Shown here: one piece after another, positions 1-37,755 of the stretch
How the letters are laid out: every line of letters starts with the position of its first letter
How positions within the stretch are numbered: the stretch's first letter is position 1
Source: a virus
Length of the DNA: 37,755 nucleotides
Strand: one strand, 5' to 3'
IMG/VR virus record: IMGVR_UViG_3300030090_004637
Location: 1 to 37,755 of that record
The notes under the pieces: generated by a model
What the model saw: the letters and a program-made list of their open reading frames with translations, nothing else
Databases searched by the model: none
What the model was told of the DNA's origin: nothing
Made by a program: the position numbers and the translations under genes

Positions 1-1065
1 GTGGCGGTGGGATATCAGGCTCTTACAGCAGCTACCACGGGAGTTGATAATGTAGCGGTGGGCTTTCAAGCAGGTGACGCAATCACGACTGGGAATGAAA
101 ACACTTTAATTGGCGACAGTGCCGGTGGAGCTATAACAACAGGGAGTGACAATATCGCTATAGGCTCTGGTGCGCTAGATGCTGTGACAACAGCAAGTAA
201 TAATATAGCAATTGGATCAGATGCTCTTGGGGCTAATACTTCCGGTACGGATAACGTGGCGGTGGGTGACGCAGCAGGCGATGCGGTAACGACCGGATCA
301 GACAATACTTTTATAGGTGATAATGCTGGTGGAGCAACGACCACTGCAAGTGATAATACAGCCGTTGGTTCTAGTGCTTTATTGGTAAATACAACGGGAG
401 CTTCTAACGTAGCCGTTGGAGCCTATGCTTTAGATGCCAACACGACAGCATCTGACAACACAGCGGTTGGTTATAACTCTTTAACCGCAAACACCACAGG
501 TCATTCAGGTGTAGCAGTAGGTAAAGACGCTTTAGCAGCTAATACCACAGGAAATTACAATGTGGCAGTTGGTGTAGATGCCTTAACAGCAAATACAACT
601 GGTGGTGAGAATACAGCGATCGGCATACAAGCTATGATTGCCAACACCACAGGAACTGGTAACGTCGCTATTGGTACTTCGTCACTAGATGCCAACACCA
701 CCGGAGACTACAACACTGCTCTTGGTGCTAGTGCATTAGGGGCAAACACCACGGCAGATAATAACACGGCTGTCGGAGCGTCTGCTCTAACCGCAAACAC
801 TACGGGTTCATCGAATACTTCGGTGGGGGCTTACGCTTTAGACGCGAGTACGACAGGAGCATCGAATACTGCGGTAGGCAGAGATGCTTTAAGCGCGGCC
901 ACCACAGCAGATTACAATGTTTGTGTAGGCTCTCTAGCAGGGGATGCTGTCACGACAGGAGGTGCTAATACCCTCATTGGGTATCAGGCAGGAACACATG
1001 ATGTCAACCTGACAACCGGAGGTGATAACACGCTTATTGGTGCTTACAATGATGTTTCTGCTTCA
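1..1065 (+). repeat. 51-bp coding tandem repeats in the tail fibre
   Basis: About twenty imperfect 51-bp units encode 17-residue repeats. Most begin with Asn, then T/V-A-V/I-G, and end with T-T-G-x-x. The last clear unit is stretched to 20 residues. DNA divergence between units is high while the protein pattern is kept, which points to selection on the protein fold rather than a fresh expansion. Confidence 0.85.
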
Positions 1066-1512
1066 GACGCTTCCAATCAGATCGTAATCGGAACAAATTT
1101 AACCTCAAAAGGAGATACAACATTCTATAGTGAGGGCGTTCCATACAACTCGAATAACCAATCTTCTTGGAGTACGACTTCTGATGAGCGAATCAAGAAA
1201 AACATATCGGATAACTCAACAGGTTTAAGTAAGCTCAATCAGATACAAGTCAGAAACTTTGAGTACAGAACGCCAGAGGAAGTGACTGAGTTGCCTAAAC
1301 ATGCAGCGATTGACACTCAAGGTGTTCAGGTCGGAGTTATTGCTCAAGAAATAGAAACTGTTTTGCCTGATGTGGTTAAAGAAGAAAGCACAGGAGCCAA
1401 GAGCGTTAATCCAGAGAACATAACTTGGTATCTCGTAAATGCGGTTCAAGAACTGTCTGCGCAAGTAGAGGAATTGAAAGCGCAGCCTAAATGTAAATGT
1501 CAAGGAGATTAA
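1..1512 (+). CDS. Tail fibre/spike with 17-residue repeats and C-terminal S74 chaperone domain (5' partial)
   Basis: The gene is probably a receptor-binding tail fibre cut by the left edge: reading is open from base 1 and the repeat pattern is already running, so the GTG at base 1 is unlikely to be the true start. Residues 1 to about 355 are about twenty units of 17 residues of the type N-T-A-V-G-x-x-A-L-x-A-N-T-T-G-x-x. Residues from about 390 to 500 match a Peptidase_S74 intramolecular chaperone: the S-D-E-R-I-K motif puts the expected Ser-Lys dyad at S394 and K399 (numbering from base 1). The typical G-V-I-A-Q-E stretch follows and a helical tail ends the protein. In this family the chaperone trimerises the fibre and then cuts itself off. 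An AGGAG lies just before the next gene. Confidence 0.85.
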   Translation: MAVGYQALTAATTGVDNVAVGFQAGDAITTGNENTLIGDSAGGAITTGSDNIAIGSGALDAVTTASNNIAIGSDALGANTSGTDNVAVGDAAGDAVTTGSDNTFIGDNAGGATTTASDNTAVGSSALLVNTTGASNVAVGAYALDANTTASDNTAVGYNSLTANTTGHSGVAVGKDALAANTTGNYNVAVGVDALTANTTGGENTAIGIQAMIANTTGTGNVAIGTSSLDANTTGDYNTALGASALGANTTADNNTAVGASALTANTTGSSNTSVGAYALDASTTGASNTAVGRDALSAATTADYNVCVGSLAGDAVTTGGANTLIGYQAGTHDVNLTTGGDNTLIGAYNDVSASDASNQIVIGTNLTSKGDTTFYSEGVPYNSNNQSSWSTTSDERIKKNISDNSTGLSKLNQIQVRNFEYRTPEEVTELPKHAAIDTQGVQVGVIAQEIETVLPDVVKEESTGAKSVNPENITWYLVNAVQELSAQVEELKAQPKCKCQGD

Positions 1513-1513
1513 G

Positions 1514-1846
1514 ATGGCAGTCACGAAAACACTCACTAAGGCCGTGCCGCACGTTAAGTCGAGCAAGGTTGAAAAGTGGGACTTGGAAATGAAGTATGAG
1601 AACGATAGCGAAGGCGATGCTACTTATTACACGGGTACTTTTTCAGCTACAGTAGAAAACGTAGACCCTGTTTCTGGTGCTACAGTGTTTTCTAAGAAAG
1701 CTAAAGGCTCTTGGACTAAGAGCGAGCTTGAAGGAATTTGTCCGACAGCCAAGTGGGATGAGATATTCGCTAGTCAGGTAGATAGTGTAATCACTAATCC
1801 GACATCCAATCCTGTGCCTGATAACAGTTATTCGATTCCTAGCTAA
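1514..1846 (+). CDS. Hypothetical protein beside the tail fibre
   Basis: I do not recognise this 110-residue protein by function. It starts two bases after the fibre stop, with AGGAG at 1503-1507 as ribosome binding site. Its stop overlaps the next start by one base (TAATG). It is soluble, without membrane segment or signal peptide. It has a Lys-rich N-terminus, a central beta-rich part, and an S-W-T-K-S-E-L-E-G-I-C segment followed by a polar tail. Its place directly behind the fibre suggests a virion or fibre-assembly role, but that is inference. Confidence 0.75.
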   Translation: MAVTKTLTKAVPHVKSSKVEKWDLEMKYENDSEGDATYYTGTFSATVENVDPVSGATVFSKKAKGSWTKSELEGICPTAKWDEIFASQVDSVITNPTSNPVPDNSYSIPS

Positions 1847-2574
1847 TGGCTGATATAAACGTCAATATCTGGACATTGCCAGCAGCATTTATGCTGGAGA
1901 CAGACCTGCCAGGAGAGATGGTGGTTAATCTAAATCAGTATCTTGATGAGTTGCTTGAGAGCAAGGAGCGCCGTTCCCATGCAGGCACTCTGGTAGGACA
2001 GATTAAGCATGGACAACAGTTGACGATGAATCACGAAGTTCCTGAGTTAAAGGAATTTTCTGATTTGATCTGTGGTCTTGGCATTGAGTATCTTAAACAT
2101 TTTGGTCAACAGACTGGAAATATGCTGTCTGGAACCAGAAAAGTTGAGGTTGATGAGCTTTGGTCGGTTCATTCTTTTGAAAAGGACTATAACCCTATTC
2201 ACGATCATGGAACCAAAACGATAATGGGAATTTCGGTAACAACGTGGACAAAGGTTCCACAGCAAATATTGGATCAACCAACAGCAGGTACACCAAGTTA
2301 TAACCTTTACAATGCCAGTGGAGCTTGTGATGGGTACTTATGTTTTCAGTATGGAAAAAATTCTTTGATGGATGTGGAGCGTTTATGCCCACCTCAATCT
2401 ACCTCTCTGCAACCGCAGGTAGGAAAACTTTATATGTTCCCAAGCTGGCTTCAACACATGGTCTATCCCTTTGAAGGGCCAGGAGAAAGAAGAACGGTTG
2501 CAGCTAACTTGAATGTATGGGACATGGATCGTTTTAACGAAAATACAGTCACACGACAAGAGATTGTTAATTAG
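1846..2574 (+). CDS. Putative 2OG-Fe(II) oxygenase-like protein
   Basis: The 242-residue protein has the layout of the 2OG-FeII_Oxy_5-type family common in marine phages. An N-P-I-H-D-H segment (about residue 120) would supply the first iron ligands. A late F-P-S-W-L-Q-H-M-V-Y-P-F segment (about 203-214) gives the distal His, followed by G-E-R-R-T-V-A-A-N with the Arg expected to bind 2-oxoglutarate. Family members hydroxylate proteins or small molecules using iron, oxygen and 2-oxoglutarate; the substrate here is unknown. It overlaps the preceding stop by one base. Fold assignment is fairly sure, activity is not. Confidence 0.7.
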   Translation: MADINVNIWTLPAAFMLETDLPGEMVVNLNQYLDELLESKERRSHAGTLVGQIKHGQQLTMNHEVPELKEFSDLICGLGIEYLKHFGQQTGNMLSGTRKVEVDELWSVHSFEKDYNPIHDHGTKTIMGISVTTWTKVPQQILDQPTAGTPSYNLYNASGACDGYLCFQYGKNSLMDVERLCPPQSTSLQPQVGKLYMFPSWLQHMVYPFEGPGERRTVAANLNVWDMDRFNENTVTRQEIVN

Positions 2575-2582
2575 GAGGAAAT

Positions 2583-2747
2583 ATGGAAATAATTTTTCAA
2601 ATAATAACTGTAGTTACACTGATTGTTACGGTTGCAAGTCTTATTGCAGCTTCAACACCTACGCCCAAAGATGATGTCTGGATCGGCAAGCTATATAAGC
2701 TGATTGATTTACTGGCATTAAATATTGGCAAGGCAAAGCAAAAATGA
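2583..2747 (+). CDS. Small single-TM protein, possible holin
   Basis: This 54-residue ORF has a strong AGGAGG (about 2574-2579) three bases before its ATG. Residues 3-23 form one hydrophobic helix (I-I-F-Q-I-I-T-V-V-T-L-I-V-T-V-A), then a short Thr/Pro link (T-P-T-P-K-D-D) and an amphipathic Lys-containing helix. The stop overlaps the next gene by four bases (ATGA), and the lysozyme gene is two genes downstream. This size, topology and place suit a holin or other lysis helper, but no family is recognised and a second holin-like protein exists at 15035. Confidence 0.6.
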   Translation: MEIIFQIITVVTLIVTVASLIAASTPTPKDDVWIGKLYKLIDLLALNIGKAKQK

Positions 2748-2926
2748 ATTTTTTCAAAAAAATCATTAGTTTTTTTTCTCCTCGTGAGGCCAATAAAGAG
2801 GTTGTAGAGGAGATTAAAAGTATTCTCAAAGAAGACCGTGTTAGGGCTAGAAACAGCAAAGGCCATTATGTCGCTGATGATCCTGCTACAGAAGAAAATG
2901 AGGCTTGGGTGAAGAAGGAAAAGTAA
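2744..2926 (+). CDS. Hypothetical small protein upstream of the lysozyme
   Basis: This is a 60-residue protein with a short hydrophobic/aromatic N-terminus (M-N-F-F-K-K-I-I-S-F-F-S) that could be a membrane-surface helix. A charged helix follows, then a R-A-R-N-S-K-G-H-Y-V-A-D-D-P motif that I remember from other marine phage proteins of unknown function. It overlaps the gene before by four bases and the next ATG by one base (TAATG), so translation is probably coupled to the lysozyme. Confidence 0.65.
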   Translation: MNFFKKIISFFSPREANKEVVEEIKSILKEDRVRARNSKGHYVADDPATEENEAWVKKEK

Positions 2927-3348
2927 TGAGAGAAAAGTTGATTGAAATGCTGAAGTTGCATGAGGGCGTGGAAAGCCATGCTTATGAATGCAGCGCATCC
3001 AAAATCACTGTAGGGGTTGGACGAAATATAGACCCTGAAGGTGGTATTGGCTTGTCTGAGGACGAGATAGATTATCTTTTACAGAACGATATTGACCGTG
3101 TTTATGCAGAATTGGACTCTGAATATGACTGGTTTGCTGGTCTTGATAGAGTTCGGCAGGATGCAATGATTGATATTAGCTTTAATTTAGGACAAACACG
3201 CCTCAGAGCCTTTAAGAACGCGCTTGCAGGCATGGCTTCTGGGGATTGGAACGAAGCAGCGGATCAGTTTATGGACTCCAGATGGTCTGGGCAGGTCGGA
3301 AACAGAGCTAAAACATTAACAGAGATGATAAGAACAGGAGAATATTGA
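2926..3348 (+). CDS. Endolysin, GH24 T4-lysozyme-like
   Basis: The 140-residue protein cuts peptidoglycan between N-acetylmuramic acid and N-acetylglucosamine. The catalytic Glu is E13 in L-H-E-G, and the T-V-G-V-G segment (T28) matches the T4 E11...T26 arrangement. The residue in the place of T4 Asp20 is Cys22, a natural variant in many GH24 phage lysozymes. I chose the ATG at 2926, with GAAGGAA about six bases upstream, over a TTG at 2905 that lies inside the preceding gene. There is no signal peptide, so release needs a holin. Length is normal for the family. Confidence 0.9.
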   Translation: MREKLIEMLKLHEGVESHAYECSASKITVGVGRNIDPEGGIGLSEDEIDYLLQNDIDRVYAELDSEYDWFAGLDRVRQDAMIDISFNLGQTRLRAFKNALAGMASGDWNEAADQFMDSRWSGQVGNRAKTLTEMIRTGEY

Positions 3349-3349
3349 C

Positions 3350-3832
3350 ATGAGCAGAGGCGGAAGATTGGGTGGACAGGGGCCAGGTCAATATCGAAAT
3401 AGCCCTCTTAACGGATTTGGTGGCCCTATGCCTAGTATGCCGATGGGATCGCCACAAATGAATCCAAACAAAGGCGGAAGCAGAATGTCATTAGCAGACA
3501 TGCAAGCACCAGGAGGTTTTGGAGGGCCGTCACCACTAGCGCAGGCAAAGTTTCCTCAGCAAAATGATTATGCAGTTGGTCGCCCTAACATGGATATATT
3601 GACTGGTAATTATGCCGCTCCTAATTTTGAGCAGGGTCTACAGATTGGTAATGATGTCGCTTCTAATTTTGAACAGGGTCTACAACAACGCGCAATGATG
3701 CAAATGCAACCACAGTTAATGGCTATGCAACCTCAACGTGCAATGATGGAAATGCAATCCCAACGATTTAATCCATTGATGTCCGGTGGTTTAGCGAGTC
3801 TTCCTTTTAGTAGACCACGTTTTATGAGGTAA
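3350..3832 (+). CDS. Gly/Met/Gln-rich hypothetical virion-type protein
   Basis: This 160-residue low-complexity protein starts one base after the lysozyme stop with AGGAG upstream. It is rich in Gly, Pro, Met and Gln. It contains a near-duplicate N-F-E-Q-G-L-Q segment (about residues 92-113) and two similar M-Q-x-Q-x motifs afterwards. A late L-M-S-G-G-L-A-S-L resembles the Met-Gly-Gly-hydrophobic motifs of the large virion proteins further on. No enzyme domain is visible. A minor virion or scaffold role is possible from position only. Confidence 0.65.
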   Translation: MSRGGRLGGQGPGQYRNSPLNGFGGPMPSMPMGSPQMNPNKGGSRMSLADMQAPGGFGGPSPLAQAKFPQQNDYAVGRPNMDILTGNYAAPNFEQGLQIGNDVASNFEQGLQQRAMMQMQPQLMAMQPQRAMMEMQSQRFNPLMSGGLASLPFSRPRFMR

Positions 3833-3834
3833 AA

Positions 3835-5688
3835 ATGCCCTTAACGAAGTTACAGTTTCAGCCAGGCATTAACAAAGAAGGTACAGAGTACAGTGCTGAT
3901 GCTGGCTGGTATGACTCTGACAAAGTTCGGTTCAGGAAGGGCAGGCCAGAAAAGATAGGGGGTTGGGAAAAATACAGTGATAATTCGTTTCTTGGTGTAT
4001 GCCGATCTTTAGAGGATTGGGTAGTCATTGACGGTATTGCTTACATTGGCCTTGGAACTCACCTCAAGTTTTACGTTAACGAGGGGTCATCTTTTTACGA
4101 TGTAACGCCCATAAGGGCTACCACTAGTGCTGGTGATGTCACATTTGCGGCAACCAATGGCTCATCGACAATTACAGTAACAGACTCATCTCATGGTGCG
4201 GTAGTTAAAGATTTTGTCACTTTCTCAGGTGCAGCTAGTTTAGGTGGAAATGTTACGGCTGCTGTGCTTAATCAGGAATATCAGATTGCAAGCATAGTAA
4301 ATACTAACTCTTATACAATTACAGCAAAGGACACTTCTGGGGATACTGTTACTGCTAATAGCTCCGATAGCGGCAATGGCGGGAGTAGCACTGTTGGAGC
4401 TTATCAGATCAATGTTGGCCTGACTAACTATGTTCAGGGTGTCGGTTGGGGTTCTGACACATGGGGTGCAAGCACATTTGGCAGCGCGAGCAGCCTTTCC
4501 GCTGCTGGTCAGTTGCGTTTGTATAGTCAGGATGTCTTTGGCGATGACCTGCTTTTCAATGTACGCGCTGGCGGTGTTTATTATTGGGATGAGAGTTCTG
4601 GAACTTCGACCAGGGCTATTGCGCTATCTGCGGTTTCAGGTGCTTCTGATGCGCCAACAATAGCGTTACAGGTAATGATGTCCGATGTAGACAAGCACGT
4701 TATCTGTTTTGGCGTTAATCCGATTGGTTCGTCAACCATTGATCCGCTTCATGTCAGGTGGAGCGATAGCGAGTCTGCGGTAGACTGGACTCCAACGGCG
4801 ATTAACAGTGCTGGTGGTGTAAACCTCAGTACAGGCTCTACGATTATTGGCGCTCTAAAGACAAGGCAGGAAATACTGATCTGGACTGATGACGGAATTC
4901 ATTCCATGAGATTTATCGGTTCTCCGTTTATTTTTCAGTTCAGCGTTGTCAATGAAGGTATTTCCATGATTTCTCCCAAAGCTGCGGTAAACGCAGGCGG
5001 GGCCGTGTATTTCATGGATCGTGGTGGCTTCTATGTTTATAACGGTGGAGTGCAAAGAATCCCCTGCTCTGTGCTTGACCATGTAATGTCTAATATCAAC
5101 ATAGATCAGTCATACAAGGTTTTCGCTACAACTAATGCTGACCATAACGAGGTTACATGGTTTTACCCAATAGGCTCCGGCGAAACAGATAATACTAATT
5201 ATGTGACTTATAACTATCTGGAACAACTTTGGACTATTGGCACAATGACGAGAGGCGCATGGATTGAGGCAAATAGCAAAAATTATCCGGTTGCCACTTC
5301 TGTAATTACAAGTTCCGATAACAACTATCTCTATATCCAAGAGCGTGGACATGATGCTGATGGGTCAGCAATGACCGCCTATATTGAATCAGGGGATGTA
5401 GAAATGGGTGATGGCGAGCGGTACATGCTGTTGAGCAAGTTGATTCCTGACTTTACATTTAAGGGAGATACAGGAAGTGCTTCGATGAGCGTTATTATCA
5501 AGGGAAAGGATTTCCCTCTGGAAGATTCCGCTACCTTATCGACATCAACAGTAACCTCCTCAACAAAACAGGCTTTTTTACGCGCCAGAACTCGTTCTTC
5601 TGCTTTCCGCATTGAAAGCAGTGAAATCGGATATGGGTGGCGGTTAGGTGATTTGCGTTTTGATATGAGACCGGATGGGAGAAGGTAA
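3835..5688 (+). CDS. Tail hub / packaged-DNA stabilisation-like protein
   Basis: The 617-residue protein starts with the pattern P-G-I-N-x-E-G-T-x-Y-S-A and then W-Y-D-S-D-K-V-R-F-R-K-G-R-P-E-K-I-G-G-W. I associate this with phage stabilisation proteins of the P22 gp10 kind and with tail proteins of marine podoviruses. Most of the chain is beta-rich, with many Gly/Ser/Thr and repeated short strands, as in a propeller-like tail hub. A Ser/Thr-rich insertion at about residues 100-190 may be an extra beta domain. It overlaps the next gene by one base. The structural role is well supported; the exact tail position is inferred. Confidence 0.75.
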   Translation: MPLTKLQFQPGINKEGTEYSADAGWYDSDKVRFRKGRPEKIGGWEKYSDNSFLGVCRSLEDWVVIDGIAYIGLGTHLKFYVNEGSSFYDVTPIRATTSAGDVTFAATNGSSTITVTDSSHGAVVKDFVTFSGAASLGGNVTAAVLNQEYQIASIVNTNSYTITAKDTSGDTVTANSSDSGNGGSSTVGAYQINVGLTNYVQGVGWGSDTWGASTFGSASSLSAAGQLRLYSQDVFGDDLLFNVRAGGVYYWDESSGTSTRAIALSAVSGASDAPTIALQVMMSDVDKHVICFGVNPIGSSTIDPLHVRWSDSESAVDWTPTAINSAGGVNLSTGSTIIGALKTRQEILIWTDDGIHSMRFIGSPFIFQFSVVNEGISMISPKAAVNAGGAVYFMDRGGFYVYNGGVQRIPCSVLDHVMSNINIDQSYKVFATTNADHNEVTWFYPIGSGETDNTNYVTYNYLEQLWTIGTMTRGAWIEANSKNYPVATSVITSSDNNYLYIQERGHDADGSAMTAYIESGDVEMGDGERYMLLSKLIPDFTFKGDTGSASMSVIIKGKDFPLEDSATLSTSTVTSSTKQAFLRARTRSSAFRIESSEIGYGWRLGDLRFDMRPDGRR

Positions 5689-5891
5689 TGGCACAAAGTA
5701 GAGTTATTCCATTGCCAGTAGCACCTCAAGAATATGAGGCAAACAATGAAGCAACAACGCGATTAAGTATTGAACAATCGCTTCAAGAGGTGAAGAATGA
5801 CGTTGTATTAGCAAAGACCCAAGGAGATAAGGATGGTTCTTTGGCAATGCGTAGATTTCAGTTCCTGTTAATGGGTGCGAGGGGGTCGTGA
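5688..5891 (+). CDS. Small conserved phage protein, function unknown
   Basis: This is a 67-residue soluble protein with a P-L-P-V-A-P-Q-E-Y start, then a helical stretch rich in Gln, Glu and Lys. I recall similar small proteins at this place, behind the tail stabilisation gene, in marine phage contigs, but no function. The TAATG start overlaps the previous stop and its own stop overlaps the next GTG (GTGA), which implies coupled translation in the tail operon. Confidence 0.7.
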   Translation: MAQSRVIPLPVAPQEYEANNEATTRLSIEQSLQEVKNDVVLAKTQGDKDGSLAMRRFQFLLMGARGS

Positions 5892-6217
5892 GTGACATCA
5901 TCAAGGTACTTGGTCAATTGGATTGTGCGGCTACAACGCAAGAAACGCTCTATACCGTCCCAGACCTTACACAGACCACTGTTAGTTCATTTGCGGCTTG
6001 CAATAGGACAGGTTCTGCCATCACGTTCAGGTTACGCATCAATGTTGCCGGAGCAGGTGATGATGATAAGCAGTTTCTTTACTATGATACTTCTGTTGCA
6101 GCAAACACGACATTTACTGCGGTTATTGGCATTTGCTTGGGACAGAAAGATGTTGTTAAAACCTATGCCAGTGCAGTAGATATGACATTTACTTTATTTG
6201 GAGTAGAAACCAAGTAG
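5888..6217 (+). CDS. Virion structural protein, small beta-sandwich type
   Basis: The 109-residue protein has the pattern L-Y-T-V-P (about residues 21-25), then C-N-R-T-G-S-A-I-T-F-R, Y-Y-D-T-S, and a final V-V-K-T-Y-A-S-A...F-T-L-F-G-V-E. This is a compact beta-sandwich found widely among phage tail or head decoration proteins. It starts with GTG overlapping the preceding TGA, and no better start is seen. No catalytic residues are apparent. Structural call is fairly sure, exact place unknown. Confidence 0.7.
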   Translation: MSDIIKVLGQLDCAATTQETLYTVPDLTQTTVSSFAACNRTGSAITFRLRINVAGAGDDDKQFLYYDTSVAANTTFTAVIGICLGQKDVVKTYASAVDMTFTLFGVETK

Positions 6218-6226
6218 GATGAGATT

Positions 6227-8668
6227 ATGAATAATGTAGCTCCTTTACAGGGAATGGCTGAAAACTTAGCGCAACATGGTCGTTATGGCGATTCCATGCT
6301 GGTACACATGAATCCGATTGAGGTTCAGGGTATTGCTTCGTTAATGCCTAACGGTCAGTTACCCCTCAATCCAGTTACCGGACAACCAGAGGCGTTTGCT
6401 TTTCTTGCTCCGTTGCTTGGTGGTTTTTTGGGTAAAGCCCTACTTGCAAACACTCTTGGAAACGCGGCCTTGGCGAGTGCGCTTGGTTCTGGTGTATTGA
6501 CAGCAGCCGTTGAAAAGGATTTAGGCAAAGGATTGGCAGCGGGGTTAATGAGCTTTGCCGGAAGCAAGATTTTAGGCGCTGGTCAGCAGGCTGGTGTTCA
6601 GGAATCGATTCAAGAGGGGCTTGGTCAATCAGGAATTGATGCAGCAAGCCTTCAGTTACAAAATGTAGGAGGGGAACAAGTCTTAAAACATCTTGTAGAA
6701 GACGAGACTGGCAAAACAGTAGCACAACAGCTTACTGAACAACAAATTAATAAATTAGGTGCTGGAGGCGAACAAGGTCTTATTGATCTTATGCAACAGT
6801 CATCGACTCTCCCAGAGGTAGCGGCAGGCACAACAAATCCGTTTGCTGCGGCTGGCGCAGAATTTATGAATCCGAGAACCGCTTTACCTTTTGCCATAGG
6901 TGCTAGTGAGTATGTCAGAAAGGACTTGGATTCAAGTCTTATCGATGAAGAATCAGATGACGACTTGATGCTGGCAGAGCAAGGAATTGACAATGCCATG
7001 CGACAACGAATTTATGATTACGGATTTCCTGCACAGGGGATCGCCCCCAGAGACCCAAGATTTGCTCCTAACCAAATGATGGCAGCGGGTGGGGGATTGG
7101 TTTCTCTAAACCCTGCTCAATATGCGGATAAGAAAAATGGGCTTGCTCGTCTGATGGGAGAACCTGTCAGGATGCAGATTGGGGGGTCGCTCCCTGATCT
7201 CGGTCAATATCAGGGATATAGTCTTCAGCCGAGTGCATCGGAGGCGCAAAGCGGATTAAGAGGAACGCAAGCTATATCGGCTCCACAGATGCAGGCATTG
7301 ACTGCTTCAGGATATAGGGCTGGCTTTGATCCTGAGCTTCAATATTTCAGAACTCCAGATAGATTTGGCAATGATCCTTTCCCCGAAGTGTTTGATCCTC
7401 GAAATCCTAACGCACCTGTCCTTCCGACAAACGCGCAATTAGCTCAAGAATTAGCCGAAGCAGAGGCTTCTGGTGCAGGGGCAGGGACTGCTGACTCTGC
7501 TGCATTATATGGTATGCCAAGCTATGTTTCGCCAGATGGAGCGTATTCTCGATTTCTTGGTGGCACTCTTGGATCAGGAATAGCGGGTGTCCCGACTATG
7601 GGCCAGAATTATGATACTAATCAAGGCATTGCCGCACTTCAGGGCTTGGATTATTCAGATTATCCCAAGCGTAGTGATTTCGGGCCTGCTGATGAAGGGG
7701 GGCATATAGAATATCAGCAGGCACAACAGGAATGGTTTAGAAATAGAATGCCATCCGCAAGGATAGACCAGCCTGTTATGCCTTCTGAAGCAACCTCTCC
7801 TGTTGTTCCTATTCCGCCACCTGCAAGCCCAACATCAAGGGCGGAGCAACTACAATATCAAATAGATATGTTGACGAAAGGAACCAGAAGCCCAAACGCA
7901 GAAGAACAAGCCAGAGCGGATCAATTGCAAGCTGAACTTGATGCAATGAGGCAGGCTTCTCCACTAATGCCTCCGCCAGTTGTCGGTAGGCCGACTGAGC
8001 CACCACCACCAGTAGAACAGCCACCAGTTAGTAATGAAAAATTACAACGCATATTGGCAGACAGGCCAAGACGAGGCGAATATGACAGCCCTTATGATTT
8101 CATTACTGATTTAAGAGATTTCAGGGGCATCAATCCTTTTAACAAAGGCGGTTTAGTCAAAATGCAGGACATGGGGCAGGTTCCTGAAATGCTCATAGAC
8201 CCCGCATTAGAAGACCCTGCAATGGCAGACCCTATGGCTAATATTGATCCAGAAACACAACAACTTCTGGAACAAGCAGCGATGGCTATTTTAGGTCAGG
8301 TTTCACCAGAAGAGGCTGATGCGATTATTCAAGCCTTCATTGAGCGGTTTGGCCCAGAGGTATTCCAACAATTCAGGAATCAGGTTTTAACCGCAGTTGT
8401 ACCGAATGCTCAGACAGAGGGTATGGTCGAGGGTCAGGGCGATGGAATGAGCGATGAAATCATGGGAATGATCGGAGATCAACAGCAGGTAGCTGTTTCG
8501 CCAGGCGAGTACATTGTCCCAGCGGATGTGGTTTCTGGAATAGGTAACGGTAGCAGTGACGCGGGAGCAAATGAGCTTGACAGAATGTTAGCTGATATCA
8601 GGCAAGCACGAACAGGGATGACAGAGCAACCACCTGAAATCGACCCAAGAGGAGCAATGCCAGCATGA
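6227..8668 (+). CDS. Large internal virion/tail protein with hydrophobic glycine-rich segment
   Basis: The 813-residue protein is not assigned to a known enzyme. Residues 20-40 carry Y-G-D-S-M-L-V-H-M and I-E-V-Q-G. About 55-115 is a Gly/Ala/Leu-rich hydrophobic stretch that could insert in or cross a membrane. The middle has G-G-G-L-V-S-L and R-L-M-G-E-P-V-R-M-Q-I-G-G-S-L motifs, and Pro-rich linkers span about 515-610. Near the end is V-A-V-S-P-G-E-Y-I-V-P-A-D-V-V, which I recall from large marine phage virion proteins. A DNA-ejection or internal virion role is plausible, because several large Ala/Gln-rich proteins follow in a row, as in T7-like ejection cores. Confidence 0.7.
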   Translation: MNNVAPLQGMAENLAQHGRYGDSMLVHMNPIEVQGIASLMPNGQLPLNPVTGQPEAFAFLAPLLGGFLGKALLANTLGNAALASALGSGVLTAAVEKDLGKGLAAGLMSFAGSKILGAGQQAGVQESIQEGLGQSGIDAASLQLQNVGGEQVLKHLVEDETGKTVAQQLTEQQINKLGAGGEQGLIDLMQQSSTLPEVAAGTTNPFAAAGAEFMNPRTALPFAIGASEYVRKDLDSSLIDEESDDDLMLAEQGIDNAMRQRIYDYGFPAQGIAPRDPRFAPNQMMAAGGGLVSLNPAQYADKKNGLARLMGEPVRMQIGGSLPDLGQYQGYSLQPSASEAQSGLRGTQAISAPQMQALTASGYRAGFDPELQYFRTPDRFGNDPFPEVFDPRNPNAPVLPTNAQLAQELAEAEASGAGAGTADSAALYGMPSYVSPDGAYSRFLGGTLGSGIAGVPTMGQNYDTNQGIAALQGLDYSDYPKRSDFGPADEGGHIEYQQAQQEWFRNRMPSARIDQPVMPSEATSPVVPIPPPASPTSRAEQLQYQIDMLTKGTRSPNAEEQARADQLQAELDAMRQASPLMPPPVVGRPTEPPPPVEQPPVSNEKLQRILADRPRRGEYDSPYDFITDLRDFRGINPFNKGGLVKMQDMGQVPEMLIDPALEDPAMADPMANIDPETQQLLEQAAMAILGQVSPEEADAIIQAFIERFGPEVFQQFRNQVLTAVVPNAQTEGMVEGQGDGMSDEIMGMIGDQQQVAVSPGEYIVPADVVSGIGNGSSDAGANELDRMLADIRQARTGMTEQPPEIDPRGAMPA

Positions 8669-9180
8669 GTGAGACTGCTGTTCAAGAGCCTGTGATAAAG
8701 GATATTTCGCGTGAGCCGAGGGTTTGGCCTCAGAATGCTCCAAGAGAAGTAACCCATACAATCGCGCTCATACCGCCCAATTATGTGCAGACTCTGTGGG
8801 ACGATGTGGAAGAATTGCTGGCTCCTGCGATTGCAAGGTCTCGCGGAAGGTGGGACATGCAGTCTTTGTATGAGTCAATCAGAAATTTAGAGCAGCATTT
8901 ATGGGTTGCGTTTAACGAAGAAGGAGTTATCGAGGGGGTAGGGACTACGGAGTTTGTTTTCTACCCCAGAAAGAAAATGCTGGCAATGCAGTATCTTGGC
9001 GGTACTAATTTTAATGGTTGGGTATGGGACATGCTGGGTCGTTTCAATTCATGGGCTAAAGACAATCAATGCGATGGTATTGAAGGAACCGCAAGGCATG
9101 GATTTTGGAAATGGCTGGAGCAGGATGGATTTGTCCGGTCATATACCACTTATGAAAAAAATGTAGAGGTTGAAAAATGA
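8665..9180 (+). CDS. GNAT-fold-like phage protein, possibly virion-associated
   Basis: The 171-residue protein looks like an acetyltransferase-fold protein. It has a W-V-A-F-N-E-E-G-V-I-E-G-V-G-T-T-E-F strand pair, an aromatic Y-L-G-G-T-N-F-N-G-W segment, then helix and G-F-W-K-W-L-E-Q-D-G-F near the end, like the K-x-G-F ending of GNAT proteins. The usual R/Q-x-x-G-x-G/A coenzyme loop is not clear, so it may be inactive. T7 gp13, which helps assemble internal virion proteins, has a related look; sitting between large internal proteins, this one may do the same. Start and stop both overlap neighbours by four bases. Confidence 0.65.
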   Translation: MSETAVQEPVIKDISREPRVWPQNAPREVTHTIALIPPNYVQTLWDDVEELLAPAIARSRGRWDMQSLYESIRNLEQHLWVAFNEEGVIEGVGTTEFVFYPRKKMLAMQYLGGTNFNGWVWDMLGRFNSWAKDNQCDGIEGTARHGFWKWLEQDGFVRSYTTYEKNVEVEK

Positions 9181-10235
9181 GCAAAGGTGGAAGTGGCCGT
9201 ATGCCAGCCACAGAAATGACAACAACGACCAGCAACCTTCCTGAGTATGCTGAACCTTATTTTCGTCAGGCGATGGAACGTACTATCTACGAGACCATGC
9301 GCCCTTATGAAACCTATGCTGGTTCGCGTTTAATGGATTTTACAGATGAAGAACGGGCGGCGATGCAGGGCATGACCCAGATGGCTCAATCCGGTGCGCC
9401 TCTCCAGTTTCGGCAGGCCAGTGATATTGCCGCAGGAGTTGGTTATCAGCCAATGGGGAGAGGGTACGATGTCGCTTCTCAGTACATGGCTCCAGATATA
9501 GAGACTGGATTTGCACCAGGCACTGTCGCTGATCCAGAAACGCTCCAGCGTTACATGGATCCGTATCAGCAGATGGTAACGGACATTGAAAAGCGTGAAG
9601 CAGCAAGACAATCAGACATTATGGGAAGCCAGATTGGTCAGCAGGCAGCACAGACTGGCGGTATGGGTGGCTACAGAGAAGCCATTATGCAGGCCGAGCG
9701 TGAGCGCAATCTTGGCCAACAGTTAGGGGACATACAGGCCAGAGGTTCACAGAGGGCATTTGGTCAGGCACAACAAGCATTTGAGGCTGACAGAGCCGCA
9801 AGATTACAAGCTGCCAGAATGGGAATGAGCGCCCAAGCAATTGAAGACAGGGCAAGACAAGCTCAAGCAAGGCTTGGCTTGGCGGGTCTTGGAGAAGATC
9901 GTGCTACTGAGGCGCAAAGATTGCAAGCCTCGCGGTTACTGGGTGGTTTGGGAGATCAATCACAGCGTCAGGCTTATGAGCGATTGCAGAACATGCAGGC
10001 GGCTGGTGAGATGCAAAGAATGCTCGGTCAACAAGGTCTCACGATGGGTTATGAGGACTTTTTGCGTCAACAAGCCTATCCGAGAGAGCAGCTTGCTATG
10101 CTGAACAACATGCTAAGAGGGTTGCCTATACAAGCTGGATCGACTACGGCTACCTACGGTGGTCCAGGCTCATTAGAGCGGCTGCTAGGAAGTGGTATTG
10201 CTGGTGTCGGCTTGTACCGTGGCCTGACACAATAG
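9177..10235 (+). CDS. Gln/Ala-rich helical virion protein
   Basis: This 352-residue protein is mostly long helices rich in Gln, Ala, Arg and Glu (about residues 120-290). The N-terminal part has F-T-D-E-E-R-A-A-M-Q-G-M, and the middle has Y-M-D-P-Y-Q-Q-M-V-T-D-I and G-G-M-G-G-Y-R-E-A-I. I recall this pattern from many uncultured marine phage genomes but know no function. The C-terminus turns Gly-rich (G-G-P-G-S-L-E-R-L-L-G-S-G-I-A-G-V-G). It starts on ATGA at the GNAT stop. Coiled-coil composition and neighbours suggest an internal virion or ejection protein. Confidence 0.65.
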   Translation: MSKGGSGRMPATEMTTTTSNLPEYAEPYFRQAMERTIYETMRPYETYAGSRLMDFTDEERAAMQGMTQMAQSGAPLQFRQASDIAAGVGYQPMGRGYDVASQYMAPDIETGFAPGTVADPETLQRYMDPYQQMVTDIEKREAARQSDIMGSQIGQQAAQTGGMGGYREAIMQAERERNLGQQLGDIQARGSQRAFGQAQQAFEADRAARLQAARMGMSAQAIEDRARQAQARLGLAGLGEDRATEAQRLQASRLLGGLGDQSQRQAYERLQNMQAAGEMQRMLGQQGLTMGYEDFLRQQAYPREQLAMLNNMLRGLPIQAGSTTATYGGPGSLERLLGSGIAGVGLYRGLTQ

Positions 10236-10244
10236 AGGATATTT

Positions 10245-12224
10245 ATGAACATTCTTGAGCAGGAAAATATTATTAAAGGCGCACCCGATGAGGTGTTGTT
10301 GCAGGAAGCGCAAGCACCTTCGGGGCAGCTTCCTCAGTTTCTTGTCGTATCAGAAATTCAGCGCAGAAAAGAAATGCGTAATCGGTTTGCGGCTCAAGAA
10401 ACGCAACCAGAGCAAACGGTCTCAGAACAGATTGTTGCCGAAGCCTCTGCTCCACAGGGAATTGCAGGACTGCCTGCACAGATTCCCACTATGCCTGATC
10501 AAGCCATGCCCTCAGAGATGATGGCCACTACAGGCGCTCCTGTAGACCCACAGATGGGAATGATGTCCGGTGGCGGGATAGTAGAAATGCAAGAGGGCAG
10601 GCAGGTTCCTCGCAACGAGGGATTGCAAAGCGCAATAATGGAGGTTCTGACTGGAAAATACACTCCAGAGGATAAGCTCATTAATGAGCTAGTAAAAAGA
10701 TCGGGCATTCCTGTACTTAGGGACGTGCATAGCAAGCAAGGAACTCTACGTTTGAACAGGCCGAATATTTTCGGAAAAAACAGTGAAATGATGTTTCGAT
10801 ATAACCCAAGGCAGGAGACTGGCGGAGTTCAGTTCATTAAGCGGTTTCAGGATGGTGGTTTAATTAATAATGAAGAGGAAGAGGTGATCGATCCTAATGT
10901 ACAAGGGCCAGTATCTACTTCAGGTATTCTTCATTCGGCGGATCAACAAATTGATGAATCTCTTCTGCCTGAAAACATACGCAGGTATGCAGAAGAAAAT
11001 TCTGAGCGTTTAAGTCAACAAGGGGCAACGGACGAAAACGCAATAACCCCTATGCAAGCAATGTTAGATGCGCGTAGAAGGGCGGATGAAGAACGATATG
11101 CAGGGCTTCAAGATTACATGCAAGAAACTCTGCAAAGGGACGAAGAACGACAAAGAAAATCGATGATGTCTGATGCGTTAATTAATATCGGTGCTGGCAT
11201 CGCCTCTGGTAATATTGGTGCAGGTCTTGAGAAGGCTGGAGCTTCGGTGGCTGCGGCTCGAAAAGCGCAACGTGACCGCAGACACGCTCTTGAGTTACAG
11301 ATGTTGAAAGAAAGGCCGGGGGTAGCAGGAGCAAGTGGGTTTAGAGTTCAATCAACCCAAATATTAGAGAATGGAAATATCGGCCTTGTGATGAGCGATG
11401 GGACGATTGTTGATACTGGTAAGAAATCATTAAGAACGGCTGGACGTTCAATTAGAGTGATAGCTGGAGTTCCTCACATTGTTGATGCCGTGACTCAAGA
11501 GTGGGTTCCCTTGAGTACGCAAGCTGGAGAAATAGGATTTGAAACAGCTAGGTCACAGGCAGAGTTTGAAGAACAGCAAAGACAAGAAAGGCTCACGCAG
11601 GCTCCAAGAGTTGCAAATGCTCTATATGAGGCAGTAAATACCACGGGTACTGTCGATGAGGCGGTAGAAAATGCTATGGAATTTTTAGAGAGCAATACTA
11701 CGGCTGGCGCGATTGGTGGTACTTTGAATTGGATTCCCGGTACTGATATGTTCGCTCTTGGACTTACCCTTGATACGCTCAAGGCTAATCTTGGTTTTGA
11801 TAGATTGCAACGAATGCGGAATGCTTCTCCGACAGGGGGCGCGTTAGGGCAGGTTTCTGACAATGAGATTCGATTTTTAGTGAGGGCCGCTGGAGCTATT
11901 GAACAGGGGCTTCCGCCACACATTTTGAGAGAAAGACTGGGGTATCTTCTTGAGGAATATAAGGGATTCAGAGATTCGGCAATAAGTGATTTTATTTCTC
12001 ATGCAGATGCTGTAGAAAATGAAGACGTACAAAAAGATTATGAACGTAGAATTGACCTTATCAGGCGAAAGGCCGAGAATCCCGCCGCTTCTCCGGGTTC
12101 AAGGCGGTCGAGTCAAGCCGTTGTAGACGCATGGGATGACTTTCAAAGAAGGTACGGTAATGTTGAGTCTATAAGCGAGGCTGATGAGCTAAACCAAATA
12201 GCCGCCGATTTAGGAGGGACTTGA
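10245..12224 (+). CDS. Large virion protein, probable ejection/internal protein
   Basis: The 659-residue protein begins with a helix, then Pro/Met-rich segments. M-M-S-G-G-G-I-V-E-M-Q-E-G (about 103-115) matches the motif of the protein at 6227. A F-Q-D-G-G-L segment follows at about 200. A charged coiled-coil region (A-R-R-R-A-D-E-E-R-Y, about 275-310) precedes an Ala/Gly stretch (I-N-I-G-A-G-I-A-S-G) and a helical C-terminal domain. No catalytic motif is recognised. The next start is five bases after the stop, so it lies in the same transcript as its neighbours. Confidence 0.65.
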   Translation: MNILEQENIIKGAPDEVLLQEAQAPSGQLPQFLVVSEIQRRKEMRNRFAAQETQPEQTVSEQIVAEASAPQGIAGLPAQIPTMPDQAMPSEMMATTGAPVDPQMGMMSGGGIVEMQEGRQVPRNEGLQSAIMEVLTGKYTPEDKLINELVKRSGIPVLRDVHSKQGTLRLNRPNIFGKNSEMMFRYNPRQETGGVQFIKRFQDGGLINNEEEEVIDPNVQGPVSTSGILHSADQQIDESLLPENIRRYAEENSERLSQQGATDENAITPMQAMLDARRRADEERYAGLQDYMQETLQRDEERQRKSMMSDALINIGAGIASGNIGAGLEKAGASVAAARKAQRDRRHALELQMLKERPGVAGASGFRVQSTQILENGNIGLVMSDGTIVDTGKKSLRTAGRSIRVIAGVPHIVDAVTQEWVPLSTQAGEIGFETARSQAEFEEQQRQERLTQAPRVANALYEAVNTTGTVDEAVENAMEFLESNTTAGAIGGTLNWIPGTDMFALGLTLDTLKANLGFDRLQRMRNASPTGGALGQVSDNEIRFLVRAAGAIEQGLPPHILRERLGYLLEEYKGFRDSAISDFISHADAVENEDVQKDYERRIDLIRRKAENPAASPGSRRSSQAVVDAWDDFQRRYGNVESISEADELNQIAADLGGT

Positions 12225-12228
12225 GCCA

Positions 12229-14232
12229 ATGGAAATTACCAGCCAAGAACACGCCAATCAGGTTATAGCAGGCATACCAAACAACGAATATGGCGCTGTA
12301 GGGTCACCAGAGAGAGAGGAGGCGATGAATGCCCTACGAGCTTATAGGGACAGCGTATTACGACCTTCTCCTGTTCCAGAAAATGGCGTTGATGACGTTG
12401 TTGCTGATGTTGAGGTGGCGGCCCCCTCTGTAGCTAGAGGTGCGGGACTCACTGCAAGAGGTCTTGCTCAAGGCGCGGCTGGGCTTGCCGGAATAGTTCA
12501 CGATCCTTTGGCTATGTTAATGAATTATGGCTTGGAAGCGGCTGGAGCGCCAGAAAAGTATAGATTCCACGAGAATTTAAGACAGTTGACTTCTGATCAA
12601 TTAACAGGTCTTGGCCTTCCCTCTCCTGAGACAGGAGCAGAGCGTATTTCTGGCATGATTTCAGAAGGAGTAGGCGGGGGTGGACTGGTTGCAAAATTGG
12701 CTACTTTGCCAACGATAGCTGCAAGATCGCCATATATAGCGAAAATACTCAGCAGTCCTTATGAGGTTTTCGGCGCGGGTGCTGCTGGAGGTGGTTCTCA
12801 GTATGCCGCCGAGAAAGGTGCTGGGCCAGTTGGTCAAGTAATTGCTGGAATTGGTACTGCTATCTCAGCGCCACTCTCAGTTGGAGCAGTGAAAGGCATA
12901 GCAAATACTGCTACTTATTTTACTGACAAGTCAGCAGGAAGACGGGCTGGCAGAAAGCTGGTAGAAGCCACTGATTATCCAGAGCTTGCAATAAAAAATC
13001 TTGAAGATGCAGAAGAGATAGTACCCGGCTCTCAGCCAACCACAGGAGTTGCTTCTGCAAGAGGGGAAATAGACCCTGAAACGGGTCTTATTTATGGGGA
13101 TGCTGGCTTGTTACAAGCAGAGGCGATACTAAGAGCTAATAACCCTAATTTATTTTCTTTGAGGCTTTCCCAGCAAAACGCAGCGCGTAGAGCTTATCTC
13201 CAATCTCAAATTGATGAACTGGGTGATCCAGAAACAATGAGATTGGCTAGAGATGCGGTGACTGCTCCCATGAGAGAGGAGGCTCTAAGACAAGGTAAGG
13301 TAGTTAACATAGAGCCAGTTTTGAGTCGTATAGATGGCATATTGCAAAGCGCGAGGGGAACAAGAGATGCGGTTAAGCAATCATTGCCTGATTATAGAAA
13401 GAGGCTTCAAGAAATCAAGAATCTAGACTCAGCCGATGAAGCCGATAGGCTTTATGAGTTAAGAAAAGACATGTCTGATGATATGAGTGGATCAGCCGAC
13501 TCAGCTAAGTCCGGACGGAGACTTGCAAAAGCCGAAATACAAAATGTAAGGAATGCCCTAGATGATGCTATTGAAGAGGTGTCGCCGGGCTATAAAGCAT
13601 ATCTCGAACAATACCGCCGATTATCGCAGAGGGTGAACCAAGCAGAGAGATTGACCATTATGAGGGACAGAGCACTGGGAAAAAGAGACCCTTTAACTGG
13701 TCAAGAAATGTTCTCTCAGGCAAAATTTAGAACCCTAGTTTTAGGGGAAAAAGGTAAACGAGGAATGTCTAGGGTATTGACTGACGATCAATTAATCGTC
13801 ATGACTAAAATAGCTGATGACCTAGATCGCGCAATGACTATTACCAGTCCTCAAGTAAAGGCTGCTGGCTCTGATACCGCAAGAAATACGGTGGGAAACG
13901 CTCTTGGTACTGTTGTGGGAGATGTCTTAGCTAACAACAGAACTATGCGTTTAGCCGGACAGGTTTTGTCTTGGGTCGGAAAATTAACTAAAGCAAAACA
14001 GAATGAATTAATCATAGAGGCAATGTTAGACCCAAAATTAGCTGCCATGCTTATGAGGGATGCAACAAGAATTGATTCGCTTAGAGCATCAAGAGCTTTA
14101 TGGGATAAGTACGTTTCATTAAACATGGGGGCTATGATTGGGATGGCTGCAAGCGAAGACCCCTTGTTAGTGACAGAAAGACAGGGCTATGAAAATGAAG
14201 TAGCTGATCTTTCAGAAGATGTTCCAGAATAA
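12229..14232 (+). CDS. Large helical virion protein with Ala/Gly hydrophobic segments
   Basis: The 667-residue protein has an N-terminal charged helix. At about residues 65-100 is an Ala/Gly-rich region (A-R-G-L-A-Q-G-A-A-G-L-A-G-I), with further Gly/Ala stretches near 140-230. A long coiled-coil domain with many Arg/Glu/Asp residues spans about 330-480. Such alternation of helices and glycine-rich hydrophobic parts suits internal virion proteins that form a channel during DNA ejection, but no family is recognised. It ends on TAATG shared with the spanin gene. Confidence 0.65.
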   Translation: MEITSQEHANQVIAGIPNNEYGAVGSPEREEAMNALRAYRDSVLRPSPVPENGVDDVVADVEVAAPSVARGAGLTARGLAQGAAGLAGIVHDPLAMLMNYGLEAAGAPEKYRFHENLRQLTSDQLTGLGLPSPETGAERISGMISEGVGGGGLVAKLATLPTIAARSPYIAKILSSPYEVFGAGAAGGGSQYAAEKGAGPVGQVIAGIGTAISAPLSVGAVKGIANTATYFTDKSAGRRAGRKLVEATDYPELAIKNLEDAEEIVPGSQPTTGVASARGEIDPETGLIYGDAGLLQAEAILRANNPNLFSLRLSQQNAARRAYLQSQIDELGDPETMRLARDAVTAPMREEALRQGKVVNIEPVLSRIDGILQSARGTRDAVKQSLPDYRKRLQEIKNLDSADEADRLYELRKDMSDDMSGSADSAKSGRRLAKAEIQNVRNALDDAIEEVSPGYKAYLEQYRRLSQRVNQAERLTIMRDRALGKRDPLTGQEMFSQAKFRTLVLGEKGKRGMSRVLTDDQLIVMTKIADDLDRAMTITSPQVKAAGSDTARNTVGNALGTVVGDVLANNRTMRLAGQVLSWVGKLTKAKQNELIIEAMLDPKLAAMLMRDATRIDSLRASRALWDKYVSLNMGAMIGMAASEDPLLVTERQGYENEVADLSEDVPE

Positions 14233-14651
14233 TGAAACTGAGTCTGCTTCTAGGATTAGCCCTAATCATCACTGCCGCAGGCTCTTACTTCTATATCAAT
14301 ATGCAGAAGGCTCAGATAGAGCGGTTACAGGTAGAGTTACAGACTGCGGTGAACAATCAGGCGGTTCTGGAAGCCACGATTGCTAATCAGAATGCGCAGT
14401 TGCAAGAGCAACTGGAAAATCAAAGAGTTAATCAAGCGCGTATCGCAGAGCTTTCTGAGGCTAATGATGAAGCCCGCCAGGAAGTGACGCAATTACGTAA
14501 CACATTTGCTAGGCATGATTTAAACTCTCTGGCGATTGCACGACCTGGGTTAATTGAAAATGCCGTTAACCGAGGCACAAGGCAGGTGGGTGAAGCCCTC
14601 GCTGCGTTAACAAATCCGAGACAATTCGATGAAGTGGTTTCTGCTGATTAG
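14232..14651 (+). CDS. Rz-like inner-membrane spanin
   Basis: The 139-residue protein has an N-terminal membrane helix (L-L-L-G-L-A-L-I-I-T-A-A-G-S-Y-F, about residues 4-20). A long Gln/Glu/Asn-rich coiled coil follows (about 25-100). The end carries L-A-I-A-R-P-G-L-I-E-N-A-V-N, which is typical of Rz-type i-spanins. It would sit in the inner membrane with the coiled coil in the periplasm and bind the lipoprotein made from the next gene. The next gene starts 23 bases before this stop, in another frame, the usual overlapping i-spanin/o-spanin layout. Confidence 0.8.
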   Translation: MKLSLLLGLALIITAAGSYFYINMQKAQIERLQVELQTAVNNQAVLEATIANQNAQLQEQLENQRVNQARIAELSEANDEARQEVTQLRNTFARHDLNSLAIARPGLIENAVNRGTRQVGEALAALTNPRQFDEVVSAD

Positions 14652-15033
14652 CCTGTTATGGCTGCAAGGATGTTCGACAATGGGCGGTCTGTTTGGGGGA
14701 AGCACTGCTGTTCCTGAAGTCAGGCCCGTTGAGGTGGTTACAATCACCGAGCCTGCACCTATGTATCACCCGCCCCTACCAGAGTCTGTCGTTCCCGCTG
14801 AGGTGGAATGGACGGTTCTGAATCCTTCTGTGATGCGGGAATATATTGAAAACTATGATGAAGGAAATGCGCCAGCTATGGCCTACTACGGATTGAGTTC
14901 TCAGGGCTATGAAAACCTTTCCAATAATTTTGCAGATGTGAGAAGGTATATACGCCAAGTTCTTAATATTATTAAATATTACAGGGATAATGACCCGACT
15001 CGAAAAGATGAGGCTGAAACAACGGAAGAATGA
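14629..15033 (+). CDS. Rz1-like outer-membrane lipoprotein spanin
   Basis: The 134-residue protein begins with a lipoprotein signal, W-F-L-L-I-S-L-L-W-L-Q-G-C, so C15 would be lipid-modified. A Pro-rich segment (E-V-R-P-V-E-V-V-T-I-T-E-P-A-P-M-Y-H-P-P) comes next, then W-T-V-L-N-P-S-V-M, as in o-spanins. At 134 residues it is longer than classical Rz1, and the C-terminal half forms charged helices. Overlap with the Rz-like gene and the lipobox support the call. The pair would fuse inner and outer membranes at lysis, confirming a Gram-negative host. Confidence 0.75.
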   Translation: MKWFLLISLLWLQGCSTMGGLFGGSTAVPEVRPVEVVTITEPAPMYHPPLPESVVPAEVEWTVLNPSVMREYIENYDEGNAPAMAYYGLSSQGYENLSNNFADVRRYIRQVLNIIKYYRDNDPTRKDEAETTEE

Positions 15034-15034
15034 T

Positions 15035-15349
15035 ATGGACAATGAACCAATAAAGAAAAAAATCGACCTTGAGGTAGAAGTAACTCCTAACAACATAGGG
15101 GTAAATCCTTATCAGAAATGGGTTCATCTAGCCAAAACCGTAGACGCATGGCGTATCTTTCCGCGAGTGTTTGTGGGTGTATATATCTATCTGTTATATG
15201 CGGTTGTCATGTGGTTTATGACCATTGATGAGCCTAATTTAGAGCAGGCTGGTTTGGTGTCGGTTGTTGTAGGTGCTATGGCTGCTGTATTTGGAATCTA
15301 TGCCGGAACCTCTGGGCAGTCTAAGAAGTTTAAGGGTGAAGAAGAATGA
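15035..15349 (+). CDS. Two-TM holin-like protein
   Basis: This 104-residue protein has a charged N-terminus (M-D-N-E-P-I-K-K-K-I) and two hydrophobic helices at about 44-62 (V-F-V-G-V-Y-I-Y-L-L-Y-A-V-V) and 71-90 (G-L-V-S-V-V-V-G-A-M-A-A-V-F-G-I-Y). The tail is short and Lys/Glu-rich. I recall the same protein in marine phages beside lysis genes. I chose the ATG at 15035, with GGAAG upstream; an earlier in-frame ATG at 14990 lies within the spanin gene. Holin is the best guess from topology and from the spanin genes just before it. Confidence 0.65.
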   Translation: MDNEPIKKKIDLEVEVTPNNIGVNPYQKWVHLAKTVDAWRIFPRVFVGVYIYLLYAVVMWFMTIDEPNLEQAGLVSVVVGAMAAVFGIYAGTSGQSKKFKGEEE

Positions 15350-15627
15350 ACGATGCCTTTGCCTTGATCGGTGACGTAGGGTTTCCCATTGCTATTGCTT
15401 TGATTGCAGGGTTCTTCATATTTCTGACTATTAAGTACATTCTGGAAAGCGTTATCGGGCAGGTCAACGGCATACATGGGATTGTTCAAGCCCTTGATAA
15501 CAGGGTAAAAACCATGAATCATGATATTGTCAGGCTTGATGCAACGATTTGTAGTGTTCTTGGGATCAGGCCCGATTTGAATAGAATTGCCAGAGCCGAT
15601 GGGAAAGAAGATGCTAGGCGAGACTGA
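15346..15627 (+). CDS. Small membrane protein A (tandem pair)
   Basis: The 93-residue protein has one strong membrane helix at about residues 13-32 (F-P-I-A-I-A-L-I-A-G-F-F-I-F-L). A helical region follows with D-N-R-V-K-T-M-N-H-D-I-V-R-L, then a basic/acidic tail. The next gene product has the same plan (G-F-P-I near the start and D-I-x-R-L after the helix), so the two look like diverged duplicates. Both genes overlap their neighbours. A single helix plus cytoplasmic coiled coil could be holin-like or an accessory of the curli-type block directly downstream. Confidence 0.65.
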   Translation: MNDAFALIGDVGFPIAIALIAGFFIFLTIKYILESVIGQVNGIHGIVQALDNRVKTMNHDIVRLDATICSVLGIRPDLNRIARADGKEDARRD

Positions 15628-15887
15628 TGGAAGGTATAGCGGCAGCGGTCAGCGAGTATGGCTTTCCAATAGTTGCTACGGTGGGTCTGCTCTATATGAT
15701 TCATTTTATATGGAACTTTATAACCAATAATATCAAGACAAAACTGGCAGAGGCTAACGTCACGTTGATCAAACTCATCGATAGATGTCGTATGCTCGAT
15801 AATGACATCATAAGGTTACAGCAGAAGTTGGATACAGTAATTGAGTTACGGGAGCAGAAAGATGAAAAAGTGGTTGATAACGATTAG
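15627..15887 (+). CDS. Small membrane protein B (tandem pair)
   Basis: This is an 86-residue protein with Y-G-F-P-I-V-A-T-V-G-L-L-Y-M-I-H-F-I-W (about residues 11-29) as its membrane helix and a coiled coil afterwards (N-D-I-I-R-L-Q-Q-K-L). It resembles protein A upstream in layout and in short motifs. The ATG overlaps the previous TGA by one base. The csgF-like gene begins 26 bases before this stop, so the two are translated from one message and perhaps coupled. Confidence 0.65.
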   Translation: MEGIAAAVSEYGFPIVATVGLLYMIHFIWNFITNNIKTKLAEANVTLIKLIDRCRMLDNDIIRLQQKLDTVIELREQKDEKVVDND

Positions 15888-16326
15888 TTTATTTGCGACT
15901 CCTGTAGTAGCGAGCGATCTTGTATTTCAATTCAAAAACCCTTCTTTTAATGGCATAGGACAGTCAGCTCATTATCTGACCATTGACGAGCAGGAGCGTA
16001 GCCGCAAACAGTCTCTTCGGGAGGAAGCTGAGGCCAAGGCAGAAGAAGCACTAAGGGCTGAGGAAAACACTACGCTTGCAAAATTTATAAGAAATCTTGA
16101 ATCAAGAATTTTTTCCCAGCTTTCCAGAGATTTAGCAGAATCTTTGTTTAACTCTGAGACAGGCGGTTCAGGCGGCGTTATTGATCTGGAAGGCAATAGC
16201 ATTGCCTTTGTTAATACAGGTACTGAAATCGTTTTGACAGTTACTGATACAGACGGAGCAATTACCGAAATAAGAATCCCTGTGGGAACTTTCGGTATTT
16301 GTAGTACGGACGAGTGCGGTATCTAG
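15862..16326 (+). CDS. csgF: CsgF-like curli assembly factor
   Basis: The 154-residue protein has a signal peptide (M-K-K-W-L-I-T-I-S-L-F-A-T-P-V-V-A, cut before S-D). The mature N-terminus L-V-F-Q-F-K-N-P-S-F matches the CsgF segment that in E. coli plugs into the CsgG pore and forms a second constriction. An Ala/Glu-rich helix follows (about 55-85), then helices and a C-terminal beta part (V-L-T-V-T-D-T-D-G), as in CsgF. It is slightly longer than the E. coli protein, mainly through the helical segment. The ATG at 15862 gives the signal peptide directly; an in-frame ATG 21 bases upstream does not. It overlaps csgG by 13 bases. Confidence 0.88.
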   Translation: MKKWLITISLFATPVVASDLVFQFKNPSFNGIGQSAHYLTIDEQERSRKQSLREEAEAKAEEALRAEENTTLAKFIRNLESRIFSQLSRDLAESLFNSETGGSGGVIDLEGNSIAFVNTGTEIVLTVTDTDGAITEIRIPVGTFGICSTDECGI

Positions 16327-17144
16327 TTTTATGTTTAGCAGTATTAGCACTTTCTGGTTGTGTTAGTGTTGATCCGTACCGATGCGGGACGCTGAGTAAT
16401 TACTGCTCGCCACCACCAGAGGTAAAGCGCCCTACTTTGACAGAACTGGTTAATTTACCCATTCCTCGTCAAAAAGCTGTGGTATCGGTGTATAACTTTC
16501 TTGATCTTACAGGGCAAAGGGCCACGGCGGATAACATGGCGTTATTTTCTACTGCTGTAACGCAGGGGGCTGATTCTTTCCTGATTGACGCACTCATGGC
16601 TGCTGGAAACGGAAAATGGTTTTTAATCGCGGAACGGGGGGAATTAGACTCCCTGACGCGGGAAAGACAACTGATTATATCCACCAGAAGCACTTATGAC
16701 GGCGAGGGTGCAAACCAGTTACAGCCATTGTTGTTCAGCGGATTGATAATGTCAGGTGGTATCATTGGTTACGACACAAACCTCAGAAGTGGCGGTATAG
16801 GCGCTAGGTATCTGGGCATAGGGCTTAACGCACAACATCGCGTAGATGAAGTTACAGTGGCTCTCAGAGTTGTTCTGGTGCAAACCGGACAAATTTTATT
16901 AAATGTAATTACGAGCAAACAAGTATATTCAACGTCAACGGGATTTGATACCTTCAGATTTACGGAAAACGGTACTGAATTAGTTGAGGTTGAAGCTGGC
17001 GTTGCTAGAAATGAAACAGCAACCTATGCCGTCAGGAGTGCCATTGAGCAAGCAGTGCTTGAAATAGTGCATCAGGGCATAGCACAGGACTTGTGGGATT
17101 ACCAGCCACAAACAGAGGAGACCGAAAATGAAAATCTTAATTAA
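16314..17144 (+). CDS. csgG: CsgG-like curli secretion channel lipoprotein
   Basis: CsgG forms a nonameric outer-membrane pore that exports curlin subunits. This 276-residue protein has a lipobox L-A-L-S-G-C (C16). Close CsgG signatures follow: V-V-S-V-Y-N, F-S-T-A-V (78-82), G-I-I-G-Y-D-T-N and G-G-I-G-A-R-Y-L-G-I-G, then L-R-V-V...T-G-Q-I-L and a final D-L-W-D. Length equals E. coli CsgG. The constriction loop differs: F78 matches E. coli F56, but the preceding residue is Leu (Asn55 in E. coli) and the Tyr51 position is not aromatic. GTG is the start, overlapping csgF by 13 bases. No CsgE or CsgC is seen. Confidence 0.92.
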   Translation: MRYLVLCLAVLALSGCVSVDPYRCGTLSNYCSPPPEVKRPTLTELVNLPIPRQKAVVSVYNFLDLTGQRATADNMALFSTAVTQGADSFLIDALMAAGNGKWFLIAERGELDSLTRERQLIISTRSTYDGEGANQLQPLLFSGLIMSGGIIGYDTNLRSGGIGARYLGIGLNAQHRVDEVTVALRVVLVQTGQILLNVITSKQVYSTSTGFDTFRFTENGTELVEVEAGVARNETATYAVRSAIEQAVLEIVHQGIAQDLWDYQPQTEETENENLN

Positions 17145-17841
17145 CTTTTTTGTAGTCTGGGCCTTTTATTTGTTGTTCTTAGCGTTTGCTGTTTCTGCAT
17201 TAGCGGCAAACAATTCTATTTATATTACTCAAAGCGGTGGGTCGTCAGCATTGACGATGAATATAGACCAGATTGGTGGATCAAACGTAATAGGCACTAG
17301 CAATGCAAGAGTTTCCCTTACAGGGACAGGTATGACTGTTGATATCGACCAGATTGGCGACAGTAACGTGATCGCTGCGACAGTCGCGCAGGGCAACTCA
17401 ACCAGCTTCACGTTGTCTTCTACAGGTGATTCCAATACGCAGACGCTGGCACTGGGCGCAACGGGTGATGTCCAGAATACCGACTTCGACTTTGCTGCTA
17501 CCGGGGACTCAAATGTCCTGACCTACACGCAGGGCGATGCAGCGACAGCGACAGCCGCGAACGCCGATTTCGATATTACAGGAACGTCAAATAACCTGGC
17601 TGTGACATGCAACGTGGTCGGATGTGTGAATAACTGGACGGTTGACGGTGATTCTAACGATATAGACACGACCCAAGCCAACAACTCAGATCATTCTATT
17701 ACGGCAAATATCACAGGAAACAGTAACAATATTGACGTAGACCAGACCAGTAACGGCGGTAGCGTAAGCAACGTGCTTGATATCGTTGCGACTACAACCA
17801 GTGGCGTGATTGATGTTGACCAATGCACAAGTGGCTGTTAG
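17128..17841 (+). CDS. Secreted curlin-repeat protein 1
   Basis: The 237-residue protein has a signal peptide ending A-L-A (about residue 26). About eight to nine loose repeats of roughly 20-25 residues follow, centred on I-x-Q-x-G-x-S-N (for example I-D-Q-I-G-G-S-N and I-D-Q-I-G-D-S-N), then T-G-D-S-N and T-G-N-S-N variants. This is the CsgA/CsgB curlin pattern, though later repeats lose the Gln. Two C-x(3-4)-C pairs (C-N-V-V-G-C and a final C-T-S-G-C) are unlike E. coli CsgA. It overlaps csgG by 17 bases and is the likely export substrate. A single 60-base count (17401-17460) gives 55% GC, above neighbours. Confidence 0.8.
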   Translation: MKILINFFVVWAFYLLFLAFAVSALAANNSIYITQSGGSSALTMNIDQIGGSNVIGTSNARVSLTGTGMTVDIDQIGDSNVIAATVAQGNSTSFTLSSTGDSNTQTLALGATGDVQNTDFDFAATGDSNVLTYTQGDAATATAANADFDITGTSNNLAVTCNVVGCVNNWTVDGDSNDIDTTQANNSDHSITANITGNSNNIDVDQTSNGGSVSNVLDIVATTTSGVIDVDQCTSGC

Positions 17842-18905
17842 TTCTTTTTCCACTGGCAGTTAATGCTCAGGTTGGTGAGATAACCGAGCTTCGCGGTATC
17901 GGTGAGGTTGTTCGCCAAGACACCACAGATTCTCTTACAGCAGAATTGGACTTAGACATTGCCAGTTACGATGATGTGCGTACTGGCAACGGAAGGCTCG
18001 CAATATCTTTTCTGGACGACTCCGTTTTAAGGCTCACGGAACACAGCAAGATTGTTATAGATGACTTTGTGTTTGACCCTGATCCTGCTCGTAGCCGTTT
18101 AGCATTGAACATGGCAAGTGGTACAGCAAGATTCCTTACAGGTGCATTAGGCAGGATTAACAAAGAAAATATTGCAATCCGCACACCCACCGCGACTATT
18201 GCGATACGAGGCACAGATTTTACTACTACTGTGGACGAGATAGGCCGTAGCTTGGTTATCCTGCTGCCCAATGAAGACGGGAGTTCCAGTGGTGAGATTA
18301 CTGTAGAAACAGCTACCAGTGTGGTGGTATTAAACCAGCCGTTTCAGGCAACCATGACCACTGTTTCAGAGGCGGCTCCGACACGGCCCGTTGTGTTATC
18401 GAATATGACACTGGGATTCATCGACAACCTGCTTATTGTCAGCCCCCCTGACGAGATTACCGAGGTGGTGGAAGAACAATCAGGCACGGCTTCTAACATC
18501 CTAGATGTGGATTTGCTTGAAGAAACAGAGCTTGATGAGAATGAACTGGACGAGGATGAATTACAGGACGAGATTGGCAGGTTGGACATTGACCTGTTGA
18601 ATGTCGATTTCCTGACTGACTTACTGGACATTATTGAGGTATCGGCAACCGAGAAAAAAGAAGTAGCAGAAATAAGCGGAGTGCAAATCGAGGGTATTCT
18701 GCCTGGTTTCGATCAACAGAATCAGACCTATACGTTTGTTGAAGGGGAAGTGCTGACGGTTTATCGTAGCGTGGAAAATACCTTTGATTTAGAGCTTGAC
18801 AAGGGCAATGCGTACAATATTTCTGTAATGACGGCAGGGAAAAAACTGGACATTATTATTAACGGGGGAGGAGAAAATGCGATTTATATTAATCAGTCTC
18901 CTTAG
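17823..18905 (+). CDS. FecR-domain secreted/periplasmic protein with curlin-like C-terminus
   Basis: The 360-residue protein has a short signal peptide (M-H-K-W-L-L-V-L-F-P-L-A-V-N-A). A FecR domain spans about residues 20-150, including L-D-D-S-V-L-R-L, G-T-A-R-F-L-T-G and the hallmark I-R-T-P-T-A-T-I-A-I-R-G-T-D-F (119-133). Then come a beta region and an acidic run with repeated E-L-D-E (about 230-245). The last residues, A-I-Y-I-N-Q-S-P, look like a curlin strand. It lacks the membrane helix of true FecR sigma regulators. Overlaps of 19 and 29 bases tie it to the two curlin-like genes. It may anchor, nucleate or sense the curlin products; inference. Confidence 0.8.
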   Translation: MHKWLLVLFPLAVNAQVGEITELRGIGEVVRQDTTDSLTAELDLDIASYDDVRTGNGRLAISFLDDSVLRLTEHSKIVIDDFVFDPDPARSRLALNMASGTARFLTGALGRINKENIAIRTPTATIAIRGTDFTTTVDEIGRSLVILLPNEDGSSSGEITVETATSVVVLNQPFQATMTTVSEAAPTRPVVLSNMTLGFIDNLLIVSPPDEITEVVEEQSGTASNILDVDLLEETELDENELDEDELQDEIGRLDIDLLNVDFLTDLLDIIEVSATEKKEVAEISGVQIEGILPGFDQQNQTYTFVEGEVLTVYRSVENTFDLELDKGNAYNISVMTAGKKLDIIINGGGENAIYINQSP

Positions 18906-19662
18906 TTTTCCTTTGTGGGCATCAGATAACTCTGTAGAGATTGACACTAAAGGTTCCAATACCAGTATTTATATAGACCAGATCGGGTCGGGTAATACAG
19001 CGAGAGTTTGGTGTGGTCTCAGTAACGGAACCTATACCACCCATACCTGCTCCAGCGCCACTATTGACATAGATCAGGATGGAACAGGCAATCTTGCCAA
19101 AGCGTATAGTCAATACACAAACCATACCGGGAATGAGTACACTATTAACCAGGATGGCAATGATAATATTGGTTACATAGATGCCGATGAAGACAATAAC
19201 GAAATGACAATCACCCAAACGGGCGATGACTTGGAAGCTGAAGTTTATATGTCAGGCGATGATAATGTTTACACCATTTCTCAATCAGGATCAGGTGAGC
19301 ATTACGCCAAGTTTTATGCGTTTGGTGATGACAGCGCATGGACTGTAACTCAATCAGGATCAGGCGATCACAATGCCTATATCAAGTCTTGTAATAATTG
19401 TAACAATAACGATGCCACGATTACTCAGAGCGGTTCAGGCAATAAAGATGGGGATATCGAGTTTAAGAATAACCCAAGCGACAATTCCACTGTGAATCTA
19501 ACTCAGAGCGGGGATGGCGCTCATGTTTCTAATATTACTGTAGCCCAAGGAAACTATACGGTTAATGCCACGCAAACAGGGGTAAGTGCAAAAGGTTACA
19601 CAGTAACCCTTGATTGCACATCTAATTGCAATAAAACTGTCACAATTAATCAGTTTGATTAG
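18877..19662 (+). CDS. Secreted curlin-repeat protein 2
   Basis: The 261-residue protein has a signal peptide (M-R-F-I-L-I-S-L-L-S-F-P-L-W-A). Eight or more curlin-like repeats follow, with clear I-x-Q-x-G-x-G-N cores: I-D-Q-I-G-S-G-N, I-D-Q-D-G-T-G-N, I-N-Q-D-G-N-D-N, then I-S-Q-S-G-S-G-E and V-T-Q-S-G-S-G-D. The final T-I-N-Q-F-D forms an end strand. Cysteines come in close pairs (C-N-N-C, C-T-S-N-C, and a C...C around residue 45-60), suggesting disulfide-locked loops. The Gln/Asn ladders are more regular than in protein 1, so this may be the major subunit. It overlaps the FecR gene by 29 bases. Confidence 0.82.
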   Translation: MRFILISLLSFPLWASDNSVEIDTKGSNTSIYIDQIGSGNTARVWCGLSNGTYTTHTCSSATIDIDQDGTGNLAKAYSQYTNHTGNEYTINQDGNDNIGYIDADEDNNEMTITQTGDDLEAEVYMSGDDNVYTISQSGSGEHYAKFYAFGDDSAWTVTQSGSGDHNAYIKSCNNCNNNDATITQSGSGNKDGDIEFKNNPSDNSTVNLTQSGDGAHVSNITVAQGNYTVNATQTGVSAKGYTVTLDCTSNCNKTVTINQFD

Positions 19663-19670
19663 GGGTCAAG

Positions 19671-19862
19671 ATGCCAAAGAAAAAAACTAAAACTAAGTCA
19701 AAAGTTAATGAGGCTGGCAATTACACAAAGCCTACCATGAGAAAAAACCTGTTTAACAAGATTAAAGCAGGAACTAAAGGTGGCAAGGCAGGTCAATGGT
19801 CAGCCAGAAAAGCTCAAATGCTTGCTAAACAGTACAAGGCAAAAGGCGGAGGTTACAAATAA
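19671..19862 (+). CDS. Small basic protein 1 (WSARKAQ motif)
   Basis: This 63-residue, very Lys-rich protein ends with G-G-K-A-G-Q-W-S-A-R-K-A-Q-M-L-A-K-Q-Y-K. I recall this motif in small proteins of marine phages and larger viruses without a known role. It starts with ATG eight bases after the curlin 2 stop (GGGGTC upstream as a weak ribosome site). The high positive charge would suit nucleic-acid or membrane binding. It is the first of four consecutive tiny basic proteins. Confidence 0.65.
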   Translation: MPKKKTKTKSKVNEAGNYTKPTMRKNLFNKIKAGTKGGKAGQWSARKAQMLAKQYKAKGGGYK

Positions 19863-20044
19863 TGGGAATGAATGTTAAGCATTACCTGAAAGACGGTAAG
19901 GAATGGAAGGGTTCATATCACAAGATGCCTGATGGTGCATTGCACACCAACAAAACACACACTAAAACGAGCAAGCCTATTTTTCATTACGGCGATTTGA
20001 GCAAGACTGCCAAGAAAAAAGCCAAGAGTCAGTGGGGTAAGTAA
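19862..20044 (+). CDS. Small basic protein 2
   Basis: This 60-residue protein has Y-L-K-D-G-K-E-W-K-G-S-Y-H-K-M-P-D-G-A-L-H-T in its first half and a Lys-rich C-terminal half ending K-K-A-K-S-Q-W-G-K. The H-T-N-K-T-H-T-K part is His/Thr/Lys-rich. I do not know a function. It overlaps the previous stop (TAATG) and the next start (TAATG), consistent with translational coupling. Confidence 0.6.
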   Translation: MGMNVKHYLKDGKEWKGSYHKMPDGALHTNKTHTKTSKPIFHYGDLSKTAKKKAKSQWGK

Positions 20045-20295
20045 TGGCTTTGAAAAAATCTCAAAAGTCCCTCAAAGCCTGGACAAAGCAGAAATGGCGT
20101 ACTAAAAGTGGTAAGCCTTCAGCAAAGACAGGCGAAAGGTACTTACCGAGTGCTGCAATTAAGGCGCTATCTTCTAAAGAATACGCTGCAACCACTCGAA
20201 AGAAACGAGAAGATACTAAGAAGGGCAAAAAAGTCAGTAAACAACCTAAGAAGATAGCCAAAAAAACCCGTAAATACAGAAAGGCTGGGAAGTGA
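20044..20295 (+). CDS. Small basic protein 3
   Basis: The 83-residue protein has about 35% Lys/Arg. It contains L-K-A-W-T-K-Q-K-W-R-T-K-S-G-K-P-S and then G-E-R-Y-L-P-S-A-A-I-K-A-L-S, followed by a Lys tail. I recall this conserved core from other phages as an uncharacterised family. It is likely folded in the middle (P-S-A-A-I-K-A-L) with disordered basic ends. Its ATG overlaps the stop before it. Confidence 0.65.
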   Translation: MALKKSQKSLKAWTKQKWRTKSGKPSAKTGERYLPSAAIKALSSKEYAATTRKKREDTKKGKKVSKQPKKIAKKTRKYRKAGK

Positions 20296-20585
20296 TGCCA
20301 AAGAAAAAAGATCCAAGATTAGCGAGGGCGGGTGTAGCTGGTTTTAACAAACCAAAGCGCACCCCGAATCATCCAAAGAAGTCTCACATCGTTGTGGCAA
20401 AAGAAGGCGATAAGATTAAGACCATTCGGTTTGGGCAACAGGGGGTCAAGACCGCTGGAAAACCAAAAGCTGGAGAGTCAGCCAAGCAGAAAGCTAGACG
20501 AAAATCTTTTAAGGCTCGACACGCAAAAAATATCAAAAAAGGAAAGATGTCTGCGGCTTATTGGGCAAATAAAGTTCGATGGTAG
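20295..20585 (+). CDS. Small basic protein 4
   Basis: The 96-residue protein carries D-P-R-L-A-R-A-G-V-A-G-F-N-K-P-K-R-T-P, then K-I-K-T-I-R-F-G-Q-Q-G-V and a C-terminal F-K-A-R-H-A-K-N-I-K-K-G-K-M-S-A-A-Y-W-A. I recall this combination from small uncharacterised proteins of marine phages. The ATG at 20295 overlaps the previous TGA by one base; a GTG three bases earlier is also possible. Its role is unknown; packaging with DNA is one possibility. Confidence 0.65.
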   Translation: MPKKKDPRLARAGVAGFNKPKRTPNHPKKSHIVVAKEGDKIKTIRFGQQGVKTAGKPKAGESAKQKARRKSFKARHAKNIKKGKMSAAYWANKVRW

Positions 20586-20845
20586 ACAGTTTTAGCACTC
20601 GACACAAAATCGCTCAGGTTATCTGGGAGGATGCGTGGATCGACCCAAAAGATGTAGCAACGAAAGATGCAATGGAGCTTCTTCCTGTTATTCGATCAAC
20701 GGTGGGGTATGTGATATCTACAGAAAATGAAGAGTGTCTGATTTTATCTACTGATATTTACGAGAAACACCCTGATATTATTAACACACCGATGATCATA
20801 CCGTGGTCTGCGATCATTCAGTGGTGGGAGTATGACGTACATTGA
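20579..20845 (+). CDS. Hypothetical acidic/aromatic protein
   Basis: This 88-residue soluble protein contains H-K-I-A-Q-V-I-W-E-D-A-W-I-D near its start and I-P-W-S-A-I-I-Q-W-W near its end. It is rich in Ile, Trp and acidic residues, the reverse of the four basic proteins before it. It overlaps the gene before by seven bases and the cyclase start by four. No domain is recognised; its position only suggests that it is co-translated with the cyclase. A 60-base count inside it (20701-20760) gives 33% GC. Confidence 0.6.
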   Translation: MVDSFSTRHKIAQVIWEDAWIDPKDVATKDAMELLPVIRSTVGYVISTENEECLILSTDIYEKHPDIINTPMIIPWSAIIQWWEYDVH

Positions 20846-22626
20846 AGGTTTTACTTGCTTTGCTGGCTGGATTGTTGCTTCTTCGTGTTGTCGATCCGTG
20901 GCCTGTAGAAACTCTGAGACTCAAGTATTTTGATGCTCTGCTCACAATCAGCGAGCCAGTGCAAAGCCAGAACATATCCCTTTACAATATAGATGAAGAT
21001 GCATTAGCCGAAGGGGGTCAGTGGCCTTGGCCTCGTCAGCAACTTGCAGAGCTTAACCGTTATCTTCTCGATTCAGGGGCAGCAGCAGTCGTTTACTCAG
21101 TCTTGTTTCCTGAAACAGACCGATTTGGGGGTGATGCTGAATTTGCGGAGAGCATGGGGCAATTGCCAACATTTCTCTCAGCCGTAGCCACTACAGACAC
21201 AGATCGACAGGAAGGCTGGCATATCGGCGTAGCCACACTGGGTCAGGTCAATGAAAACGCCATTAACTACCCTGGCATCCTGCCGAATGTGCAGGTATTG
21301 CAGGACTCAGCTATCGGTACGGGCATAGTTAACACGGCCCCAGAGGTCGATGGTCTGGTTAGACGAGTGCCTATGGTGGTCAGGGTTGGTGAGAGCCTGT
21401 ATCCGGCCCTAGGGCTTGATGTTTTGCGTGGACTGGCTGGTGACCCCTCTTACCAAGTCAGAGGCTCTGAGACAGGCATAGAAGCGGTTAGAGTGCCTAA
21501 CTTCGATACCATCAATACCGATTCAGCAGGAAGGGTCTGGGTTGATTGGGGAACCACGTTTGCCCAGCAACCGACAGAAGGTACTATCATCTTTGTCGGT
21601 GTGACTGCGGCTGGTATTACCCCGCTCGTACCTACTCCAAGGGGTCTTATGTTTCCACATGAGATTCAAGCGACCCTGTTCGAGACTTTGTTGGCAGGAA
21701 CCTCGCCTGTTCGCCCAGATTGGGCCTTGGGTGGAGAAGTCTTGCTGATATTAGTCATAGGACTGCTCACAGCCTTCTCTGCAAGCCGTTTGCCTGTGAT
21801 GAGTGTTCCACTAGGCATTGTCGTTGTCGGCGCTCTGACGGCAACAGGATCGGTCTTAGGCTACCTGAGACTTGGTATTCTGGTGGATGCGGCATGGCCT
21901 GTTTTTTGCAGCCTGACCATCGGGTCGGTGGGGGTTGGTCAAAGAATGATCTCTGAATATCGACAGAAGCTCCAGATCAGAGGGATGTTTGGGACGTATG
22001 TCAGCCCCAAGCTGGTGCAACAGCTAATCGATGATCCCAGCCTGATGAAGCTCGGCGGGGATACCAAAATTTTGACCTGCCTTTTTGTAGATATCGTGGG
22101 CTTCACCCCTGTCTCGGAGCGTTTTCAGAGAAGTAATGATCCCCAGGGTCTAGTGACCCTCATCAACAGGCTGCTTTCTGTCCTGACTGATGTGGTGTTG
22201 TCACTAGATGGAACGGTCATCACCTATATGGGGGATTGTATTTTCGCCCTTTGGAACGCACCAGTAGACTGCGATAACCATGAGGAAAGGGCTGTGACCT
22301 GTGCTGCCATGATGCTGGTAGCCTTGGAGAAACTTAACAAGGAGATCGAGGCAGAGGGATTGCCCAGCCTTGGTATAGGCATCGGGATCAATACGGGGCC
22401 AGCGGTGATTGGAAACACCGGGGGTCACAACCGATTCATGTATTCGCCTTTGGGGGATAGCGTGAACGCGGCTGCCCGGTATGAAAGCAGTTCGAGAAAG
22501 TACGAGCAGGATGTCCTCATCGGTGAGACCACCGCCCAAGCAGTACCGGATATGGTCGAGTATCTGGATTCGATAGAAGTAAAAGGAAAATCTGAGAAGC
22601 TAAAGGTATTCACGCTTTCTTCTTAG
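20842..22626 (+). CDS. CHASE2-domain class III adenylate/guanylate cyclase
   Basis: The 594-residue membrane protein would make cAMP or cGMP in response to an extracytoplasmic signal. It has an N-terminal helix (M-K-V-L-L-A-L-L-A-G-L-L-L-L), a CHASE2 sensor (about 20-285), three closely spaced membrane helices (about 297-367) and a class III catalytic domain (about 405-594). The two metal aspartates are D417 (F-V-D-I-V-G-F-T) and D465 (Y-M-G-D). D539 (G-D-S-V-N) sits where adenylate cyclases bind the base, with N542 and R546 as transition-state residues. All key residues are present, so it should be active. TTG start overlaps the previous stop. Single-line GC counts of 50-53% exceed the 33% just upstream, suggesting later acquisition. 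Confidence 0.9.
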   Translation: MKVLLALLAGLLLLRVVDPWPVETLRLKYFDALLTISEPVQSQNISLYNIDEDALAEGGQWPWPRQQLAELNRYLLDSGAAAVVYSVLFPETDRFGGDAEFAESMGQLPTFLSAVATTDTDRQEGWHIGVATLGQVNENAINYPGILPNVQVLQDSAIGTGIVNTAPEVDGLVRRVPMVVRVGESLYPALGLDVLRGLAGDPSYQVRGSETGIEAVRVPNFDTINTDSAGRVWVDWGTTFAQQPTEGTIIFVGVTAAGITPLVPTPRGLMFPHEIQATLFETLLAGTSPVRPDWALGGEVLLILVIGLLTAFSASRLPVMSVPLGIVVVGALTATGSVLGYLRLGILVDAAWPVFCSLTIGSVGVGQRMISEYRQKLQIRGMFGTYVSPKLVQQLIDDPSLMKLGGDTKILTCLFVDIVGFTPVSERFQRSNDPQGLVTLINRLLSVLTDVVLSLDGTVITYMGDCIFALWNAPVDCDNHEERAVTCAAMMLVALEKLNKEIEAEGLPSLGIGIGINTGPAVIGNTGGHNRFMYSPLGDSVNAAARYESSSRKYEQDVLIGETTAQAVPDMVEYLDSIEVKGKSEKLKVFTLSS

Positions 22627-22658
22627 TTAAAAAAGCCTCGGCCCAAAGACCGAGGCTT
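22627..22658. terminator. Hairpin terminator after the cyclase, stronger leftward
   Basis: A perfect 9-bp stem (22633-22641 with 22650-22658; AAGCCTCGG and CCGAGGCTT) encloses an 8-base loop. The A run at 22629-22634 becomes an oligo-U tail only for minus-strand RNA. On the plus strand the stem is followed by AGTGGTTACTTCC, a weak tail. It closes the late block, possibly in both directions. Confidence 0.75.
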
Positions 22659-22700
22659 AGTGGTTACTTCCTTTTAATTTTGAGATGGGGCGATACGATT

Positions 22701-22715
22701 CTACAATACAACACT
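22701..22715 (+). repeat. 15-bp repeat CTACAATACAACACT, copy 1
   Basis: This 15-mer occurs identically at 35726-35740, again in a regulatory gap. Here it overlaps a weak plus-strand promoter (TTGAGA 22680-22685, TACAAT 22702-22707, 16-bp spacer) and lies 39 bp before the next -35. It may be an operator for a shared regulator. Confidence 0.6.
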
Positions 22716-22753
22716 CTTTTATTAATATTTTTGAAAATAAACTAAATTAATTG

Positions 22754-22781
22754 TTGAACCGTAGTATCGTTACTATATACT
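22754..22781 (+). promoter_or_regulatory. Sigma70-type promoter for the 22815 early gene
   Basis: TTGAAC (22754-22759), a 16-bp spacer and TATACT (22776-22781) form a good promoter in an AT-rich 188-base gap. The spacer opens with CGTAGTA (22760-22766), which also appears in the candidate promoters at 23165 and 35736. A GGGAG (22803-22807) follows as ribosome site for the gene at 22815. Confidence 0.55.
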
Positions 22782-22814
22782 CACTATATTGAATAACGAA
22801 ACGGGAGAAAAAAA

Positions 22815-23138
22815 ATGATCAGCGTATATCAGTTCAATCTCAATGAGGAAGACAAAGAGATTGTAAAACGTGAGGGTTATGATGCGACTGAAAAAACAAC
22901 AGCATATGCAGATAAAGCATTCGGTGAAATCGCAATCGAGAAATGGTTTAACCAGTACGAAAAAGTTGCGGTTGTCGAATCAAATGATTTGGACGAAACT
23001 TTTCATATTCTGAATGTGGGCGAAAAAACTGATCGGGTCAATAAATTAGGAAAACTTTACAGTCTTTCGGTTGGCGATGTTTTAGAAAAAGATGGTGAAT
23101 TTTTTCTTGTCGATACTGTAGGGTTTAAGAGGTTCTGA
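22815..23138 (+). CDS. Early hypothetical protein
   Basis: The 107-residue protein has an acidic/aromatic N-terminus (I-S-V-Y-Q-F-N-L-N-E-E-D). A helix with F-G-E-I-A-I-E-K-W-F follows, then a C-terminal L-Y-S-L-S-V-G-D-V-L-E-K-D-G-E-F-F-L-V-D-T-V-G-F motif of a small beta-barrel type. I recall such C-termini in small proteins of phages and plasmids, without function. It is first behind a clear promoter and just upstream of the ArdC-like gene, so it may be an early takeover or counter-defence protein; this is inference. Confidence 0.7.
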   Translation: MISVYQFNLNEEDKEIVKREGYDATEKTTAYADKAFGEIAIEKWFNQYEKVAVVESNDLDETFHILNVGEKTDRVNKLGKLYSLSVGDVLEKDGEFFLVDTVGFKRF

Positions 23139-23164
23139 GGGCTACAAAATTATTAACAATAATG

Positions 23165-23194
23165 TTGTACAGTAAATTCGTAGTAGTGTAATAT
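23165..23194 (+). promoter_or_regulatory. Candidate promoter for the ArdC-like gene
   Basis: TTGTAC (23165-23170), an 18-bp spacer and TAATAT (23189-23194) lie 33-62 bp before the ATG at 23227. The layout GTTGTA-N2-GTA...CGTAGTA-N3 before the -10 is shared with the minus-strand promoter at 35708-35736, which suggests a common promoter class or regulator. Confidence 0.55.
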
Positions 23195-23226
23195 TAATAT
23201 AAATTTACAAGAGTGAGGACAGACCA

Positions 23227-24093
23227 ATGGCCAGACGAGACATTCAAAAAGAAATAACAGACGAAATCGTTGCTCTGATAAAAGAGCATGGGCAAGATTG
23301 GACAAAACCATTTGCGGATTTAGCTGGTTCGCCAAAAAACGCAAAGACAGAAAATAAATACAACGGCTTGAACGCTTTATGGCTGGGACTAAAGGGTCAC
23401 ACTTATTGGGCGACTTATAATCAGTGGCAAGCATTAGGCGCTCAAGTCAAAAAGGGATCGAAGGCGACACATATCAGCGTTCCCGTCATCATCAAAGATA
23501 AAGATGATAAAGAAAAAATTGTCGGCAAATATTTCAAACCAGCGGCAGTGTTTTCATCGGCGCAAGTGGATGGATGGGAAGAGCCAGCAATTGAAAATCG
23601 TCCTGACCTGACTGAGAGATTGGCGAACATCGATTCGTTCATCGATGCCACTGGAGCGAACATTACTCACAGCGCACAGGGCAGGGCTTACTACAATAGA
23701 TTGAGCGATTCGATTCATCTTCCTCATAGGGAAAATTTTTCGGCAACTGAATTTTCTTCTGCTACGCAGACCTACTACGGAACTGCCTTACATGAGCTAA
23801 TTCACTGGTCAGGCTCGGAGACCAGACTGAATCGTACTAAAGGCCAGAGTTTTGGAGATCATGATTACGCTTACGAAGAGTTGGTGGCTGAAATTGGAGC
23901 CACGATTGCTTCGGTGGAGTTAGGATTGGAAATAACGGTTCGTGCAGATCACGCGCAATATATTTCTAGCTGGTTGAGCGCCCTTAACGATAATAAAGAT
24001 TTTATCTTCAAGGCTTCTGCTGACGCTCAAAAAGCATTTAACTATCTCCAGTCTTTACAAACTGAATCATCAATAAAGGAAGAGGCAGCTTAG
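23227..24093 (+). CDS. ardC: ArdC-like antirestriction protein with zincin metallopeptidase domain
   Basis: The 288-residue protein has an N-terminal ArdC-type ssDNA-binding region (about 1-125). It includes W-T-K-P-F, Y-N-G-L-N-A-L-W-L and T-Y-W-A-T-Y-N-Q-W, then G-S-K-A-T-H-I. A C-terminal zincin domain follows with H189-E-L-I-H193 and a later E-E-L-V-A-E (217-222) that gives the third zinc ligand. ArdC proteins protect entering DNA from restriction; early expression from its own promoter fits that. All expected metal-site residues are present. Length is near that of plasmid ArdC. Ribosome site GTGAGGA lies about ten bases upstream. Confidence 0.85.
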   Translation: MARRDIQKEITDEIVALIKEHGQDWTKPFADLAGSPKNAKTENKYNGLNALWLGLKGHTYWATYNQWQALGAQVKKGSKATHISVPVIIKDKDDKEKIVGKYFKPAAVFSSAQVDGWEEPAIENRPDLTERLANIDSFIDATGANITHSAQGRAYYNRLSDSIHLPHRENFSATEFSSATQTYYGTALHELIHWSGSETRLNRTKGQSFGDHDYAYEELVAEIGATIASVELGLEITVRADHAQYISSWLSALNDNKDFIFKASADAQKAFNYLQSLQTESSIKEEAA

Positions 24094-24119
24094 GCTGTCT
24101 CTTTCAAAGGAGAAAAACT

Positions 24120-24323
24120 ATGAGTCTGATTGTAAAAATATTTTTCGGTTTAATTTTCATATATATTTTGGGCTGGGTCGGCGCAGGAGATTACCGACAT
24201 GAGCTAGAGCAATTTTCTCTATATTGCAATAATGTTTATGGTGATAACCCGATCTGGCCAGATTACGACAATGTGGGTATAGATGCTTGCAAAGAGTACA
24301 TTTCAAAAAACGGGGGGAAATAA
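24120..24323 (+). CDS. Small membrane-anchored or secreted protein
   Basis: The 67-residue protein has a hydrophobic helix at about residues 3-19 (I-V-K-I-F-F-G-L-I-F-I-Y-I-L-G-W). An extracytoplasmic-looking part follows with two cysteines (Y-C-N-N-V-Y and D-A-C-K-E-Y). I recall similar Y-C-x-N-V small proteins in marine phages; their role is unknown. An AAAGGAGAAA ribosome site precedes the ATG. It sits in the early plus-strand operon after ardC. The cysteine pair could form a periplasmic disulfide. Confidence 0.65.
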   Translation: MSLIVKIFFGLIFIYILGWVGAGDYRHELEQFSLYCNNVYGDNPIWPDYDNVGIDACKEYISKNGGK

Positions 24324-24324
24324 A

Positions 24325-24609
24325 ATGACTGAGGACATTACAATTTCAATCGAAGATGACAGCGATTCTTGGGTGGCACAAATTTCACTTGAGGAATCTC
24401 GGCGTAGACAAGAAGAAGAAAAGTCAGAACAGCCAAGAATGAGCGTAACTGAGATCATCGAGAGGTTGAACAAAGCAAAAGCGATTCTTGATGTATCTGA
24501 CGCTCGTATAGATTTTTTAACAGTAACGATTCATCAAACTGTTGAGAGGCTTAAAAGAAAACAAGAGCAGTGGGAAAATGAGCTTCGAGAGACACTCAAA
24601 AAAATGTAA
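24325..24609 (+). CDS. Hypothetical charged coiled-coil protein
   Basis: This 94-residue soluble protein has an acidic start (M-T-E-D-I-T-I-S-I-E-D-D-S). A helical middle (E-E-S-R-R-R-Q-E-E-E) and a long C-terminal coiled coil (V-E-R-L-K-R-K-Q-E-Q-W) follow. I chose the ATG at 24325 with GGGGGGAAA upstream; an earlier in-frame TTG lies in the preceding gene. A terminator follows 25 bases after the stop, so this closes the early rightward operon. Function is unknown. Confidence 0.65.
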   Translation: MTEDITISIEDDSDSWVAQISLEESRRRQEEEKSEQPRMSVTEIIERLNKAKAILDVSDARIDFLTVTIHQTVERLKRKQEQWENELRETLKKM

Positions 24610-24634
24610 AGGTCTTTTTTGTTGTTTTCTGAAG

Positions 24635-24673
24635 AAGGAGCATTGCCCGATTTTTTTTGGGATGCTCCTTTTT
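24635..24673. terminator. Intrinsic terminator between convergent operons
   Basis: A stem AAGGAGCAT (24635-24643) with ATGCTCCTT (24662-24670), extended inside by CCC/GGG, is followed by a T run (24669-24673) on the plus strand. It stands between the plus gene ending at 24609 and the minus gene ending at 24690, so it could stop both, best rightward. Confidence 0.8.
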
Positions 24674-24689
24674 GTTTGGGTGTTAGATT

Positions 24690-26417
24690 TTATGTGACAT
24701 CCCAGTCAAAATTTTCTTCGGGCAAATCGCTGAACCGACCTGACCCCACATGGTATTGCAATCTCTGTTGCCCTCTTTTCGCAATCCAGTGAAATCTCGA
24801 TTTCCAAATATTGACAATCGGCTGATTGTCGTTGCCTTCCAAAAATAGAGAAACGCCTACATCACTCTTGCTGTTCCATGCATGACTGCCAGCTATCGCA
24901 TTTCCATCTAAAGGTTTTGATTTTGCATCGTAGGGCTGTTTGGTCGGATGGGCAACAAACCAAGTGGATAGCTGGTGAGCCGCACTAAAGCTCGTGATTC
25001 TCGACAGCATCTCCGAAATTCCGAGATGTTCGCTCTCATGCTTTGACTCAAGGCAATTATAGGGATCAATCACCAAGCCACTGACATTCTTTCTAAGAAT
25101 GGCGCTCTTGGTTCTGTCAATAATGCTTTGCAGACTGGCAACTTCGCCATCTCGATTTTCCAAAAAAACAAAATGGTCATCGATCCACTGCATCGCCTCT
25201 CGCAATTCAGACTTAGACATCCGTTGTGTCGGGCCTTCAAAAAATGGTTTACCGATGTAGATTGAGGCCAACTTCAGTACATGAATTTTCACGGGATTTT
25301 CCATAGAAGCGATAGCCCATCTCATGCCGTGAAGTTTTGCTGTATTCACCATCACCGCATCGATCCAGGCTGACTTGCCGTGTCCCGGCATTCCAGTAAC
25401 TGTGTAAAGGCCAGGCGCTACAGTGATAAGATTGTCAAGGGACTCAAATCCCGTTGACAATCCCTGACCTGTGCCGCCAGCCTCATATAGCTCATCTACT
25501 TGATCATTATAATCATTTGCTGAATAAACACCTGACAATGGCATGGGGGTAGCGGCCTCGATAATTTCCCGCAATCGATCTCCGCCCTCGGCGCACAGCA
25601 CTGCGTTGGCATCCTTCAGTTCAGTTGTGAACTTAACCTCATAGCATTTTCCCAGCCCTATCCGCCGACCGAGTTCTTGTTTCAGGATATCGCCAGGCCC
25701 GTCATGATCAGTAGCTAGGATTATCTTCTCAGACCTCTCCAGAAGCTCTCTTGCTTCCCACAGGTAGTTATATTTAATCCCATCATCATGTCGTGAGAAC
25801 TTCGCTGGTGCGCCGTTGGGGACGCTCACCGCAGGAATGCCAGCCTCGGCAAAACTTAAAGCATCTAGCTCACCTTCACATATCACGAGCGGATTATCTG
25901 TCATCTCTTCTGGCAGATTTTCGAGTCCATACAATGTCTGTGCCGCCCCACTCTGCGTAAACGCTTTGTCCTTCAACGCCCTCCATTTAACGGCGCTAGG
26001 CTCTTTTGCAGAACCATAAACAAAGCCCACGGCCAATTGCTCCCCTTCGTTTTTAGAAAACCACCTGATATCGGTGGTGACGTTGAAATTTTTATAAGTT
26101 TTTTCGGAAATACCCCTACTCGTCATAAAATCTCTAAGCTCTCTATCGTGAGTTGCTGAGGGGAGTTCGATGACATTTTTTTGGCCCGGCGTTTTGAGAA
26201 AATCTTCCAATGGATCAGATGCTGGTGCGCTGTAAGGTTTCTCGCTAATCTTTCCGCTAATCTCACAATGAAAGCAATGATAGATTTTATCTGGCCCATC
26301 AATTGTGATACTGAGTGTTTTTTCTTTTGATTTTTTTCTGGAATCAGAACAGGCAGGGCAGGAAATTCTTGAATCTTGATAGCAGTTCATTACCGCCAGT
26401 TCTATGTCGTCAATCAT
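24690..26417 (-). CDS. Primase-helicase, T7 gp4/Twinkle type
   Basis: The 575-residue protein primes and unwinds DNA at the phage fork. In order it has a zinc finger (C20-P-A-C23 and C48-F-H-C51), a TOPRIM primase core (E181-G-E-L-D-A-L, D237-H-D239-G) and a DnaB/RecA-type helicase domain. The helicase domain has Walker A G-M-P-G-H-G-K348-S, catalytic E373 in S-M-E-N and Walker B G-L-V-I-D451. It is a full-length, apparently active bifunctional protein. An ATG follows C-G-A-G-G-A-G-A-C, a leader shared with other minus-strand genes. The divergent block also holds the resolvase. No DNA polymerase gene is in the window. Confidence 0.92.
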   Translation of the reverse strand: MIDDIELAVMNCYQDSRISCPACSDSRKKSKEKTLSITIDGPDKIYHCFHCEISGKISEKPYSAPASDPLEDFLKTPGQKNVIELPSATHDRELRDFMTSRGISEKTYKNFNVTTDIRWFSKNEGEQLAVGFVYGSAKEPSAVKWRALKDKAFTQSGAAQTLYGLENLPEEMTDNPLVICEGELDALSFAEAGIPAVSVPNGAPAKFSRHDDGIKYNYLWEARELLERSEKIILATDHDGPGDILKQELGRRIGLGKCYEVKFTTELKDANAVLCAEGGDRLREIIEAATPMPLSGVYSANDYNDQVDELYEAGGTGQGLSTGFESLDNLITVAPGLYTVTGMPGHGKSAWIDAVMVNTAKLHGMRWAIASMENPVKIHVLKLASIYIGKPFFEGPTQRMSKSELREAMQWIDDHFVFLENRDGEVASLQSIIDRTKSAILRKNVSGLVIDPYNCLESKHESEHLGISEMLSRITSFSAAHQLSTWFVAHPTKQPYDAKSKPLDGNAIAGSHAWNSKSDVGVSLFLEGNDNQPIVNIWKSRFHWIAKRGQQRLQYHVGSGRFSDLPEENFDWDVT

Positions 26418-26498
26418 TGTTGGTCTCCTCGCTGATGTTTTTTTAAAAAATTTTCTTTATAATCCGTGTCTAAGTCGCTTTGGTCGGCGGCTTAACTG

Positions 26499-26948
26499 TC
26501 AGTCCTCGCTGACTTGGTAAATCCCCAGCTTCCACTTTGGCGGTCGCTGGGGATTTTTTATTTCAATCTCAGTCACGCGAATTTCTGCTCTCGGATTTTC
26601 TTTGCTCAACCCCCAATATAAGATTTGTCGTTTGACTTGTCTATCATTTTTGTAAATGTGATTTTCCATGCAGTCAAGAATTAAGCTGGAGTCAAGGTCT
26701 GGTCTTCTAGTCGAATAAAAGATGCTTATTTCAACTTCCAGATCGCCCTCCAACAATTCATCTAGCTGAGGGCATTGTGACTGAAAGTCAGTAACGTAGC
26801 GCCTTGCAGGTGCGCTTTTAATAAATCTCGGCTTACCGCCAATACTTACGAGCTTTCTGGAATTGGCCTTACTGTAGGGCTGGCCCTTGATTTCAAAAGA
26901 AACGGTTCTGGCTTTACATTGCAACTCTTTCACGGTTATACTCGGCAC
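26499..26948 (-). CDS. rusA: RusA-like Holliday-junction resolvase
   Basis: The 149-residue protein resolves four-way DNA junctions before packaging. RusA marks are G-Q-P-Y-S-K-A-N-S-R-K at about 22-32 (basic DNA-contact loop), R-R-P-D84-L-D86 and the later K-N-D102-R-Q-V, matching the three acidic residues of RusA (D70, D72, D91 in E. coli). Length is close to the family. A GTG at 26948 is the only early start; no ATG precedes the conserved core. The primase gene follows 81 bases downstream on the same strand, so both probably share one message. Confidence 0.85.
   Translation of the reverse strand: MPSITVKELQCKARTVSFEIKGQPYSKANSRKLVSIGGKPRFIKSAPARRYVTDFQSQCPQLDELLEGDLEVEISIFYSTRRPDLDSSLILDCMENHIYKNDRQVKRQILYWGLSKENPRAEIRVTEIEIKNPQRPPKWKLGIYQVSED
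26913..26942 (+). promoter_or_regulatory. Plus-strand early promoter at the divergent junction
   Basis: TTTACA (26913-26918), an 18-bp spacer and TATACT (26937-26942) lie over the start of the minus-strand rusA gene, about 45 bp before the ATG at 26985. It would drive the long early operon 26985-33292. A matching minus-strand promoter for rusA was not clear. Confidence 0.45.
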
Positions 26949-26984
26949 TTCGTAACAGTAAACTGACTACGCAATGGAGCAAGC

Positions 26985-27257
26985 ATGATACGCATAGAGA
27001 AAAACGTGCCTCTGCCGAAAGGGTTGAGTGATCGAATTGACCTGGGGCCAATCCCGCTGAAAGAATTACGGGTCGGCGACAGTATCTCGATTACGGGAAG
27101 CACAAAAAAAGAATTAGATAAAAAAATCAGAAGTGTACGCATGAGGTGTTTGAGGTTCTCAAAAAAACACCCTCATTACAAGTTTCGGATAGCGTTTGAG
27201 AAAGGCATAAACAACACGCAACAGATTAGAGTTTGGCGAGTGTCTCGTGGGGGCTAG
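26985..27257 (+). CDS. Small basic phage protein, VGDS...VRVWR family, copy 1
   Basis: The 90-residue protein has K-N-V-P-L-P near its start, a core L-R-V-G-D-S-I-S-I-T-G, a basic helix, and ends Q-I-R-V-W-R-V. The protein at 30346 shows the same order (H-I-P-M-P, L-Q-V-G-D-S-V-Y-F, V-R-V-W-R), so they are paralogues. I recall this as a frequent small protein in marine phages, perhaps nucleic-acid binding, without known function. GGAG (26975-26978) precedes the ATG. Confidence 0.7.
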   Translation: MIRIEKNVPLPKGLSDRIDLGPIPLKELRVGDSISITGSTKKELDKKIRSVRMRCLRFSKKHPHYKFRIAFEKGINNTQQIRVWRVSRGG

Positions 27258-28173
27258 AGTTACAAACGATCTTGGTCTGCTGGAGCCAATATATCAGGCT
27301 CTGGCGCATGATGCTTATACATCCGGCGGGGCAGACATCACACCAACAGCGTGGATAGACAGCCCACGAATTGCACAGCTAATGAAGACTCACCGCGATG
27401 AGATTGAAGAATCTGTCTCAGACAGGGTATTTTCTGCGCTCGGTACAGGCTTTCACAATATTATGGAAAATGCTGTTGGCGACAATGCAATCACAGAAGA
27501 ACGCATTTTTTGGGATCACCCAAGCGGATTAAGAACATCTGGCGCTATCGATTTGGTGATTTACAAAAAAGATGGAACTGTAATTATTGTCGATTACAAG
27601 GTCACTGGAGTGTACGGGATTATTTTTAACAAAAAGAACTCCGGCATTAAGGATGAGTGGGCAAAACAAACTAACTCTTACCGCCTGATGTTTGAAGAAG
27701 CAAAAGGGATAAAAGTCTCTGAGCTTTACATTCTTGTCATATTGAGAGACTGGAAGGCTTCAGAAGTAGGCAAACCTGATTACCCTCATGCACCTATTAT
27801 GCAACTTCCTGTCCCTCTATGGCCAAAAGAAGAAGCTAGAGCATATGTTGATAAGAGAATTGCCCTTCATCAAGAGGCCGCTTACTCCTCGCTTATCGGT
27901 GAGGAGCTTCCGCTTTGCACATCTGAAGAGATGTGGGAGCGTCCAGAGAAGTTCGCGGTCATGAAGTCTTCCACTCACAAGAGAGCAAGCAGGTTGTTGG
28001 ATTCTATGGAAGAAGCCATCGAATGGGCCGCTGACCCGACAAATGGCATGGACAGCAAGCATGTTATTGAACATCGCCAGGGCAAACGAGTGAGATGCGA
28101 GGACTGGTGCAAAGTTGCACCGTTTTGCAGTCAGTATAAAGAATATTCGGAGAGGGCTAATGACGAAATTTGA
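27247..28173 (+). CDS. PD-(D/E)XK nuclease, RecB/Cas4-like exonuclease
   Basis: The 308-residue protein is a nuclease of the RecB-like superfamily. It has G-T-G-F-H-N-I at about 61-67, D102 in S-G-A-I-D-L-V, and the core V-D116-Y-K118. Four cysteines, C224 (P-L-C) and C284, C288, C294 (R-C-E-D-W-C...F-C), could hold an iron-sulfur cluster, though their spacing differs from classic Cas4. It overlaps the previous gene by 11 bases and starts with GTG. Together with the annealing protein and SSB nearby it would form a phage recombination unit, making the 3' overhangs that the annealing protein uses. Confidence 0.82.
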   Translation: MGARVTNDLGLLEPIYQALAHDAYTSGGADITPTAWIDSPRIAQLMKTHRDEIEESVSDRVFSALGTGFHNIMENAVGDNAITEERIFWDHPSGLRTSGAIDLVIYKKDGTVIIVDYKVTGVYGIIFNKKNSGIKDEWAKQTNSYRLMFEEAKGIKVSELYILVILRDWKASEVGKPDYPHAPIMQLPVPLWPKEEARAYVDKRIALHQEAAYSSLIGEELPLCTSEEMWERPEKFAVMKSSTHKRASRLLDSMEEAIEWAADPTNGMDSKHVIEHRQGKRVRCEDWCKVAPFCSQYKEYSERANDEI

Positions 28174-28408
28174 TCATGTAAATGTTGGTGGATTGGTTTT
28201 GTGCAAAAAACTTCTTGCTGATAAATCGTATGTTTTCCGGTGGCGAAGAGAAGATATTGTTTATAGGTCTGACCGGATGTTTAAAGTTTTAAGGTGGGTA
28301 AAAGAAAAAATCTTTTTCATCCAGCAGTGGAATCCAGTGGATAGCGATGAATATAAAAATCTTACTGGCTTTGAGTTTCAACAGGTAGAAAAAAATGACG
28401 ACATTTGA
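28160..28408 (+). CDS. Hypothetical basic protein
   Basis: The 82-residue protein is basic and aromatic: V-L-C-K-K-L, Y-V-F-R-W-R-R-E-D-I, and F-F-I-Q-Q-W-N-P. It looks like a small beta-barrel or DNA-binding fold, but no family is recognised. The ATG at 28160 follows GGAGAGGG and overlaps the nuclease stop by 14 bases; an earlier start would lie deeper in that gene. The stop overlaps the next gene by 14 bases. Confidence 0.6.
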   Translation: MTKFDHVNVGGLVLCKKLLADKSYVFRWRREDIVYRSDRMFKVLRWVKEKIFFIQQWNPVDSDEYKNLTGFEFQQVEKNDDI

Positions 28409-28652
28409 TCTTGATAAAGCCATCACTGTTGAATTTCATGGTGAAGATCAGATTGAGAGGAAGATGTTGGGCCTCTGGGGTCAAGAGCAGTTCAAAAATG
28501 CCAATCTTGGCATGAAGTTAGTGAACGAAAAAGTTGTCATAACGATGAACGAATACTTCATAACCGAAATCCCTTTTACTTTGTTTGACCAACTCAGTGT
28601 CAAAGAACTGACAGAAATAATCATTAAAAAAGCACAGGAACAATTTACATAG
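28395..28652 (+). CDS. Hypothetical acidic protein
   Basis: This is an 85-residue soluble protein with an acidic first half (D-L-D-K-A-I-T-V-E-F-H-G-E-D) and a C-terminal helix (L-S-V-K-E-L-T-E-I-I-I-K-K-A). It is rich in Phe/Ile with one V-V-I-T-M-N strand. Located between the nuclease and annealing-protein genes, it may be part of the recombination unit; no function is recognised. AGGAG after it serves the next gene. Confidence 0.6.
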   Translation: MTTFDLDKAITVEFHGEDQIERKMLGLWGQEQFKNANLGMKLVNEKVVITMNEYFITEIPFTLFDQLSVKELTEIIIKKAQEQFT

Positions 28653-28664
28653 GAGAAAAGACTA

Positions 28665-29486
28665 GTGAGCGAGGAATTAACGTACCAAAAAATCTGGGAC
28701 ACACTCAGCAGTGTGAACTGTAATGAATACACCAAAGATAAAGGCAACCTGACCTATCTGAGTTGGGCGTGGGCATGGGGGATTTTGATGGAGCATTACC
28801 CCAAATCGACTTTTGAATTTGCGGACAACGAGACCCATGACGATGGGAGCATGACTGTTCACTGCACCGTCACCATTGGCGAATGCCAGAGGTCTATGTG
28901 GTTACCCGTGATGGATTACAAGAGTGCCGCGGTCAAGTCACCAAATGCCAGAGACATCTCAGACAGCAAGATGCGATGCCTGACAAAGGCGTTAGGCATT
29001 TTTGGTCTTGGGCATTACATCTACGCCAATGAAGATTTACCAAGCTCAAGCAAACAGCCTGAAAAGTCAAAGGCAGAGCCGAAACCTGAGCCGAAACCTG
29101 AGCCGAAACTGAAAAGTGTTCCCGTAAAGAAATCTAAAGACATCAGCCCTCTGGAGAAAAGAATGAGTCAGCAAAATACGCTTATTGCCTCAGCGACCTC
29201 AGAAAACATTAAAGGCGTTATTGATTTTATTTACATGACCATTGCCAGTTTTTCTTTACCACCTGAAGGCTCTGAGAAAAAGGCTGGTGATCCGGACACA
29301 GTGGCTGGCTGGATTGACAAATTTACAAGTAGCGGTGAGAACAAAAAAACACTTATCACTTTGTATAACGCGGGGTTCAAGGAAGAAGTGCAGGAACTGA
29401 ACGCTCGCTTAGACAAAATTCGCGCTCTTGAAATAGAGCAACTTTATGAACTATTGCGAAAGCAAAAGGAGAAAAAGAATGGCTGA
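28665..29486 (+). CDS. Single-strand annealing protein, Sak/DUF1071 type
   Basis: The 273-residue protein pairs complementary single strands in phage recombination. Residues 1-130 match the Sak/DUF1071 pattern: Y-L-S-W-A-W-A-W-G-I-L-M-E-H-Y-P, then M-W-L-P-V-M-D and S-K-M-R-C-L-T-K-A-L-G-I-F-G-L-G-H-Y-I-Y-A-N-E-D-L-P. A linker of K-P-E-P repeats (about 138-150, from a 12-base DNA repeat) joins an extra helical C-terminal domain, which the short members lack. GTG start has AGGAGAAAAG in front. The SSB-like gene follows directly. Confidence 0.82.
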   Translation: MSEELTYQKIWDTLSSVNCNEYTKDKGNLTYLSWAWAWGILMEHYPKSTFEFADNETHDDGSMTVHCTVTIGECQRSMWLPVMDYKSAAVKSPNARDISDSKMRCLTKALGIFGLGHYIYANEDLPSSSKQPEKSKAEPKPEPKPEPKLKSVPVKKSKDISPLEKRMSQQNTLIASATSENIKGVIDFIYMTIASFSLPPEGSEKKAGDPDTVAGWIDKFTSSGENKKTLITLYNAGFKEEVQELNARLDKIRALEIEQLYELLRKQKEKKNG

Positions 29487-29856
29487 TTATGAAAAATACC
29501 CGCGCAGTAAACAAGGTGGGTTATGGAAAAACGATGGATCAAATGAAAATAATAAACAACCGCCCTACCGTGGTCACCTCGTGCTGAACGAAAAGATGTT
29601 GCAGACGCTGGTGGTTTTGTATCGGAACAAGGCTTTTAAGTCTGATGGTGAAAATCCAGATGAGGGGCCACGAGTGGGCCTTGCTGCATGGCTGAACACC
29701 TCGAAGAACGGTGACAAGTATTTCAAAATAGAAGGCGATGTTTACTACCCCTCACAGCATGATCATTTGTTTGAGGGCAACACAGAGGCTGTGGCGGCTC
29801 CAGCACCAGAACCAGCACCAGCGCAAGAAGCTGAAGATGATGACTTCCCGTTCTGA
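29479..29856 (+). CDS. SSB-like single-stranded DNA-binding protein
   Basis: The 125-residue protein ends in an Ala/Pro/Glu-rich tail and E-D-D-D-F-P-F, very like the acidic tip D-D-D-I-P-F of bacterial SSB that recruits repair enzymes. The body has Y-R-G-H-L-V-L, V-G-L-A-A-W-L-N and K-Y-F-K-I-E-G-D-V-Y, which would be OB-fold strands, but the sequence is diverged. It starts at the ATG at 29479 with AGGAG upstream, eight bases inside the annealing-protein gene. Function as phage SSB is well supported by tail and place. Confidence 0.75.
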   Translation: MADYEKYPRSKQGGLWKNDGSNENNKQPPYRGHLVLNEKMLQTLVVLYRNKAFKSDGENPDEGPRVGLAAWLNTSKNGDKYFKIEGDVYYPSQHDHLFEGNTEAVAAPAPEPAPAQEAEDDDFPF

Positions 29857-30196
29857 TAGCAGATTAGAGCAAATGCGACAGCAGGTCTCAGCCTTTCACG
29901 GTGAGAACCCGCAAGTCTGGGACTTGTTTGTGCGCTTTACGATGGAGTTAATTAATCGTGGTTTTCAGCATTACTCTGTCAACGCCATATTTGAAAGAAT
30001 CAGATGGGAGTGCGACTCGGTGGGTGGAGATGGCAAATCCACCTTCAAACTGAACAACAACTACCGAGCGTTTTACGCCAGGCGGTTTCATAAAGTTTAT
30101 CCGCAGCATGAGGGCTTTTTCAGAACTCGTAGGCAGACCAGTCAGGAGTGGTCTGCTAGTAATCACGGCGAGCTAACACCACGGGACTATTGTTAG
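29837..30196 (+). CDS. Conserved phage hypothetical protein
   Basis: The 119-residue protein has Q-V-S-A-F-H-G-E-N-P-Q-V-W, then G-F-Q-H-Y-S-V-N-A-I-F-E-R-I-R-W-E and F-K-L-N-N-N-Y-R-A-F-Y-A-R-R-F-H. I recall this pattern as frequent in phage early regions. Many Arg/His/Tyr residues suggest nucleic-acid contact. Two adjacent ATGs (29837, 29840) lie inside the SSB-like gene, a 20-base overlap. Function unknown. Confidence 0.7.
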   Translation: MMTSRSDSRLEQMRQQVSAFHGENPQVWDLFVRFTMELINRGFQHYSVNAIFERIRWECDSVGGDGKSTFKLNNNYRAFYARRFHKVYPQHEGFFRTRRQTSQEWSASNHGELTPRDYC

Positions 30197-30206
30197 GAGA
30201 ATATTG

Positions 30207-30353
30207 ATGTGGGACATACCCGAAAATGTTATCGATCCGCCAGATCATTGGTCTTGCGAAGAGTGTGGCAGACACTTTTATTATAACTTGGGAGAAGAAC
30301 CAGGCGAAGATGAGCGTGTGCTTTGTTACGAGTGTGAAACATTTGATGGCTGA
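30207..30353 (+). CDS. Tiny zinc-ribbon protein
   Basis: The 48-residue ORF has two Cys pairs, W-S-C-E-E-C and L-C-Y-E-C, spaced as in a small treble-clef or zinc-ribbon. TTAGGAGAATATTG upstream gives a good ribosome site (AGGAG at 30195-30199). The rest is acidic with aromatic residues. It overlaps the following gene by eight bases. It could bind DNA or another protein. Confidence rests on the motif, ribosome site and tight fit between neighbours. Confidence 0.65.
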   Translation: MWDIPENVIDPPDHWSCEECGRHFYYNLGEEPGEDERVLCYECETFDG

Positions 30354-30603
30354 ATACCCAAAAATTGACAAACACATCCCGATGCCCTCTTCAAGATTTG
30401 ATGAGGGCCACCCGTTTGCCGTGATTCGGCAGTTGCAGGTGGGTGATAGTGTTTATTTTCGTGGGGTCATTGCAGGCAGTAATGCTTACAAGGTTTTGAC
30501 AAACAGAATGAGTTATTTAAAAAACAACAAGGGCGTGGTTCTGACAGCAAGATCAGTCGTTGAAGACGGGTCGAAAGGCGTTAGAGTTTGGAGAACGGCG
30601 TGA
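30346..30603 (+). CDS. Small basic phage protein, VGDS...VRVWR family, copy 2
   Basis: The 85-residue protein has H-I-P-M-P, L-Q-V-G-D-S-V-Y-F, a basic region with Y-L-K-N-N-K, and ends V-R-V-W-R-T-A. It is a paralogue of the 26985 product, with the same order of motifs and length. I chose the ATG at 30346 inside the zinc-ribbon gene, since the upstream extension lacks this family's pattern. Its stop overlaps the methyltransferase ATG by one base. Confidence 0.68.
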   Translation: MAEYPKIDKHIPMPSSRFDEGHPFAVIRQLQVGDSVYFRGVIAGSNAYKVLTNRMSYLKNNKGVVLTARSVVEDGSKGVRVWRTA

Positions 30604-31613
30604 TGTCTTCTTTCAATATTCCAGAATTTCCACTTTCACGTTGCAACGAAAAAGAAGCCATGCTCGATTACATCGAACTAAGCAACATGAACTGTTTAGA
30701 GTTAATAGAAAAAAAATCTTGGAAAAGCCGCAGTGACTTACCTGAAGATGCAATTATTGATTATGTGATTAAAAAAAATAATGTTGGCAGCAAAAGCAGT
30801 AATTTTTTTCATTGGCAAACGAGGATCAGTTGTGATAGCAATACTGCTCCCAGCCCGATCAGAGCTTGGTATGACGAAAAGTTGAGAAAAAACATAGAAG
30901 GCTCTATTTTCTACAAAGATAGTCATGCTTCTGCATTGACCATGAGAGGCTATATTCCTAGTCAGTTCAGACCGAGCGCAGCTAAGGCTGTTTACCAACT
31001 ATTTGACGCAAGAAAAATCTATGACCCCTGCGGTGGCTGGGGTGATCGGCTCAGTGGTGCGCTTGCCAGCAACAGCGATTTTTATTATTGCCGCGATGTA
31101 AACCCAATGGTTTTTGCTGGTTATGCGCTGCAACAAAAAAACTACGAAAGCAATTTACAGGTTGCTTTCGAGTACAAGGGCAGTGAAATAGATTGCCCAC
31201 AGGAGGGGTACTTTGATCTAGTTTTTACCAGCCCCCCTTACTGGAAAGTTGAAAAATACCAAGGCGCTAACCAGTCTTACTTGATGTACAAAAAATTTAA
31301 TTGCTGGATGAAGTCTTTTTTATTCTCTATGGTCAAAAACTCTTGGATGTCTTTGCAACACGGAGGGACTATGATGCTGAACATTTCAGATTGTTACGCC
31401 AATCACACCTACAATAAAATTTGCATTCCGCTTATAGATTATGCTGTTAACAATTTACCTAATTGTTATCTGAGCGGAATCATAGGCTATGAAATCAGTA
31501 GCAGAAAAAAATCTGGCGTAAACGCAGAGCCTGTAATTGTCTTCCGCAAGGGAAACTCTTCTTCTCTGACAGAATTATTACCAGAATCAAGGCAAGCGGA
31601 GTTAAATCTATGA
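30603..31613 (+). CDS. DNA methyltransferase, TSPPY type
   Basis: The 336-residue protein methylates DNA with S-adenosylmethionine. Motif I is D141-P-C-G-G-W-G-D-R and the catalytic motif IV is T209-S-P-P-Y-W, both intact, in the order I then IV. T-S-P-P-Y is usual for N4-cytosine and some N6-adenine enzymes, so the base is not certain. L-N-I-S-D-C-Y follows as a later motif. No restriction endonuclease is adjacent, so it is an orphan enzyme, probably shielding phage DNA, in line with the ArdC-like gene. The ATG at 30603 has GGAGAA about eight bases upstream. Confidence 0.85.
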   Translation: MSSFNIPEFPLSRCNEKEAMLDYIELSNMNCLELIEKKSWKSRSDLPEDAIIDYVIKKNNVGSKSSNFFHWQTRISCDSNTAPSPIRAWYDEKLRKNIEGSIFYKDSHASALTMRGYIPSQFRPSAAKAVYQLFDARKIYDPCGGWGDRLSGALASNSDFYYCRDVNPMVFAGYALQQKNYESNLQVAFEYKGSEIDCPQEGYFDLVFTSPPYWKVEKYQGANQSYLMYKKFNCWMKSFLFSMVKNSWMSLQHGGTMMLNISDCYANHTYNKICIPLIDYAVNNLPNCYLSGIIGYEISSRKKSGVNAEPVIVFRKGNSSSLTELLPESRQAELNL

Positions 31614-31816
31614 GCGATCCACTAGATGAACAAGTGGGTGGCGACCACTACAAAGACCTAGCTATTCAGCCTTTTGAGTTCATAGAACTCAATAATCTCG
31701 GCTACGGCGCAGGTAATGTCGTGAAGTATATTTGCCGATACAAAAGCAAGGGTGGTGTTGATGATCTTAAAAAAGCTCGCCATTACATAGATTTACTTAT
31801 TGAGGTGGAACAATGA
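31610..31816 (+). CDS. DUF3310-like small protein
   Basis: This 68-residue protein matches DUF3310: G-G-D-H-Y near the start, I-Q-P-F-E-F-I, then Y-G-A-G-N-V-V-K-Y-I-C-R-Y-K-S-K-G-G and D-L-K-K-A-R-H-Y-I-D. The family is widespread in phages and sometimes annotated as a nucleotide kinase, without firm proof. ATG overlaps the methyltransferase stop by four bases, and the next gene overlaps by four. Family assignment is secure, role is not. Confidence 0.82.
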   Translation: MSDPLDEQVGGDHYKDLAIQPFEFIELNNLGYGAGNVVKYICRYKSKGGVDDLKKARHYIDLLIEVEQ

Positions 31817-32163
31817 ATAAAAACCAAGCATTTGACAATCCGTTAGGTCTGTCGGAAAAAATAATAAAGACCATTTTAGATCATCAATCTAATGAAGAAA
31901 TGAAGAAGGTATGTAGCGTCATAAAATTTACTGATGATGAAGTTGAGGATTTTAATTTGCATATGAATAGGCTTAGTCTTGTTTTATTAGGCTTACAAGA
32001 GATTACATATCCTTCTATATCAACAGAAAAGATGGATCAGGAAGAACTTGAAGAACTTGAAGAACTTGCTCGAAAAACTTGGCTATACATGAGAAATCTT
32101 GAAAATAAACTCTTTGATGCTTGGGAAAAAAAAGAGAAGCAACTAGCAGAAGCAGAAGGATGA
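31813..32163 (+). CDS. Hypothetical coiled-coil protein
   Basis: The 116-residue protein is helical throughout. Its acidic coiled-coil segment E-E-L-E-E-L-E-E-L-A (about residues 76-85) comes from a 12-base tandem repeat (gaagaacttgaa type). It ends in Lys/Glu/Ala. No domain is recognised. It overlaps its neighbours by four bases on both sides, inside the early operon. Confidence 0.62.
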   Translation: MNKNQAFDNPLGLSEKIIKTILDHQSNEEMKKVCSVIKFTDDEVEDFNLHMNRLSLVLLGLQEITYPSISTEKMDQEELEELEELARKTWLYMRNLENKLFDAWEKKEKQLAEAEG

Positions 32164-32339
32164 ACAAAAACGCCATTAAAAAACGCCGCATTAAGGCGGT
32201 GAAGGCGGTTTTACAGAAACCTCTGAGTCAAGACATGAAAGCCTATTGGACTGGCGTTCTGAAACACCTCAGTTCTTGGTCGGTGGAAAAACGCAACATG
32301 GGGTTGAATGAAATGAAGAAGGCGGTATCAGATGAGTAA
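32160..32339 (+). CDS. Small basic helical protein
   Basis: The 59-residue protein starts N-K-N-A-I-K-K-R-R-I-K-A-V-K-A-V and has Y-W-T-G-V-L-K-H-L-S-S-W. It is helical and strongly basic at its N-terminus, suitable for nucleic-acid contact. The ATG at 32160 overlaps the previous TGA (ATGA), and its own stop overlaps the next ORF by eight bases. Function unknown. Confidence 0.58.
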   Translation: MNKNAIKKRRIKAVKAVLQKPLSQDMKAYWTGVLKHLSSWSVEKRNMGLNEMKKAVSDE

Positions 32340-32460
32340 GGGAAGCAAACAAAGACCAGTCGATAAAAAGCGTTTTGATGAAGGGTTTGACCGAATATTC
32401 GGCAAGAAGCCAACAAGCCACAAAAAATTAAAGAAAAAAGATACAAAAGCTCCAATATGA
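32332..32460 (+). CDS. Tiny basic protein, RPVDK...FDRIFG family
   Basis: The 42-residue ORF carries R-P-V-D-K-K-R-F-D-E-G-F-D-R-I-F-G-K-K, a pattern I recall from very small proteins in many phages, followed by a Lys-rich tail. It overlaps the gene before by eight bases and the GNAT gene after by four (ATGA). The conserved core makes it a real gene despite its size; its function is unknown. Confidence 0.68.
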   Translation: MSKGSKQRPVDKKRFDEGFDRIFGKKPTSHKKLKKKDTKAPI

Positions 32461-32948
32461 CTCCAATCGTTAAAAAAGCACTCGGCTGGTTTCAGAAAAA
32501 AAGCAACTTTGTACGACTCTACAACATTGATGTCTCTCAAGACCCTGTGAGACCTGAGCTAAGTCTCAGGTGGAGAACTTCATTCGATAGACAAATTTAT
32601 GGTCTAAAGCAGGGTGATGAAATTCAGGCGGTTGTTTGTTTGGCTTTTACCAATGACATTCCTCACACTGTCAGAGAGCTTGATTTGATGAGCAGAGTCA
32701 GCAAGTACGAGAAAAATGCAGACATTGCTATTGCCTATACCGTTTGGAGCAACAAAAAAAGGGTAGGTGCTGGCAAGCAAATAATGAAAGAAGTGCTTGA
32801 ATACGCAAAAAAACAGCATTTGCAAAGGGTTGTGACGCTGAGTCCTTTGACACCGCTGGCAACTCATTTCCACATTAAATGTGGGGCAAAGCTAATTTCT
32901 CTTAATTCAGAGACACAGAATTTTGAATACAGAATTAGAAAGAATTAG
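32457..32948 (+). CDS. GNAT-family acetyltransferase-like protein
   Basis: The 163-residue protein has the GNAT coenzyme-A loop R-V-G-A-G-K at about 101-106 (R-x-x-G-x-G/A-like), preceded by the strand I-A-Y-T-V-W-S-N-K-K. Afterwards come V-V-T-L-S-P-L-T and H-I-K-C-G-A-K-L-I, the usual second half of the fold. It may acetylate a host or phage protein or a small molecule; the acceptor is unknown. It starts on ATGA with the preceding ORF, near the end of the operon. Confidence 0.72.
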   Translation: MTPIVKKALGWFQKKSNFVRLYNIDVSQDPVRPELSLRWRTSFDRQIYGLKQGDEIQAVVCLAFTNDIPHTVRELDLMSRVSKYEKNADIAIAYTVWSNKKRVGAGKQIMKEVLEYAKKQHLQRVVTLSPLTPLATHFHIKCGAKLISLNSETQNFEYRIRKN

Positions 32949-32959
32949 GAGTTATTGGA

Positions 32960-33292
32960 ATGTGGAAAGATGAGTACAGCAGGTTTCAGGGGCTGACAGA
33001 AGAAATTTATTATGAATACCGATACGGGATGAGTTCATATGGCTATTGGATTTATCAAGAAGAGTTTGATGAAGAGATTGATGAAGAGGACTATGGAGTA
33101 ATCGAAATACTGTATCTGGATTCAGATGATGGCGGCATCATATTCTCTAGCGAGAATGATATTTTTCCCGAAAAGGGGATGCAGATCAAAATGATTGGCT
33201 CTCGCTATGCAGACATTTCCACAAAAGTTCTAAGAGAAATCACTGGGATCATGAGTAAATTCATGTCTGCCAAGAGAAATAAATGGGTTTAA
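32960..33292 (+). CDS. Hypothetical acidic protein at the operon end
   Basis: This 110-residue protein is very acidic and rich in Tyr: E-E-I-Y-Y-E-Y-R-Y, then E-E-F-D-E-E-I-D-E-E-D-Y, followed by beta strands and a basic C-terminal helix (K-F-M-S-A-K-R-N-K). The acidic, aromatic surface could mimic DNA, as in some phage anti-defence proteins, but there is no direct evidence. AGGAG (32948-32952) precedes the ATG. A terminator follows the stop. Confidence 0.62.
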   Translation: MWKDEYSRFQGLTEEIYYEYRYGMSSYGYWIYQEEFDEEIDEEDYGVIEILYLDSDDGGIIFSSENDIFPEKGMQIKMIGSRYADISTKVLREITGIMSKFMSAKRNKWV

Positions 33293-33298
33293 GAAAGA

Positions 33299-33330
33299 AA
33301 GGGAGCGTGAACTCCCTATTTTATCGCTCA
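33299..33330. terminator. Bidirectional terminator between convergent operons
   Basis: AGGGAG (33300-33305) pairs with CTCCCT (33312-33317) round a 6-base loop. Plus-strand RNA continues ATTTTATC; minus-strand RNA ends in TTTCTTTC. A second possible pairing GAGCG/CGCTC (33303-33307, 33325-33329) lies in the same place. It separates the plus operon (to 33292) from the minus operon (from 33333). Confidence 0.65.
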
Positions 33331-33332
33331 TT

Positions 33333-33593
33333 TTAGCTCTCCCTTAACGAACGAGCTACTGCATCAATGGTTTCAAAAATATCGCCATACAGAGCCGACC
33401 TTTTTGGCACATAATAATATCCCTTTGAGCTTGGGTATGGGCCTTTCCCATTGCCGAGAGACTGTCGGATTTGTCCAACTATTTTACCTTTAGTTTTAGG
33501 TCTCGGATTTGAAGCGTCTACTTTGTATGTCTCTATGTATCCGGCATCTGCAAGTTTGACATCCCTTGCAACAACATATTTTCTTTGGTTCAT
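33333..33593 (-). CDS. Hypothetical basic protein
   Basis: The 86-residue protein is basic with Y-V-V-A-R-D-V-K-L-A-D-A-G-Y, a Pro/Lys segment (N-P-R-P-K-T-K-G-K-I-V-G-Q-I) and a Y-Y-Y-V-P strand. A final helix has I-D-A-V-A-R-S-L. It looks like a small beta-plus-helix fold. Its ATG overlaps the upstream gene stop by four bases. It is the last gene of the minus-strand early operon. I recognise no family. Confidence 0.6.
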   Translation of the reverse strand: MNQRKYVVARDVKLADAGYIETYKVDASNPRPKTKGKIVGQIRQSLGNGKGPYPSSKGYYYVPKRSALYGDIFETIDAVARSLRES

Positions 33594-33928
33594 CTTAAAT
33601 CCCCTGTGATAATTTCCTGTTCTTTTGCAGCAAGTAAAATCGCCTTATCCATAATCGGCTCGGTAATTTCATAGATAGCATCCCAGTTGTTTTCTTTAGC
33701 TAAACTTATTGTTTTTGGAAAGTAGTAAGCCGTTTTATGACAAGAATTGCTGCCACCATTATTGAATAAATCATAGTAAGCATTTGACATCAGACGAAAC
33801 CTCTCCAGCTTTGGATTGTTTTCTGTGTCGTTAACCGACCCCTCAACTGGTATTAACTTTTCAAGTTTCTCGTTGATCAGTTCATAAGTCCCAGTGCTGT
33901 CCCAATAGTTTCCTTTATTTAATTGCAT
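33590..33928 (-). CDS. Hypothetical protein
   Basis: The 112-residue protein has an N-terminal part with Y-W-D-S-T-G-T-Y-E-L-I-N-E-K-L-E and a middle F-R-L-M-S-N-A-Y-Y-D-L-F-N-N-G-G-S-N, followed by C-H-K-T-A-Y-Y-F-P-K. A helical end holds two Ala/Glu-rich segments. I recall the N-N-G-G-x-N-S pattern from small uncharacterised phage proteins. It belongs to the minus-strand operon and overlaps the next gene by four bases. Confidence 0.62.
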   Translation of the reverse strand: MQLNKGNYWDSTGTYELINEKLEKLIPVEGSVNDTENNPKLERFRLMSNAYYDLFNNGGSNSCHKTAYYFPKTISLAKENNWDAIYEITEPIMDKAILLAAKEQEIITGDLR

Positions 33929-33949
33929 CTCAGTTCCCCTTGTTTCTCT

Positions 33950-34231
33950 TTAATAGTCTATTGATTCTGGATCAATGAAGGCTTCAGTATGAATTGTGGT
34001 TTTTTTCTCGACAGTCTCTTTTTTAATCCCGTTGCAGTCTTTGTGATGCGCGCCTTGAGATAGAGCCTCGCAAATGTATTCATACCAAGCCGTTGAGTCA
34101 CCATCCAAAACAGCAGGACAGTCTGTAGTCCTTAGAACTTCTTTTTTCGTGATGTCTATTTCTCCAGCAATTTTTTCAACTATCGTTACAGTAGTAACTG
34201 TCGTTCTTTCACCCTCAACATAAAATTTCAT
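33950..34231 (-). CDS. Hypothetical beta-rich protein
   Basis: This 93-residue protein is rich in Thr, Val and Glu, with alternating strands (T-T-V-T-T-V-T-I-V, then K-K-E-V-L-R-T-T-D-C-P-A-V-L). A Trp/Tyr helix (W-Y-E-Y-I-C-E-A-L) and H-H-K-D-C come next. Three cysteines and two histidines could bind zinc, but the spacing is not a clear motif. AAGAGGAAAAT precedes the ATG. Function unknown. Confidence 0.6.
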   Translation of the reverse strand: MKFYVEGERTTVTTVTIVEKIAGEIDITKKEVLRTTDCPAVLDGDSTAWYEYICEALSQGAHHKDCNGIKKETVEKKTTIHTEAFIDPESIDY

Positions 34232-34251
34232 TTTATTTTCCTCTTATTTCC

Positions 34252-34584
34252 TCAGTTGGAGGAATAAACATTGGAAGTTGGAAAAAGCTCAGACACTGCC
34301 TTTACCGCTTTTGAGTCATGCCCACCGATGTTCCATGACTTCAACTTTTCTACTGGCGGTGCTTTAGGCCCGTTGTAGACCCGTCCGTTTTTCCAGTTGT
34401 AGAGTGTGACCACAACCTCACCGTTTACCTCAAAGCTCCAATGAGCATCGATTTTCTCTACTGGATGTGTGGGCTGTCCCAATACTGAAACAATCTCCGC
34501 ATAGGAAGCGGTGAGGTGGCCTTTCAGACTCGTGCCATCGGTCTTGTTCCACTGGCCGTCTACTCGTTCGATTTTCTTGCTCAT
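34252..34584 (-). CDS. Conserved phage protein, FGEPT-like
   Basis: The 110-residue protein contains G-T-S-L-K-G-H-L-T-A-S-Y-A-E-I-V-S-V-L-G-Q-P-T, then W-S-F-E-V-N-G-E-V-V-V-T-L-Y-N-W-K, and W-N-I-G-G-H-D near its end. I recall this combination from a widespread uncharacterised phage family. The ATG at 34584 follows C-G-A-G-G-A-A-A-C, and a 7-bp GC hairpin lies in the leader. Function unknown; the duplicated leader suggests common control with the gene before it. Confidence 0.68.
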   Translation of the reverse strand: MSKKIERVDGQWNKTDGTSLKGHLTASYAEIVSVLGQPTHPVEKIDAHWSFEVNGEVVVTLYNWKNGRVYNGPKAPPVEKLKSWNIGGHDSKAVKAVSELFPTSNVYSSN

Positions 34585-34665
34585 GTCAGTTTCCTCGTTG
34601 ATTTTCCAAGACCTTTCGGTTTCGGCGGGGGAATCACCCCCGCAACTCGTCAGTTGGAATTAAAA
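34585..34665 (-). promoter_or_regulatory. Leader module B with 7-bp GC hairpin
   Basis: Read on the minus strand, this gap begins with TTTTAATTCCAACTGACGAG, forms a perfect hairpin (GCGGGGG/CCCCCGC at 34625-34643, 5-base loop), continues through CCGAAA and TTGGAAAA, and ends CGAGGAAACTGAC just before the ATG. It matches leader A (35221-35308) at both ends. No U run follows the hairpin, so it is not a simple terminator. Confidence 0.7.
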
Positions 34666-35220
34666 GTTGTAATCATAAAAAGCATATGGCCGAGGGGTTA
34701 GTCCAAATCTGCTACCCTTGTAAGTCCATTTTTCCAGATCATGCTTCGAGCGCCTGATGCGAAAAACAGGAGCGTCATTATCGCTTTCATAAGTTACTTT
34801 TTGATCGCGCTGGTTTTCAACGTGACCTGAGAAGCCACCAACGTGTTGTTTGAGATGCGCTATGTCATGCGTTGCTTTCATCTCACGAACTTCAATAGTT
34901 TTGTCGCTGATTACTTTGACAATCTCGTAAGCATGAACATCTGAGTAACCGTATTCGCTGGCATGAGTATATTTAATGACTTTTTGGTTTATTTTGTAAC
35001 GATCATCAGCTTTGGCTAATTCTTGTTTCCAATGATCTTTAATCTCAGGATCATTTTGCGTGGCTATCTCATTAGCTAGGTAATCCTTCCAATTTTTTAT
35101 TTCTTGCTCTTTCATAGCCTCGGCTTCTTCGCGGGTTCTAACCCAGTATGAAGGCCGTTCTTCGGCGCGCCATCCGTCCTCTGTGCGTGTTTCTAGAAAA
35201 TAGTAAGTAATGTCAATCAT
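34660..35220 (-). CDS. Conserved phage protein with VREM...FYDYNF domain
   Basis: The 186-residue protein has a charged helical N-terminal half (E-E-A-E-A-M-K-E-Q-E, about 30-75). The C-terminal domain shows Y-E-I-V-K-V-I-S-D-K-T-I-E-V-R-E-M, then G-G-F-S-G-H-V-E-N-Q-R-D-Q, R-I-R-R-S-K and the ending F-Y-D-Y-N-F. I recall this C-terminal domain from many phages as uncharacterised. I chose the ATG at 35220 with GAGGAGAC in front; an in-frame GTG at 35289 would start in the shared leader and lacks a ribosome site. Confidence 0.7.
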   Translation of the reverse strand: MIDITYYFLETRTEDGWRAEERPSYWVRTREEAEAMKEQEIKNWKDYLANEIATQNDPEIKDHWKQELAKADDRYKINQKVIKYTHASEYGYSDVHAYEIVKVISDKTIEVREMKATHDIAHLKQHVGGFSGHVENQRDQKVTYESDNDAPVFRIRRSKHDLEKWTYKGSRFGLTPRPYAFYDYNF

Positions 35221-35308
35221 GTCAGTCTCCTCGTTTGGCTTTCCAATATCCCGCCTCCTTCGGGATTTCGGCTGGTTACCATCCAGCACTCGTCAGTTGG
35301 AATTAAAA
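35221..35308 (-). promoter_or_regulatory. Leader module A with SD-loop hairpin
   Basis: On the minus strand this gap starts with the same 20-plus bases as leader B, has a CTGG...CCAG stem, then ATCCCG/CGGGAT (35248-35266) with AAGGAGG in its 7-base loop, and ends CGAGGAGACTGAC before the ATG. The purine-rich loop mimics a ribosome binding site. The ends match leader B; the hairpins differ. Confidence 0.7.
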
Positions 35309-35321
35309 TGGACTGGTATAT

Positions 35322-35663
35322 CTATTGAAACAATGGAGTAAGGTCAACGGTGACATGTTCTCCATCTTCATAATCTTCCATCTCGATATAATCTCTCACG
35401 CTTCTGAAGTAGTCGTACCTAGTCTCGAAAGAGGCTTCTTTGATGCCGTTGGATTTCAATTCCTTCACGATTTCCATCAGGACGCGCAATGTTACTGGCC
35501 CATCCTGAAAGCTATACTGCATGTCGTTGTTTCCAGCGTCATATGTTATCCACCACTGATTAGAGCGAATTAAAGGAAATTCTTTTTTATCCCAATCTTT
35601 TTTCATCTCCGCTAATACTTTTGTTTTTTCGCTTTTAATTTTTTGTAATATCGTGTTTCCCAT
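35322..35663 (-). CDS. Hypothetical protein, first gene of minus operon
   Basis: The 113-residue protein has a Lys-rich N-terminal helix, then Q-W-W-I-T-Y-D-A-G-N-N-D-M-Q-Y-S-F, a helical middle (V-L-M-E-I-V-K-E-L-K) and an acidic end (Y-I-E-M-E-D-Y-E-D-G-E). It is the first gene behind the strong minus-strand promoter at 35708-35736, with a ribosome site CGAGGAGAC before its ATG. No family is recognised; as an early gene it may act on the host. Confidence 0.62.
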   Translation of the reverse strand: MGNTILQKIKSEKTKVLAEMKKDWDKKEFPLIRSNQWWITYDAGNNDMQYSFQDGPVTLRVLMEIVKELKSNGIKEASFETRYDYFRSVRDYIEMEDYEDGEHVTVDLTPLFQ

Positions 35664-35707
35664 GCTTGTCTCCTCGCTTGCCGTGTGTGTTTATTTAACT
35701 CACAGTA

Positions 35708-35736
35708 ATTATAAGTTACTACGCACTACAATACAA
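35708..35736 (-). promoter_or_regulatory. Strong sigma70-type promoter for the minus operon
   Basis: On the minus strand TTGTAT (35736-35731), a 17-bp spacer and a perfect TATAAT (35713-35708) lie about 45 bp before the ATG at 35663. The spacer holds CGTAGTA (35723-35717), also found in the promoters at 22754 and 23165. The -35 lies inside the second copy of the 15-bp repeat. Confidence 0.75.
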
Positions 35737-35740
35737 CACT
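35726..35740 (+). repeat. 15-bp repeat CTACAATACAACACT, copy 2
   Basis: Identical to 22701-22715, in the same orientation on the plus strand. Here it covers the -35 region of the minus-strand promoter, so a protein bound to it would block or activate that promoter. No operator-binding repressor gene is recognised in the window. Confidence 0.6.
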
Positions 35741-35808
35741 ATTAGATGATTATTTATTAAGGCTAAATCATGGTTGAATTATGGGATTAAGGGGCTACCA
35801 TTGTCGCT

Positions 35809-36336
35809 ATGGCTAAAACATCAGATTTAACTCCGAAGCAGGCAAGGTTTTGCAGAGAGCTTGCAAGCGGGAAGTCCCAAGCAGAAGCGTATCGTATCGC
35901 CTATGATGTGGGGCCAGATGCGTCCAAGAAGACGCAGGTTGAGGCTGCAAGCCGTCTGATGGCTAGAGACAATGTAAGAGCAAGGGTTGATGCTCTGGTG
36001 GCGGCTAGAGAGCGCGGGATGCAGCAAAAGGCGCTCTCTCAGAGAGATTTGGTCATGGAACGGCTTCGAGAGGCCGTTGATGACGATGATTTCGGCCCTA
36101 ACCGATTGAAAGCTATACAAATTTTAGCTCAAGTCAGCGGTTTAATGCGTAACGATATCCATTTGACGCAGGAAGACAACAGAAGCGCAGATGCGATTAG
36201 AGATGACTTAGAAAACAAGCTACTGGCGTTAGGGGTACAGCTAGAATCAGCCCCAGAGGGCGATACAGAGCCTCTGGAAGAGGATTTATCTGATCCTGTA
36301 GCAAACAACAGCACTGAGGCTGATCAAATCCACTAA
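35809..36336 (+). CDS. terS: Terminase small subunit
   Basis: The 175-residue protein recognises phage DNA for packaging. It has L-T-P-K-Q-A-R-F-C-R-E-L-A-S-G-K-S-Q-A-E-A-Y at the start (helix-turn-helix of the Terminase_2 type), then a helical oligomerisation region and a long acidic tail (E-G-D-T-E-P-L-E-E-D-L). The ribosome site is weak (AAGGGG at 35789-35794, 15 bases away); an in-frame ATT nine bases earlier would sit better but family members start with Met near here. The 15-bp iterons downstream may be its binding site. The large subunit must lie beyond the window. Confidence 0.85.
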   Translation: MAKTSDLTPKQARFCRELASGKSQAEAYRIAYDVGPDASKKTQVEAASRLMARDNVRARVDALVAARERGMQQKALSQRDLVMERLREAVDDDDFGPNRLKAIQILAQVSGLMRNDIHLTQEDNRSADAIRDDLENKLLALGVQLESAPEGDTEPLEEDLSDPVANNSTEADQIH

Positions 36337-36371
36337 CAGCGACCAGTCTGCCAATAGTTGGAATAGTCACG

Positions 36372-36572
36372 ATTTCCCACTTTGGCCTTAAAAACGGGCA
36401 ATAATTTGTTAAGCGCATAATCTATATTATGTTAAATAGAAACATAAGTTGTTGATTATAAAGGATAATACATTGCAACCTCTATTTCCCACCTGTCTTT
36501 TATCGAGATATCGCTCGTAAGTCATTGATTCTTCGTTGGAGAGGTAATTATCGATATGCTCTGATTTCCCAC
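36372..36572 (+). repeat. Three dispersed ATTTCCCAC repeats
   Basis: ATTTCCCAC occurs at 36372-36380, 36484-36492 and 36564-36572. The first and third continue in parallel (TT-G-CCT-AAAA--GGCA), so about 30 bases are related. Spacing is 112 and 80 bases. Confidence 0.6.
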
Positions 36573-36710
36573 TTCGACCTCAAAACAGGCATATAAGTAA
36601 GTGCTCACTAACATAGGGTGGCCTTTTTGATAAAACCAAAATATCCTTATAAATCAATAAGTTAGGCCCCACCCCCGCGCATATATCAGGCCACTTCAGC
36701 TGAACTTAGT

Positions 36711-36739
36711 ATTAGTAATCCGCTCAAATAATTACTAAT
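36711..36739. repeat. Inverted repeat ATTAGTAAT / ATTACTAAT
   Basis: A perfect 9-bp inverted repeat (36711-36719 and 36731-36739) with an 11-base centre. It could be a dimeric regulator's operator or a weak hairpin. Confidence 0.5.
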
Positions 36740-36828
36740 TTCTGATAAAAACCTTAGTTTCCATGCTGTTACCATAATGTAGCATCGTGATCAGCCCTTT
36801 TTTTCTGAGAAAACAGGCTAGGAGTCCC

Positions 36829-36966
36829 ATGCCTGAAAAATTTTTTGCAAAACTCTGTGTCTTCCTATACTGTGTCGTTATAATCCCCGCTGGAAGCGAT
36901 CTGATTATAGAGATTCTGATTCCAGAGACTCTGATTACAGAATATTTTTTGGGGTTTAGCTTATAA
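36829..36966 (+). CDS. Possible tiny signal-peptide-like ORF over the iterons
   Basis: A 45-codon ORF starts at ATG 36829 with AGGAG five bases upstream. It encodes M-P-E-K-F-F-A-K-L-C-V-F-L-Y-C-V-V-I-I-P, a hydrophobic signal- or membrane-like N-terminus. Then come three pentapeptides L-I-I-E-I, L-I-P-E-T, L-I-T-E-Y made by the first three 15-bp iterons. The second iteron block, outside the ORF, is in another frame, so the repeats are likely selected as DNA. The ORF may be chance or a toxic membrane peptide. Confidence 0.3.
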   Translation: MPEKFFAKLCVFLYCVVIIPAGSDLIIEILIPETLITEYFLGFSL

Positions 36967-37015
36967 ATAGCTGATTACAGAGTAGCTGATTACAGATCAG
37001 CTGATATCAGTGTGA
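36901..37015 (+). repeat. Six 15-bp iterons in two triplets (CTGATTACAGA)
   Basis: CTGATTACAGA-like units begin at 36901, 36916 and 36931 (first triplet, exact 15-bp steps) and at 36971, 36986 and 37001 (second triplet, exact 15-bp steps), with a 25-base AT-rich gap after the third unit. The best units share the first 11 bases; the last one is CTGATATCAG. Such spacing is typical of protein-binding iterons. Confidence 0.8.
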
Positions 37016-37207
37016 TGATCGTGGGATAGTGGAGTGGTGGTTCTATATTTTCTAGTCCCCTACTGATCGATGTTCCGTTTCTTTTGATGGGTGAAATGAA
37101 AAACATCAGGAAAACGAGCCACTGCTTCACTATTTTTTTGTGGAAATTGCGGGTATTCTTTGTTGGTGGCTAGAAACAGAAAGCAATCAGTGGTGGACAA
37201 GAAAGCA

Positions 37208-37399
37208 ATGGACATAGCCTTAGAATCCTTAAAACGCATAGAGGCGCATGAAAAAGAATGCGGTGAGCGTTGGTCTGAGGCAATCACAGAGATAAGACAC
37301 CTAAAGGAACTCACCTCCAGTCATTCAGCCCGATGGGAGAAGCTGGCGTGGTTGGTCGTGGCGGCGGTAGTGGTTCAGGTTCTAGCTGGAATCTTCTGA
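37208..37399 (+). CDS. Coiled-coil protein with C-terminal TM (XhlA-like)
   Basis: The 63-residue protein has a charged coiled coil (L-E-S-L-K-R-I-E-A-H-E-K-E-C-G, then I-T-E-I-R-H-L-K-E-L) followed by one C-terminal membrane helix (L-V-V-A-A-V-V-V-Q-V-L-A-G-I-F, about 48-62). The plan is that of XhlA-type phage haemolysin/holin partners. The start is uncertain: ATG 37208 begins the conserved part; GTG at 37190, 37193 or 37166 are in-frame alternatives, none with a strong ribosome site. The stop abuts the next ATG. Confidence 0.6.
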   Translation: MDIALESLKRIEAHEKECGERWSEAITEIRHLKELTSSHSARWEKLAWLVVAAVVVQVLAGIF

Positions 37400-37755
37400 A
37401 TGTACCAATACAAGGCAAAAATCACGCGAATTATCGATGGAGACACAGTAGATTGCGATATAGACCTTGGCTTTAAGGTGATACTTGCTAAACAACGCAT
37501 TCGGCTTTATGGGATTGATACCCCTGAATCCCGTACCAGAGACAAGGTTGAGAAGAAATACGGCCTTCTGGCGAAGAAATTCTTAGTGGATTTCATCGAA
37601 GCAGAGGATTACCAAATCACTTTGGAGACCGCCAAGGGCAGTGGCAGGGGTAAATTCGGGCGTATTCTCGGCAAAATCATCAATAAAGACGGGATTTGTG
37701 CCAATGACCTGATGTGTCAGGAAAGTCATGCAGTGCCGTATCATGGACAATCTAA
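37400..37755 (+). CDS. Staphylococcal-nuclease-like protein (3' partial)
   Basis: This is the first 118 codons of a thermonuclease-fold protein, cut by the window end. It has I-I-D-G-D15-T-V, R33-I-R35-L-Y-G-I-D40-T-P-E43 and G-R-G-K-F-G-R88-I-L-G. The catalytic Arg/Glu/Arg triad of SNase (R35, E43, R87) is therefore present, with almost the same numbering. There is no signal peptide, so it acts in the cell, perhaps degrading host DNA or trimming phage DNA. The ATG follows the previous TGA directly. Its position after terS suggests a role around packaging. Confidence 0.85.
   Translation, partial: MYQYKAKITRIIDGDTVDCDIDLGFKVILAKQRIRLYGIDTPESRTRDKVEKKYGLLAKKFLVDFIEAEDYQITLETAKGSGRGKFGRILGKIINKDGICANDLMCQESHAVPYHGQS

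Follow-up and report, generated by a model that had tools for sequence, protein, structure and literature searches.

The window analysed here, which is the whole 37,755-nt stretch of the IMG/VR virus record IMGVR_UViG_3300030090_004637, belongs to a marine phage and contains a run of genes, bounded by the spanin (14232) and the cyclase (22626), in which neighbours overlap or abut, the biggest gap being of 8 bp. The initial annotation had placed csgF, csgG, curlin-like 1, fecR, curlin-like 2 and a CHASE2-cyclase in a single overlapping run, and all of them were located there by Pfam and PHROG profiles. Its starting point for the block (15862) was too late, since two small membrane-protein genes (15346-15887) open it. 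The features are as follows:

14232..15349, + strand: lysis cassette, made of a spanin pair and a holin-like membrane protein (phrog_739, Rz-like spanin)
15346..15627, + strand: h2, with one N-terminal transmembrane segment and a coiled coil (family phrog_18771), overlooked in the initial annotation
15627..15887, + strand: h3, a second small transmembrane and coiled-coil protein, paralogue of h2
15862..16326, + strand: CsgF-like curli chaperone with a signal peptide (Pfam PF10614, E=3e-14, above cut-off; phrog_35372, 9e-38)
16314..17144, + strand: CsgG-like outer-membrane secretion channel lipoprotein (Pfam PF03783, E=5e-48)
17128..17841, + strand: curlin-like repeat protein 1, candidate export substrate (Pfam curlin repeat sub-threshold, E=0.018)
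17823..18905, + strand: FecR-domain periplasmic protein (PF04773, E=2e-11) with a C-terminal beta domain and last residues AIYINQSP
18877..19662, + strand: curlin-repeat protein 2, candidate export substrate (Pfam PF07012, E=2e-16, above cut-off; six repeats)
19671..20585, + strand: four small basic proteins, a lineage-specific, non-core insert (phrog_17747, phrog_14910, phrog_7595)
20579..20845, + strand: 88-aa protein, function unassigned, found in a handful of close relatives (8 viral loci)
20842..22626, + strand: CHASE2 sensor fused to a class III nucleotide cyclase (Pfam CHASE2, E=3e-35; Guanylate_cyc, E=4e-18)

The export genes are well preserved. The CsgG profile matches the solved CsgG at 2e-62, and the Gly-Cys of its lipobox is invariant. 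In curlin-like 1 the GxxN ladder is likewise invariant, the mature N-terminus is NNSIYITQSG, and the AlphaFold model is a regular beta-solenoid-like chain (pLDDT 85, pTM 0.77), for which a comparison with the PDB yielded no significant fold match. When the window was compared with its relative L004, ten block genes yielded dN/dS values of 0.00-0.11 (0-0.07 for the curlin-like substrates, which are present in nearly all loci). This denotes strong purifying selection and agrees with the earlier view of a conserved, selected and non-decaying export block that carries its own candidate substrates. Independent contigs also connect the lysis genes with the block, so that nothing hints at a break in the assembly at 15.8 kb.

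The initial annotation had further considered the CsgF and CsgG marks, the signal peptides and the cyclase residues to be all intact. This holds for the export genes and only in part for the cyclase. The latter keeps the metal-binding Asp pair and the transition-state Asn and Arg (FVDIVGF, GDC and NAAAR motifs), but the adenine-selecting Asp-Lys pair, near-universal within a DKYxGD motif, is replaced by Ile-Thr at residues 460-461 (VITYMGD); the Lys is present in the other viral cyclases that cover this site, and the L004 version has Asp-Lys. Because the pair is missing, the output of the window cyclase may be altered or absent.

The distribution of the block was derived from scans of viral contig collections with csgG, fecR and h3, each returning at least 600 matching stretches. 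Among the matches listed, the order csgF-csgG-curlin-fecR-curlin-cyclase recurs in about 95 phage loci, so that the genes are far from being together in this contig only. Where the DNA downstream of csgG sufficed, again among the matches listed, FecR followed in 79 of 79 loci, the second curlin gene in 74 of 74 and the cyclase in 48 of 50. The reverse scan with FecR found csgG in 65 of the 74 loci listed, the match lying near a contig end in the remaining nine. The same type of evidence extends to the two genes that open the block: at least one of h2 and h3 was found in all 77 listed csgG loci with sufficient upstream DNA (both in 67), and an independent scan with h3 as the query found module genes adjoining in 72 of the 73 assessable loci among its listed matches. 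As judged from this co-occurrence, h2 and h3 are core members of the module, lying in tandem just upstream of csgF. At the level of sequence, four points can be regarded as demonstrated: which genes make up the set, their order, the purifying selection on them, and the inheritance of h2 and h3 along with the rest.

The identity of h2 and h3 bears on a published description. Wittmers et al. 2022 (PMC9599517) placed one or two histidine kinases ahead of csgF, a position that in the window and in the module records is occupied by h2 and h3. No kinase similarity was found for these proteins, and the histidine-kinase ATPase domain (HATPase_c) was detected neither in the window nor in 36 other module records (37 in total). 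Since no histidine kinase was found in these 37 records, the published kinase before csgF probably corresponds to h2/h3, mislabelled. Their resemblance to known families is weak: E=0.003, below cut-off, for YvrJ (Pfam), and 1e-4 to 0.025 for the holin phrog_4898 in three of six h2/h3-type proteins, the best two giving 1e-4 to 7e-4.

Other neighbours appear to be accessory. Of the approximately 100 loci in the matches listed, just three (the window, L004 and L009) carry all four basic genes here, and, from this pattern, the basic genes and the 88-aa gene are classed as a lineage-specific insert. The lysis genes were also rejected as a core part of the module and taken as mere neighbours, because the spanins lie upstream here and downstream of the module in the close relatives L005, L012 and L015; beside the module of the myoviruses HTVC008M and Melnitz, no spanins were detected.

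The AlphaFold model of the FecR protein consists of two beta domains, and the FecR fold, which matches anti-sigma FecR-type domains (4m0h, 6ovk), begins at residue 16, directly behind the signal peptide; neither the sequence nor the model contains a cytoplasmic anti-sigma part or a central transmembrane segment. A search of the family against PDB sequences returned nothing significant. At the C-terminus, an IxIxQ strand almost always closes the phage FecR proteins (77 of 77 unique viral ones) and looks like the start of mature curlin 1. That this motif is a by-product of the overlapping start of the second curlin gene was rejected, because it is kept where the following gene begins no earlier than the stop codon, and also where the two share as few as 1-4 bases. 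A profile built from bacterial curlin repeats did not support the tail as a true curlin repeat, and hhalign aligned the expected strands of the tail and curlin 1 weakly (P=0.005).

The initial annotation had regarded as new the full set with its substrates, FecR and cyclase. This does not stand, since Wittmers et al. 2022 (PMC9599517) had already described that set, curlin substrates, FecR and cyclase included, and reported that the viral module is expressed in ocean metatranscriptomes. By its sequence, the window phage is a relative of the HTVC023P-type podoviruses of that work: the TerL of L004 is 53-58% identical to that lineage, and these podoviruses and the pelagimyophages (PMC9599517) share with the window CsgF, CsgG, a curlin repeat, FecR, a second curlin repeat and an adenylate cyclase, in that order. 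In contrast to the HTVC023P-type module, the window lineage has the inserted basic proteins and a cyclase devoid of Asp-Lys. Two T4-like myoviruses, Pelagibacter phage HTVC008M of SAR11 and methylophage Melnitz of OM43, carry curli operons with a gene order identical to that of the window, h2 and h3 included, and with proteins 26-56% identical to those found here. What is added in this work is the recognition of h2/h3 as module parts, the FecR tail and a bacterial operon that shares most of the module's genes; the module itself was already known.

Bacteria offer two types of counterpart. With bacterial curli (type VIII secretion) the window shares CsgG, CsgF and curlin-repeat substrates, whereas the phage module lacks CsgE and has FecR, the CHASE2 cyclase and h2/h3 in addition. 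CsgE was found in 0 of 37 module records, while the E. coli positive control was detected. The CsgE gate is found in enterics and missing from Alphaproteobacteria (PMC3521004); because alphaproteobacterial curli systems normally lack it, its absence is compatible with membership in type VIII secretion. The second counterpart is the FecR-CHASE2 pair. FecR adjoins CHASE2-cyclase genes in 15 of 20 bacterial regions, so a FecR gene beside a CHASE2 gene is, on genomic context, a common bacterial pair; neither csg genes nor the C-terminal motif of FecR occurred in any of the 20. In the Burkholderia BiofilmReg operon and in alphaproteobacterial neighbours, as in the phage, the gene for a secreted FecR-domain protein lies beside that for a CHASE2 membrane sensor. 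The Burkholderia operon, encoding LysM-FecR and a CHASE2-kinase, controls biofilm (PMC5192318), and CyaD1, a CHASE2 cyclase of S. meliloti, produces cAMP (PMC5498481). The phage FecR thus looks like one partner of an envelope-sensing pair of the bacterial type rather than an iron regulator.

Both types meet in the Hyphomonas sp. TMED17 MAG (L098), which carries a chromosomal csgF-csgG-curlin-fecR-CHASE2 cyclase operon with a FecR homologous over its full length. Its CsgG clusters with phage CsgG (100/100). Unlike the phage module, it lacks h2/h3 and the second curlin, and its FecR ends in SVFILE, not in IxIxQ. TMED17 excepted, no bacterial operon with a full-length phage-type FecR was found in 299 genomes of the order or 385 of the class. 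Sequence comparison suggests that the phage block probably derived from a bacterial operon resembling that of TMED17. Monophyly of phage CsgG was not rejected (p-AU 0.385), so that TMED17 cannot be taken as a shown ancestor and either direction of transfer fits.

Gene content makes it reasonably probable that the phage carries a curli-type (type VIII) secretion module with which the surface of the infected cell is remodelled, FecR-CHASE2 acting as an envelope sensor. In such a model, CsgG would form an outer-membrane channel late in infection, lengthened by CsgF, and both curlin-like proteins would reach the periplasm via Sec and leave through CsgG to assemble into a fibre or coat at the surface of the infected cell. 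FecR would remain periplasmic or sit at the exit of the pore, with its IxIxQ end strand docked onto curlin or the export path, and would report to the CHASE2 domain, whereupon the cyclase would shift the host cyclic-nucleotide signal; h2 and h3 might be dedicated inner-membrane partners. The likeliest gain would be a remodelled surface that blocks superinfection or promotes adhesion. A surface coat, a block to rival phages and aggregation are prior published hypotheses (Buchholz et al. 2022; PMC7029224; PMC9599517). Counting against this model are the absence of CsgE (shared with alphaproteobacterial curli systems), the loss of Asp-Lys from the cyclase, the failure of the FecR tail to match the curlin-repeat profile and its weak alignment with curlin 1, as well as the fact that no clumping was seen in Melnitz cultures (Buchholz et al. 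2022).

The same authors proposed a pinholin/secretin idea, in which CsgGF merely opens the outer membrane and times lysis or release, the curlin-like proteins being incidental. Spanin and holin-like genes do adjoin the module in many podovirus-type loci, and the weak holin-family similarity of the best two h2/h3-type proteins fits such a device; nevertheless, the low dN/dS values, those of both substrates included, disfavour it, the spanins are found on either side of the module in close relatives and were not detected beside it in the two myoviruses, and the proposal was reasoned from absent curlin genes, yet Melnitz has two annotated curlin-repeat genes. It is therefore considered unlikely. 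A low probability is also assigned to sibling capture, in which curli fibres would stick host cells to their neighbours and thereby bring progeny to new hosts (PMC7029224, PMC9599517): the evidence for export serves it equally, sequence cannot separate it from a surface coat, and the lack of clumping of Melnitz speaks against it. It is conceivable, if improbable, that the eight genes form one trans-envelope unit, in which h2/h3 at the inner membrane would cooperate with CsgG/CsgF at the outer one, while the invariant curlin-like end strand of FecR would sense the state of the fibre or pore and signal to the CHASE2 cyclase, the phage timing its infection programme by its own surface fibre. Finally, the published alternative of an uptake channel, with CsgG taking in nutrients or iron compounds and FecR as an iron sensor, draws on the name of the FecR domain, on the lack of CsgE and on an ungated CsgG being a large open pore, but it is very improbable given the signal peptide and missing cytoplasmic anti-sigma part of the window FecR, the pairing of bacterial FecR relatives with CHASE2 cyclases, which points away from iron regulation, and the conserved curlin substrates.

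Phages that supply their hosts with an entire secretion system that these lack are rare, and this module is common in viral contig collections. Its parts list is now revised, with h2/h3 as core members and the published histidine kinase as doubtful, and in this form it offers specific targets for tests of module function.

The module in the window is real, intact and widely conserved. Its genes lie in a plus-strand run in which neighbors overlap or abut, with gaps of 8 bp at most:

14232-22626 (+): spanin pair, h1 (holin-like), h2 and h3 (small transmembrane, coiled-coil paralogs), csgF, csgG, curlin-like gene 1, fecR, curlin gene 2 (cur2), four basic genes, an 88-aa unknown and the CHASE2-cyclase

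The genes named in the curli block by the initial annotation were recovered by Pfam and PHROG matches, with curlin 1 falling under the Pfam cut-off; its confident AlphaFold model is a regular, beta-solenoid-like chain, which gave no significant match to solved structures. Two large proteins, of 813 aa (6227-8668) and 667 aa (12229-14232), have no PHROG match, and the latter has no homolog in the module-adjoining part of the close relative L004. An ArdC-like anti-restriction protein (23227-24093) lies a short way downstream of the module, and an auxiliary gene common in marine phages is also present:

1846-2574: 2OG-Fe(II) oxygenase (phrog_81)

The association extends well beyond this contig. 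Among the matches listed, and counting only viral loci with long enough flanking DNA, those found through csgG carried FecR downstream in 79/79 cases, cur2 in 74/74 and the cyclase in 48/50, with h2 and/or h3 upstream in 77/77 (both in 67/77). Reverse scans agreed: among the matches listed, csgG was present in 65 of 74 FecR-found loci, the other nine matching near a contig end, and module genes adjoined h3 in 72 of 73 assessable loci (four further ones, at contig ends, fall outside the 73). Considering these scans, and that in about a dozen of the h3-found loci the module lies on the opposite strand, the tie exceeds operon order, and by sequence h2/h3 are core members. The sole assessable h2-h3 pair without curli genes close by (L242, 4387-4620) sits between h1 and spanin genes. 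Two jumbo-phage-sized viral contigs (L289, 216,820 bp; L290, 339,794 bp) carry the module, including h2, h3 and FecR.

According to Wittmers and coworkers (PMC9599517), a histidine kinase always stands before csgF, and sometimes there are two of them. Because HATPase_c was found in 0/37 module-bearing records (controls were positive in 14/14 genomes), no kinase similarity was found for h2/h3, and these proteins fit the published description in position and number (one or two), we infer that the label was misapplied to them.

In the FecR protein, a signal peptide leads directly into the FecR fold, the cytoplasmic anti-sigma part being absent. The AlphaFold model (pLDDT 72) comprises:

Residues 16-180: FecR-type domain, matching 4m0h and 6ovk
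Between the two domains: acidic, low-confidence linker
C-terminus: beta domain, final strand AIYINQS

The motif [IVL]x[IVL]xQ, with one to three residues after it, ends 77/77 unique viral FecR proteins in a first set (0.74 expected from shuffled tails) and 73/74 in a second, these counts coming from related sequences and not independent events; identity to the window's protein goes down to about 40%, and two phage morphotypes are covered. That the motif is a by-product of gene overlap was rejected, because it persists when fecR and the following gene do not overlap. The tail is similar to the N-terminus of mature curlin 1, NNDIYITQSG. Since it fails to qualify as a bacterial curlin repeat, a role in docking or export targeting can be proposed only tentatively.

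That the block is selected and not decaying was borne out by dN/dS values of 0.00-0.11 against L004 (ten genes). The dS values were uneven: 0.04-0.21 from csgF to cur2, with h2/h3 at 0.47-0.95 and the cyclase at 0.57. Given the lower dS, phages probably swapped the csgF-cur2 core later than they did its flanks. By the dS pattern, 14232-22626 is probably a recombination mosaic relative to L004. The cyclase, described initially as catalytically intact, does retain its two metal Asp residues as well as the paired Asn and Arg, but ahead of the second metal site it has Ile-Thr (residues 460-461) in place of the Asp-Lys that almost every other viral member carries. The site differs from L004 at more than one base, so a single-base error is not the cause, and what the enzyme makes, if anything, is uncertain.

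The full set with FecR and cyclase, initially considered new, is already described in kind. By tblastn, csgG and cyclase relatives were found in Pelagibacter phage HTVC008M and four Melnitz methylophages, with gene order identical to that of the window. A csgF-csgG operon was reported by Zaragoza-Solas (2020, PMC7029224), and Wittmers (2022, PMC9599517) documented a set of csgF, csgG, curlin repeats, FecR and adenylate cyclase for both podo- and myoviruses and reported its expression in metatranscriptomes. The function we infer only; a lysis pore was proposed by Buchholz (2022, PMC9004378), and superinfection defence and sibling capture are ideas already in Wittmers (2022). The terminase of L004 (57 kb) shares 53-58% identity with the terminases of HTVC027P, HTVC023P and 023Pt_psg01, placing the window near the same lineage; at a GC of 45%, its host may differ from SAR11. 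An unannotated record of 1,499 bp that bears a Salmonella phage name (OR851715.1) is mostly a csgG relative, possibly host DNA filed as phage.

Among bacteria, a CHASE2-cyclase-like gene lies within 4 kb of FecR relatives in 15/20 regions examined, and csg genes or the FecR tail motif were found in 0/20. In Burkholderia, an operon pairing FecR with a CHASE2 kinase has been tied to biofilm formation (PMC5192318). A related operon occurs in one marine MAG, Hyphomonas sp. TMED17, on a 705-kb contig and amid ordinary chromosomal genes:

L098, 9465-15488: csgF-csgG-curlin-fecR-CHASE2 cyclase, without h2/h3 or a second curlin

Its CsgG groups with phages (100/100), and TMED17 may be either donor-like or a recipient of the block (p-AU 0.385); no second such case was found in 299 + 385 sampled relatives. 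Five loci filed as Saprospirales, Sphingobacteriales, Synechococcus and Rhodobacteraceae MAGs (L097, L099, L100, L101, L102) have the phage-type module with h2/h3, group with phage CsgG and resemble phage contigs that were placed in bacterial bins.

At the sequence level, what is new is the place of h2/h3 in the core, the doubt over the kinase label, the invariant tail of FecR, the pairing of FecR with CHASE2 in bacteria, the change in this phage's cyclase and the TMED17 operon. That operon also limits a published claim, namely that bacterial curli operons lack FecR and the cyclase.
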